This document shows, in pieces, positions 1 to 45,522 of a stretch of 45,522 nucleotides of DNA. Below the pieces are notes generated by a model that ran no database searches, was not told the DNA's origin, and saw nothing but the letters and a program-made list of their open reading frames with translations. Made by a program: the position numbers and the translations under genes. The DNA comes from a virus, in IMG/VR virus record IMGVR_UViG_3300037504_000719, positions 1 through 45,522 of that record. One strand, given 5' to 3'. The stretch's first letter is position 1. Every line of letters starts with the position of its first letter.

Positions 1-127
1 GGTGAGGTTTCGGGCGAACTGTTCAGCGAAGCTACCTCTTCTATCCATCTCTCTTCTCCTGTAGTAGCCCAGCGAAATGCAAGGCCTGTTCGATTGTGGC
101 GCCGTAGTGCAGATCCCCAGGATAGGG
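1..127. repeat. Terminal direct repeat, left copy (circular-assembly overlap)
   Basis: These 127 bases are identical to 45396-45522. The left copy holds the 3' part of the 87-aa gene and the first codons of the 60-aa gene whose full copy starts at 45443. Joining the copies gives a 45,395-bp circular map with uninterrupted reading frames across the join. The length of exactly 127 fits a k-mer overlap left by an assembler rather than a biological terminal repeat. Circular permutation by headful packaging would give the same picture. Confidence 0.95.
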
Positions 128-304
128 GTTCCTCGAGCTTCTCACGCTCACGCACCACTGATCGTCCCCGTCCCGGTACACCACCGCTACGACTCCAGTT
201 TTCACCTGAGCATTATACCTACACCAACCGCACGGCCCGAACCATTTCAGACCTGTACGAGATATAAGGTTGAGCCTTACCCGTTCCTGTTCCTCGGTCT
301 GCAC
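41..304 (-). CDS. Hypothetical protein, 87 aa
   Basis: Small soluble protein with no family I recognise. It carries a CGWC motif near residue 25 and aromatic and charged residues throughout, with no membrane segment. The start is GTG at 304, chosen because GGAGGAGGT lies six bases upstream and there is no later Met. Its stop sits inside the start of the next gene (ATGGATAG, where ATG is 48-46 and TAG is 43-41), so the two are translationally coupled across the circle junction. It is the first gene after the predicted promoter at 410-439. A truncated second copy, 45436-45522, belongs to the terminal repeat and is not a separate gene. Confidence 0.75.
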   Translation of the reverse strand: MQTEEQERVRLNLISRTGLKWFGPCGWCRYNAQVKTGVVAVVYRDGDDQWCVSVRSSRNPYPGDLHYGATIEQALHFAGLLQEKRDG

Positions 305-332
305 CTCGACACCTCCTCCATTTCTGGCTCGA

Positions 333-394
333 GGCTCGCTGGCTTGTTTGAGTGTGATGAAGTTGATTATGGGAATCGGTTACGCCAGCGAGCC
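333..394. promoter_or_regulatory. 11-bp inverted repeat in the leader of the 87-aa gene
   Basis: GGCTCGCTGGC at 333-343 is perfectly complementary to GCCAGCGAGCC at 384-394, with about 40 bases between. It lies downstream of the predicted start of the minus-strand promoter at 410-439 and upstream of the GTG at 304, so it could be an operator or a 5'-UTR structure. No protein is assigned to it. Confidence 0.45.
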
Positions 395-409
395 TGAACC
401 GATGCTCTG

Positions 410-439
410 ATTATAGCGGGCCGGGCCGCGAGGAATCAA
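410..439 (-). promoter_or_regulatory. Predicted sigma70-type promoter, minus strand
   Basis: On the minus strand TTGATT (439-434) is followed after 18 bases by a perfect TATAAT (415-410). It overlaps the stop codon of the small-terminase-like gene and faces the accessory and late genes that run across the circle junction. It may let these genes be transcribed apart from the upstream preQ0 operon. Confidence 0.6.
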
Positions 440-957
440 TCGCCTTGTTCGTCCGGCTCTCGACCCCGATTATTGTCGGGGATGTAAATTTGGACTCCTC
501 CTGAAGCCCTGAAGTCCACATCGTTCTCTATCCTGGTCGTTGGTGTCTCATCGTACTCCGCCCGAAGCTCCCGGACCGCCATCTTGATCGCCGCTACGCG
601 CTCCCTCCAGGCTATCTCCTCGACCTCCTCAAGCCCCTTGAGCGCCACCGCCAAGACCTTGTTCAAAGCCTTTCGGCGGAGTTGACGCGCCCTCGTCTGC
701 AGGTCTATCTCAGCCTGCAGCTCCATCTGGTCTCGCCAGAGATCGTACGCGTTCACACGCATCGTCCACTGATGTTTCTGGGACCATCCCTCGAGAGTAC
801 GCAGGTATCCCGGCCCCTTTCCGAGAGCCTCCACAACCTTCGGCATCGTACGCAAAGCCCCGAGATCTCTGTACATTTTGAAGGCCCCGAACGCTCTTGA
901 AGTCTCGGAGTCACGTTTTTCCCATGGTTTACGCTCGGTTGACGAAGTTAACGACAT
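436..957 (-). CDS. Probable terminase small subunit, 173 aa
   Basis: The N-terminal 70 residues look like the helix-turn-helix DNA-recognition part of phage small terminases: a short helix, an AFKMYRDLG-type segment, a turn, then a helix ending in a Trp-rich stretch. A charged helical region follows, as in oligomerising small terminases, then a polar tail. Its likely role is to bind the packaging site and hand DNA to the large terminase at 39783-41192. The ATG at 957 has GAGGAGGTGAGCT just upstream, and the gene follows the DpdA-ParB gene by 11 bases. Separation from terL by about 4.6 kb of small genes is unusual but not rare. Assignment rests on residue pattern alone. Confidence 0.6.
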   Translation of the reverse strand: MSLTSSTERKPWEKRDSETSRAFGAFKMYRDLGALRTMPKVVEALGKGPGYLRTLEGWSQKHQWTMRVNAYDLWRDQMELQAEIDLQTRARQLRRKALNKVLAVALKGLEEVEEIAWRERVAAIKMAVRELRAEYDETPTTRIENDVDFRASGGVQIYIPDNNRGREPDEQGD

Positions 958-968
958 AGCTCACCTCC

Positions 969-2759
969 TCAGGACTTCCTCCAGGCGGCGCAGAGGCGCT
1001 CTATCACTGCACCATTAACCTCCGCCGCACTGGGTTTCGTCTTTCTGCTCTGGACCTCGATCTTGGTGGCAATATGCTCCCTGAGCTGGACAAATCCCTC
1101 GTAGGCAGCTGAGGTCATCGTGACAGTCATCGTGATTTGCTCGAGCTCCTCTTCGTTGCCTCCTTCCCCAGCCCCTTCGTCTTCCTCCTCCTCGAGGTCC
1201 TCGAGGTAATTCTCCCAGTCGAAGGCGGCCACCTCAAGAGCGCTCTCGAGTTGGCGGTCGGAGAATGGTAGTCCGTCGATCGCCTCGTCCTTTCCTATGA
1301 GCTCCGAGAGCTCCTGCAGGATACGCGCCTCACCGAGAGGATCGTGGTCGCCGTGAGTGCGGTTGTAGATGAGGGTCAGTTGCTTGGCGGTCGCATCAGT
1401 CAGCCGACCGAGATCGACCACAGGGACGGTCCCATCCTCCATGACGCCTCGCAGAGACGTGGAGATCTCGTTTTCAGCGAACCCCCGCTCCTTGGCTACC
1501 AGAGAGAGCTCTCCCTCCTCGTATCGAGCTCTGAGGCTGTTCAGAATGCGCCAGCGTTGCTCTCCGTCGACTATCTCGAGGCCTTCGGGAGTCCTCCGGA
1601 CCGAGATCGGGTCCACGAACCCCTTGTGGGCTATCGACTGGCGCAGGGCGCGCTCCTGAGCTTTATTCAGGCGGTTCGGATTCCACGGATTCGGGCGGAT
1701 ATCTCCAGCTGGCACATACGTCACCACCAGGTCATGAGAAGGAGCTTCCTCCTGATTCTCTGCAGTCGGCGTATCTCCCTCTTGTGGTCCTTGAGCTCCG
1801 CCTGGAACCGCTTGTCCGTCGAGATCACCTTGCCCTCCGGATATAGGAGCTCGAACGACCACCTGACTCCCTGTCGCTCCGCTTTCGTCTGCGTTTTGTT
1901 CTTCCGCTTGATCCGCCTCTGATTCCTTAAGCGCACGATGATCCTCTCCCCAGTCAATTCCGCGTTGCTTCCAGAGTTGTGTGGCCTCGTCTATCATTTT
2001 CGCCGTCTTCAGAATGTTCACCATATTCCCGGCATTTTTCACCGGTTCTGGCCTGGTTGATGGATATTTCGGTTCGTTGTATCGACCTCGCTCATCGAGA
2101 TGTTTTCCCCATCTCCCAGCTGAGTTCCATGATGTCGAATCCACACAGTAATACGGGAACGAGAACAAAGCCTCCTTCAAAGTCGCACCGAATCCGTGAC
2201 ACCTCGGTATATTTTCTTTTCCCACTTCGGTGGTTATCACCTTCAGAACCCACTTTACCCACTCTAACCGCCTCGGCACACTGATATCCTTTCGATATGC
2301 AATTCCGAGTATTCCGGTATCCTTAGGCGTTATACGCTCGACAAGGACCTTCAGATATTCCTCCGGTTCATCCTGGTGAAACACCTCGACCACTGGGATA
2401 CCGCTACTTCTCAAGCGGTCTGCATTTTTCAGCGAATCCTCCATGGATTGCTTTCGTTCTTTCTCGGTACTATCCCTCCCTTTTTCGCCAGGTATTACAT
2501 CCAGATTTACACAGTAGACCTGGCACGAGTTCGAGTACATTTCGATCGCCTTATGACAATTGTCTATGTACTTATCTAGGTCTACTTCTTCGCCGATAGA
2601 CCACGCAGAAAACGCCCCAGAATCCAGCATGAACATATCGAGCCCCGGAGCTGGGTGTCCTTCCGGAAATGTATATGCTGCTGAAGCTAGAATACCTGTA
2701 GGCTTGTACGGTAGAAGTGTTTTTTGCCAATCACCGCCAACTGCAAACAGAATTCTCAC
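969..2759 (-). CDS. dpdA: DpdA-like deazaguanine DNA transglycosylase fused to a ParB-like domain, 596 aa
   Basis: Residues 1 to about 270 resemble the TGT-related DpdA family, which swaps guanine in DNA for a 7-deazaguanine. Visible marks are LDSGAFSAW with Asp46, equivalent to the TDSGGF aspartate of tRNA-guanine transglycosylase; HGFG at 188-191; and VDSTSW at 206-211. A low-complexity Gly/Gln/Glu linker (about 275-340) leads to a ParB/sulfiredoxin-like N-terminal domain (about 344-440) with DGEQRW at 398-403 in place of the ParB box. A C-terminal region follows an acidic stretch near 510-530. The GTG at 2759 overlaps the queC stop (GTGA). With queC, folE, queE and queD upstream it completes a preQ0-to-DNA pathway. 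The ParB part may target, oligomerise or cleave; that is inference. Confidence 0.85.
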   Translation of the reverse strand: MRILFAVGGDWQKTLLPYKPTGILASAAYTFPEGHPAPGLDMFMLDSGAFSAWSIGEEVDLDKYIDNCHKAIEMYSNSCQVYCVNLDVIPGEKGRDSTEKERKQSMEDSLKNADRLRSSGIPVVEVFHQDEPEEYLKVLVERITPKDTGILGIAYRKDISVPRRLEWVKWVLKVITTEVGKENIPRCHGFGATLKEALFSFPYYCVDSTSWNSAGRWGKHLDERGRYNEPKYPSTRPEPVKNAGNMVNILKTAKMIDEATQLWKQRGIDWGEDHRALKESEADQAEEQNADESGATGSQVVVRAPISGGQGDLDGQAVPGGAQGPQEGDTPTAENQEEAPSHDLVVTYVPAGDIRPNPWNPNRLNKAQERALRQSIAHKGFVDPISVRRTPEGLEIVDGEQRWRILNSLRARYEEGELSLVAKERGFAENEISTSLRGVMEDGTVPVVDLGRLTDATAKQLTLIYNRTHGDHDPLGEARILQELSELIGKDEAIDGLPFSDRQLESALEVAAFDWENYLEDLEEEEDEGAGEGGNEEELEQITMTVTMTSAAYEGFVQLREHIATKIEVQSRKTKPSAAEVNGAVIERLCAAWRKS

Positions 2760-3538
2760 GACTTCACCTTACCGATACAAACACGCACCTTCCAATCGCC
2801 GGTCAGAGCTTCCTCGAGCCCCTTGGGACGAGGTAGTGGCTCACCTGTTGGCAGCCCGTTTCTTCTGTCAGGGTCGCACCACATACCCTCCAGATACTGT
2901 TCCCAGCCTTTTTTCCGGAGCTCACAAGCGGGGCAGTCCCCGCAACCCGCTCCCCAAGGGTGCTCGTCGCGTTCCCCTCGATAGCAGGTATGGGTCACCT
3001 CGCGTATGACTTTGACGGCCTCGGAACCTCCCAGGCGCTCCGCCAACTCCCACGTCTGCCTCTTCGAGAGGTAGAGAAGCGGCGCGTATAGCTCGAAGTC
3101 CGGGATATCTAGACCGAGCCTGATGGTCGCCTGCAGTGACTCGATAGTCTCAGGCCTACAATCTGGATATCCCTCGTAGTCCTCCTGACTAACTCCTAGG
3201 ACGACCGTATCAGCTCCATGACGCACCCCGAAAATTGCTGCGTGCAGGGCTAATACGAGATTTCGCCCTGGTACGAATGTGTTCGGCGGGCCCGTCGTAT
3301 CGAGCTCGAGGCTTTGATCGGTCAGGTAGCTCCCGCCTCCGAGCCCGTCCACCTGCGCGATTCTCATCGGCACCTCGAGCCATTTAGCTACCCTGAGCGC
3401 TGCATCCCTCTCGACCGCGTGGCGCTGTCCGTAGTCGGCAAAAAGGGCCGTCACTTCATTGATTCCCCATCTCTGTACGGCCCACAGTAGGCACGTTGCA
3501 CTGTCCTGACCACCCGAAAGTAGTACGATCGCTTTCAT
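2756..3538 (-). CDS. queC: 7-cyano-7-deazaguanine synthase QueC, 260 aa
   Basis: Converts carboxy-deazaguanine to preQ0 with ATP and ammonia. The PP-loop SGGQDS is at residues 8-13, and four zinc cysteines lie near the C-terminus (C185, C199, C202, C205 in a CYRG...GCGDCPAC arrangement). Length is slightly above the usual ~230 aa. I chose ATG 3538 because GGAGG lies five bases before it; a GTG at 3544 would overlap the folE stop but leaves no spacing from that Shine-Dalgarno. Downstream it overlaps dpdA. No QueF is present, so preQ0 rather than preQ1 is the likely end product handed to DpdA. Confidence 0.95.
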   Translation of the reverse strand: MKAIVLLSGGQDSATCLLWAVQRWGINEVTALFADYGQRHAVERDAALRVAKWLEVPMRIAQVDGLGGGSYLTDQSLELDTTGPPNTFVPGRNLVLALHAAIFGVRHGADTVVLGVSQEDYEGYPDCRPETIESLQATIRLGLDIPDFELYAPLLYLSKRQTWELAERLGGSEAVKVIREVTHTCYRGERDEHPWGAGCGDCPACELRKKGWEQYLEGMWCDPDRRNGLPTGEPLPRPKGLEEALTGDWKVRVCIGKVKS

Positions 3539-3540
3539 GT

Positions 3541-4122
3541 TCACCTCCCGATAAGGCCCAGAAACTCAGCTCGAGCCTCCTGGTCCTCGAAGCACCCTCT
3601 CAGGGCGCTCGTGATTGTTTTCGTTCCGGGGCGTCGAATACCCCGGCTTTCCATGCAGAGGTGCCGGCATGAGAGAACCACACCGACACCGAGAGGATCG
3701 AGGGCGGAAGTCCAGAGAGCCTCGGCTATCTGCTCAGTCAGGCGCTCCTGAATCTGCAGACGGCGGGCGTAGATATCGGTAACCCTGGCCAGCTTCGAGA
3801 GGCCGAGGATGCGTCCGTCCTTCGGCACGTAGGCGATATGGGCCACACCAAAGAACGGCGCCATGTGGTGTTCACAGTGGCTGTACACCGCGATATCCCG
3901 GCACAGGATCATCTGGTCCCCGCCGTCCTCGAAGACCGTGAGGACGCCATCCGGATCCTGAGCGTACCCAGAGAACCACTCCCTAACCATCGCCCGCGCT
4001 ATGCGGTCAGGGGTCTCGAGGAGCCCCTCTCTCTTCGGATCATCTCCGAGGTGGTAGAGCACAGCCCTCATGCAGGCGGCGATAGCATCCTTTCCATATT
4101 CGCCTATCAGCTTCTCTCCCAT
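3541..4122 (-). CDS. folE: GTP cyclohydrolase I FolE, 193 aa
   Basis: Opens the imidazole ring of GTP to give dihydroneopterin triphosphate, the entry step to preQ0. Zinc ligands are visible as C83 and H86 in SHCEHHMAPF and C156 in HLCMESRG; ETPDR and the LSKLARV segment also fit the family. The ATG at 4122 has AGGAGGAGAG six bases upstream. An in-frame GTG at 4173 would add 17 residues but has no good ribosome site. E. coli FolE is 222 aa, so this is a compact version. The gene ends just before queC. Confidence 0.95.
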   Translation of the reverse strand: MGEKLIGEYGKDAIAACMRAVLYHLGDDPKREGLLETPDRIARAMVREWFSGYAQDPDGVLTVFEDGGDQMILCRDIAVYSHCEHHMAPFFGVAHIAYVPKDGRILGLSKLARVTDIYARRLQIQERLTEQIAEALWTSALDPLGVGVVLSCRHLCMESRGIRRPGTKTITSALRGCFEDQEARAEFLGLIGR

Positions 4123-4197
4123 CGTCTCTCCTCCTCTCGCAGGACTTCTCGTCCCGCGCGACCCAGTATTCACGTTGAACCCGCAAGCCCGTCTATC

Positions 4198-4217
4198 GAG
4201 CTCTCAGGAGCTCTCAG
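4198..4217. repeat. Tandem 10-bp repeat between queE and folE
   Basis: GAGCTCTCAG occurs twice in tandem at 4198-4217, in the 91-base spacer before folE and touching the end of queE. It contains the GAGCTC palindrome. Similar GCTCTCAG words recur near 16439 and 29825. No function is seen. Confidence 0.5.
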
Positions 4218-4849
4218 GCGATACCAAGAATCTTATGCAGCTGGACCCCGAGACGTACCCCGATAGGTAGAGGGGTATCGAGGACCAACTCCACGCATCG
4301 ATCCATCGCCGATTGGCGCTCATCCTCGTCCTCGCTCCAGGCCGGCTGCACAAACCAGGGGCACTCGATATGGCTGCCGTCCAGCCAAGGGATCTCGCCT
4401 TCAGCTGGGACCACATACTTCACCTCATCCGCCCTCTGTAGCTTCACCGGAGCCCCGAGCTTCGGTGATAGTGTGATCCAGCTGAGGACTGATGCCATAT
4501 CGCGATCTAGCCTCACCGTTCCGTTCGTCTCGACTCCGACTCGGTACCCCCGATTCAGGAGACCGAGAACGAGCGAGAGGTCCATCTGAAGTGTCGGCTC
4601 TCCTCCCGTCATCACCACAAGATCTTTCGGGCTGCCGCTCCCCGGAGATAAAACCTCGACCTGCTCAATGATTTCCATCATCGTGAGCTCCGAGAGCTCC
4701 TCGCCGAGCTTGGTGTCGCAGTCGAACCCCTCTTTCGCCTTCGAACAACTCAGGTTGCATCCGTGGAACCGGACGAAGATCGCAGGGATCCCAGCGAGCA
4801 TCCCCTCACCTTGGATGGAGCGGAATATGCTATGTACTTTGTAGGTCAT
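4214..4849 (-). CDS. queE: 7-carboxy-7-deazaguanine synthase QueE (radical SAM), 211 aa
   Basis: Radical SAM enzyme that contracts carboxy-tetrahydropterin to carboxy-deazaguanine. SIQGEG at 11-16 is the QueE N-terminal signature, and TGGEPT is the SAM-binding glycine motif. The cluster cysteines are C31, C35 and C44, a CX3CX8C spacing in place of the canonical CX3CX2C; the last cysteine is still followed by DT as in normal QueE. The ATG at 4849 lies in the tail of the 63-aa gene, with GAGGAGA upstream inside three 9-bp repeats (4851-4877) that also encode the Glu-rich end of that gene. Confidence 0.92.
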   Translation of the reverse strand: MTYKVHSIFRSIQGEGMLAGIPAIFVRFHGCNLSCSKAKEGFDCDTKLGEELSELTMMEIIEQVEVLSPGSGSPKDLVVMTGGEPTLQMDLSLVLGLLNRGYRVGVETNGTVRLDRDMASVLSWITLSPKLGAPVKLQRADEVKYVVPAEGEIPWLDGSHIECPWFVQPAWSEDEDERQSAMDRCVELVLDTPLPIGVRLGVQLHKILGIA

Positions 4850-5021
4850 CCTCAGTCTCCTCAATCTCCTCAGTCTCCTCGAGAGCCCTCCGGTATCCCG
4901 CAATGTAGGCTGCCTCCACGGTCCTCCGGAACGTCCCAGCTTGAGATATGAATCGCTCGATCACCTCGAGGATATCCTCCTCGTGAACTTCGCCGAGCTC
5001 GAACCCGTTGGTATTCCTCAT
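4830..5021 (-). CDS. Hypothetical acidic protein, 63 aa
   Basis: Small, largely helical protein ending in a run of Glu and Thr coded by 9-bp repeats. No family recognised. It is translationally coupled on both sides: its ATG overlaps the queD stop (ATGA at 5021-5018) and its 3' end runs 20 bases into queE. Retention between queD and queE suggests a role with the preQ0 enzymes, but nothing in the sequence proves it. Confidence 0.7.
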   Translation of the reverse strand: MRNTNGFELGEVHEEDILEVIERFISQAGTFRRTVEAAYIAGYRRALEETEEIEETEDDLQST

Positions 5022-5362
5022 CCTGTATACTCCGCACTTGTAGTCGGGCTCTCGCGCACAATAACGGCGCTCAGGTGGGGTATCACGCCCTCATGATCCT
5101 GGTAGATCTTCATGGCGATGAGCTCGGCAGTGGGATTCTCGAGCCACTCGTTCAGGTCCTTGTGGTCGAGGTGTTCCTCGAGGTATGGGCGGAAGATGGA
5201 GGATATCCCCCCGTAGTCCATCACCATCCCGCCTGGTTCCAGCTTCGCCGATCTCAGGACCAGATCGACTTCGTACGTATGCCCATGTTTCTGCCCGCAC
5301 TTCCCGTGGTCGGGAATGTGATGGCAGGCCGCAAAGGTGAAGGTCTTCGTGATCTTGTACAT
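5018..5362 (-). CDS. queD: 6-carboxy-tetrahydropterin synthase QueD, 114 aa
   Basis: Converts dihydroneopterin triphosphate to 6-carboxy-tetrahydropterin, the second step to preQ0. The catalytic Cys22 and zinc histidines H26 and H28 are seen in CGQKHGH, with the third ligand in CHH at 13-15; the HLDHKDLN and PTAE segments are typical of the family. Length fits QueD (about 120 aa). The ATG at 5362 was chosen for AAGGAGAAAG eight bases upstream; an earlier in-frame start at 5395 lacks one. It is the first preQ0 gene in transcription order, behind a 130-base leader. Confidence 0.95.
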   Translation of the reverse strand: MYKITKTFTFAACHHIPDHGKCGQKHGHTYEVDLVLRSAKLEPGGMVMDYGGISSIFRPYLEEHLDHKDLNEWLENPTAELIAMKIYQDHEGVIPHLSAVIVRESPTTSAEYTG

Positions 5363-5492
5363 CGTCTTTCTCCTTGAGTGTGATGGCCCCTGCACATCTC
5401 CGGGGCCTCGAGCCCGCTGAGTATCCGCGTTGCGATGCCTGGCCTACTACTCCGCACTTTCGGGGCGCCTCTCTGCCAGGCCGAACATGCAC
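5363..5492 (-). promoter_or_regulatory. 130-base leader of queD with two inverted repeats
   Basis: The longest gap in the left arm outside the control region. GGCCCC (5385-5390) pairs with GGGGCC (5402-5407), placing GGAG in the RNA loop just before the queD ribosome site. A wider 7-bp pair, 5437-5443 with 5475-5481, lies upstream. I see no sigma70 promoter and no match to a preQ1 riboswitch pattern. A hairpin with GGA in the loop resembles CsrA targets in general form only. Confidence 0.35.
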
Positions 5493-6005
5493 CTACTCGA
5501 AGAGACCGTCTGGAGGGTCCTCTTGTTCAGCGAAGAGATCGAGTTGGACAGTCTCGGTGTAGATCGAGACGTCCTCTGCCTCGAGGTAGTCGAGGAGCTC
5601 TCCGACAGCATCCTTCTCGAGCTTCGTTCGGAGCCACCACGTGAGGCTTGCCGCTCCCTCCACGACCTTGATCACCGGGGAATTCTTCACCGAGGCGCTC
5701 TCGATCTCCAGCGCCTTCTTTCCCCGAACGAGCTTCACCCAGCTGTCGGCGAACTTCCTCTTAACGCTCAACTTCGAAGTGTTGGCTCCCTCGTCCTCGG
5801 CCCTGGCCTTCGATTCGTCAAGCATTGCCGTTGCGGCCTTCGCGCAGGGCGCCCTCTTCAGGTCATCCTCCGAGAGCGGCGCCTCGAGATACACCTCGAC
5901 GGAGTACAGAGCGGCGCTCCCGTCTTTCGCCCACACCTTATCGACCGCCTTCACCTGGCGGATTGTTACGTCGTCTCCCTGGAACGGGTACAATTGGTCT
6001 GTCAT
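5493..6005 (-). CDS. Hypothetical protein, 170 aa
   Basis: Soluble charged protein without a recognisable domain. The first ~60 residues look like a beta-rich unit, the middle (about 60-110) is Lys/Ala-rich and helical, and the tail is acidic. The ATG at 6005 overlaps the RuvC-like stop (ATGA) and has the extended ribosome motif ACAACAGGAGAA upstream. It lies between DNA-processing genes and the preQ0 genes, so a nucleic-acid role is possible but unproven. Confidence 0.75.
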   Translation of the reverse strand: MTDQLYPFQGDDVTIRQVKAVDKVWAKDGSAALYSVEVYLEAPLSEDDLKRAPCAKAATAMLDESKARAEDEGANTSKLSVKRKFADSWVKLVRGKKALEIESASVKNSPVIKVVEGAASLTWWLRTKLEKDAVGELLDYLEAEDVSIYTETVQLDLFAEQEDPPDGLFE

Positions 6006-6595
6006 TGGTTCTCCTGTTGTCGGCGCCTGACCCTCACAGAGGGCTTCGGCGCGCTGTTCTCAGCCTTTGCCTCTCCGACCCACCGGAAGGCATCCGGCCA
6101 TCTATCATAGGCAGCCGCTGCCGCAATCGCAACCGCTACCTGGACATCTATGCTCGTCTCGAGCAGCCTCGAGGCTCGGCCTCTAAGGGCTCCTCTGTAC
6201 CTAGCCAGAACGATCTCCTGCGTTTTCCTCTGTCGCCACTTCCGGGCATTCTTCGCGATCCCGAAGCGGCTCTGCCAGGTCTGCGCTTTCACTTTCTGGC
6301 CGACATTGAATCCCATCGCTGCAGCCACCACGGACCATGTGGAGGCTGACCGAATTACTGACATCGCGGAACCGAAGAACTTCGACGACGAGCCGTGCAG
6401 GTGCTGGTCCTCTATCACCACGAGACACTCGTTCGCCGTTGCTCCTACCTTCAAAACATCCGCATATGCCCTCTTCCTCGGCCACGGATCTTCCTCGGCT
6501 ACCTTGTGGAGGTCCACCCATTCGAGCTCCCCACGCGACGATACCACCGCCAGCCCACTCGAGTTTCCTGGGTCGATGCCGATGATCCAATTCAT
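6002..6595 (-). CDS. RuvC-like Holliday-junction resolvase, 197 aa
   Basis: RNase H-fold resolvase of the RuvC type. IIGIDPGNSSG carries the first catalytic Asp (D8), VVIEDQ the Glu (E62) and TSIDVQVAVAIA a C-terminal Asp (D150), in the order and spacing expected. It would cut branched replication or recombination intermediates before packaging. The long upstream open frame (to 6976) is noise: the ATG at 6595 overlaps the MT-A70 stop (ATGA). Length is near bacterial RuvC (about 170 aa) plus a basic tail. Confidence 0.8.
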   Translation of the reverse strand: MNWIIGIDPGNSSGLAVVSSRGELEWVDLHKVAEEDPWPRKRAYADVLKVGATANECLVVIEDQHLHGSSSKFFGSAMSVIRSASTWSVVAAAMGFNVGQKVKAQTWQSRFGIAKNARKWRQRKTQEIVLARYRGALRGRASRLLETSIDVQVAVAIAAAAAYDRWPDAFRWVGEAKAENSAPKPSVRVRRRQQENQ

Positions 6596-7122
6596 ACCTC
6601 GTTCCCCCATACGTCCCACCCATCTCGAGGGCGACGTGCGAACATTTCGAGGCGTGGCGGTCTGCTCACTCTTTCTATGACCTCGTAGGACTCCTCTGGC
6701 TTCTCCGAATGGACTCGTGGAGCGCTGCCTACATCCATTATCCGGATGAGACTGGTACCTCGGTCTTTCGGCTTTGGTACGCACGCCTTTCCCCGACTCC
6801 CAAACAGTAGTTGCTCGTGTTGGCCTCGCCGATACTGACCGAGGCCCATACGGGGCTTCTCCCATATCCAGTCGGTCTTGTATTCGAATCCCAACGCCCC
6901 TATGAGCCATAGCGCCCACGGGAGATAAGTCGAAGTCGTCCATATCCAGAGGTGACACTGTGAGTGCGGCTTCCATACTCCGGACTGCAGGATAACCCTC
7001 AGGATCTCCTCCTTCCTAGAGATCAAGTCGTAGTGGCGATCTGCCCCACGCTTGCACTTCCCTCCCCCGCGCTCGGGCCACGGCGGGTCCATCAGGATGG
7101 TTTTGTATTTCTCGACTATCAT
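6592..7122 (-). CDS. MT-A70 family adenine methyltransferase, 176 aa
   Basis: The DPPW catalytic motif is at residues 12-15 and later segments (WIWTTS, WIWEKPRMGLGQYRR, HEQLLFG) match the MT-A70 fold that methylates adenine N6. In phages these act on DNA, which here would be a second protective modification beside the deazaguanine pathway. Length is typical for the short phage forms. It is coupled by ATGA overlaps to the zinc-ribbon gene before it and the resolvase after it. No specificity domain is visible. Confidence 0.88.
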   Translation of the reverse strand: MIVEKYKTILMDPPWPERGGGKCKRGADRHYDLISRKEEILRVILQSGVWKPHSQCHLWIWTTSTYLPWALWLIGALGFEYKTDWIWEKPRMGLGQYRRGQHEQLLFGSRGKACVPKPKDRGTSLIRIMDVGSAPRVHSEKPEESYEVIERVSRPPRLEMFARRPRDGWDVWGNEV

Positions 7123-7412
7123 CCGCGCACCACCACCGCTACATGTCTCGTCCTATGGTATTCCTCCACTACCTCTCTACTCGAGAGAGAGGGGACCTGC
7201 TTCCAGGTATAGTACCTCCTACCGATCTTCACCTCGCATATCTCGAGAGCATCAAGACAATTCGGGCATCGGATCATGAGGCGTTTCCGATGCTCCAGCT
7301 CCTCGAGCTCCGCGCTCGAGTCATCATCTCCGACCGAGGCATTGATCTGCCCCCCTTCGATACTCATCGCCCACTCATCGAGGCACTTCGGACACTGGTT
7401 GATTGCGTACAT
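7119..7412 (-). CDS. Small zinc-ribbon protein, 97 aa
   Basis: Two CxxC knuckles (CPKC at 7-10 and CPNC near 49) about 40 residues apart suggest one treble-clef or ribbon zinc site; the rest is polar. Such proteins are common next to phage helicase loaders and usually unassigned. The ATG at 7412 has CAACAGGAGAA upstream, the extended motif shared by early genes. The stop overlaps the MT-A70 start. Confidence 0.75.
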   Translation of the reverse strand: MYAINQCPKCLDEWAMSIEGGQINASVGDDDSSAELEELEHRKRLMIRCPNCLDALEICEVKIGRRYYTWKQVPSLSSREVVEEYHRTRHVAVVVRG

Positions 7413-7428
7413 ACATTCTCCTGTTGGC

Positions 7429-8328
7429 CTACGTAAGGCGCAAGTCCGGCCCCCCGATATCGATAGGGGGCATCCACTCTGCTATCCGGCTCGATATCCG
7501 GTCTCCAGCTTCACCTGAGGCGATCGAGCTCATCTCCTCCGAAGTGAGGTTCGTTGATCCGATCGTCGTGAGCCTCCACTGGTAACGGAGGGTGAGGAGC
7601 TCCTCAAGAACTCCCTCCTGCCACTGCGATGAGAGGGGGGAGACCTCATCTATCGCCAGCACGTCCACTCGCTTCGCCTTCCCGAGGATGTCCTCGGGAC
7701 TGTCGGCGTCCCTCGTCTTCCTGGACATCGCTCCCTTCATCGCCGAGACGAGATCTCCGATATGGAGAAACATGAACGTGACTCGCTTCGCTGCGTACTC
7801 CTCCGCCAGCTTCCTGATGGTCGTCACGAGGAGTTGCGACTTCCCCACCCCAACAGGTCCAGCGAGGAGCCATCCTCGAGCTCGAGGACGGAACCGGGTA
7901 CACCAGCCCGCGATGAAGCGTAGGATATCCCTCTGCTCCTGACTCCGAGGCCTTATAGGCCCCGGGTCATATCTCACAGGCAGGTGGGCCCTGTTTAGCG
8001 CCGATACAGCCGCCTTGATGGGGGTGCATTCGGGGCAGCGCAAGGCATACTCGATACCGTGCTCATCGGGCTCGTGTATCCACCCCTCGCCTGCGCACCG
8101 ACCGCACTTCTCGACGCATTCAGGGCACCAGAAGAACTTCCAGTCAGGCCCATCCTCCTGGGCCCTGTATGCGTCACCGCCGCAGCGTTCACAACTCGAA
8201 TTCGCCCTCGTCCACGACGGATTCGGGTCGAGGGTCTCGATGATGGAACCTGACTCCCTTCGTCCGCTCTCGATTATAGCCTTGAGCTCGGCGGGCGATG
8301 GCAACGAATCTTTCAAGGTATTCGCCAT
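7429..8328 (-). CDS. DnaC/IstB-like AAA+ ATPase, probable helicase loader, 299 aa
   Basis: Residues 150-299 form an AAA+ domain of the DnaC type: Walker A GPVGVGKS (157-164) and Walker B VLAIDEV (D227, E228), with a sensor-like STN near 254. The first 110 residues carry four CxxC pairs (46/49, 68/71, 75/78, 98/101), a zinc-binding N-terminus that could contact DNA or host helicase. Its role would be loading host DnaB at the phage origin. The start at 8328 lacks a clear ribosome site and lies 140 bases inside the upstream initiator gene in another frame; a TTG at 8316 or 8304 is possible. Confidence 0.8.
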   Translation of the reverse strand: MANTLKDSLPSPAELKAIIESGRRESGSIIETLDPNPSWTRANSSCERCGGDAYRAQEDGPDWKFFWCPECVEKCGRCAGEGWIHEPDEHGIEYALRCPECTPIKAAVSALNRAHLPVRYDPGPIRPRSQEQRDILRFIAGWCTRFRPRARGWLLAGPVGVGKSQLLVTTIRKLAEEYAAKRVTFMFLHIGDLVSAMKGAMSRKTRDADSPEDILGKAKRVDVLAIDEVSPLSSQWQEGVLEELLTLRYQWRLTTIGSTNLTSEEMSSIASGEAGDRISSRIAEWMPPIDIGGPDLRLT

Positions 8329-8821
8329 TTCGGAACACGTTGTCTATGCCGTCGTAACGGCGCCCCTTGGTCTTCGGGTCTCTACCCATGTGCCAGTCGC
8401 TCATGGTGAGCCCGTCGATTGCCTCGAGGAGCTCCTCTCGAGAGTATCCCTCCCTGAGTCGCGCCTCTATCTTCGTTCTCCTGGCTGGAATCAGCTTCGC
8501 CCGAGGATGCTCGGTCTTCGTCCTCCAGTGGTCAAAGATCGCTTTCACGTCCCGAGCCCTATCACTTCCCGAGCCTGCTGTCACTTGTATCCCGCTCCTC
8601 GTCGCTTTCACTGTGCAGACACTGTTTCCGAGCATCTGGCACACGACAACGAAGTTTCGCTCCTCATCATCGCTGAGTAGGAGTAGCTTCGTCGCATGCT
8701 CTCGCGAGAGTCTCGAAATACCGTCCGAGCGGACCCGGGCGTGGTAATAGAGGAGCTTCGTTCGGAGCTCGAACAGCCTCGGGCATTCATCGTTGCAGTG
8801 GTTATCAGAACGGGATTTCAT
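8189..8821 (-). CDS. Phage replication initiator / replisome-organiser-like protein, 210 aa
   Basis: The C-terminal half holds the conserved phage-replication pattern IFDHWR, then RRTKIEARLREGYS, EELLEAIDGL and a YDGIDNVFRNGEYLERF end, seen in many phage O-like or DnaT-like proteins. The N-terminus is likely DNA-binding. It precedes the helicase loader, which fits an O/P pair. The ATG at 8821 has GGGGTG upstream; a GTG two codons earlier is possible. The last 140 bases overlap the helicase-loader frame, and the start overlaps the end of the SSB-like gene. Confidence 0.65.
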   Translation of the reverse strand: MKSRSDNHCNDECPRLFELRTKLLYYHARVRSDGISRLSREHATKLLLLSDDEERNFVVVCQMLGNSVCTVKATRSGIQVTAGSGSDRARDVKAIFDHWRTKTEHPRAKLIPARRTKIEARLREGYSREELLEAIDGLTMSDWHMGRDPKTKGRRYDGIDNVFRNGEYLERFVAIARRAQGYNRERTKGVRFHHRDPRPESVVDEGEFEL

Positions 8822-9353
8822 CGTCACCCCATTCGTTACCCGAGGTCTCGGGATCGAGGTCGTCGCTCTCGCCTAGCTCAGGGATCCCAGCATCCTCGAC
8901 GGCTCCGAGCTCCCAGTCCTTCAGTGCTCGGTAGTAGTTCAGGCGGGCCTGTTTTCCGACCCGCTCCTCGCCGTCCTGTCCAATCCACCGGTTCTCCTCG
9001 TGTCTCGTGGTTGCCACCAGGAGCCGCCCCAGGAGGCGATCGTCCACCTGACCTTGGTTGTTCCTGTCGAACTTCGCCATCTGCGGATCGATCGCCCTAC
9101 AGAACCGGGCCATCTTGGCATTGCCACGCCTCGTATAGACGAGCCAGTCCCTGGCCTCGCACCCACGACAAGGCGGGTTGGTATCGATACGTGACTCCTC
9201 ATCGATAGTGGCGAGCACCTTGAGTTTAACCTGACACATTCTGTTCCCTGAACTCGAGGTCTTCACCTCGCATTCGGTCACCTGGTATACATGCACGCCC
9301 TCGTCGGGGGTTCCTCCACCACCATGATCTGCCTGTGGGTCGAATTCACTCAT
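8805..9353 (-). CDS. DUF669-like / SSB-like protein, 182 aa
   Basis: Beta-rich body followed by an acidic tail ending DDEIPF, almost the DDDIPF tip of bacterial SSB that recruits partners. The N-terminal half (HVYQVTECEVKTSSSG...QVKLKV) matches phage DUF669 proteins, which are found beside RecA-like ATPases and act as single-strand binders. Two cysteines (PCRGC) could bind metal. The ATG at 9353 follows two stacked ribosome sites, including ACAACAGGAGA. Its neighbours (RecA-like ATPase upstream, initiator downstream) support a role in replication and recombination. Confidence 0.7.
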   Translation of the reverse strand: MSEFDPQADHGGGGTPDEGVHVYQVTECEVKTSSSGNRMCQVKLKVLATIDEESRIDTNPPCRGCEARDWLVYTRRGNAKMARFCRAIDPQMAKFDRNNQGQVDDRLLGRLLVATTRHEENRWIGQDGEERVGKQARLNYYRALKDWELGAVEDAGIPELGESDDLDPETSGNEWGDDEIPF

Positions 9354-9375
9354 GATCTACTCCTGTCTCCTGTTG

Positions 9376-10230
9376 TTACTCGCTCTCGTTCTCGGTCTCG
9401 GTAGTCTTCTTGGGGAACACAAAATCTGGGTCATCCGCCTCCTCGTGCGGCACCATGACCTCGAGAGGCATGGTCGCCAGGAGGAGGGACCCAAGGGTTG
9501 TCTGGCCAGGGGTCCACGTGTTCGTGATATAAACCGGAAACCCAGGTGCCGCCTTGCTCAGGAACCGTGTGGGTAGCTGCCAATAGATGCGGCGCTCGAG
9601 AACGCCATCATCGTCTTTCTGGGTGGCGTATCCCACCGCCGCGAACCACTGCCCTATCATCTTCCCTGTCCGCCCCGAAAGAACCGGCTCCACGTATCTG
9701 CGCGACTGGTCGTCCATCTTCGTCTCGCTCAGGGAGATGGCTACGACATTCACAGGGAGGCCGCGCAAATCATGAAGGAGATTCTCCATCGTCCTCGAGA
9801 TACGACCCCACGCCTGGATGTTCAGGTCGGGGATCTTGTGTGCGGGATCTCCGACCTTCACGCCTCCGCAGTAGTTCACGACCATCGAGAAAACGTCGCT
9901 CAGGGCGTCGATCACGACGGTCTGGACGATACGCTCCTCTCCTCGGTGCTCGAACCTGTAGGCTGGTTGCTCTCCGGTCTCAGGCTCGATCTCCACCTCA
10001 GACCCCTTCTTCAGGTCCTGGATGAGCGGCCACAGCTCCTCGAAGGAGGTGTAAATCTCCACGTCTGCATCCGGGTTCGCGCGAACGATCGACGGTAAGG
10101 CATGTTGCTCGGTCAGGGCGATAAACGGGCGAGGGCTCCGTGCTGCCCACGTTGTCTTACCGCTCCCGGAGGCCCCGTATACGAGGACGTCGAGATACGG
10201 GCGGGTCTGCATCATCTGACTTGCTTTCAT
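9376..10230 (-). CDS. RecA-like ATPase (Sak4/AAA_24 type), 284 aa
   Basis: Walker A GASGSGKT lies near residues 20-27 and a Walker-B-like TVVIDALSDVF in the middle, the pattern of phage Sak4-like recombinases related to RecA/RAD51 cores. It probably promotes strand annealing or exchange together with the downstream SSB-like protein. The ATG at 10230 is preceded by ACAACAGGAGAA; the longer frame to 10305 is non-coding. The C-terminus is acidic. Confidence 0.78.
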   Translation of the reverse strand: MKASQMMQTRPYLDVLVYGASGSGKTTWAARSPRPFIALTEQHALPSIVRANPDADVEIYTSFEELWPLIQDLKKGSEVEIEPETGEQPAYRFEHRGEERIVQTVVIDALSDVFSMVVNYCGGVKVGDPAHKIPDLNIQAWGRISRTMENLLHDLRGLPVNVVAISLSETKMDDQSRRYVEPVLSGRTGKMIGQWFAAVGYATQKDDDGVLERRIYWQLPTRFLSKAAPGFPVYITNTWTPGQTTLGSLLLATMPLEVMVPHEEADDPDFVFPKKTTETENESE

Positions 10231-10276
10231 TTTTCTTTCTCCTGTTGTTGTAGGTCTCTCACTGTCGAATTGCAGT

Positions 10277-11449
10277 TCATCCATCGTCTTCCTCGAGCTC
10301 CTCATGGTGCGAGGTCTTCAGGCGAAACCCTCGTACCGCATCCACCTCCCGGTATCGGCAGAGGTCGTGGTAAGGGCACCTGCGCCCATACGATAGGCAC
10401 ATCTCCGGGTTCCGCGGGAATTCTCCATCAAGATCTCGGAGAGCGTCGCAGACCTCCTGAGCTCCACTAACCCCGCTCTCAGACCATCGAGAGCGGACGA
10501 GATCCCACCGTCTTCCAACCTTCATATGCCACTGGCGGAGCTGACAGGCGATAGCATAGAGCTCTCGCTGCGTCCTGGCCAGTTCGTCCATCGTGAATCG
10601 CTCATAGAAGCGGCGATGGTAGACGGGCGGGTTCTGCTCGAGCTCTGCCAGCTTCTCATCGTACCAAGGCTGGTCCTTCCCGCCCTTCTCCCGGCTGAGG
10701 CGAATCGCCTCGGCCAGCCCCTCAGCGGTTGCCTCGCTGGGGAGGACCTTGCTCACTCCACCGTCCTTCCGGAGGCGGTAGTCCTCCGGTAGTGCAGGAA
10801 AGGCCTTCCGCTGGACGTCGTACACGATCCCTTGGGGATAGTGCCCGTACTGCTCCCTGTAGAGCAAGGCATACGTAGCCCCTTGAGGCCGATATGAGAC
10901 CCTCGCCCGATAGGTCTCCAGATCGGCCTTCGTCGTCTTGTGCTCCCCGATCCAGGGGAGCTCCCTCACGAGGAGGGTCTTATCGAGCTTCCCTGCGTAT
11001 CCGCATACCGGGCTTCTGTTGTTGGTTGGAGTCTTAACGGACATCGAGATCTGGACTTCCGAGTCCAGCACGGTCCAGTCCGGGCCTTCGGCAGTTGTCG
11101 GCGTGCCGGTGTATACGACCAGCATCTGGCCGAGCAGTTCGCGGGCGTCCCGGAACTCCCTCCACGTCGGGAGAGAGCCACCTCTGAAGGGATCCCAATT
11201 CTGCTCGCTCTCCCTCAAGGCCGTCTCGAGCTCCACGAACTTCCGCCTGAACCAGGTGAAGGCAGCTCCGAACCGGGTAGTGGTCCTGAGATCTGCAGTC
11301 CAGTAGCGATCCATCATCTCGTGCCAGAGGCTTCCGATAAAGAGGGGAACCTGCGCTTCCGCTCTCACAATGCCCAGCCCGTAGGCCAGGAGCCACCGCG
11401 TGGGGCAACTCATACTCGAACGTTCGCTATTGGTTGCGTAGTATTTCAT
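10277..11449 (-). CDS. PD-(D/E)XK nuclease, Cas4/RecB-like, 390 aa
   Basis: A RecB/Cas4-type exonuclease: an early SERSSMSCPTRW motif, a His in SLWHEMMD, then CGYAGKLDKTL with the catalytic Asp and IGEHKTT with the Glu and Lys, followed by QGATYALLY. The C-terminus has clustered cysteines (CLSYGRRCPYHDLC), as in iron-sulfur Cas4 or AddB nucleases. With the RecA-like and SSB-like genes downstream it forms a resection-annealing module. The ATG at 11449 sits five bases after GGAGG; it overlaps the upstream gene by 23 bases. Confidence 0.82.
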   Translation of the reverse strand: MKYYATNSERSSMSCPTRWLLAYGLGIVRAEAQVPLFIGSLWHEMMDRYWTADLRTTTRFGAAFTWFRRKFVELETALRESEQNWDPFRGGSLPTWREFRDARELLGQMLVVYTGTPTTAEGPDWTVLDSEVQISMSVKTPTNNRSPVCGYAGKLDKTLLVRELPWIGEHKTTKADLETYRARVSYRPQGATYALLYREQYGHYPQGIVYDVQRKAFPALPEDYRLRKDGGVSKVLPSEATAEGLAEAIRLSREKGGKDQPWYDEKLAELEQNPPVYHRRFYERFTMDELARTQRELYAIACQLRQWHMKVGRRWDLVRSRWSESGVSGAQEVCDALRDLDGEFPRNPEMCLSYGRRCPYHDLCRYREVDAVRGFRLKTSHHEELEEDDG

Positions 11450-11690
11450 TCTGCCCTCCACTGCTCATGATGTCCTCCTGGAGCGCCACCTGGAGCGCAT
11501 CGCAGATGTCCTCGTCTCTGGCCGTCTCGCCCTCATCGAGGGACGAATCGACCACCATCGACTCCCATATTCTGAGAGTACGGAGCAGGATGCGCGCCTG
11601 CGCCTGCTCGAGTCGGAGGCGCCAGCACGTTGCTCCGTCGATGCGGAGCTCGAGTCGAGCTGGCCGTGGGGTGAAATCGGTTCTCTTCAT
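11427..11690 (-). CDS. Hypothetical protein, first gene of the leftward operon, 87 aa
   Basis: Small Arg- and Leu-rich helical protein with an acidic C-terminal half; no family recognised. The ATG at 11690 has CAACAGGAGG upstream. It is the first gene after the strong minus-strand promoter at 11762-11790 and the dyad at 11717-11744, so it should be among the first made. Early first genes of this size are often host-takeover proteins, but nothing here shows that. Confidence 0.75.
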   Translation of the reverse strand: MKRTDFTPRPARLELRIDGATCWRLRLEQAQARILLRTLRIWESMVVDSSLDEGETARDEDICDALQVALQEDIMSSGGQNEILRNQ

Positions 11691-11716
11691 AAATCCTCCT
11701 GTTGCTACATGTTCGC

Positions 11717-11744
11717 GATATATCCATGAGGTGTGGGATATATC
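11717..11744. promoter_or_regulatory. Operator-like dyad, 9-bp perfect arms
   Basis: GATATATCC (11717-11725) and GGATATATC (11736-11744) form a perfect inverted repeat with a 10-base centre, the geometry of a dimeric helix-turn-helix repressor site. It lies about +10 to +38 relative to the predicted minus-strand start, so bound protein could block elongation, or the RNA could fold there. No cognate repressor is obvious; the 389-aa protein at 12080 is one candidate. Confidence 0.55.
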
Positions 11745-11761
11745 TCATCTCTCAGAGTACG

Positions 11762-11790
11762 ATTATATTCACCTACCTAGAATTTTTCAA
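11762..11790 (-). promoter_or_regulatory. Strong predicted sigma70 promoter for the leftward operon
   Basis: On the minus strand TTGAAA (11790-11785), a 17-base spacer and a perfect TATAAT (11767-11762) match consensus closely. Transcription would start near 11754 and run through the replication, methylation and preQ0 genes. Confidence 0.75.
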
Positions 11791-11855
11791 TACCCTAGTT
11801 CTATTCCTATTCCTATATATAAATAATAAATATCCTGGAGTTTTCCGGAATCATG

Positions 11856-11900
11856 CCATACCGATATGGTATTGACTACCATTGAGGGCCTTGGTAACCT
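11856..11900 (+). promoter_or_regulatory. Predicted promoter of the small RNA with overlapping palindrome
   Basis: TTGACT (11872-11877), 17 bases, then TAACCT (11895-11900) preceded by TGG, an extended -10 form. The -10 hexamer is weak, the -35 good. The palindromes CCATA/TATGG (11856-11869) and ATACC/GGTAT (11858-11872) abut and overlap the -35, suggesting an operator. The predicted +1 is near A11907. Confidence 0.5.
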
Positions 11901-11906
11901 ACCTCC

Positions 11907-11983
11907 ATACAACTTCTCCTGTTGTATTTAGCGCCTCGGCTCATCATCTCTCAACACAGGCCGGGGCGCTCTTCCTTTTTTTT
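11907..11983 (+). ncRNA. Predicted ~76-nt small RNA with an anti-Shine-Dalgarno loop
   Basis: From the predicted +1, ATACAAC (11907-11913) and GTTGTAT (11921-11927) form a perfect 7-bp stem with loop TTCTCCT (11914-11920); two bases later begins the terminator hairpin (11930-11970) and its T-run. The loop plus 3' arm is complementary to the extended ribosome motif of many phage genes, for example 13 contiguous bases at comM and 12 at the RecA-like gene. This two-hairpin layout is that of trans-acting regulatory RNAs. The alternative is that the minus strand carries the relic ribosome site of a 10-aa ORF (11908-11876). No expression data are available. Confidence 0.5.
11930..11983 (+). terminator. 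Intrinsic terminator of the predicted small RNA
   Basis: AGCGCCTCGGC (11930-11940) pairs with GCCGGGGCGCT (11960-11970) over 11 bp with one G-U pair, followed by CTTCC and eight T. The T-run is only on the plus-strand side. It lies upstream of the first rightward gene, so it terminates a short leader or sRNA rather than an operon. Confidence 0.75.
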
Positions 11984-12004
11984 GATTGTTCTGGCCGTTT
12001 ATGC

Positions 12005-12033
12005 TTGTCCGCCTACCTAAAACAACATATTCT
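12005..12033 (+). promoter_or_regulatory. Possible promoter of the rightward operon
   Basis: TTGTCC (12005-12010), a 17-base spacer and TATTCT (12028-12033), each matching four of six consensus bases, lie after the terminator and about 45 bases before the ATG at 12080. Moderate evidence only. Confidence 0.4.
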
Positions 12034-12079
12034 CTATTTGTGTTTGAGAGAAAGAGACCTTAACAACAGGAGAGACAAA

Positions 12080-13249
12080 ATGAACTTCACAATCAACATC
12101 AAGAGCTTCACCATGACCGCCATCCGTAACGCTTGCAAGGACGCACTCCACGGGGAAAAATTCCCCCGCAAGGTAGAGAACGGCGACGTCCATTACTTCA
12201 TGGTCACATACGATAGCGAGGTGGAGGTGTACACCATAGACCTGGATACCAGGTTCGGAGATCTCAAGGCGACTGGAAGCTCCCAAAAGGAGCTGGTCAA
12301 CTCCACATTTAAGGTCATCAACGATGCAATTCTCCAGGCCTCACTAAGCTACTCAAGGGAAGCCAGGAGCACCGAAGCTGGGAGCGAATACAAGGCCGTC
12401 ATGCAGGCCATGAGTGAGGCCGTCGAGGACGAGGCTGAGGCGGTACCCGAGCCGGAGCCCGACGAGGTTATCACCGAGGAGGAGGTGACCAGCTTCCTAG
12501 ACCTCGACACCGAAGACGATGACGTTACTGAGGACGCTGAAGCGCCAGCGAACGCCGAGCCCGTATGGGAGCTGGTGAAGGACCCGAAAGGAGCGTTCGT
12601 GGATGAGAACCTCGAGCGAGTCGATCTCATGAAGGACGGCTCCCCGGTCGATCCCCGCTTCATCGATGACGACGAGGACCGCCAGGCTGTCACTGGCTTC
12701 AATTTGATGGAGGTCGTCCGGAGCTTCTCGACGGACGATGAGGCGAACGATCTCGGGAGGAAGGTAGCGAGATCACCAGCTCCTCGAGACCTTGTCCTGC
12801 CCGTCAGTGACATCATGGAGCAACTCGCGAAGAACGGCACAGTTGAGGTGAGTGGTCACATTGAGCAGGGAGAGGACGGTGTCACCTTCAACTTTTCAAT
12901 CCGCGCTCCGAAGGCATCCGAGGCCCCGAAGGCCCCGAAGGCCCCGAAGGCCCCGAAGGCCCCGAAGGCCCCGAAGACCCCGAAGACCCCGAAGGCCCCG
13001 AAGGCTGGGACCTTTCGCGGTTGGATCTATGAGCAGCTCAGCAATCACGATGGGCCGTATAAAGTGAGAGACCTACTCGAAACAGCGCAAGCTGAGGATA
13101 TCGCTGGTATGAGAAGCTCATACGAGAAGAATCGCTCCAACGCCTACACCCGAATAAGTGATATGCTGAAGAGGATGGAGAAGAGCGGATTGGTTCTCAG
13201 GACCGAACTAGACGGACTCAAAGCCTACAAGGCTCTCGAGATCGAATAG
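12080..13249 (+). CDS. Acidic protein with (A/T)PK repeat linker and winged-helix-like C-terminus, 389 aa
   Basis: First gene of the rightward operon, unrecognised overall. Residues 1-100 look like a folded beta-alpha unit, about 110-160 are strongly acidic, a second unit follows (about 200-280), then nine APK/TPK repeats (about 282-308), and a final 80 residues with an alternating helical pattern (FRGWIYEQL, YTRISDMLKRMEKSGLV) like a winged-helix DNA-binding domain. The flexible basic linker between an acidic body and a DNA-binding-like end suggests a regulator or nucleoid protein. The ATG at 12080 has a full ACAACAGGAGA site. It could bind the dyads upstream; that is inference. Confidence 0.75.
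   Translation: MNFTINIKSFTMTAIRNACKDALHGEKFPRKVENGDVHYFMVTYDSEVEVYTIDLDTRFGDLKATGSSQKELVNSTFKVINDAILQASLSYSREARSTEAGSEYKAVMQAMSEAVEDEAEAVPEPEPDEVITEEEVTSFLDLDTEDDDVTEDAEAPANAEPVWELVKDPKGAFVDENLERVDLMKDGSPVDPRFIDDDEDRQAVTGFNLMEVVRSFSTDDEANDLGRKVARSPAPRDLVLPVSDIMEQLAKNGTVEVSGHIEQGEDGVTFNFSIRAPKASEAPKAPKAPKAPKAPKAPKTPKTPKAPKAGTFRGWIYEQLSNHDGPYKVRDLLETAQAEDIAGMRSSYEKNRSNAYTRISDMLKRMEKSGLVLRTELDGLKAYKALEIE
12923..13003 (+). repeat. Nine tandem 9-bp units coding the APK/TPK linker
   Basis: GCCCCGAAG is repeated nine times in frame, with units seven and eight changed to ACCCCGAAG. The period is a multiple of three, so copy-number change would alter linker length without frameshift. The unit codes Ala/Thr-Pro-Lys, a histone-H1-like basic spacer. 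Confidence 0.95.
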
Positions 13250-13258
13250 GTGGCCGAA

Positions 13259-13300
13259 ACGCCCCCACGCGGGGGCGTCTGACCGGGGATAGTCTCCCGG
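13259..13300 (+). other. Tandem hairpins after the 389-aa gene
   Basis: ACGCCCCC (13259-13266) and GGGGGCGT (13271-13278) form an 8-bp stem with a 4-base loop; CCGGG/CCCGG (13283-13287, 13296-13300) forms a second. No T-run follows, so this is more likely a processing or stability element, or a partial terminator, than a full intrinsic terminator. Confidence 0.5.
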
Positions 13301-13336
13301 CACTGATGAGGCAGACACCGAAAACAGGAGATGAGC

Positions 13337-13480
13337 ATGAAAGACCCTGGTTACGAACACGTAGAGTGCGAGGAGTGCGGAAGAAACATCCCGATCTTGG
13401 ATAGGAGGAGGGCTGTCCTGTGCTACGATTGCGAGGAACGTCAGGATGATGAGGAACGTGAGAGGGAACAGAGATCTTGA
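13337..13480 (+). CDS. Tiny zinc-ribbon protein, 47 aa
   Basis: Four cysteines in two CxxC pairs (CEEC at 11-14 and CYDC at 29-32), fifteen residues apart, give a compact zinc ribbon, followed by a Glu/Arg tail. The ATG at 13337 is six bases after AACAGGAG; an ATG two codons earlier would directly abut that site. The gene ends 31 bases before comM. Such mini-ribbons are often transcription or translation modulators, but the function here is unknown. Confidence 0.75.
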   Translation: MKDPGYEHVECEECGRNIPILDRRRAVLCYDCEERQDDEEREREQRS

Positions 13481-13511
13481 GGCTCTGAAAGACCAAGAAA
13501 CAGGAGAAGTT

Positions 13512-15032
13512 ATGTTTGGATATGTTCATTCCGCCGCTATCGTTGGGATCGAAGGCTATCATGTCCAGATCAAGGCGGATATCGCCAGCGGACCGCGGGA
13601 CTGCAATGTGGTCGGGTTGCCGAACGGAGCTATTCGGGAGTCGGTGATACGGGTCCAATCGGCCATTCGGAACGCGGGCTACCAGTGGCCGGACGGCCAC
13701 ATCACGATCAACTTGGCGCCGGCGGGGCTCAAGAAAGACGGCACGGCCTTCGACCTGCCCATCGCCCTGGCGGTGCTGGTGGCTTCGGAGCAGCTCGACC
13801 TCGAACCCGACCAGCTGGACCGCACATTCTTCGCCGGAGAGCTCTCCCTGGCGGGGGACGTCCTGCCCGTGCCCGGCATTTTGCCGAGGGCCAAGCTGGC
13901 CAGCGACCTGGGCGCTCAGACCCTGGTCGTCCCGGCCGACAATGCGGGCGAGGCGTCCATCATCGGAGAGCTCGAGGTGGTCCCCAGCTGCAACCTGGCG
14001 GACGCCGCCGCCTGGCTCGAGGGGAGCGCCACCGTTCCGCCCTGTGCCTCGCCGCCCGTCATCCGCCTCCCCTCACTTCCCCTCGACCTGGATGAGGTGC
14101 GCGGCCAGGCCATCACCAAGAGGGCGCTCGAGATCGCGGCGGCCGGGGGACACAATCTGTTGATGATCGGACCACCGGGGTCCGGCAAAACGATGTTGGC
14201 TCGCCGAGTGGTGACAATCTTGCCCCCCATGTCCTTTCAGGAGTCCCTCGAGACGACCAAGATCCACAGCGTCGCGGGCGCCTTGCCGCGGGGGGCGTCC
14301 ATGATCCAGACGCGTCCTTTCCGGGCGCCCCACTTCACCATCTCTTCGGTAGGGTTGGTAGGGGGCGGGACCAGCATCCCTCGCCCGGGAGAGTTATCAC
14401 TGGCCCACAACGGGGTACTGTTCCTGGACGATCTGCCCGAGTTCTCGCGGCGGGTGCTGGAGGTGCTCCGAGGGCCTCTGGAGGACCAGTTCATCAACCT
14501 CACCCGCGGCACGATGACCGTCACCTATCCCGCTGCCGTCACCCTCATCGCGGCCATGAACCCCTGCCCGTGCGGGTACCAGGGCTCGAGCCGGCGCCGC
14601 TGCAACTGCACTGCGAGGATGATCCAGCGGTACCGGGGGCGGGTTTCGGGGCCGATGTTGGACCAATTCGATATCCACACGGTGGTGGACGAGATCGCCT
14701 ACTCGGACCTGCAGGGCGCCGCCGACGGGGAGTCGAGCGAGCGAATTCGGGAGCGGGTTGTGCAGGCTCGTAACACGCAGCATCAACGCCTCGATTCGGC
14801 CTCGATCCACTGCAACGCGGAGATGGGAGCGGCACATCTGCGGCGGTGGTGTCGGCCGGATCGGGATGGGGAGAGGCTGCTCGAGCGGTGTGTGGATGTC
14901 TTTGGGATGTCTGCGCGGTCGTACAGTCGGATTCTGAAGGTGGCGCGGACGGTGGCTGATTTGGCAGGGGAGGAGGAGATTCGGGAGGAGCATGTGGCGG
15001 AGGCCATTGCGTTGCGACAGTTGGATAAGTAA
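13512..15032 (+). CDS. comM: ComM/YifB family Mg-chelatase-like AAA+ ATPase, 506 aa
   Basis: Full-length homologue of bacterial ComM (E. coli about 506 aa), a hexameric branch-migration helicase that aids integration of incoming DNA. Order: N-terminal Lon-protease-like ChlI domain (1-170, with an AGLKKDGTAFDLPIA segment), AAA+ core with Walker A GPPGSGKT (220-227) and Walker B LFLDDL (303-308), a four-cysteine CPCG/CNC insert (352-366), then the Mg-chelatase C-terminal lid. The ATG at 13512 follows AACAGGAGAAG. Its first 1.1 kb is about 65 percent GC by eye, above its neighbours, which points to capture from a host. All motifs look intact. Confidence 0.95.
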   Translation: MFGYVHSAAIVGIEGYHVQIKADIASGPRDCNVVGLPNGAIRESVIRVQSAIRNAGYQWPDGHITINLAPAGLKKDGTAFDLPIALAVLVASEQLDLEPDQLDRTFFAGELSLAGDVLPVPGILPRAKLASDLGAQTLVVPADNAGEASIIGELEVVPSCNLADAAAWLEGSATVPPCASPPVIRLPSLPLDLDEVRGQAITKRALEIAAAGGHNLLMIGPPGSGKTMLARRVVTILPPMSFQESLETTKIHSVAGALPRGASMIQTRPFRAPHFTISSVGLVGGGTSIPRPGELSLAHNGVLFLDDLPEFSRRVLEVLRGPLEDQFINLTRGTMTVTYPAAVTLIAAMNPCPCGYQGSSRRRCNCTARMIQRYRGRVSGPMLDQFDIHTVVDEIAYSDLQGAADGESSERIRERVVQARNTQHQRLDSASIHCNAEMGAAHLRRWCRPDRDGERLLERCVDVFGMSARSYSRILKVARTVADLAGEEEIREEHVAEAIALRQLDK

Positions 15033-15033
15033 C

Positions 15034-15213
15034 GTGGGAACGCTCACAATCACAAGACGAACAGGAGAGACCGTGATCGTGGGCGCCGCCACGATCGAAG
15101 TAGCGGAGATCAAGGGCAAGTCGGTCCGGCTCCGCATCATCGCGCCAAGGCGCATAGATATCGCTCGAGGAGAACTGAGAGAGCTCGAGCAGCATCAACA
15201 GGAGAAGAGATGA
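15034..15213 (+). CDS. csrA: CsrA-like carbon-storage/translation regulator, 59 aa
   Basis: Matches CsrA along its length: LTITRRTGETVIVG, a central AEIKGKSVRLRI, and the basic end APRRIDIARGELREL, with R45 aligned to the RNA-binding R44 of E. coli CsrA. CsrA dimers bind GGA motifs in RNA leaders and block or activate translation. The start is GTG at 15034, one base after the comM stop, with no strong ribosome site, so it depends on coupling to comM. Its stop overlaps the DUF932 start. Whether it acts on phage or host messages is not shown. Confidence 0.88.
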   Translation: MGTLTITRRTGETVIVGAATIEVAEIKGKSVRLRIIAPRRIDIARGELRELEQHQQEKR

Positions 15214-16331
15214 AGACAGGTAAAACCCTCCAGGAATTGGCAGCTGAGTTGGCCCGGCAGAACGAGGAGAAGCGGGATTATGTAGCCGATACCCGTACGA
15301 TGCGAATGACAGTCGAGTCGGAGAAGGAGATCCTCGAGCCCGACGAGATCCTCGAGCCCGACGAGGAGATCCCTTCTCGTCGCCAGTTGCTCCACATGCC
15401 GAATGAGCCCGAAGGGCTCTCAATCCGACCGACTGCTCACCGACAGATTGCAGCCCAGCTCAAGATCCCGCAGGGCTATTATCACCGGATGATGCGCGCC
15501 GCTCCCCATTTGTGGGAGTGGAATGTGAACCACTGGCTAAAGAACGAGCCTACCCAGCGCATGGTGAGAATCCTCGATGACGGAGCTCGAGCGTGGCTGA
15601 GTCCGTCGTACCGCCGGCTCGACAACTACGATATCGCGGGCACGATCCTGCCAATCGTCCACGAGCTCTCCGGGTCAGCTGGCACTCAATGTGTATCATG
15701 CGAGGTGACGGATGATTTCCTCCACCTGAAGTTCGTTCACAAGGAGCTCCACGGAGAGGTCCGACCTGGAGACGTCGTCCAGGTCGGGTTCAGCGTCCGC
15801 AACTCCGAGGTCGGGCTAGGTTCGTTCGAGGTGAATGCGTTCATTCTCCGGTTGGTCTGTACCAACGGGATGGTCGTCCCGGACAAGGGCCTCCGGAAGA
15901 TCCACCTGGGACGCTCGAAGGCCACCAAACATCTTTCAAAGCTCCTGAGCGACGAGTCAAAGCAGCTCGAGGATAAAGCCGTGTACAGCCAGATGAAGGA
16001 TGTCATCCGCTCTCTGGCTACTCAGGAGGCCCTCGATGATACCGTCGAAGTCCTTAGAAGTTCGACCAAGCGGCAGATCAAGGGAGAGGTTCCCGCTGCC
16101 GTCGAAGTCCTCCAAAAGGCAGAGGGCTTATCGACTGAGGAGGGCAAGTCGGTCCTCGACCATCTCATCAGAGGTGGTGATCTCTCTGGATGGGGTCTCG
16201 CGAATGCGGTCACCAGGACCGCTGAGGACGCTCGGAGCTATGACCGGGCGACCGAGCTCGAGACCATCGGAGGTCGAGTTATCAGCATGAAGGATTCAGC
16301 CTGGAAGGCGATTGCCGAGGCTGCAGCGTAA
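15210..16331 (+). CDS. DUF932 (phage/plasmid-like TIGR03299 type) protein, 373 aa
   Basis: The body (from about residue 70: SIRPTAHRQIAAQLKIP, then WLSPSYRRLDNYDI and later FSVRNSEVG, LRLVCTNGM) fits the DUF932 family common on phages and plasmids and of unproven function, often linked to recombination or anti-defence genes. The N-terminal 50 residues are a charged extension with an 18-bp tandem repeat (15327-15362) coding EILEPD twice. The ATG at 15210 overlaps the csrA stop and follows CAACAGGAGAAG. It ends the rightward operon. Confidence 0.82.
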   Translation: MKTGKTLQELAAELARQNEEKRDYVADTRTMRMTVESEKEILEPDEILEPDEEIPSRRQLLHMPNEPEGLSIRPTAHRQIAAQLKIPQGYYHRMMRAAPHLWEWNVNHWLKNEPTQRMVRILDDGARAWLSPSYRRLDNYDIAGTILPIVHELSGSAGTQCVSCEVTDDFLHLKFVHKELHGEVRPGDVVQVGFSVRNSEVGLGSFEVNAFILRLVCTNGMVVPDKGLRKIHLGRSKATKHLSKLLSDESKQLEDKAVYSQMKDVIRSLATQEALDDTVEVLRSSTKRQIKGEVPAAVEVLQKAEGLSTEEGKSVLDHLIRGGDLSGWGLANAVTRTAEDARSYDRATELETIGGRVISMKDSAWKAIAEAAA

Positions 16332-16342
16332 TTCAACCCATC

Positions 16343-16369
16343 GAAGGGCGGGGCGTGTCCCCGCCTTTC
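16343..16369. terminator. Probable terminator between converging operons
   Basis: An 11-bp stem (16343-16353 with 16359-16369, one G-U pair) with a 5-base loop lies 11 bases past the DUF932 stop. Only a short T-poor stretch follows on either strand, so it may act weakly or with Rho. It can serve the plus-strand operon and the leftward late operon arriving from 16532. Confidence 0.6.
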
Positions 16370-16382
16370 GGTGTTTCAGGTA

Positions 16383-16453
16383 GTGGCTAGGTCGAGCGAC
16401 AGCCATACTCGACGATACCCCCTGAGAGCTCACGATTCGCTCTCAGAAGCCAC
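16383..16453. other. Possible three-way-junction structure
   Basis: Three nested perfect stems: GTGGCT/AGCCAC (16383-16388, 16448-16453) encloses GTCGAG/CTCGAC (16391-16396, 16408-16413) and CTGAGAGC/GCTCTCAG (16422-16429, 16439-16446). It lies in the 200-base convergent spacer, which otherwise holds only the terminator stem and a short GTGAG/CTCAC pair near 16515. It lacks hammerhead core sequences. It may be a 3'-UTR structure. Confidence 0.35.
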
Positions 16454-16531
16454 AGTCCTCCTTCCCCCTTCTATGACCCTCAGATGATGTCTAGTCCAGC
16501 GAGACGAGAAGTGAGAAGCTCACACGAGCTG

Positions 16532-16909
16532 TTACGGCTCCACGCTGATAGTCGATGAGGCTCCGTCGTTTTCACCACCACCGCCACACTGCGATATCGC
16601 AACACCCAGGATCAACCCCGCCGTCACGATGAGCTGGACGATCGCCGCCCATCTCCCTGTGACGCCAGCTGTTTTTACTGTCAACCCTTCCGCGTAGCGA
16701 GCCGATCTCTCCTCGCATCGGACGTTCATCTCGCCAACCGTTACGGCGAGATCATGTACCGACGTCACCACCCGCTCCATCTCGCCAGTGAGGTGGTCAA
16801 GGCGGTGATGGGCTGATGCCGTGGATGATTCGACGGCGCGGACTCTCTCGGGGAGCTGCTCGACCGACTGCGCGATGGTCTCGAGCAGGTCGCGGTCACT
16901 CGGCGCCAT
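16532..16909 (-). CDS. XhlA-like membrane protein of the lysis cassette, 125 aa
   Basis: An N-terminal coiled-coil-like helix (about 1-75, SVEQLPERVRAVE and later heptads) is followed by one transmembrane segment (WAAIVQLIVTAGLILGVAIS, about 88-107) and a short polar tail. This is the layout of XhlA/hemolysin-type holin partners. Last gene of the leftward late operon. The ATG at 16909 overlaps the upstream gene by 14 bases and follows GGGGGA. It may anchor or time holin action; the assignment is by topology only. Confidence 0.6.
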   Translation of the reverse strand: MAPSDRDLLETIAQSVEQLPERVRAVESSTASAHHRLDHLTGEMERVVTSVHDLAVTVGEMNVRCEERSARYAEGLTVKTAGVTGRWAAIVQLIVTAGLILGVAISQCGGGGENDGASSTISVEP

Positions 16910-17444
16910 CGGTATCCCCCGTCCACTCGTGGCACCAGAGTTGGTCCTTCCCGCTGAGCACACACAGCTCACATGTGGCGCCGTAGAGATCGCACGTGAC
17001 GAGCAGGGCGGCGCCGATCTGGTCGAGGATGGACAGCGACATGAGCGCGGTCATGACAGCGCGGTCGTCCGAGTAGTACCCATCCATCTGGACCCGACCC
17101 TGGATCATGCGGTACCGAGCCCCCGCCTCCGCCTCGAACTCCACCGAGGTCTCGTCGGCGTGCACCTCGAGGTCCGCCCCCTCCCAGATCGGAGCGCCAG
17201 CGTCGACGGTAGGGGCTGACGAGCACCCCGTCACGACGATAGCCAGGATCAGGCCCGCAGCGGGGCCCGGGCCAGGTCCTCCACCGGGGTCTCGTCGGGC
17301 ATGATCCCCGGCTCGGATGAGGAGGGCGCTCACAGTCGCGATGGCCGCGATGGCCCACTCGCGGGCGGAAGGGTCAGCCCAGATCGCCAGCGCCACGATT
17401 GCGGCGAGTCCGATAGCGAGGATAATGATGGTGCGGGTAGTCAT
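16896..17444 (-). CDS. Membrane protein with internal lipobox, lysis cassette, 182 aa
   Basis: Two hydrophobic segments near the N-terminus (TIIILAIGLAAIVALAIWA and WAIAAIATVSALLI) are separated from a third (GLILAIVVTGC) by a Gly/Pro linker. The third ends in a lipobox-like VVTGC, as in outer-membrane spanin lipoproteins, though it lies inside the protein. The rest is a polar domain with several cysteines. It could be a holin fused to a lipoprotein, or hide an internal start. The ATG at 17444 overlaps the upstream stop (ATGA) and follows AGGAGG at longer spacing. Confidence 0.6.
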   Translation of the reverse strand: MTTRTIIILAIGLAAIVALAIWADPSAREWAIAAIATVSALLIRAGDHARRDPGGGPGPGPAAGLILAIVVTGCSSAPTVDAGAPIWEGADLEVHADETSVEFEAEAGARYRMIQGRVQMDGYYSDDRAVMTALMSLSILDQIGAALLVTCDLYGATCELCVLSGKDQLWCHEWTGDTDGAE

Positions 17445-17740
17445 AGGCTGCGCGCCTCCTGTGCTGCTTGTTGTCGTTGTGCCCCACATCTAGCCACCAT
17501 GCCGTGGGGCGGGTCGGTAATGGTGATGGATTCGTCTCTGCTGGCCGTGAGGTCCTTTCGGTCCGCTACAACGAGGTTTCTTTTTCCTTTGCGAATCCGA
17601 CTCATCCCCTCGCACTTATCGAGCGTGGTATCCGCTCCATCGGCCTCGGAGGTGTAGCGGATCTCGATTTCTCTGAGGCTGCCAAACGCCTCGTCGTAGT
17701 ACCAGCTCGACTCTGGCGCCATGGTTACGATGTAGGTCAC
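17441..17740 (-). CDS. Hypothetical protein, 99 aa
   Basis: Small protein with a beta-rich N-terminus and a basic middle (RIRKGKRN); no family recognised. I chose the GTG at 17740 because it overlaps the upstream stop (GTGA) and follows AAGGGAG; the open frame extends to an ATG at 17767 without a good site. Coupled on both sides, it lies between tail-fibre and lysis genes. Confidence 0.6.
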   Translation of the reverse strand: MTYIVTMAPESSWYYDEAFGSLREIEIRYTSEADGADTTLDKCEGMSRIRKGKRNLVVADRKDLTASRDESITITDPPHGMVARCGAQRQQAAQEARSL

Positions 17741-18465
17741 GGCAGTACTCCCTTGTAGATGTGGCATGTTTTCAGGTATATGTAGGATGTATCTGCAGGG
17801 GAGTTCACATAGAACTGCACCTGGTCAGTCCCGGACGAGCCGGTGAACCCACGCTCCGCCGCCCAATGCCGATAGCCGTCCATCTCCACTCCCCAGAAGG
17901 TCTCATCACTCCAGACAATACATACCCTGGCTCGCGAGTCGAGTCCGGACATCAAACCGCCGTACGATGCCCCAGTCAGCATGTAAGAATTCCCATCGCC
18001 GTACTCGATTCGGAACCAGGCGATTCCGTTCTCGATGCTATCGAGTAGTCTCACGGCCGCCATATCTGTGCCGCCTGAACCGGCTACACCGTAGCCATCA
18101 AGCACCAACACAACTGTGTCACCGGCTGATAAGCTCCCGATGGTGTAGGTTAGAGAGGAGCCCCCTCCAGACCCTTTGACTCGGATATACCCGCCGACGA
18201 CCCCGACGACCCCGGATTCGGCCCAACCAGTCGGGGGGCCTGAGTAGGTCGAGGCATCGATACTCGTTAGGAGCTCCCAATCATCATCGATCCATTCAGG
18301 TACGAATATTCCGTCCCTGTACCTCACAACCAGACCGTTATTGCTCAGCCTGATTGGCGGTCCGGACGGTTTCATGTTCTGTAAATCGTCCCATGTGGCC
18401 GCTTTGCGCAGGGCCCGGTCCTCCCTGTATGCCCTATGTGAGGCGAATTTCCCGAGCAAACTCAT
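17737..18465 (-). CDS. Putative tail/appendage protein, 242 aa
   Basis: A short helical start followed by a beta-rich body with Gly/Ser-rich turns and many aromatic residues, as in lectin-like or concanavalin-like phage tail tips; the middle reads GSLSAGDTVVLVLDGYG and FRIEYGDGNSYML. It follows the other fibre-region genes and is the last structural gene before lysis. The start is taken at ATG 18465, four bases from GGAGG, with ATG 18468 equally possible; both overlap the upstream stop. Confidence 0.55.
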   Translation of the reverse strand: MSLLGKFASHRAYREDRALRKAATWDDLQNMKPSGPPIRLSNNGLVVRYRDGIFVPEWIDDDWELLTSIDASTYSGPPTGWAESGVVGVVGGYIRVKGSGGGSSLTYTIGSLSAGDTVVLVLDGYGVAGSGGTDMAAVRLLDSIENGIAWFRIEYGDGNSYMLTGASYGGLMSGLDSRARVCIVWSDETFWGVEMDGYRHWAAERGFTGSSGTDQVQFYVNSPADTSYIYLKTCHIYKGVLP

Positions 18466-19178
18466 CATCCCTCCAGTACGCAGGGAGCGATTCTGATCTT
18501 GAAATTCCCGTCCCAACTCGTGGGGTGAACAAACAAGTATTCCTGGCCTGCGCATACCGCCCGATCCACGAAACCCTTGTAATTCAAGCTGATAGCCTCG
18601 AGCCCGGGCACCAAAGCAAAGCGCTCCTCTCCGCTGGTCTGGTTCGCCATCCTCGCGTACACGTCGAGAATAACCTCCGTGGCATCGTGCCACGTCTCGT
18701 CGAGGTTCGCCGGCGTGGTCGAACCCGACATGTCCAGCGTATATTCGGTGTCCGGGTCGTCTCCGGTGATTGTCACTACCCCGCCGACACTCGTGGCGCT
18801 GACGCTCGAGTCGTTCGCCGTGATCTCGTTCACGAGCTCGGTGGCGATATCCGTCACCGTATCGCCTGCGCCCGCTGTGTAGGTGTTCGTGGAGCTCACC
18901 GCTCCACCGATGGAGATCTCGATCTCGTAGTCCTCCCCTGATACCGCTGAGAGGACCTCGACGACCGCTGTATGGGTCTTCAGGTCCCGGCGTAAATCCA
19001 CCTGAATGAGGGCCGCCAGGTAGCCCTCGACGCTAACACCGGCTTGCTCTCCCTCCTCTGGGAGCTCTATCGTCGAGGTTGTATCGTAGTCCCCCTGCAG
19101 CTCCGGAGACGGGTTACGCGCTCCCGATAGCACCGCTATCCGCTTCAGGGTCTCGTCGCTTACCAGAACTTCCGTCAT
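18465..19178 (-). CDS. Putative tail structural protein, 237 aa
   Basis: Its centre (about 85-160) is a threonine-, serine- and valine-rich beta unit (VVEVLSAVSGEDYEIEISIGG, then TNTYTAGAGDTVTDIATELV) resembling the insertion also seen in the tail sheath at 28231-29571 and common in phage structural proteins. The ends are mixed alpha-beta. It lies between the beta-propeller fibre and the appendage gene. ATG 19178 follows AGGAGA. Role inferred from position. Confidence 0.55.
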   Translation of the reverse strand: MTEVLVSDETLKRIAVLSGARNPSPELQGDYDTTSTIELPEEGEQAGVSVEGYLAALIQVDLRRDLKTHTAVVEVLSAVSGEDYEIEISIGGAVSSTNTYTAGAGDTVTDIATELVNEITANDSSVSATSVGGVVTITGDDPDTEYTLDMSGSTTPANLDETWHDATEVILDVYARMANQTSGEERFALVPGLEAISLNYKGFVDRAVCAGQEYLFVHPTSWDGNFKIRIAPCVLEG

Positions 19179-19194
19179 ATTGAATCTCCTCAGC

Positions 19195-20544
19195 TCAGAT
19201 CATCACCGAGACAATCTGTGTGTTCACGCGATAGGGCTCCAGCGCATCGAACCTGCGGACCATTGCCGGCGGGGCCTTTGGCCACATCTTGGATAGGATC
19301 GCTTTATCTCCGTACGCTCCTCCTTCGCCATCGTGCCCGATCCACACCGCGAAGTGGTCTGAATAGACCGACCTCGCTTGCATTGTAGCACCGCTCCAGG
19401 CGCTCACATCCTGCCCCCCGGTCTTGATCCCATCTCTCACATCGAGGACCTTGATGGCCTCGCCTGAGCCCGCCACGCCGTCGTCATACAGCGCATAGAC
19501 GAACCGCCCGTCACAGTGGATCGCGAGACAGTCCGAGTCCACGCCCTGGTCGTACACCCACGCCTGGGCAGGGGTCAGAGTCCAGGCGTCAAGACCGATA
19601 TTCCCTTGGTTCTTTGCCAAGGCGTACACACTCGGGGTTGCTGCTCCTGTCGTCTCGAGTCCGACGTATAGCCGCTCCCTGTCGTGGGTGAGGCACGTCG
19701 CCTGCAGGACACCTCCGCCCGGGTGTGACCACGACCATAGGACGTTCAGAACGGACGAATACTCGCGCAACACAACGCTCGTCCCCGATGGACTCCCACA
19801 GGCCCAGACCAGCTGTCCGTCGCATACGATGCCTGTCACAGTCGTTCCAGAACCGCTCCACGCATCCGTCTGGTCTGGGCCAGCGCTCAGATTCGACGGG
19901 TCCAACCTAGATATGCAGCTGCCTAGCGTGGAGTCGTAGTCGTGGCCGATGTAGATATAGCTCCTGTCAGGCCAGATCGCCACGCAGTTGATCGTTGAGG
20001 CAACTGGTAGCGTGTACGTATCCACGACAAGCCCGTCCGATAGACCGATGCGCTTCACCGCGTTTCCTGACGTGACGTAAACATCGGTTTCATTGAGAGC
20101 AATGCCTGTGATCGCATCCGGATAGAACGGGCTCACATCCCAAAGCGTTGATCCGTCTCTCTCCATCGCGTGGATCTGACCGGCATTCGTGCCAAGGACC
20201 ACATAGCGACCGTTTGAAGCGATCGCTCGTCCCGATCTGGTAGGAGTATCGCCATCGTGCTCGACTGATCCCATCAGGAATGCAGCGGCAGAATTATCCT
20301 CGCTAACGATGGCGACCTCGCCATCCTCGAGCTCGGTCGCTGCCTGCTCAAGGGTCGTCAAGGTAGGTGTGAATCGCTCTCCGTAGTACTGGAGCCACTG
20401 GTCTATCAAATCCCGGTCGAAGTTCTCGAAGGCGGCCTTCGGTGGCACGCCTGCTTGATGCCCGACAGCTCGAATCGCGTCGCTCGGGTCAGTCCTCGTC
20501 CCGCTATATGCCCACCTCGGATACTTCGTCGGTTTGTCCGTCAT
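19195..20544 (-). CDS. Tail fibre with PQQ-like beta-propeller, 449 aa
   Basis: After an N-terminal stretch of about 80 residues, probably the baseplate attachment, the protein consists of repeated blade-like units (GRYVVLGTNAGQIHAMERDG, YVTSGNAVKRIGLSDG, YIYIGHDYDSTLG, RLYVGLETTG, FVYALYDDGVAGSG), the pattern of PQQ/WD beta-propellers. It probably binds the host surface. The N-terminus (QWLQYYGERFTPT) lies just after the DUF2612-like baseplate gene. ATG 20544 follows GAGGTGAG. Confidence 0.7.
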   Translation of the reverse strand: MTDKPTKYPRWAYSGTRTDPSDAIRAVGHQAGVPPKAAFENFDRDLIDQWLQYYGERFTPTLTTLEQAATELEDGEVAIVSEDNSAAAFLMGSVEHDGDTPTRSGRAIASNGRYVVLGTNAGQIHAMERDGSTLWDVSPFYPDAITGIALNETDVYVTSGNAVKRIGLSDGLVVDTYTLPVASTINCVAIWPDRSYIYIGHDYDSTLGSCISRLDPSNLSAGPDQTDAWSGSGTTVTGIVCDGQLVWACGSPSGTSVVLREYSSVLNVLWSWSHPGGGVLQATCLTHDRERLYVGLETTGAATPSVYALAKNQGNIGLDAWTLTPAQAWVYDQGVDSDCLAIHCDGRFVYALYDDGVAGSGEAIKVLDVRDGIKTGGQDVSAWSGATMQARSVYSDHFAVWIGHDGEGGAYGDKAILSKMWPKAPPAMVRRFDALEPYRVNTQIVSVMI

Positions 20545-20552
20545 TGCTCACC

Positions 20553-21122
20553 TCATATCAGGTCGACCCAACCCCCAACGTCGTATCCGCTGGCTCCGGG
20601 TCGGTCATCGCCCTCAAAACTGAAATAGGAGCCCCATCCTGCGCTCAGGTACAACCTCACACCGGCCGATACGCTGGCCTCGAGCAGGCGCTTTACCCTC
20701 GCCTTGCGAAGGGTGCTCATTTCTGGACCGGTTATCAGCGTTAACAGGACGGTTGCGGGGTAGGCCTCACTCAGTATCACATATAGCGAGTTAGCTAGCC
20801 GCATCCCGAGCAGGATGAGGGTTTCGCGCTCCCCTCCGCTTAGATTCGCCAGAATTTTCGAGTTCAAAACGCTCCGAAAATCGTCGTCCTCGAGGCCGTT
20901 CCGCGGCTCGTCCAGGAGCTCACCATATTGGTCGAGTTGATCTCCTTCCGCGACGTCGAGAGATCGACCGAGTATCAGGTCTCCGGCGAAAACCTCTGCC
21001 TCCTGGACGAGCTCCGCCATAGCCTCGAGAAACCCCCGAAAATTCGGCTGTCGGCTGAACTGCTCTGGAAGCCTTGCCAGGGCAGTTGCCCCGATCTCCA
21101 TATCTCTCGCGTAGTCTGGCAT
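20553..21122 (-). CDS. DUF2612-like baseplate/tail protein, 189 aa
   Basis: Follows gpJ, where contractile-tail phages carry a gpI/DUF2612-type baseplate component linking wedge to fibre. Helical, with ALARLPEQF at the start and a DQLDQYGELL segment like that in DUF2612 proteins (order: size definition, LDQWG, LNSKIL). The ATG at 21122 shares bases with the gpJ stop (TGATG), showing coupling. Assignment is by position and this pattern. Confidence 0.65.
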   Translation of the reverse strand: MPDYARDMEIGATALARLPEQFSRQPNFRGFLEAMAELVQEAEVFAGDLILGRSLDVAEGDQLDQYGELLDEPRNGLEDDDFRSVLNSKILANLSGGERETLILLGMRLANSLYVILSEAYPATVLLTLITGPEMSTLRKARVKRLLEASVSAGVRLYLSAGWGSYFSFEGDDRPGASGYDVGGWVDLI

Positions 21123-22300
21123 CAGCTCACCGATATCGTCCCTGGGACTCCCTTTTCTCGTACCCCGATATCCACGTTCGAAGCAGCGTAGGGGTCCGCG
21201 TCTCGCCTCATGGTGACGGTCATCGATACAATCCCTTCGATGGGGGCGATCGCTGCTATGACCTTGTACTGAAGCGCATCATCGCCGACCGTCAAGACGC
21301 TGAGATAGCTGGAGACAGCCTCCTCGGCCTGGTCGAGTCCGTCCGCCGGGAAGTCCGCCGATGGGACGATCACGACGTTCACGTCCACGTCTACCTCGTC
21401 GGCATCCTCATAGTAGATCGTATGTGTATCCCCTTGAGAATCCTCGATATTCTGGAAATGTGACCCGTAGGTCTGTATCCCGGCTGCCACGTGTTCGAAC
21501 AGGACCTGGCAGAGCTCCTGTGCTTCAGTTGCATCGGCAGCCGCTGGATAGACGACCGCCTCAACCGAATGACCCGGGCGTCCCTCTCCGTCCGTTGCAT
21601 CCTCCACGTTCTGGTAGACGTGGACGTATTGGACCCAGGAAACCTCGGCCGCCCTCGCTTGAATCGATCCGAGAGTCGTGGATCCGATAATCTGGCCGCT
21701 CAGGGCCATCCTGATCGCGAGTTCAGAGTCGGTCTCGATATCCCTCCCAGGGATCGCTGCTGCATCGTTGGTTACCGAGGTCCAGCCCCCAACCGGAGTG
21801 ACGATCGTATCGATGGAGCTTGCGGGGGCCTGAAGGGACCCAGTGTCGACTGCCGTAGCGTCGACAGTGGCCCCGTCGTCTCCAGCTCCATGATGGTCCG
21901 CGGTGAACGTGACAGCCTCATTTGTTGTGTATTGGTCTCCCCCGCTTCCCTTGGAGACCGTCGAGCCAGCAGGGACCACCGTCCCAACCACTCCCCGGAG
22001 CTGCAGTTCTACGGTGCTCCGAGTTGCTGCGAGGCGAGTAAGCCCCTTGATCGTGGCGAGGTTGTCCAGCTGGACTCCTGTCGCGTTCGAGGGATTCATC
22101 GCATCATACACCTCCGCGAGTGAGTCCCATACGGTCGCGAGCATCCCGGCGAGAATCCCCGCTATGACGGCCTCAGGGCTATCGGCGTCCAACGAGATCC
22201 CAGCTCCGAGTTGGGCCTGTAGTGCGGCCTCGAGCTCTGAACGTACTGCGGCCAGATCCATCGCGCTGAATCCTGCGGTTGTCATTCCGTACGTCGCCAT
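21122..22300 (-). CDS. Baseplate wedge protein gpJ-like, 392 aa
   Basis: Typical baseplate J pattern: an N-terminal helix, then DSPEAVIAGILAGMLATVWDSLAEVYDAMNP, LDNLATIKGLTRL, VPAGSTV and late DSELAIRMAL and VSWVQYVHV motifs. It forms the wedge periphery of a contractile baseplate. ATG 22300 is three bases after AGGAG; an ATG at 22285 is possible, and the longer frame to 22354 overlaps the gpW-like gene and was rejected. Confidence 0.88.
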   Translation of the reverse strand: MATYGMTTAGFSAMDLAAVRSELEAALQAQLGAGISLDADSPEAVIAGILAGMLATVWDSLAEVYDAMNPSNATGVQLDNLATIKGLTRLAATRSTVELQLRGVVGTVVPAGSTVSKGSGGDQYTTNEAVTFTADHHGAGDDGATVDATAVDTGSLQAPASSIDTIVTPVGGWTSVTNDAAAIPGRDIETDSELAIRMALSGQIIGSTTLGSIQARAAEVSWVQYVHVYQNVEDATDGEGRPGHSVEAVVYPAAADATEAQELCQVLFEHVAAGIQTYGSHFQNIEDSQGDTHTIYYEDADEVDVDVNVVIVPSADFPADGLDQAEEAVSSYLSVLTVGDDALQYKVIAAIAPIEGIVSMTVTMRRDADPYAASNVDIGVREKGVPGTISVS

Positions 22301-22308
22301 CCTCTCTC

Positions 22309-22728
22309 CTAGTATATGCGCCCGATCGACGGGAACAGGAGGACAAACCCCCATGGTCTCACTGGGTCGGTTTCGCTCTCCGCCTCGATATCTCCCTCCT
22401 CAGTGATCGCAACGAAGGATAACGAGAGCTCTCGAGCTGCATAATCGAATGTGAGGTCGAATGAGCGGATACCGATCACCCCATTCACCCGCATGATCTC
22501 AGCTCGAAACATGGCCGACACTGCGGTTTCATCCGGGCGCTTGACCAGTACCTCATCCCGATAAGCCACTCCCGCCATGAGATCCAGGAACCACTCTCCC
22601 CGAAACATCGAGAGCCTGACCTGGAGGCGCTGGGCAATCGCTGCTCTCCCCTCGAGGAGGGACATCCGCCCGGATGATGAGAGGTCCAGATCTCCGTCGC
22701 TATCCAGCTTGATGGTCCTTGCCGTCAT
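22309..22728 (-). CDS. Baseplate protein gpW/gp25-like, 139 aa
   Basis: Matches the gpW/gp25 wedge: an N-terminal beta hairpin, then GRAAIAQRLQVRLSMFRGEWFLD, GVAYRDEVLVKRPD, an IRSFDLTFDYAARELSLSF core. It makes the inner baseplate ring next to the sheath. The ATG at 22728 overlaps the spike stop (ATGA). Length is typical. Confidence 0.85.
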   Translation of the reverse strand: MTARTIKLDSDGDLDLSSSGRMSLLEGRAAIAQRLQVRLSMFRGEWFLDLMAGVAYRDEVLVKRPDETAVSAMFRAEIMRVNGVIGIRSFDLTFDYAARELSLSFVAITEEGDIEAESETDPVRPWGFVLLFPSIGRIY

Positions 22729-23360
22729 TCCGCCTTCACAATCGTTGCCGCTACGCTCCCAGGCGTATAGCTACGCCCGAGAGCCGCCAGGTGGATAGAT
22801 ATCTCCTGAAGCTCCTTGAGCACGAGATCTGCCATGGCGACATATTCTGTAGCTCCCTCTCCGAGGTAGATGGTCGTCCCATCCACCACAACCTCGCCGT
22901 CGCTCTTCAGCTGGATGTAGTTCTTCGAGCTCCTCGCCGAGATCACAAGGTCAGTTGCGCTGGCCTGGGTGATCACGTTGGGCCTGGAGACCGGCGAGGG
23001 CCACGCCACGGCATCGCTCCAGTCAAATATCCGCTCGGTACCCGGAGCCCGGTAGCCCCCATATTCGAGCCACTCATCGATATCCCGTTCCGCGAAGAAC
23101 AGCCACACCTCATCACCGACCGCGAGAGACCACGTGACAGCCCAGGCCGAGCTGCCCGGGAACAGTATCGGGACCTTCGTGATCGGCGGTATACGCGACC
23201 CGTCAGCCTGCGTCACGGCGGGCTGTATGGTCGCGGTCTGGTCTGTATGGTCGTAGGACTGGACGAACCCTGGCATCCCGACTCGCACACGGCGGAGCTC
23301 TGTCCTGACGGCTCGCTCGAGCACTCCCCAAAGTGTTGGTGTTTCCTGTGCCTCCGTCAT
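22725..23360 (-). CDS. Baseplate spike protein (gp138/gpV-type OB domain), 211 aa
   Basis: The N-terminal half forms an OB-like unit (GFVQSYDHTDQTATIQPAV, IPPITKVPILFPGS, LAVGDEVWLFFAERDID), as in Gp138/gpV-family membrane-puncturing spikes, followed by a repetitive beta section (IQLKSDGEVVVDGTTIYLG) suited to a triple-stranded spike. It sits between the hub and gpW genes. Coupled by ATGA overlaps at both ends. Confidence 0.8.
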   Translation of the reverse strand: MTEAQETPTLWGVLERAVRTELRRVRVGMPGFVQSYDHTDQTATIQPAVTQADGSRIPPITKVPILFPGSSAWAVTWSLAVGDEVWLFFAERDIDEWLEYGGYRAPGTERIFDWSDAVAWPSPVSRPNVITQASATDLVISARSSKNYIQLKSDGEVVVDGTTIYLGEGATEYVAMADLVLKELQEISIHLAALGRSYTPGSVAATIVKAE

Positions 23361-24199
23361 ATCACCCGCTCAGTAGCCTCCACGTTAGTATGATAGGCCG
23401 AGTCCCATCCGCTGTCACCTACCGCCCTGATTTTCCTGATCACATACAGTCCAGTGAACTCCCTCGATTCCAGCTGGACGAGTTGCCCCGGCCGCATATC
23501 CGATCGGAGTAACTGAGTCCACTTCACCCCCACGACCCTCGTCCGGTTGTTCCGCTGTTTCGTGAGCTCGCTCGGACTGCCGATAAGCCCTGTTTCTGGG
23601 CTGACCCGCTGCAGGGTACCCGGAAGGGCGCCGTTCCGCGCCACGATCTGTAATTGCCCATCAGCTATCCACCAGTCGGCATCGAATTCAGCGGCCAGAT
23701 CATCGAGGTACTGTTTCACGCCCCCAGCGAGGGTTTGCCCTCCGAGGAGGACCCTCGGAGTTGCTGGGAGGTCTGCATATCCGACTGTCAATCCGAGCGT
23801 GTTCGTGATCTCCCTCAGGAGATCGACGGTTGTGCGGTTGGGGCCCAGGGTGACTGCCATCGTGCTCTCAACGAGAGCCTTCTCTCCATCTCCAGCCTCA
23901 ATCTTCGTCTCGATATCCACCTCGCCGTGCTCCACGTACACTCGACGGATATCGCCACGAAACAGTACCCCTGCCATGTGTTGGTAGCCCGCATTCAGCT
24001 GCACAAACTGCCCGCTCGTCTGCAGCCACTTTCTCGATGCCGGCGAAAGGTTCACGCAGGAGATCTGCGCAGTTGCCGGGCCCCTGCGCTCATACTCGAC
24101 CTGGAATTTTATCCTCAGGTCCGACCAGCGGAACGATACCCCGCCGACGTCTCCATCGCTCACCAGAACCGAGGCCCGCCTGTCGAAGTAGAGGCTCAC
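23357..24199 (-). CDS. Baseplate hub protein (gpD/gp27-like), 280 aa
   Basis: Position between the plug and the spike and the beta-rich pattern (IKFQVEYERRGPATAQISCVNLS, RGDIRRVYVEHGEVDIETKIEAGDG, VGYADLPATPRVLLGGQ) fit late-control-D/gp27-type hub proteins that carry the spike. The start is GTG at 24199, overlapping the upstream stop (GTGA). Size is short for the family but usual for small myophages. Confidence 0.75.
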   Translation of the reverse strand: MSLYFDRRASVLVSDGDVGGVSFRWSDLRIKFQVEYERRGPATAQISCVNLSPASRKWLQTSGQFVQLNAGYQHMAGVLFRGDIRRVYVEHGEVDIETKIEAGDGEKALVESTMAVTLGPNRTTVDLLREITNTLGLTVGYADLPATPRVLLGGQTLAGGVKQYLDDLAAEFDADWWIADGQLQIVARNGALPGTLQRVSPETGLIGSPSELTKQRNNRTRVVGVKWTQLLRSDMRPGQLVQLESREFTGLYVIRKIRAVGDSGWDSAYHTNVEATERVI

Positions 24200-24588
24200 G
24201 TTGTCACTCCTCCAGACCCACCCTCTCCCTTCTGGATGGCCGTCACCGCCGCAGTGATTGCGGCGGAATCCTCCGGCGAGATATACACGAAGAGCCTCCG
24301 CTCACTCACCACCTCATCTCTCGTGGGGTCCTCCAGATTGACCTGGAGATCGACCAGGATGATCTCGCCGTCCGGGAACCCCTCGTGGGCTCTGTACGGA
24401 CCGAGTATCGGGCGCATTACGCCTACCCGGGCCCCGCGCAGCAGGACTGTCCCGTCGAGTTGCTCGAGGTCCATAAACCACGCTGCAGCTCGAGCTCGAT
24501 ACCGGAACCTGAACCGGTATCGTGTATCCCCGAGAGGGGTAACGAACGTCTGTTTCCCTCTGTTCGGATCCAGCGGGATGAGTCTCAT
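24196..24588 (-). CDS. Baseplate plug-like protein (DUF6983 type), 130 aa
   Basis: The start RLIPLDPNRGKQTFVTPLGD, an FRYRARAAAWFMDL segment and an LLRGARVG turn match small phage baseplate plug proteins that close the tail tube below the tape measure. It lies between the Dit-like and hub genes, coupled to both. The C-terminal Gly-rich tail is short. Confidence 0.6.
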   Translation of the reverse strand: MRLIPLDPNRGKQTFVTPLGDTRYRFRFRYRARAAAWFMDLEQLDGTVLLRGARVGVMRPILGPYRAHEGFPDGEIILVDLQVNLEDPTRDEVVSERRLFVYISPEDSAAITAAVTAIQKGEGGSGGVTT

Positions 24589-25238
24589 TCTGTACCTCCG
24601 CCGCCGAACAGAAACCGCTCGGCTGTATCGCTCACTTCCTCGGTGTCCTCGTCGAAGTTGAGGCCCAGCCCATATAAAATACTCTGGTTCGTCTCCTCCT
24701 CCTCCTCGGGGGTCGTCTCCTCCTCCTCGCTCCCTGTGTTCGTCTCATCCTCCGCGCTATCCCGTACCTCCTCCGCGATGAGAGAAGGATCGATCTCGAC
24801 GAACTCTGGCGACGTGATTCGGATTTGTTTCAGCTGGATGCTCACCTGGAGCTCGTTCCTCGAGCTCTTCGGGTCACGTGGGCTCGATACCTGGACGATG
24901 GCCATGTTCTCGTACACTGTGAGGCCCGTGACGACGGTCACTAGCTCCGCCCTTTCCATCATCTCCACTATGGTCTCATAGGCGACACGGGCCCTTTGCG
25001 AAGGCGTGAGGGCGTCAACGATGATCGGGGTGTTCGTTACGACTCCAGAAAGAGCGAGGGTCTTCTGTTTCAGCTGGATGTGGTCGGTAATTGGAGAAGC
25101 TCCCTCGACTGTATGCTCGGTTGCGTCCGCGGATACCTCGTGGGACTCTGAGGTGACCACATCGAAGGTGAACGCCCTCTGGAGAGCGTCCGTAATGCTC
25201 GCTCCGACTCGGGCTCGGTCTCGTATCAGTGTAGCCAT
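24585..25238 (-). CDS. Dit/adaptor-like baseplate protein, 217 aa
   Basis: Follows the tape measure, where contractile-tail phages carry a Dit-like or LysM-adaptor gene. The first 130 residues are mixed alpha-beta (AFTFDVVTSESHEVSADATEHT, ITDHIQLKQKTLALSGVV), with the start of distal-tail-type domains; a Glu-rich linker (about 165-190) leads to a short tail. The acidic stretch is unusual for this group. ATG 25238 follows AGGAGGGT. Confidence 0.6.
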   Translation of the reverse strand: MATLIRDRARVGASITDALQRAFTFDVVTSESHEVSADATEHTVEGASPITDHIQLKQKTLALSGVVTNTPIIVDALTPSQRARVAYETIVEMMERAELVTVVTGLTVYENMAIVQVSSPRDPKSSRNELQVSIQLKQIRITSPEFVEIDPSLIAEEVRDSAEDETNTGSEEEETTPEEEEETNQSILYGLGLNFDEDTEEVSDTAERFLFGGGGTE

Positions 25239-25246
25239 CGACCCTC

Positions 25247-27040
25247 CTACTCGAATACTCGCCCGCTGCCGCTGGTCATCCGCTCGACCTGGCGAAGCAC
25301 GGGCCCAAAGGCGCGGTCGAATCCGGCCTCGACGGCTGAACCAAATTGCTCGGGGCTCATATTGGCGGTCCCGGCGACCTCCACACGTACCTCTCCGACT
25401 GATACATTCGCATTGCCGCCGACGTTCGTCGTTCCAGCTCCTTCTCCTGTCCGGGCTGACATCGGCACATATTCAGTGCCTACAGCCACACCGCCGGCCT
25501 GAGCCAGTCTTTCCGACTCCGCCACCAAGGCAGCTCTACGGCGAAGGAGGGCTCGCTCCTCATCGGTTACAAGTCGCCGAGTGATGGTCGGTATATCTTC
25601 CACTTCCTCCCAACCTGCAGCTCTCTGCATGGCCTGTATCTGCGCAGCCCGAGCATGGCGGGCCTGCTGCATTGCTGCCCGCTCCACGTCAAGCTCCGTA
25701 ATCTCCTCAACAATCTCCCCAGCTTCTCGGGCTGACCGTATCGCTTCGAGGTTCTGTAGCCCCTCGATTGCCTGACGTATGTTACCGTACAGGGCTCGAA
25801 AAAAATCTCCGAACTTCTCGTCCATCCAGTCGATGGCGCTACCGACTGCCTCGGTCATATCGTTCCAGATCTCAACTCCATCAGTCCTCACCCAGTTCGC
25901 GAGATCTGCGAGAGCTCCGAGAAGCCCATCCCGCCCCTGGAAGCGATCCACGAACGACCCCACCATCGAGTCGCCGCCCTCGAGCCACGTCACGAAGTCC
26001 TCAATGAGGAGCGGGATGATAAGTAGGAGTGTCGCTATCGCGGCTCTGAGACCGATCGTTGCAGTGGTCACACCGGCCACCGCCCCGGCCATCGAGATGA
26101 ACAGACCGATGAGAAACTGGATGCCTGCGATGACCTTGAAAGCGATGAAGGCGTACAGGAGACCCTTCACGACCTCCATATTATCTCCGACGAACCGCAG
26201 AATCCCCGCGAGGATCTCGAGGGCAGGGGTGAGGATGGCGGAGATTCCCTCAGCGAGGCCACCGGCTCCACCGACCATATCTCGGATCTCTGTCAGTACC
26301 GCCCTGAAGGCATCCGCTGCGCCTGTCTTCCCGATCTCACGCAGAAACAGGGTGATATTATCCTTGAGGTTCGAGATGATCCCGCCCAAGGTCTCCATCT
26401 GGCGTGACATCTGTCCCGCATATCGAGTCTCGGCGAGATTAACGAGATGGTCCTGGATCGCCTGCGCGTCCCTCGATACGCGCTGTGTCACCCCATCCAT
26501 CGTGATGGCTACCTGGTTCCCCTCAACCCTCGCTATCACCCCGAAGCGCTTCAGCGGCTCGAACTCCCCATAGGCTGCAGCCCGGACGGCTGTCACGCTC
26601 TCCGAGATGTTCCTCCCGAAGGCACTCGCCATGTCTCCCATGGCCCTCATCGCACGTTCTGAGTTATCCAGACCTGCAGCTCCAAGCTGGATGTAAGCCT
26701 CGGTCGCCTGCTCGAGAGCGAACGGAGTCTCGGCCGCGAAGCGGACCATCCGGTCCATCGCTTGCTGTGCCCCCTCGAAGCTCCTCTCTATCGTGTACAG
26801 CGACCCTTCCAGCTGCTCAAATAGGACGTTTACCTGGAGCAGCCGCCTGGCCGCGAGAGCTGCAGCTGCCAGCCCGGCGAAGCGCGTTATCAGTCCTCCC
26901 AGACCGCTCGAGAAACGCTGGTTCGTGACGGCGGCTCGCCTGGCCGCCTTATCGTAGCGCTCGACTCCCTCCTTTGCCCGCCGCAACTTCCTGGAGTCGG
27001 TCTTGTAGCCGAAGACCGTGAGGAATTCCCTGATCACCAT
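25247..27040 (-). CDS. Tail tape measure protein, 597 aa
   Basis: Long helical protein with the tape-measure pattern: a basic N-terminus, an N-terminal conserved block (RAMRAMGDMASAFGRNISESVTAVRAA), hydrophobic segments near 285-345, and a Gly-rich end. At ~1.5 angstrom per residue the tail would be roughly 90 nm, a short contractile tail. It follows the frameshifted chaperones, as usual. The ATG at 27040 overlaps the stop of the -1 frame chaperone extension. Confidence 0.9.
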   Translation of the reverse strand: MVIREFLTVFGYKTDSRKLRRAKEGVERYDKAARRAAVTNQRFSSGLGGLITRFAGLAAAALAARRLLQVNVLFEQLEGSLYTIERSFEGAQQAMDRMVRFAAETPFALEQATEAYIQLGAAGLDNSERAMRAMGDMASAFGRNISESVTAVRAAAYGEFEPLKRFGVIARVEGNQVAITMDGVTQRVSRDAQAIQDHLVNLAETRYAGQMSRQMETLGGIISNLKDNITLFLREIGKTGAADAFRAVLTEIRDMVGGAGGLAEGISAILTPALEILAGILRFVGDNMEVVKGLLYAFIAFKVIAGIQFLIGLFISMAGAVAGVTTATIGLRAAIATLLLIIPLLIEDFVTWLEGGDSMVGSFVDRFQGRDGLLGALADLANWVRTDGVEIWNDMTEAVGSAIDWMDEKFGDFFRALYGNIRQAIEGLQNLEAIRSAREAGEIVEEITELDVERAAMQQARHARAAQIQAMQRAAGWEEVEDIPTITRRLVTDEERALLRRRAALVAESERLAQAGGVAVGTEYVPMSARTGEGAGTTNVGGNANVSVGEVRVEVAGTANMSPEQFGSAVEAGFDRAFGPVLRQVERMTSGSGRVFE

Positions 27041-27276
27041 GATTGCCTCATCTTCGCTTCCATCGCCTCAACCTCGAGGTATGAGGCGACTCGTATCACG
27101 TCATCCACTGACCAATCGCGCTGTATGCTGATGAGCTGCTCGCCGCTGCCTCTCCACACTGAATAGATCATCCACGGGACTCCGGTCGCGCAGGCGCGGC
27201 GGTAGAGAGGTTTCAGGCGGGGGTCTTCCGGTCCTTGGGCTGCTCCGCTTCGCCTGCTAGCGGCAGCCCATTGAAC
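27034..27276 (-). CDS. Tail assembly chaperone C-terminal extension (gpT-like, via -1 frameshift), 80 codons
   Basis: An open frame without its own good start continues from inside the gpG-like gene and ends seven bases into the tape measure. Reading shifts -1 at the slippery heptamer A.AAT.TTG (27282-27276), giving VQWAAASRRSG... and a helical end (WSVDDVIRVASYLEVEAME), the pattern of gpT domains. The joined product would be 233 aa. This G/GT arrangement is conserved in many tailed phages; the slip rate is unknown. Confidence 0.8.
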   Translation of the reverse strand, partial: VQWAAASRRSGAAQGPEDPRLKPLYRRACATGVPWMIYSVWRGSGEQLISIQRDWSVDDVIRVASYLEVEAMEAKMRQSW

Positions 27277-27734
27277 AAATTTCCATAGTTCTCGGTCAGG
27301 ACCAGCGCCGCAATCTGGATCATCTCCTGGTAATTCCCCTGGAACGCCTGGTTGATTGTCCAGTGATCGCTTGCAGTCGCAGCACCCCCGCTGAACGTCT
27401 TCCCGTCCCGAATCGTATGGCGAAACAGCCGTTTGAGGAGGGACGTTCCGTCTTTCCTCCTCATCAGCCCTGCCGCCAACCGGGCGAAGCCCTGGCCGAT
27501 CATGGTGAGATCGACCTCAGCATCCTCGAGCCCCTCGATCTCTCCCTCGTACCCGCGAAGCTCGAGCAGGTACCTCCGAGCTCCCTCCACGAGATCGCCG
27601 AACGCTTCTCCCGAGACCTCAACGATATCCAAGAACAGGTTCCACCCCTCCTCGCCAGGGTGCTGTACTATCTGGATCTCGTGGGACTCCCCGTGGGCAT
27701 CCCGCGTGTACTTCGTATCGGACGTCTTTCGCAT
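27213..27734 (-). CDS. Tail assembly chaperone gpG-like, 173 aa
   Basis: Lies between the tube and tape-measure genes, the place of the lambda gpG-type chaperone, which binds the tape measure during tail assembly. Beta-rich N-terminus, a helical C-terminus (WTINQAFQGNYQEMIQIAALVLTENYGNLF). The ATG at 27734 follows AGGAGAAG; the frame upstream of it is non-coding. The -1 slip near its end makes the longer form. Confidence 0.8.
   Translation of the reverse strand: MRKTSDTKYTRDAHGESHEIQIVQHPGEEGWNLFLDIVEVSGEAFGDLVEGARRYLLELRGYEGEIEGLEDAEVDLTMIGQGFARLAAGLMRRKDGTSLLKRLFRHTIRDGKTFSGGAATASDHWTINQAFQGNYQEMIQIAALVLTENYGNLFNGLPLAGEAEQPKDRKTPA
27276..27282 (-). other. Programmed -1 frameshift site AAATTTG
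   Basis: Read on the minus strand in the gpG frame as A.AAT.TTG, a canonical X.XXY.YYZ slippery heptamer, three codons before the -1 frame becomes clearly different. It is the only such heptamer I found near the gpG end. A C5 run at the stop is a weaker alternative. Confidence 0.75.
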
Positions 27735-27768
27735 TGACTCTTCTCCTATTGCTTGACCTCGGCGACGA

Positions 27769-28218
27769 CTACGGAAGGGCATCAAGGAAATCGATCCCAG
27801 CCTTGATCGGGATCTCGGTCACCTCGCCGCAGTCGATGGTCCACTCTCTTTCACCAACATCCTTCCCAAAGGGGTTGTCGGCGCTCTTCATGACCCACCC
27901 ATCCTCGGAGAAGTACTCTGTCCCGGTGGACGGGTCGAAGAGATTCACCGGCACGACTCCCTTCCCGGTCGCGAGATCGCTCACGTGCAAGGACTGGAGG
28001 ATCGCGTTGATATCCGATGTCTGAAGGCAGGTCACAGTGAACTTGCCTCCCTTGTTGTTGCTCCTGGCCCGAGCTGCCTCTCCGTCGCAACCGACCTTCT
28101 TCGCCCAGGCGTCCTCGTCGTAGGCGAAGGATACGAATGCGGACTCACCCCCGCCTTTTAGCGGGATACCCGCAACGATGAAGTTCACCTTGTTCACGTC
28201 ATATGTGATCGTTGCCAT
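27769..28218 (-). CDS. Tail tube protein, 149 aa
   Basis: Size, place after the sheath, and the pattern VNFIVAGIPLKGGGESAFVSFAYDED, KKVGCDGEAARARSNNKGGKFTVTCLQTSD, with an end IDCGEVTEIP, are those of myophage tube proteins (DUF3277-like). It forms the inner channel. ATG 28218 is close behind the sheath stop. Confidence 0.85.
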   Translation of the reverse strand: MATITYDVNKVNFIVAGIPLKGGGESAFVSFAYDEDAWAKKVGCDGEAARARSNNKGGKFTVTCLQTSDINAILQSLHVSDLATGKGVVPVNLFDPSTGTEYFSEDGWVMKSADNPFGKDVGEREWTIDCGEVTEIPIKAGIDFLDALP

Positions 28219-28230
28219 ATTCTAGGCCTC

Positions 28231-29571
28231 CTATGGAATATCGGTCGTTACGTACCCGGTGATCACACTACCGTGGATCGCTCCCGATAGATACGCGGTG
28301 AACTCCCACGAGAGCTCCCGGTTATCTACATCGGTATCGTCCACGTCGGCGCGAAGGGGCATGGTCACCGTGTAGTCCGTGAAGTGTCCAGCTTTCACGC
28401 CCTTCTGCAGGCGGTTTCGGGTCATCGCACCATGAGCTTTGATCCCGTCGTCTGTATACGGGATCTTCTCGTTTCGGTTGTAGGTCTCGAGGTACCACCG
28501 ATAGATGTCCTCCTCGAGCCTGAAATGCAGCCAGTCTCGAATGATCACCTCATCAGCATACTTCCCAGCTGGGACGAGCCCTTTCCAGGTCGCTCCGACG
28601 CCGGCGAGGGTCTCGTAAAAGTTCGCCGACTTCCCGGTGATCGTCGTCTGCACAGTGGATGTCAGGCTGTCGGCTGTGACACCGGTCAAGGTGGCAAACG
28701 CCCACGCGTTGCTCTCGGTGTCCAGGTCTGCAGATCCCCTCCGAGCTGTCCACGCCTCCGCTGCCATCTCCGAATCGTCGGAGTGATAGAGGACCATCGT
28801 GCGGTAGTACAGCTCATCCTGGAGCTTCGAGGCGAGGTCGTCGGTCGCTGTGGCGCTGATGATGTCTGCCTGGTTGCACTGTACGATTGCGAACTTGTAC
28901 AGGCTCTCGATCCGGAGAGCGACCTCCTCCAGCTGGTACTCGTCTCGAGTCTCGACGTTCACAAAATACGCAGAGTCGTCCTCAGCGAAGATGGCATCGA
29001 ACACGTCTCCCCACCCCACATTCGCTGTCGATCCGCTGCCGACGTCGCTCTTCGTGTAGGCGCCTCCGGATGGAGCTGTGACCGAGCTCGTGAAGCTCAC
29101 TCCTGCGTTATCCGCTGTGCAGGTGAAGACCGCTCCTGCTCCCGCTGCCACTGTCACGAGCGGGTCAGCTCCGGAGGCCGCAATCAACCCGGCCGCGATA
29201 TCCGCTACAGCATCCGCTCCGTCGGCGGTGAATGTGTACGCCGTCCCGTTGATCGTGAGGATCCAGTCGCCAGCGGCGGCCGTGGTGATCTCGTACTCAT
29301 CGACCTGGGCGACAAAAGTATCATCTCCCCTACCTACCGCGACCCGGTCAGGGTGATTCGGCTGGGAGAAGATCGCCGAGAGGGCAAGATACTCATAGTC
29401 CGATGAGCTCACCCCGGCCTCGGTGTCAGCCAGCAACGCTGCGGCGCTGGTGTACCAACGAAGGCGTTCCGAGAAGCCCACCGTGGTCCCGACCACGATC
29501 TGCTCGAAGGTGGACACACCAATCGGAGGCGAATCCAGCGAGATGGAGATTGACAGCACGTCTTCGATCAT
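28231..29571 (-). CDS. Tail sheath protein (DUF3383-like), 446 aa
   Basis: Matches the DUF3383 sheath type: an N-terminal SISISLDSPPIGVSTFEQIVVG block, a middle with a Thr/Ser/Ala-rich insertion (about 95-180), then long alpha-beta units and a C-terminal domain (GVKAGHFTDYTVTMP, ELSWEFTAYLSGAIHG). It makes the contractile outer tail. The ATG at 29571 has a weak site, AGGAGCAGG. The insertion resembles one in the 237-aa protein at 18465. Confidence 0.88.
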   Translation of the reverse strand: MIEDVLSISISLDSPPIGVSTFEQIVVGTTVGFSERLRWYTSAAALLADTEAGVSSSDYEYLALSAIFSQPNHPDRVAVGRGDDTFVAQVDEYEITTAAAGDWILTINGTAYTFTADGADAVADIAAGLIAASGADPLVTVAAGAGAVFTCTADNAGVSFTSSVTAPSGGAYTKSDVGSGSTANVGWGDVFDAIFAEDDSAYFVNVETRDEYQLEEVALRIESLYKFAIVQCNQADIISATATDDLASKLQDELYYRTMVLYHSDDSEMAAEAWTARRGSADLDTESNAWAFATLTGVTADSLTSTVQTTITGKSANFYETLAGVGATWKGLVPAGKYADEVIIRDWLHFRLEEDIYRWYLETYNRNEKIPYTDDGIKAHGAMTRNRLQKGVKAGHFTDYTVTMPLRADVDDTDVDNRELSWEFTAYLSGAIHGSVITGYVTTDIP

Positions 29572-29583
29572 TTTCCTGCTCCT

Positions 29584-30120
29584 CTATGGCCAATCCGTCT
29601 CGAGGTCGTCCTCGAGCTCTCCGATTGTGCCTGCTATGCGCGAATGCTCAATGGTGCCACCCGCCGCATCGCCTGTGTAAGTCTGAGAGTACACCCACCG
29701 GATGGTGACGTCCACTCCAGACCTCTCCTCGTATTCCGTCTCACGAACTTCTGACAGGTCCGTGACCGGGCTAATGCCTACCAGCGCCACCCCTAGCCTG
29801 CCCGCAGTCGCGAGAGCGTTAAACGAGCTCTCAGAGGCTCTCAGAGCTTCCGCTCTATCGGCGCTGCCGCTACCCCAGAACTGGACCGAGTAGACGGTCT
29901 CCCGGTCTCCTGTGACTTGTACAGCTGCCGCTGAAGCTACGGCTTCGATCTGTGTCGTCGTATCCCGCCCCAAGGCCCTGGTTGTGACGTGCAGGATGGT
30001 GGCGTACGGAGTCGACGGGACGGGCCCGGGGTCGTTCCGCACTATCACCTCCTCATCGTCCAGGTCGGTTACGAGGACAACCAGATCTCTCACGGCCTGT
30101 AGCCGCTCCTCAGCTGTCAT
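29584..30120 (-). CDS. Tail completion/neck-terminator-like protein, 178 aa
   Basis: Lies just before the sheath, the usual place for the tail terminator or LIC_12616-type neck protein. Mixed alpha-beta, with PYATILHVT, EAVASAAAVQVTGDRETVYSVQFWG and DVTIRWVYSQTY. It caps the tube end for joining to the head. ATG 30120 overlaps the upstream stop. Confidence 0.7.
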   Translation of the reverse strand: MTAEERLQAVRDLVVLVTDLDDEEVIVRNDPGPVPSTPYATILHVTTRALGRDTTTQIEAVASAAAVQVTGDRETVYSVQFWGSGSADRAEALRASESSFNALATAGRLGVALVGISPVTDLSEVRETEYEERSGVDVTIRWVYSQTYTGDAAGGTIEHSRIAGTIGELEDDLETDWP

Positions 30121-30437
30121 CCTGTCACCTTACGCTGGAGGAAGACCTTCTTGTGCTGGATCACCCTCGTCTGCTCCCTGATATCGGTCACAACGTAGGT
30201 GCCGCCCTCGAGCTCCACCTCATCGTCCACCGCGATATCTCCGCTCGTGTAGAGCTTATGGGTTGCCCGCTCCCTTACCCCTTCCGGCAGCAAAACGCGC
30301 TCATAACCGCCGATCGGCTGCCTCCCGCTGCAAGCGATTGTCCAGGTCGTGGAAGCCCCGGGCACATACCGCCCGTCTACCCTGCTCCCTGCAGCGTACC
30401 GGGTGACCTCTACACTGTGATCCGCTATCAGGCTCAT
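30117..30437 (-). CDS. Head-tail joining protein, 106 aa
   Basis: Short beta-rich protein (VEVTRYAAGSRVDGRYVPG, later GDIAVDDEVELEGGTYVVTDI) in the connector series between capsid and tail. The ATG at 30437 overlaps the upstream stop (ATGA); the long open frame to 30833 is a shadow. Function from position. Confidence 0.65.
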   Translation of the reverse strand: MSLIADHSVEVTRYAAGSRVDGRYVPGASTTWTIACSGRQPIGGYERVLLPEGVRERATHKLYTSGDIAVDDEVELEGGTYVVTDIREQTRVIQHKKVFLQRKVTG

Positions 30438-30922
30438 GACCTGTACATCTTCCGCTTTCCGCTTTTCGTCGTGATCTCGAACCAGACCGAGTTCCGCATC
30501 GCTCCGGTATCGATGAGAGGGCTCGAGCTCCCTTTCTGCTTTATCGTCTCCGGCGCGTTGGGCTTCGCCCACTCCTTCGCGCTGGTGATCATCATCACCA
30601 GATCGTTCCTGACCATCAAACCTAGACGATAAAGCAGGGCCTCCCAAGTCAGCACACCGGCGTGGATCGCTCTCTTCATGTGTGCCACCTGAGCCTGGTA
30701 CCTCTGCCCGTGTTCCTCCAGCGTCCTGCGGACCATTGGCCGCTCTGGGATACGCCTCGTGCCGAATTCGTTGAATACGGCGATCGAAGCTATCGGAGTC
30801 CCCTCGTCCGTCTCTCCCGCCCCAGAAAACCATCCAACCGATACGGAACCCTCTGCCTCGAGCTCGGTCTTCATGATGCGGGCGAAGCCCTTGTCCTTGT
30901 CTATGACGTACGAATCACCCAT
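30434..30922 (-). CDS. HK97 gp10-like head-tail connector, 162 aa
   Basis: The IPERPMVRRTLEEH segment and a start VSVGWF match the HK97 gp10/tail-completion family. The C-terminus (APETIKQKGSSSPLIDTGAMRNSV) is also typical. The ATG at 30922 shares bases with the upstream stop; a GTG at 30925 is possible. Confidence 0.75.
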   Translation of the reverse strand: MGDSYVIDKDKGFARIMKTELEAEGSVSVGWFSGAGETDEGTPIASIAVFNEFGTRRIPERPMVRRTLEEHGQRYQAQVAHMKRAIHAGVLTWEALLYRLGLMVRNDLVMMITSAKEWAKPNAPETIKQKGSSSPLIDTGAMRNSVWFEITTKSGKRKMYRS

Positions 30923-31296
30923 CACACACCAGGAAGTAGGCGATATCGCTTCCAGAGTCGCACTGCAGGAGCTGGGATAGCCTGCGAGGTATCAGCCTGG
31001 GCATATGTCCTGCTGACGTCTCCTGCTTTCTCGCTGATCACCCCGGCCGGGGCCCCACCAAGACCAGCCGGAAGCTCGGCTTCGATCCATCGGATCACAC
31101 CGAGACGGACGGGACCCGGAATGTCGAGCTCCGTCCCGTCATCATCCTCGAACGGGTTATTCAGGTACGAATCAGCGTCCTCTTTCGCTGCCTCGAGGAG
31201 GTCCTCGATCTCGTCGTCATAGGTAGCTACCGAGATAGCGAGGAAGTCCTTCACATCCGAAACGGTGAGGCTGAGCCGGTCAACTACTGCTCCCAT
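30922..31296 (-). CDS. Head-tail connector gp6-like, 124 aa
   Basis: The pattern LTVSDVKDFLAISVATYDDEIEDLLEAAKEDADSYL is that of HK97 gp6-type adaptors, which bind below the portal. ATG 31296 follows GGAGG; the longer frame is non-coding. It overlaps the 69-aa gene by 17 bases. Confidence 0.8.
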   Translation of the reverse strand: MGAVVDRLSLTVSDVKDFLAISVATYDDEIEDLLEAAKEDADSYLNNPFEDDDGTELDIPGPVRLGVIRWIEAELPAGLGGAPAGVISEKAGDVSRTYAQADTSQAIPAPAVRLWKRYRLLPGV

Positions 31297-31489
31297 ATAG
31301 CCTCCGAGCTGCAGCGATCGCGCTGGTCCTGGTCCTGTAGTACTGGTCCGGATAGCCCTCGACGTAATACGGGGCATCCAGATGGGATGGGTCAAAGGAA
31401 AACTGTACAGGTAGCGCTGGGAAACGCGTTGGGTCCTCCTCCACATACAGGATATCCTGTCCTTCGTTGTCCTCCGGAGCGATACCCAT
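31280..31489 (-). CDS. Hypothetical protein, 69 aa
   Basis: Small acidic and aromatic-rich protein (YVEEDPTRFPALP, DAPYYVEGYPDQYY) without a recognised family, in the head-tail connector series. Its ATG directly follows the stop of the zinc-finger gene (TAAATG). Possibly a small virion component. Confidence 0.65.
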   Translation of the reverse strand: MGIAPEDNEGQDILYVEEDPTRFPALPVQFSFDPSHLDAPYYVEGYPDQYYRTRTSAIAAARRLYGSSS

Positions 31490-31747
31490 TTACAGATCCC
31501 TCTCTCTCCTCCGTCGACACGCCCGCTCGTGACTCGCAAGACCCGCGTTACTCTCGCAGACCTTCCCACAGATGGCGCAGGTTAGCGATTCACGATCCCT
31601 CCTCGTCTCGGAGCTCACCGCTCCTTCATCGACAGGCTCGACTGCTCCGCGGATGTACCACGCCCTGAACTGCACAGGCCCGAGATGGACCACATCCCCA
31701 GGTTTGAACCTGAGGAATTGCCTCATTGCTTTACACTTGATCTTCAT
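31490..31747 (-). CDS. Zinc-finger-containing small protein, 85 aa
   Basis: The N-terminal 45 residues are beta-rich (FLRFKPGDVVHLGPVQFRAWYIRG), a typical phage head-tail small protein; the C-terminus has CAICGKVCESNAGLASHERAC, a C2H2-like finger with a basic tail. A finger in this position is unusual. ATG 31747 follows GAGGT; 79 bases separate it from the capsid gene. Confidence 0.7.
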   Translation of the reverse strand: MKIKCKAMRQFLRFKPGDVVHLGPVQFRAWYIRGAVEPVDEGAVSSETRRDRESLTCAICGKVCESNAGLASHERACRRRRERDL

Positions 31748-31767
31748 CCTGCTGACCTCATCTGGTT

Positions 31768-31792
31768 GAGGGGAGCCCCGCCCGAACCCCTC
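31768..31792. other. GC-rich hairpin after the capsid gene
   Basis: GAGGGG (31768-31773) pairs with CCCCTC (31787-31792) in the 79-base spacer between the capsid and the zinc-finger gene. There is no T-run. Such a stem may trim or stabilise the capsid message or partly terminate. Confidence 0.35.
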
Positions 31793-31826
31793 TGAATCCC
31801 GCGCTCCCGCGCTCAGTCAGGCAGGA

Positions 31827-33302
31827 TTATGCAGGCGCCGAATCGAGGTCGACCGAGACGAAGGACTCGGGACGGTTGACTGTCAGGCAGCCGCGTTCCT
31901 CAAGCAACATGACGATGATGTTCCTCAAGAAATAGTCGCTGTGGCTGTCCGTCATCTGCAAGGTCGCCTGCTCCCGGTCCCAGTAGGTGGCCCCCATCTG
32001 GAACGATCCCACCAGAGCATCGTCGTCCTCGATCGCCGTGGTCGGCACGACGGGAACCCTCCACACCATCGGCTGCCCGCCGGCGGAAGGAGTCTCGACG
32101 AACACATACTGGCCGTCTGTGGCCTTGAGCAGCTCGATATCCTCCCACGTATCGTGAGAGATCACCGCCCCATCCACCGGATAGTGGGCCTTCGCTGCCA
32201 ACGTCATCGCACGCCGAAGCGCGTCGAGTTGGGTATCCCCGCTCTCCCCGGCGCTCCAGGAGTACGTCTGGATGTCCGAGTCCATCATGATCCCGTCCAA
32301 TTCCGAGCTTCCCCCAGCTCCGTACAAAAGCTGCTTCTCATGGGAGAAGATGGCGGAGTTGACCAGACGCTGGTCGATCCACTGCCGGAGCGCTGGCACG
32401 TCCGCCAGCATCTGGCGAGAGGCCGCCATGTGGTGAGCCAGAGTCTTCACGCTGGCGCTCAACAGGTCGAGAGTCGCCTCGCTCCTGGGCTTGAGATACG
32501 TCTCCGGAGTGAATACGAAGTCTGAACTCGTAACAGCGGTATCCACCGCATGGTCACCGGCAACACCCGCAGTGATCGTCAAGGTGTTCGTATTCAGATC
32601 AACACCCGCAGCCGCGATTGTCGCGGTCTCCGATCCGATGGTGATGGACTGGCCAGGATAGAATCCCGCCGCGTTGTCCACCGGGATCGAGGTGTCGGTC
32701 GCCGAGATACCCGAGGAGAGCTCTGTATAGAGCTCGTAGAAGTTGGTCTCCCGGACATACTCCACCGTCCCGGTCTGGATCGGAATGCGCTCGAGAAGAG
32801 ACCGGATCGACGGCTGCTCGGTCGGAGGCGAGACGATTCCAGGGCGCCGATACGGGTCGATGGCGTCGCCGGCTGCTCCGACTCCGGTTGTCGCCGAGGT
32901 GAGAGTCTTCGTGAACATCGAGCCGAGCTCAACCGGGCTGTCCGTCCGATACGCCTTTCGTCGGATGGCCCCTTTGAATTCCTCACTTTCAACGAACTTC
33001 TGGCCGATCGACTTCATCTCGCTTTCGGTGCGTGCGACACCGAAGAACGTCCCGGGCCGGTTCGCCTTCGTCTGGAGTTCCTCGATCTTCGTGACCAGCT
33101 CCTTGTACTGCTCGAGCTGGTCATCGTAGCGCTTCTCGAGCGCCTTGAATTCCCTATCGAGCTTCTCGCTCTTCTCGCCGTGCTCCTTGGCGTGCTTCTC
33201 CTGCTCGCGTTGCTTCTCCGAGAGCTGCTCCATGGTCGCCTTGAATTCCTGGAGAATTTTCTCGGCGTTCTCGGCGTTCGGGTCCGCTGCTACTCCTGGC
33301 AT
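31827..33302 (-). CDS. Major capsid protein, HK97 fold, with inserted domain, 491 aa
   Basis: A long coiled-coil scaffold-like delta region (about 10-85) precedes a body with HK97 features: TLTSATTG, SLLERIPIQTGTVEYVRETNF at the E-loop start, then LDLLSASVKTLAHHMAASRQML, QWIDQRLVNS, HYPVDGAVISHDTWEDI and a C-terminal DSHSDYFLRNIIVMLLEERG. Between 195 and 262, in the E-loop, is a ~65-residue beta-rich insert (DTSIPVDNAAGFYPGQSITIG...). It is preceded by the protease gene, which likely removes the delta region. ATG 33302 has AGGAAGGAG upstream. Confidence 0.9.
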   Translation of the reverse strand: MPGVAADPNAENAEKILQEFKATMEQLSEKQREQEKHAKEHGEKSEKLDREFKALEKRYDDQLEQYKELVTKIEELQTKANRPGTFFGVARTESEMKSIGQKFVESEEFKGAIRRKAYRTDSPVELGSMFTKTLTSATTGVGAAGDAIDPYRRPGIVSPPTEQPSIRSLLERIPIQTGTVEYVRETNFYELYTELSSGISATDTSIPVDNAAGFYPGQSITIGSETATIAAAGVDLNTNTLTITAGVAGDHAVDTAVTSSDFVFTPETYLKPRSEATLDLLSASVKTLAHHMAASRQMLADVPALRQWIDQRLVNSAIFSHEKQLLYGAGGSSELDGIMMDSDIQTYSWSAGESGDTQLDALRRAMTLAAKAHYPVDGAVISHDTWEDIELLKATDGQYVFVETPSAGGQPMVWRVPVVPTTAIEDDDALVGSFQMGATYWDREQATLQMTDSHSDYFLRNIIVMLLEERGCLTVNRPESFVSVDLDSAPA

Positions 33303-33329
33303 GATCGCTCCTTCCTCTTGTTGGCCTGG

Positions 33330-34514
33330 CTATCGGCCGTTGATGCTATCAAGTATCCCCTGCAGGCTCTTACAGAGGGCCTGCATATCTAGCGCTTTCT
33401 CCCAGGGCGGGACAAGCTCCTCATCGTCCCACTCCTCGGCCATCTTCGCGTAGTACTTCGCCACGACCCCTCGGACCGCCTCCTCATCTCCCTCGAGATC
33501 GACTCCTCCCCGAGCTCCCTCGAGAGCCGCAGCTGCGGCGAAGATCGCTCTCGGGACTGCGACGAGACCGCCGTCCTCCACGTCGGCGATTGGGAGCTTA
33601 TAGGCGCCCCATTCATTAGCTGCCTCCGGGTCAAACCAGAGGAATGCCGCTCGATACTTGGCGTTCGGCTCCTCTCCTCCCGCCCACTCCCTGACGCGAG
33701 TCTCCGCAGCCTCAGCATCCCACCCTCGCTCTCTACTCGCCAGAGGGAGATCTCCATACGGAATGGCCTTTTTCAGTTGGAGCCCTCGCAGATCCATCTT
33801 CAGGTCCGCCCGTCTCATCCACTCTCTCACGGTGGTCTGATTCCAGCCTTCATGGCGCGGGAATCGAAGCCCGTAAATCCGCTCCTTCCGCAATCCGCGA
33901 GGGACGCCGACGATCGCCATCACGAGAGAGTTGCCTGGAATGGTCACTGCCCGGAATGAATCCGGAGCGAACTCCTCGGCTGGCCGGAGATACGCCTTCA
34001 CGTCGCTTTGCCACCGGCTATCTACCAGCCTTATGCTCTCCTCCATCTCTCGACTCTTCGCCGAGGTGATCATGGCACGATCGTTCGCGGCGAAAGTCAC
34101 CGGGGATATCTCGTAGAGCTCGACCTCTTTCAGGACTCGAGTCTCCTCCTCCTCACTTCCCTCGTACTCCCATTGTCGAGGTGCATATCCGATTGACATC
34201 CGGTCCACTACCTTGTCGCGGAAAAGTATCATGGCGTCCCTGCCACGAGAGGTCTGGGAGATCCTCGCCTCGAATGCGAGTCCCTGCGAGTCCTCCTCGA
34301 GGCGCGTGGGTAGCCCAATGGGCTCGTGGTAGTCGTGCTGCCACAGTACCTTGATTAGATTCCTCGGGAGGCGCTCCTTAAGCGAGGTTGTAAACGCTCC
34401 AGGTTCAACGCGGTCCCGGTGATGGTCGCGCCCACCAAAGATCGAAGCGTGTCCCTCGATCAGGTTCCTCTCCTCATCGACCTTGTACTCGACACCATAA
34501 CTCTTCGTTTCCAC
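33330..34514 (-). CDS. Prohead protease (S78/HK97 type) with long C-terminal extension, 394 aa
   Basis: Residues 1-160 are an HK97 prohead protease: EGHASIFG, then WQHDYHEPIG with the catalytic His and VDRMSIGY with the catalytic Ser. The remaining ~220 residues are an extension (about 180-390) including a WAGGEEPNAKYRAAFLWFDP segment and a helical, acidic end. It matures the capsid; the extension may be a scaffold or an unrelated domain. The start is GTG at 34514, with AAGGAGGT five bases upstream. Confidence 0.85.
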   Translation of the reverse strand: METKSYGVEYKVDEERNLIEGHASIFGGRDHHRDRVEPGAFTTSLKERLPRNLIKVLWQHDYHEPIGLPTRLEEDSQGLAFEARISQTSRGRDAMILFRDKVVDRMSIGYAPRQWEYEGSEEEETRVLKEVELYEISPVTFAANDRAMITSAKSREMEESIRLVDSRWQSDVKAYLRPAEEFAPDSFRAVTIPGNSLVMAIVGVPRGLRKERIYGLRFPRHEGWNQTTVREWMRRADLKMDLRGLQLKKAIPYGDLPLASRERGWDAEAAETRVREWAGGEEPNAKYRAAFLWFDPEAANEWGAYKLPIADVEDGGLVAVPRAIFAAAAALEGARGGVDLEGDEEAVRGVVAKYYAKMAEEWDDEELVPPWEKALDMQALCKSLQGILDSINGR

Positions 34515-34538
34515 GAGGGACCTCCTTGGCTCCTTCTC

Positions 34539-34567
34539 AAAATAGGCTGGGTGATCGTAGGCGTCAA
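34539..34567 (-). promoter_or_regulatory. Predicted promoter ahead of protease and capsid
   Basis: On the minus strand TTGACG (34567-34562), 17 bases, then TATTTT (34544-34539), giving a start near 34532 and a short leader to GTG 34514. It could raise protease and capsid transcripts above the background of the long late operon. No T-run or other terminator is seen before it. Confidence 0.45.
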
Positions 34568-34601
34568 GTTGTGTTGATACTGGAGAGGAAGGGCGAACGG
34601 A

Positions 34602-35285
34602 TCAGGATGCGTCGAAGGTGATGCTCTGATACTGGATCGGGCCATCGGAATGAAGCGGCCGGAGAACGAGATACAGATCGGTATCCGAAGCTCCACTGAC
34701 ATCCGTCACAGTGATCTGGGCCGCCCCCGCTGCCGACAGTGAGAAGAGCAGAGTCGGCTTCGCCGTCGTCGAGATTTCAGCGCCGCCGCCGGTCTCTGCC
34801 ATCGTGTACGCCGTCGCCTCTGCGAGGAGCATATCCGCTCCGCGTACCTCTGCGATGTACTCGCCGGATGCGGGCCCTCCGGATAGGTCAACCGCGATCG
34901 TGTCCGAGCTCTCATCGTTCACAGTGATGGCGAGAGCCGAATTCGACGGCTCCTGAACTACCTCGACCTCGAAGGGGCCGTTCCCGTCGCCGTCGAGATC
35001 CCTGAGAGGGGTCGCGAGGACATTGTTGATCGTCCCACTCGAGCTCCTGAGACTCGGGGGGTACCCTGGAGCGAACGGACCGCAACGGATGGTATGCTGC
35101 GGCTTGATCAGGTAGGCCGCTGTCGTGTCCGTACTCTTTAGAAGTAGGAGCAGATTCGCTCCCCCGACGGCAGCCGGATTCTTCACCAGAAAATGGTACC
35201 CCTTCGCATTTGAATCACCCACGCTAAGGGTGGTCGTGGCATCATCAGCCACATTGTTAGTTTGAACTGCCTCGCCTACGTACAT
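34602..35285 (-). CDS. Putative head decoration/structural protein, 227 aa
   Basis: Beta-rich throughout, with Gly/Ser/Thr turns; the N-terminal part (YVGEAVQTNNVADDATTTLSVG) resembles phage head-decoration proteins, and the rest carries repeats of short strands (ALAITVNDESSDTIAVDLSGG). It lies between the MuF protein and the protease, where decoration proteins occur. ATG 35285 follows ACAACAAGGAGA. The longer frame to 35339 is rejected. Confidence 0.6.
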   Translation of the reverse strand: MYVGEAVQTNNVADDATTTLSVGDSNAKGYHFLVKNPAAVGGANLLLLLKSTDTTAAYLIKPQHTIRCGPFAPGYPPSLRSSSGTINNVLATPLRDLDGDGNGPFEVEVVQEPSNSALAITVNDESSDTIAVDLSGGPASGEYIAEVRGADMLLAEATAYTMAETGGGAEISTTAKPTLLFSLSAAGAAQITVTDVSGASDTDLYLVLRPLHSDGPIQYQSITFDAS

Positions 35286-35345
35286 GATGGATCTCCTTGT
35301 TGTTGCGGTCGCATCTGGGACCATACCCTGTGATCGCAAGTCACG

Positions 35346-35519
35346 TCAATCTGAGTCCTGTGCCTCGAGGATGTCCTCGTCCTCGTCGTATTTCCACTCT
35401 GAGGCAGGGATATCCCAGTTATCCGGGACCTTCTCAGGACGCGCCATCAGCTCCTGGTACTTGTCCTCGAGCTCCCTCTTCAGGCGCTTGTCCTCTCTGC
35501 CGAGTCTCCGCCTCTTCAT
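35346..35519 (-). CDS. Hypothetical charged protein, 57 aa
   Basis: A basic N-terminal helix (MKRRRLGREDKRLKRELEDKYQELM) followed by an acidic tail. No family recognised; it lies between MuF and the decoration gene and could be a small internal head protein or scaffold. ATG 35519 overlaps the MuF stop (ATGA) and is seven bases behind GGAGG. Confidence 0.65.
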   Translation of the reverse strand: MKRRRLGREDKRLKRELEDKYQELMARPEKVPDNWDIPASEWKYDEDEDILEAQDSD

Positions 35520-37222
35520 CTCATCGCCTCCAGCATCTTCTCGCATAGAATCTCCATATCCACCGGTAGCGCCCCGAATTCGTAGCCGGGAGCTGTGTAG
35601 ACCTGGAACATCTCCGCTATCGCCTCAATACGGCTCGTTCCAGCGTACTCGGATATATTCCTTCTGAACCAATCTCCGTCCCACCTCGAGGCTATCAGTG
35701 CATCGAACTCATCCGCTATCTCTGAGGTGGTGAGCATATGACCTGTCTCGTGTCTCACGACCGCGCGCATCATCTCGTCAGGAGTGCGAAGCTCCTCCGG
35801 TATACGATGCGCGGAAAACCACGTATCCCTCCACATGGCCTCAATATCGCTGGGCGGTACCTGGCGGATTCGCATCGAAGGCGAAATGTAGCCCGGGAAG
35901 TTCTCGATCTTGTATGGAGCAAGCGCGGAACCGTACATACCAGGGCTCTGGGTAGCATTCTGCTCGAGGACGAACCTCCGGCCTATTGCCTGCTGGTACG
36001 CATCTCCGGGGCGGTCTGCCAAGCCGAATCTCGAGCGAAGGTCCGAAAATGTCGAGCTGACGTGGTTCGCGATTCCGACGTAGGCATCTGGACCATATTT
36101 CCTTTTATCCTGCTGGTCCCAGCCGATTCCATAGTCGCTCTCGAGTCCGAGTCTCGCCTCAGCCTCAGTCTGATAGCCCTGGTCCTCTGTTTCCTCAGGC
36201 ACGGCCACATCATCGGTCTCATAGATCACCGTGCATCTACAGTTCGGATGTACGGGTGGAACGTACTGCGAAGATCCCCCGCTCGTCGGGAACGTCTCTT
36301 CGAGGCCGATGATAGCCTGGCCATCCTCATCGAACTGAAGTGTCTCCCCTTCCTGCCGCCATCCTCCCAGCCCGCCACATACGGCACACACCCGCTCGTC
36401 CTGAGCAGTCAGGAAGCGCTTCCTGACCTGGGTCACGAGGCCGTCCTTCGAGGCCTGCTCGAGGGAGTGGAACTGCCCGAAATTCCAGGCGTAGGCCGTC
36501 TCTGTCCGGGCTATCCGGTCCGCTCGAATCCGGTTCTGTCGAGCTGCATACTCCGCCACTCTCCCGTCTACCTGGCTCCGCGAGAGCCCGTCTTCGATGA
36601 GTTGCTCCCTGAAGAGAGCGGTGGATCTCCACTGCCGGTCGGTCAACCCGACCACGGGCCGGAGAAACCGGGCGAACTGACGAGGATGGATGGGGTTCAC
36701 CGAGGTAAAGTAGGTGACCATGTTCCTCACCGCTTTCGTCTGCGCCTCCGTGAAGTTCACGGCGAGTTCTGCAGCTCGAGCGGTAGTCCAGTCTCGCATT
36801 AGGGCGGAGAATGACGAAAGCTCGACCCGCCCGCCGGCCATCTGTCGGAGGCCTGTGAGGAGCCTCCTCCATCCGACCCCGTAGGCAGCGATCCACTGGT
36901 TCGTGAGAGGGCCGTTCACCAGCTCCGTGTAGGACTCCTGAAACCTCCTTAGCGTGGGACCCGAGAGCTCCCCAGTCTCGAAGGCGTGAATGATCTCCTC
37001 GTACGTGAGGGCGTCCGCCTGCGCGTTCCAGGTATTCACGAGCAGTCGGCGAAGTCGAGGGGTGGAATGATCCACGTACTCCTGTAGAGCTCCCTCGATG
37101 TTTCGATCCGGTATCGGGCGAAGTCCTCCAGGCCACGGATAACCCCGCGTCATATCCACCCCTTGCTGGCCGGTGGGGAGCGGCACTGCCGAAGGGATGT
37201 CTCGTCCGTACGGGTCGGGCAT
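35516..37222 (-). CDS. MuF-like head protein fused to a zinc-metallopeptidase-like domain, 568 aa
   Basis: Residues 1-335 are a head-morphogenesis protein of the Mu F/SPP1 gp7 type, with ARTETAYAWNFGQ at 238-250 and Cys279, Cys282, Cys328 and Cys330 (VCAVCGG, HPNCRC). The C-terminal part (about 350-568) has H491-E-T-G-H495 and a later EAIAEMF glutamate, the gluzincin pattern. MuF proteins often carry toxin or enzyme domains delivered with DNA. It lies next to the portal, as usual; TAAATG joins them. Enzyme activity is an inference. Confidence 0.82.
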   Translation of the reverse strand: MPDPYGRDIPSAVPLPTGQQGVDMTRGYPWPGGLRPIPDRNIEGALQEYVDHSTPRLRRLLVNTWNAQADALTYEEIIHAFETGELSGPTLRRFQESYTELVNGPLTNQWIAAYGVGWRRLLTGLRQMAGGRVELSSFSALMRDWTTARAAELAVNFTEAQTKAVRNMVTYFTSVNPIHPRQFARFLRPVVGLTDRQWRSTALFREQLIEDGLSRSQVDGRVAEYAARQNRIRADRIARTETAYAWNFGQFHSLEQASKDGLVTQVRKRFLTAQDERVCAVCGGLGGWRQEGETLQFDEDGQAIIGLEETFPTSGGSSQYVPPVHPNCRCTVIYETDDVAVPEETEDQGYQTEAEARLGLESDYGIGWDQQDKRKYGPDAYVGIANHVSSTFSDLRSRFGLADRPGDAYQQAIGRRFVLEQNATQSPGMYGSALAPYKIENFPGYISPSMRIRQVPPSDIEAMWRDTWFSAHRIPEELRTPDEMMRAVVRHETGHMLTTSEIADEFDALIASRWDGDWFRRNISEYAGTSRIEAIAEMFQVYTAPGYEFGALPVDMEILCEKMLEAMR

Positions 37223-38593
37223 TTACGCTCCCTCCTCAGTAGGAGTAGGAGGCAGTGGAGGCATTGGGGCCTCGCTCGAGCTTGAGATGGGCATCAGACT
37301 CCCAGGTATGTATCCCACATCCCCGCCTTCGATCTTCGGGATATTCAGGTTCACGGTTTCCGATGCCACATTCAGCGGGACCCCCATAGACCATAGGTCC
37401 TTCGCGGCCTGTATGCGCTCTCTCAGAATCGAGAAGAGGGCCTGGACCTTCGAGAGATCGTAGGCATATCGGATATCGTCCCCGTACTCAGGCGCGAGAG
37501 TCCGGTTCAAGGTGGACTTCAGGTCGTCCGCCAGCGGGATGATCGTGTCCAGCCAGAAGATCGTTCTCGAGGTCTCGAGATTCGCAAGGGTAGCATCCGC
37601 ATACTCCCCGATGATGGGTAGGGGCACCCCATAGACCGAGCAGATCTCCTTCATGTTCATCCCTCGGGATTCGATGAAGTCCATCTCCTGTGGGCTCATG
37701 CTCATTGAGTGCCAGCGGGCCCCGCTGCCGAGTACCCACGGCCTCAGCGCGTTATCCGCCCCCATATGCTGCTCCTCAATGAGCTCCACAGCCTGGTCAT
37801 ACTGCTCCTGTGAGATCTCGTGGTCGAACGAGAAGACGCCGCTTGCCACTGCGCGGTTCTGCATCGAGACCTTAATCCAATCGGTCATCTCGACGTCCGC
37901 ATCGACTGCTCTCCCGGCTGATAACATGGGCGAGATCCCCCAGTACTCATCGACTGGGGAGCAGTAGCGGAAGTGGATCACGTCCCTCGTCTCAACCCTG
38001 AATTTCCGCAGCTCCCCGAGGCTGCGCGCTTCGTAGTGGCTGATCGGCTCTGGTCCAGTGCTCAGGACAGGCTTGATTCTGTCCGGAGAGATTAGCCAGA
38101 CCTCCTTCGGCGGTTGCCTCGAGTTCTCTCCTCCTGGTCTCACCTTCGCCAGGATCGAGTTCCCGTCAAGGTCGAGGTGCATGATCATCGTCTCGAACAG
38201 ATCCTGCCGAGTCCAGTAGGGATTCGGGTGCTCGATCAACTCTGCAGCTGGATGATGGTATTGGACCCGCTCCCACCCCGTTCTGGTCCGCCTCTCGACG
38301 TACCAAGGGAGCGAAGCTATCGCCTTCGACCGGCGGTAGATACAGGCGAACACCCAAGCGCATTTCTTCATCCCGTAGGTGTAGCTGTTCTCGAGCGTCC
38401 AACTACGAGACCAGAACGGCTGGCGGGTCATCCACTCGGGATTAAGGTCTGCCGAGGTGATCGACTTGAACTGCGGTGGAAGGTACCGCAGCATATCGGC
38501 CGGTCTGGAGAGCTCTATCGGCCCGACTTTCGACCTGATCCGCTCGAGCCGCTTCTCCTCCCGTCTCGCTCTCCAGCGCTTCATCCAGCCCAT
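37223..38593 (-). CDS. Portal protein, HK97 type, 456 aa
   Basis: The pattern FACIYRRSKAIASLPWYVERR, HPAAELIEHPNPYWTRQDLFETMIMHLDLDGNSIL, VIHFRYCSPVDEYWGISPML and SRGMNMKEICSVYGVPLPIIG is that of the HK97-family portal (dodecameric head vertex). Its C-terminus is Pro-rich. It follows the 83-aa gene and precedes the MuF gene. ATG 38593 is used; full length is typical. Confidence 0.9.
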   Translation of the reverse strand: MGWMKRWRARREEKRLERIRSKVGPIELSRPADMLRYLPPQFKSITSADLNPEWMTRQPFWSRSWTLENSYTYGMKKCAWVFACIYRRSKAIASLPWYVERRTRTGWERVQYHHPAAELIEHPNPYWTRQDLFETMIMHLDLDGNSILAKVRPGGENSRQPPKEVWLISPDRIKPVLSTGPEPISHYEARSLGELRKFRVETRDVIHFRYCSPVDEYWGISPMLSAGRAVDADVEMTDWIKVSMQNRAVASGVFSFDHEISQEQYDQAVELIEEQHMGADNALRPWVLGSGARWHSMSMSPQEMDFIESRGMNMKEICSVYGVPLPIIGEYADATLANLETSRTIFWLDTIIPLADDLKSTLNRTLAPEYGDDIRYAYDLSKVQALFSILRERIQAAKDLWSMGVPLNVASETVNLNIPKIEGGDVGYIPGSLMPISSSSEAPMPPLPPTPTEEGA

Positions 38594-38596
38594 GCG

Positions 38597-38848
38597 CTAC
38601 TCCTCTTCATGCGATGTGAACTCGACCACCCCGGGCAACCGGGGAATGGTTAGACAAACGACCATATCGTGCCTGTCTCTCCCCTTCCGCTTCACCTCCA
38701 CTATCCTACACTCCACGGGATGGGCGTCAATTCGCAGGTAGAGCGAGTGCCGTCGCATCTCCTCGAGCGACGAGATCTCCCGGCGAATACATCTCTCCAT
38801 CGCCGTCCGTAACGCGACGATGATTTTTTTCATTGAGACCATCCTCAT
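38597..38848 (-). CDS. Hypothetical protein, 83 aa
   Basis: Helical N-terminus with a short basic start, then alternating strands; no family recognised. ATG 38848 overlaps the endolysin-like stop (ATGA) and has GGAG upstream; an internal ATG at 38833 is possible. It is located just before the portal gene. Confidence 0.65.
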   Translation of the reverse strand: MRMVSMKKIIVALRTAMERCIRREISSLEEMRRHSLYLRIDAHPVECRIVEVKRKGRDRHDMVVCLTIPRLPGVVEFTSHEEE

Positions 38849-39657
38849 CGCCAGATCTCCTCCGCGCTGACCATCTCCTCGATCTGGTCGATCCTGCCCT
38901 GTCGGTGCTCGCGCCTCCTCTCGCTACCACTGCTCGTATATCGCCTGCAGAGCTCGAGATACGCCTCCTCCTCATCCTGAGGGAGATTGCGCAGGTACGA
39001 GGTCCCAGAGTTGTACGCCCGCACGGCGACCGCTATCATCCGCCCGGACCTCCACCTCGGATAGCGCCTGAAGATGGCCTCCGCCCAGTCGTCCATGGTG
39101 TCTCGAATCTGATGGTCCCACCAGTCCTTCCTGGGCTGTATCCGTAGGAGCTCCACTCGAGTCTCGAACTTCCCCACCACGCCCCCGTTGTTTGGGCTGT
39201 CTCGATTGGCGCACAGTTCCTCCTGGACCTCGTTGATCCGTTCTCGAGTCGTCTCGCGGTAGTAGCTCCTCAGGAGCTCCCCTGCCTTCGTCGAGGCATA
39301 CCGCCTGAATCCGACAGTCAGCCCGTCCTCGCCGGTGAGCCAATCGAACCCGCAAGACCACCTCGAGGAGACGATCTCGAAGAGGGTTAGCATGTTCTCA
39401 CTATGGACCGGGAGACCTACATAGTGCCTCAGGGCTCCTCGTGCGTAGACAATAGACGCCCCAGCTCCTCCGTGGCGGTACCGGTACGGAGCCAGACGCA
39501 CCGCGAAATATTCGTTGCCCACCCCTGGCCAGCAGGCAGCCATCGTCTGTGGGCCTACTATCCCGTCAACCTTGCAACGGTTGTTCTTTTGGAACATCTG
39601 GACCTGGTTCTTCGTCGGAGTTGGATACCCCGGAATCACTAGTTCATTTTCGCTCAT
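38845..39657 (-). CDS. Putative endolysin with peptidoglycan-binding domain, 270 aa
   Basis: The N-terminal 45 residues match a PG_binding_1-type repeat (TKNQVQMFQKNNRCKVDGIVGPQT). The remaining region is unrecognised but has a helical pattern with YRHGG, WSCGFDWLTGEDG and YNSGTSYLRNLPQ segments, perhaps a muramidase-like fold. It is far from the lysis cassette at 16.5-17.4 kb but on the same transcript. ATG 39657 overlaps a 31-aa ORF. Confidence 0.6.
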   Translation of the reverse strand: MSENELVIPGYPTPTKNQVQMFQKNNRCKVDGIVGPQTMAACWPGVGNEYFAVRLAPYRYRHGGAGASIVYARGALRHYVGLPVHSENMLTLFEIVSSRWSCGFDWLTGEDGLTVGFRRYASTKAGELLRSYYRETTRERINEVQEELCANRDSPNNGGVVGKFETRVELLRIQPRKDWWDHQIRDTMDDWAEAIFRRYPRWRSGRMIAVAVRAYNSGTSYLRNLPQDEEEAYLELCRRYTSSGSERRREHRQGRIDQIEEMVSAEEIWR

Positions 39658-39749
39658 ATTGACTCCCTCAGAATACAGTTGGCTCGATTTGGACTATTTT
39701 CTCCGTCCCAATAAAATAGCGGTCGAAGTATCACCTCGCCGCCCTGCAT
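39654..39749 (-). CDS. Candidate micro-protein, 31 aa
   Basis: Open frame in the 125-base gap between terL and the endolysin-like gene: ATG at 39749, behind GGGAGAGG, and a TGA overlapping the next ATG (ATGA). The overlap and ribosome site are the argument; the sequence gives no function. It could be a leader for coupling. Confidence 0.45.
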   Translation of the reverse strand: MQGGEVILRPLFYWDGENSPNRANCILRESI

Positions 39750-39782
39750 CGTACCGCCTCTCCCGAGTTGAATTTTTTCGCC

Positions 39783-41192
39783 TCAGATGGGCATTGAGAA
39801 TACACCCTTCCTCCTCCTCCTTGAGCGCCTCTCTCGCCCCTTCTGCGACCCTATTCGGTCGATGAGTATACCACCCCCGCGAAGCTCGAGCGAACGCGAG
39901 AAACAGCCACTCGCCGAGTCTATCTGGTCCTTTTTGTGCCCTGGTAGCGGGAAGTTCTCCGCCTCAGCAAGGAATGCTGGTACCCACGGCCCTCTCACCA
40001 GCTTCACGTTCCCCGCCTCAGCTGAGGCGCTCAAGGGCTTCGCCCGGTCGATCTTCGAGCCTGTTACCCTGTCGAATCGCACGTTCGCCCCAGCGAGGAC
40101 ATTCCTCGTGTAGTGGGAGGCGACGTCCTTCCCGCTCGAGCCGGGCTCCTGCTCGATCCAGATCGCGACCTGCTCTCCGTCCTGGATGGCGGTATTCCTT
40201 ATCATCCGCTCATTCCCCACAGGGTCGGTGCGTCCTCGCTCGATATGACGGATGTAGAAGACCCCCGTCGAAGCCGAATGACCTCCGAGGCAACCACTAG
40301 TCCAATCTGGGTCTCGGTTCGACTCGCTTGGACTGGTTGCCGCCCGGTCCCAGTAGCGTACCCAGTTCACATCAGCTGGGGCCTCTTCGACTACCTCAAA
40401 CCAGGTCCGCAGGAACATCCCGTGTTCTGGTCGGATGTTCCAGTTCCCCTTGAGCAAGCGCTCTCGCTCCACTCGAGAGAGCATCCTGAGCTTGTCCTCG
40501 TACTCGGGATCCGCTTCCATGAGCGCCTGATTATCCTGCAGCTGGGCCGATATGAATGTGAAGCTGAGAGGTCTCGATCCATCCGGCCTGCGGTAGTTCT
40601 CATCCACCCACTGTATCTCGTCGAACTCATCCCGGATGAAGTGGCGGACGACCCCTGAGCGCTCCCGTATCGCGTACCCGTCCGAGTCGATCCACCACTG
40701 TATCAGCTGCTTCACCCACGAACTCGCATCAGGGTTACACGTCGCCCTGATGTAGGTTCTAATCCCGCTGGCGGACCGAGCCCTGGAAAACAGGTACCAG
40801 AACTGGGATTCTGTGAACTCCGTGAGCTCATCGAAGCATATCAGGTCGAGCTCGGCGCCGTCCCACGTGTGTTTGTCCGACTCCCGCTGCAGGTGAGAAA
40901 ACTTCACGCGCGCCCCGGAAGGAAACCTCCACTCGAGGCCTCCAGCTGGGCGCCCTCCGGCCAGCGGGTAGACGGACTCCGAGGCGTCGTACAGCCCTCC
41001 TGGGTTCTTGATCGATGTGGTGAGGCGGCGGAAGATCACCGCTCGATAGCGGGGGTTAGCAGCATAGCGTAGGGTCTCGAAGAGGAGCCCCTGAGTCTTT
41101 CCCCCTCCGGCCGCCCCCCCATAGACTGCTACGTCTACAGGGGTGGCAAGGAACATCTCCTGCGGACCAGGCTGAGGGCGGATACTCCTCAC
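39783..41192 (-). CDS. Terminase large subunit, 469 aa
   Basis: ATPase with Walker A GGAAGGGKT (25-33) and Walker B LICFDELTEF, then a nuclease domain with WDRAAT, a mid EQEPGSSGKDV and DQIDSASG acid residues. It drives DNA packaging and cuts the concatemer. The start is GTG at 41192, with CAACAGGAG upstream, overlapping the DUF5131 stop (GTGA). The basic C-terminus (KGRERRSRRRRKG) may bind DNA. Confidence 0.93.
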   Translation of the reverse strand: MRSIRPQPGPQEMFLATPVDVAVYGGAAGGGKTQGLLFETLRYAANPRYRAVIFRRLTTSIKNPGGLYDASESVYPLAGGRPAGGLEWRFPSGARVKFSHLQRESDKHTWDGAELDLICFDELTEFTESQFWYLFSRARSASGIRTYIRATCNPDASSWVKQLIQWWIDSDGYAIRERSGVVRHFIRDEFDEIQWVDENYRRPDGSRPLSFTFISAQLQDNQALMEADPEYEDKLRMLSRVERERLLKGNWNIRPEHGMFLRTWFEVVEEAPADVNWVRYWDRAATSPSESNRDPDWTSGCLGGHSASTGVFYIRHIERGRTDPVGNERMIRNTAIQDGEQVAIWIEQEPGSSGKDVASHYTRNVLAGANVRFDRVTGSKIDRAKPLSASAEAGNVKLVRGPWVPAFLAEAENFPLPGHKKDQIDSASGCFSRSLELRGGGILIDRIGSQKGRERRSRRRRKGVFSMPI

Positions 41193-42010
41193 AGGAGCTC
41201 CTGTTGCTCTGGCCTATGGACCTCAGGTAGCTGGCGAACTCTAAGGTCCTCAGGCCACATCTCCGGGTGGGCTCCCTTCGCTGTCACTGGGACCCATTTA
41301 TCTTGGGCCCTCCAGTGTGCACGTTCCCACCTGGTGCCGAGTTGCTTCACGAAGCACGGGATCTCCGCAGCGGCACAATCATCGATGATGGCTGCAACCC
41401 ACGACTCCTTCATTGGACGCGCATTCTGCCCGCTCTCTCCGCCAACGATAACCCACTTCACGACCTCGAGTGCCTCCGACACGTCCACATATTCGAGTAG
41501 AGGCTCACAGCACAGAAAGAGCGAGGTGTGAACGTCTCTCAGAGCTCTCACTCGCTCCGAGAGCCTGCGCTGGGTCTCTCCGGTCACTCCGAACCACATG
41601 TTCGGGGATATCGCCTCAACGTCGTTCTCCAACTGCCACGACGCCACCACACCACGGAGCTGCTCGGCGTGTTTCGTGAGGAGGAACATCTGCGAGCCCC
41701 GCTCGGCGGCTACCTTCGCCACATCCAGAACCTTCGCCTGAACACCAAAAGGGACATCAGGGTGGAACAGGTCTCCCAGAGAGCAGACGAAAACGCTCCG
41801 CTCGTGCATCCACCTGAGAGGCTTCTCGAGGCGGTCGTCGTGGATCGTGATCGTGGTGAAGGGGCGATTGTATCGCCTGTCCCGCCGCTCCCTCATTTTC
41901 TCGATGAGAGCCTCGGCGTAGCAATTTCGACACCCCTCCGAGGCCTTCGTCGGACACCCGGTGACCGGGTTCCAGGACTCGTCTACCCATTCGATCTTCG
42001 TCCTACCCAT
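41189..42010 (-). CDS. DUF5131 / phage Gp37-Gp68 family protein, 273 aa
   Basis: Matches PF07505: TKIEWVDESWNPVTGC, then EGCRNCYAE, a three-cysteine motif of radical-SAM-like form, followed by VFVCSLGDLFHPDVP and VIVGGESGQNARPM. The family is widespread on phages and of unproven role. The ATG at 42010 was chosen because it fits the family start; it overlaps the zinc-ribbon gene by eight bases. Confidence 0.85.
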   Translation of the reverse strand: MGRTKIEWVDESWNPVTGCPTKASEGCRNCYAEALIEKMRERRDRRYNRPFTTITIHDDRLEKPLRWMHERSVFVCSLGDLFHPDVPFGVQAKVLDVAKVAAERGSQMFLLTKHAEQLRGVVASWQLENDVEAISPNMWFGVTGETQRRLSERVRALRDVHTSLFLCCEPLLEYVDVSEALEVVKWVIVGGESGQNARPMKESWVAAIIDDCAAAEIPCFVKQLGTRWERAHWRAQDKWVPVTAKGAHPEMWPEDLRVRQLPEVHRPEQQELL

Positions 42011-42362
42011 CGGCCTTCTCCTTGTCCCGCTGGTTAATCCAGACAAGCTCCGAGAGTACTAGCTCACAGTCGAACTCGCCTATCGAATGACAATCAGGAC
42101 AGTTGATCCAGGCTATGGGAATGCCGTCGTCAACCCGTACAATCTGGGCATTCTTTAGGAGTTCGGTCAGTGTGAACTCCTCGTTACATTGCGAGCACCG
42201 CCGCTGCTCGTGCTTCGGACGAACGGCCATCTCCGAGCGGATGTCCCTCAACTCCGTCAATCCTTGCGCGCAGATAGCGGATAGCCACTCTACCAACGCG
42301 AACGCATCCTGGTCCTCCTTGTAGAGCCTACGGATGATCTCCTCCTGTTTCCGGGCGTTCAT
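42003..42362 (-). CDS. Zinc-ribbon protein, 119 aa
   Basis: A helical N-terminus, then CSQC and CPDC pairs (about 33 residues apart) forming a ribbon; the tail is acidic and polar. No specific family. ATG 42362 overlaps the MazG stop (ATGA); the long frame to 42659 is a shadow. Confidence 0.7.
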   Translation of the reverse strand: MNARKQEEIIRRLYKEDQDAFALVEWLSAICAQGLTELRDIRSEMAVRPKHEQRRCSQCNEEFTLTELLKNAQIVRVDDGIPIAWINCPDCHSIGEFDCELVLSELVWINQRDKEKADG

Positions 42363-43207
42363 CGATTCCCCCCTCCCTGCACAAAGCCACCAGGATACCG
42401 TGCGTTCAGCTTGCGTACGTTGTTGGTAACGACCTCCTTGAGGTCGATATCCCACAACCTGCACAGCCGCGCTACAAGGTACATGGCGCTTTCCGGAGTC
42501 TCCTTCTCCGCGGTCACCGACAGAAGGTATGTGAGGACAGGATCTGCCGACTTCGATTTCAGCGTCCTGTGATGTTCGGTCATCTCGTCCCACGTCTCCA
42601 TTCCGATGAGATTCGCGAGATTCACACCTTGAGCTGTGGCCAGGGCCGCGATCGACCACAGAACATCTCCGAGCTCCTCGAGCTTCCGCTCACGGGCTTT
42701 GCTTGGGTCCATCCCGTGATACCGCACCTTCTTCACAACCTCTGCGAGTTCGCCGAGTTCTCCGAAGAGGGAGAGTCGCGCGTACCGGATACGGTCTGCG
42801 CGATTCGGGTCCTCTTTCGTCTCAGCCCATCCCTGATAATGGGCGATCGACCTAACGGGGCCAGGTGGGACGTCTGGTTCGACCTCGGCTCCTCGGTTAG
42901 CTTCTCTGCGGAGAGTCGAGATCGTCCTCCTAAGTTGCCTCTCTCCTGCGCGGAGAGTCGAGTTCACCATCCGTAGTTTCCTCTCCTGTTCCTCCCACTC
43001 CTTGCGCTCCTCGTCCGTCTCGCGGAGCATCCTGAGGGCTGTCTCCTTGTCGTCACGGAGTGCCTCGACTCTGCGGAGCTCCGCTCTCCACAGGTCATGG
43101 AGAGCTCGTGCTGCAGCTCTCCAGTCCCATGTTCCAGTCGTCATCCAGACCTGGTGGTCCTTGTCGTCGCCAACGCGCCCCAGCAGGCGCTGAAGTAGTC
43201 TCACCAT
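42359..43207 (-). CDS. MazG-like nucleotide pyrophosphohydrolase with coiled-coil N-terminus, 282 aa
   Basis: Residues 130-275 carry the MazG pattern: FGELGELAEVVKKV, then ERKLEELGDVLWSIAALATAQGVNL and NVRKLNARYP, with the EExxE...ExxD acidic residues. MazG-type enzymes hydrolyse (d)NTPs or ppGpp and lower host stress signals. The first ~115 residues form a coiled coil (RRVEALRDDKETALRMLRETDEER) not usual in MazG. Starts at ATG 43207 behind GAGGAGAGG. Confidence 0.8.
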   Translation of the reverse strand: MVRLLQRLLGRVGDDKDHQVWMTTGTWDWRAAARALHDLWRAELRRVEALRDDKETALRMLRETDEERKEWEEQERKLRMVNSTLRAGERQLRRTISTLRREANRGAEVEPDVPPGPVRSIAHYQGWAETKEDPNRADRIRYARLSLFGELGELAEVVKKVRYHGMDPSKARERKLEELGDVLWSIAALATAQGVNLANLIGMETWDEMTEHHRTLKSKSADPVLTYLLSVTAEKETPESAMYLVARLCRLWDIDLKEVVTNNVRKLNARYPGGFVQGGGNR

Positions 43208-43395
43208 CTGTACCTCTCCTCTATCTCCTCTCGAATCTCGTGAACTCTATCCGCGGTCATACACCCCGGACAGATGCAATCAGGATCTGGATCCTGGCAG
43301 GCCATCATGTGAGAGGCCCGTATCGATCGCATCTCCCTCTCTAGCTGGTCGAAGAGGCGCTGGACATGGCGTGCTAGGTCGTATATCGACTTCAT
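43201..43395 (-). CDS. Small cysteine-containing protein, 64 aa
   Basis: Helical with a central DPDCICPGC cluster, which might bind metal; no family recognised. ATG 43395 starts two bases after the upstream stop (TGATATG). An earlier in-frame start at 43440 overlaps the upstream gene and was rejected. Its stop lies within the MazG start. Confidence 0.65.
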   Translation of the reverse strand: MKSIYDLARHVQRLFDQLEREMRSIRASHMMACQDPDPDCICPGCMTADRVHEIREEIEERYRW

Positions 43396-43396
43396 A

Positions 43397-44122
43397 TCAT
43401 CCACCCCTCGCCGATGTGGCCGTGTACTCACCGACGCCATCGGCCCTGCCGAGGATAACGTCGAGGTTCTCCCTCTTCCACCATTGCTGGCTGACGTGAT
43501 ACTTCGCCTTCTGCTTGGCGGTCAGCTTCACATATCCGGCCTCTTTCGCGAGTCGGTAGAGGTGACGACTTACCAAGCGGTTGATCTCAGCTAAGGTCAT
43601 CTCTCCCCACTCAGGGTGCTCGGCCTCGATCACGGGCGCCTCGTGGTCCGGGTCGAGGTCGAGGAAGCTGTACCAGCGCCTCCAGTGCCACGCCACCACG
43701 TTCGCCAGCCCGGCATCCTCGAGGCGCCAACGCAGGCGCTCAAAGCTCGAACTCCACACCACCTCTCGAGTAGGGATCTCAACCAGAGAGAGGGTCACCT
43801 CGGCCTTACCCTCCCACTGCAGGACGCAGGGATAGAGAGGTGTCGTAACGATCTCTCCTTCGCAGATCTGCGGAGACGTCTCGCGGACGGCGACGATCCG
43901 TATCCAGGGGATACGTGCTCCATCGTGGCGCCCCTTATGCTCGGTCACCTCGATGTAGGCCGGCTGGCCTTCAAGGACTGGAGCTTCGATGGACACCCTC
44001 AGCCGCTTCGCTGGGATGCCTCTCCAGTTACAGTGAGCCCACCGCTTTGATGGAGTGTTCATCTTCTCGAGCTCCGCCTGGAGCTCCTCGAGGCTGCCCA
44101 TGTGGAACCTTCGGTGGATCAC
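43397..44122 (-). CDS. Hypothetical protein, 241 aa
   Basis: N-terminal helical piece, a beta-rich middle (RLRVSIEAPVLEGQPAYIEVTEHKG) and a C-terminal wing-like helical part (EMTLAEINRLVSRHLYRLAKEAGYVKLTAKQKAKYHVSQQW) that may bind nucleic acid. No family recognised. The GTG at 44122 overlaps the upstream stop (GTGA) and is behind GGAGGTGC; a Met at 44101 is possible. Confidence 0.7.
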   Translation of the reverse strand: MIHRRFHMGSLEELQAELEKMNTPSKRWAHCNWRGIPAKRLRVSIEAPVLEGQPAYIEVTEHKGRHDGARIPWIRIVAVRETSPQICEGEIVTTPLYPCVLQWEGKAEVTLSLVEIPTREVVWSSSFERLRWRLEDAGLANVVAWHWRRWYSFLDLDPDHEAPVIEAEHPEWGEMTLAEINRLVSRHLYRLAKEAGYVKLTAKQKAKYHVSQQWWKRENLDVILGRADGVGEYTATSARGG

Positions 44123-44751
44123 GATGCACCTCCATATCCATACTCGAGGATGAAATCGGTCGCCTGCCGGTCGTTCCTGAATGCCCACCGGTCGTCCTCG
44201 AGACCGATGTATTGGTGGACTCCCCCGACTGTCCACCGGTCCCGATCCTCGAGCCGCTCGAGACGGAGCGGGAACGTCCGGCCATCATCCGGTACCTCGT
44301 GGAGGACACCGTAAAACTCCGCCAGCTCTCCCCACGTGCACTCGACCCGAGTGCCGATATCAATCGAGGCGTACGCCCACTCACCAGACTCGAGGTGGGG
44401 TCCGTTCTGGTTCCGATACTGGACGCGCCCACAGTTGCGGCACGTCTCTACCGTGGTCGTCCCTCCGTGTGACGCTGGGTTGCAGTCCTTAGGAGCCGCG
44501 CACCAGAGAAACGGGATCACTCGCACCTTGGTGGACCGGTGAGCACACCGGCCAAATTTCCTCCTCCTGTTCGGGGCGGGCGATACGCGCCCTTGCTTGT
44601 CGCACTCAACCCAGCTCATCGTGCTGGTCGTGGAGTAGATGCCATATCCAGGCCTCCAACTGTTGATGCCTGAATCCCAGTGCCACGATTTTCCATCTTG
44701 GTCCACTACTACCAGGCCCTGGAAGGCCCCTTTCGGCGTTTTGTACTTCAT
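44119..44751 (-). CDS. Hypothetical protein with paired cysteines, 210 aa
   Basis: Basic middle with FLWCAAPKDC and CRNCGRV segments (about 80-110) suggesting a zinc site; aromatic residues in the first 50. No family recognised. ATG 44751 has ACAACAGGAGA upstream, the shared extended motif. It starts a small coupled series running to terL. Confidence 0.7.
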   Translation of the reverse strand: MKYKTPKGAFQGLVVVDQDGKSWHWDSGINSWRPGYGIYSTTSTMSWVECDKQGRVSPAPNRRRKFGRCAHRSTKVRVIPFLWCAAPKDCNPASHGGTTTVETCRNCGRVQYRNQNGPHLESGEWAYASIDIGTRVECTWGELAEFYGVLHEVPDDGRTFPLRLERLEDRDRWTVGGVHQYIGLEDDRWAFRNDRQATDFILEYGYGGAS

Positions 44752-44781
44752 CGTCGTTCCTCTCCTGTTGTTGCATGGTCA

Positions 44782-45264
44782 TCATAATGCCGGGCTGATG
44801 ACTACCGGCCACTCAACGTCCTCGAAGTCCTCCTCTTCCTCGAGCTCCCACCACTTCTCCGGCTCATCGTATGTGAGCTGTTCATGCCTGGTTGGCCCAT
44901 ATGGGCGTGCCTGAAAGGCACTGACAAGCATCATCACGAGACCATCGGCTTTGATCGTCCGCTGAATCTCCTCGACTCCCATCGCCTCAAGATCCTCGCC
45001 CTCGAGCTCCTCGACCATTAACTCGATGAAGTCCCGGGCGAAGGCGAGGGTCATCCTCCCGCAGACAACAACCCCACCTGTCGGGATGTGTGTGATCGTC
45101 TTGATGTAGGTACGCTCATACGAGGCGTGTACCGCGAACGCGCCGAGCTTCCAGGCGCTCCTGGATATGTGGCGAACCCCATCTGCCTCCCGGATGAGAA
45201 CACGGAGCTCGACCCGCTCCCAGCGATTATCGAGCCTCGTCCCGTCGCTGAGGATGCTATTCAT
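44782..45264 (-). CDS. Hypothetical protein, 160 aa
   Basis: Beta-rich first half (ERVELRVLIREADGVRHISR, THIPTGGVVVCGRM), helical centre and a strongly acidic, Trp-rich end. No family recognised. ATG 45264 overlaps the upstream stop (ATGA). Position among early or middle accessory genes suggests a host-facing role at most. Confidence 0.7.
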   Translation of the reverse strand: MNSILSDGTRLDNRWERVELRVLIREADGVRHISRSAWKLGAFAVHASYERTYIKTITHIPTGGVVVCGRMTLAFARDFIELMVEELEGEDLEAMGVEEIQRTIKADGLVMMLVSAFQARPYGPTRHEQLTYDEPEKWWELEEEEDFEDVEWPVVISPAL

Positions 45265-45443
45265 TCCTCACCTCCATCTTCGACCTCGATCTCGAGGCCG
45301 GAGATCCACTCGAGCGCCGCGTCGAATGCCTCGAGCGTTATCGCCGACCGGATATGCAACTCCGGGTACCCTTCTGCGTTCTTTCCCCGATGCAGGGTGA
45401 GGTTTCGGGCGAACTGTTCAGCGAAGCTACCTCTTCTATCCAT
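45261..45443 (-). CDS. Hypothetical protein, 60 aa
   Basis: Small alpha-beta protein, acidic C-terminus; no family recognised. ATG 45443 (equal to position 48) overlaps the stop of the 87-aa gene and follows ACAGGAGAAG. On the circular map it continues directly from the gene at 41-304. Confidence 0.7.
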   Translation of the reverse strand: MDRRGSFAEQFARNLTLHRGKNAEGYPELHIRSAITLEAFDAALEWISGLEIEVEDGGEE

Positions 45444-45522
45444 CTCTCTTCTCCTGTAGTAGCCCAGCGAAATGCAAGGCCTGTTCGATTGTGGCGCCGT
45501 AGTGCAGATCCCCAGGATAGGG
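45396..45522. repeat. Terminal direct repeat, right copy
   Basis: Identical to 1-127. It contains the start of the 60-aa gene and a 3' fragment of the 87-aa gene (45436-45522), which should not be counted twice. Removing one copy gives the 45,395-bp circle. Confidence 0.95.

Follow-up and report, generated by a model that had tools for sequence, protein, structure and literature searches.

In the current study, we describe a candidate regulatory RNA of approximately 77 nt, at positions 11907-11983 on the plus strand of an uncultured phage genome of 45.5 kb (the window, i.e., the whole stretch of 45,522 nucleotides analyzed), whose first hairpin reads, in reverse complement, as (A)CAACAGGAGA(A), an extended ribosome-binding site of the phage itself. 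The hairpin, the terminator-type stem, the T8 run, the shared ribosome site and the complementarity between site and hairpin can be read directly in the sequence (Table 1). Judging from these features, we consider it moderately probable that the element is a trans-acting anti-ribosome-site RNA damping early translation.

The record carries a direct terminal repeat of 127 bp (1-127 and 45396-45522), as found in complete circular or terminally redundant assemblies, and thus probably represents a complete genome of about 45.4 kb. Start codons were assigned by a simple Shine-Dalgarno (SD) rule and by eye, with no trained gene caller. The minus strand encodes a cluster at 2756-5362 (QueC, GTP cyclohydrolase I, a radical SAM protein in a QueE-like position and a QueD-like PTPS), which is likely a preQ0 / 7-deazaguanine DNA modification pathway, and the plus strand carries at 13512-15032 a phage-borne ComM/YifB-like ATPase of the Mg-chelatase family, which shares 46% identity with copies on contigs of gut phages. 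The consensus-like promoter TTGAAA-17-TATAAT and a FolE of the bacterial type suggest that the host may be a bacterium.

Table 1. Positions of the candidate RNA, its surroundings and its predicted target sites
Feature	Position	Strand	Description
Hairpin 1	11907-11927	+	7 perfect pairs, loop UUCUCCU; arms 11907-11913 / 11921-11927
Terminator-type stem	11930-11970	+	12 pairs (10 Watson-Crick, 2 G-U), 11930-11941 with 11959-11970; loop 17 nt
T8 run	11976-11983	+	would form the 3' end of the RNA
Predicted sigma70-type promoter of the RNA	11872-11900	+	TTGACT-17-TAACCT, TG one base before the -10; rank 5
Predicted promoter of the leftward operon (start 11690)	11762-11790	-	TTGAAA-17-TATAAT, 11/12 matches; rank 1, the strongest of the sigma70 type genome-wide
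Predicted promoter of the 12080 operon	12005-12033	+	TTGTCC-17-TATTCT, past the terminator; rank 14
CCTACCT motif, operator candidate	11898-11904	+	at -10/+1 of the RNA promoter
Other CCTACCT copies	11772-11778, 12012-12018		each within one of the other two predicted promoters
Antisense 10-codon ORF MEVGYQGPQW	11876-11908	-	ATG 11908-11906, 7 nt after AGGAG
Site ACAACAGGAGAA, gene start 6005	6009-6020	-	12-nt complement, -19.4 kcal/mol
Site CAACAGGAGAA, gene start 7412	7416-7426	-	11-nt complement, -20.5 kcal/mol
Site ACAACAGGAGA, upstream of start 9353	9366-9376	-	11-nt complement, -21.5 kcal/mol
Site ACAACAGGAGAA, Sak4-like gene, start 10230	10237-10248	-	12-nt complement, -19.6 kcal/mol
Site CAACAGGAG, gene start 11690	11696-11704	-	9-nt complement, -19.2 kcal/mol
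Site ACAACAGGAGA, gene start 12080	12063-12073	+	11-nt complement, -19.3 kcal/mol
Site AACAGGAGA, small gene, start 13337	13323-13331	+	9-nt complement, -14.3 kcal/mol
Site AACAGGAGAAGTT, ComM-like gene, start 13512	13499-13511	+	13-nt complement, -20.4 kcal/mol
Site CAACAGGAGAAG, gene start 15210	15196-15207	+	12-nt complement, -20.3 kcal/mol
Site CAACAGGAG, large terminase gene, GTG start 41192	41198-41206	-	9-nt complement, -18.2 kcal/mol; weak target
Site ACAACAGGAGA, gene start 44751	44761-44771	-	11-nt complement, -22.0 kcal/mol
Site ACAGGAGAAG, gene start 45443	45448-45457	-	10-nt complement, -19.2 kcal/mol

The element lies inside a divergent region of 390 bp between a leftward operon starting at 11690 and a rightward operon starting at 12080, and folds with -28 kcal/mol (z -6.8), an energy equalled by no shuffled sequence. 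A preliminary description of this DNA had reported a perfect 7-bp hairpin with loop UUCUCCU at 11907, which is exact, followed by an 11-bp terminator stem and a T8 run, of which the T8 run holds, being the only one in the genome, whereas the stem has 12 pairs, two of them G-U. Runs of six or more T occur six times in the whole record on both strands, and only this T8 sits behind a strong stem. The five nucleotides CUUCC separate stem and run on the RNA, so that the T8 begins 6 nt past the stem, and for this reason a simple, strict terminator scan omits 11930-11983; this spacing and the 17-nt loop are atypical of an intrinsic terminator. The genes immediately upstream of 11907 are all leftward and there is no plus-strand gene that the T8 could serve, and therefore the terminator would most naturally serve a short RNA starting inside the divergent region. 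As a background rate, we found 189 terminator-like sites in the 3.9 Mb of sequence that was fetched, most of it from phages. An adjoining upstream hairpin was present at 13 of them, and the loop contained CTCC, CCTC or TCCT at only two of the 189, i.e., the element described here and a weaker one in L332.

A promoter-like pair with TTGACT and a 17-bp spacer, also listed in the preliminary description, is present 7 nt upstream of hairpin 1. All sites on both strands of the 45.5 kb were ranked with a rough sigma70 weight matrix built from our own approximate frequencies, and the three distinct predicted promoters of the divergent region are among the 14 best-scoring sites of the genome. The -10 element of the pair (TAACCT) fits the consensus at only three of six positions, and its score is equalled on average by dinucleotide shuffles of the AT-rich divergent region and is not significant alone, so that the argument for this promoter is its position and not its score. 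The heptamer CCTACCT occurs at all three predicted promoters, with three of its seven genomic copies falling within these 390 bp, and may be a shared operator. While none of 2000 shuffles contained this motif three times, some 7-mer recurred three times in 480 of the 2000 (24%), and the operator is therefore only suggestive. The leader of the leftward operon also contains an inverted repeat, GATATATCC-N10-GGATATATC (11717-11744), which could be an operator or a leader hairpin.

The loop and 3' arm of hairpin 1 together form UUCUCCUGUUGU, which is complementary to the extended early ribosome site; the hairpin's complement, ACAACAGGAGAA, is itself the consensus ribosome site among the non-structural genes. 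At least 9 contiguous complementary nucleotides (range 9-13) are found at the 12 predicted starts of Table 1, and the 13 overlapping 11-mer matches to the hairpin complement in the genome all fall within predicted ribosome sites. At start 9353, the spacing between site and ATG is unusually long and a second AGGAG lies nearer, and the site of 45443 is also present at the left end of the genome through the terminal repeat. Defining the structural part as 16.5-39.7 kb and counting the terminase (41192) as non-structural, 12 of 29 non-structural starts and 0 of 27 structural starts reach this length (Fisher p 9e-5). When the arms were shuffled and the loop was kept, 56 of 2000 hairpins matched as many starts at 9 nt. 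Contiguous matches were used for this control, since random GC-rich arms bind everything and duplex energies were thus uninformative.

Predicted duplex energies at the twelve starts range from -14.3 to -22.0 kcal/mol, whereas the same sites bind a generic 16S tail, which may not be that of the host, more weakly (-7.4 to -10.4 kcal/mol). After the cost of opening both partners, the net pairing energy is -5.8 to -14.2 kcal/mol at 11 of the 12 starts, with a gain of 8 to 14 kcal/mol at ten of them and 5.8 at 13337, and the terminase leaves the favorable list. The split between structural and non-structural genes is not absolute, since site 27734, which belongs to the structural part and has a contiguous match of 8 nt, scores a net -10.7. 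These results bear out the proposal of the preliminary description that loop and 3' arm are complementary to the phage's ACAACAGGAGAA sites: the match is real and far above chance. The fold, the terminator, the placement of the promoter and the complementarity to 12 starts support, as to shape, its view of a small RNA whose loop is directed against ribosome sites, and its idea of one RNA tuning many phage genes stands in a narrower form, limited mostly to non-structural genes.

The complementarity is not due to chance, yet its meaning could lie on either strand. On the minus strand, ACAACAGGAGAA would be the ribosome site of the 10-codon ORF MEVGYQGPQW, which would encode a leader peptide or be what is left of a lost gene, and the complementarity of the plus strand would then be automatic. 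The site equals the early consensus exactly and its distance to the ATG is normal, although a start codon at a fitting distance is frequent by chance (10-30% by our estimate). However, the stem flanking the site is 7 bp here and at most 4 bp at all 12 real ribosome sites, and random sites reached 7 bp in only 0.17% of the trials. The ORF, moreover, stops after 10 codons, overlaps the -10 element and CCTACCT, and has the strong leftward promoter on its downstream side and lower-scoring minus-strand promoters upstream. The T8, in turn, points in the plus-strand direction. We therefore regard the ORF as a live but less likely explanation, and a plus-strand RNA as clearly the more probable reading. 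A longer minus-strand ORF with a TTG start (41 aa, 11787-11912) was rejected with a codon score of -0.25.

The element could also act in cis as a leader of the 12080 operon, with the T8 ending most transcripts and, in read-through transcripts, the hairpin able to pair with the ribosome site of 12080, 137 nt downstream. Hairpin and site are on the same strand with a perfect 11-nt complement, and the terminator lies between promoter and gene. On the other hand, another predicted promoter (rank 14) is found past the terminator, and the same complement fits eleven other starts, which makes this leader rather improbable; the folding that addressed an antiterminator here was limited to the minimum-energy fold. 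We likewise discarded an extension of gene 12080 at its N-terminus across the region: the frame is open from 11882, but its codon score of -0.36 is non-coding-like, compared with +0.53 over the gene's first 66 codons. A type II hammerhead ribozyme, the sole Rfam match in the window (57 bits vs a gathering score of 37), occupies 13252-13320 (+). It starts 2 nt past the stop codon of gene 12080-13249 and extends up to the ribosome site of gene 13337; its GUC cleavage site ends at 13279, and it could cleave the early mRNA so as to separate these two genes. Finally, it is very doubtful that stem and T8 merely insulate the divergent region from plus-strand antisense transcription with an incidental hairpin match, for, frequent as terminators are between divergent transcription units, the adjacent hairpin is perfect and fits the early ribosome-site consensus over 11-12 nt, while approximately 2e-4 chance matches of this length are expected in 390 bp by our estimate.

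For the trans-acting RNA that we favor, we propose a theoretical scheme. The RNA, of approximately 77 nt, would be transcribed rightward from 11907 and end at the T8. Hairpin 1 would show its UUCUCCU loop as a seed that lands on AGGAG, after which the 3' arm would zip onto CAAC, so that UUCUCCUGUUGU pairs with (A)CAACAGGAGA(A) and covers the ribosome site. In this way, 30S subunits would be kept off about twelve mostly non-structural genes, whereas the structural genes would escape by their use of other ribosome sites. As the predicted promoter lies between two early operons, maybe with a shared CCTACCT, the most likely role would be that of a built-in brake, limiting the synthesis of early proteins while early transcription rises, with an operator perhaps common to the promoter of the RNA and those of both early operons. 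Given that the targets lie to either side of the RNA gene and are for the most part non-structural, the simplest role would be to feed back negatively on early expression. More tentatively, and with less confidence than in the RNA as such, we suggest the possibility of a translational regulon, in which some twelve mostly non-structural genes keep an extended ribosome site beyond the need of the ribosome, and in which one small RNA of the early region switches all of them off and spares the structural genes.

We searched for relatives carrying the 11690-12080 region with phage DNA, with the proteins of 12080, the exonuclease and ComM, and with the terminase in genomes and viral contigs, and found none among the records available. 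In these searches and in the ComM and terminase alignments, the nearest terminase was 52% identical; terminase relatives at about 47-52% came from Sneathiella genomes, Rhizobium phages and a Methanoculleus virus, and the terminase relatives had no early genes in common with this phage and no synteny around the region. The exact 15-mer CAACTTCTCCTGTTG occurs at no fewer than 120 loci in viral contigs; among the matches listed, none has the hairpin-plus-terminator arrangement, and they look like chance or coding matches. A search of the viral contigs for the hairpin with a T6 at the right distance likewise gave no match.

No Rfam family matched the element at or above its gathering score, and the best local match (ncS54, 18.4 bits vs the 43 needed) reflects a likeness of the terminator stem. 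Considering its sequence, the candidate RNA would be a fresh version of the known type of anti-SD small RNAs, outside every Rfam family. As is characteristic of this type, 11907-11927 presents an unpaired pyrimidine loop complementary to the SD sites of several mRNAs. In the alpha-r14/cuckoo RNAs of alphaproteobacteria, such as NfeR1 of Sinorhizobium, anti-SD hairpin loops silence mRNAs by blocking the ribosome site (PMC10746234), and the block proposed here would work like that of NfeR1. The alpha-r14/cuckoo RNAs, however, are chromosomal, have three hairpins each with CCUCCUCCC and target host genes, whereas the phage RNA has one such hairpin, with the loop UUCUCCU, and its pairing would extend past the SD into the phage-specific extension of the ribosome site.

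Short phage RNAs that pair with phage mRNA have been described previously, i.e., the c4 RNA of phages P1/P7, which pairs around the ribosome site via its loops, and the sar RNA of P22 (PMC12197685). Each of these has one described target, ant (PMC12197685), compared with about twelve predicted targets sharing one common site in the current study. The OOP RNA of lambda, a phage-encoded regulatory RNA of 77 nt (PMC12197685), is similar in length; however, it is a cis antisense RNA to cII, while the element described here is a proposed anti-ribosome-site RNA. The phage small RNAs covered in one review mostly target one phage gene or host genes (PMC12197685), and those blocking a ribosome site that we found described in the open-access literature have one phage target. 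A similar problem is solved in phage T4, in which RegB cuts GGAG in early initiation regions and RegA competes at about 30 mRNAs (PMC3014915), so that one phage factor acts on the initiation sites of many early genes, although RegB and RegA are proteins. If the proposed regulon is real, the element would be an RNA counterpart of RegB/RegA, would let a single molecule lead from the expression of early genes to that of structural genes, and would suggest why conserved bases without a pairing partner in 16S rRNA can occur in phage ribosome sites.
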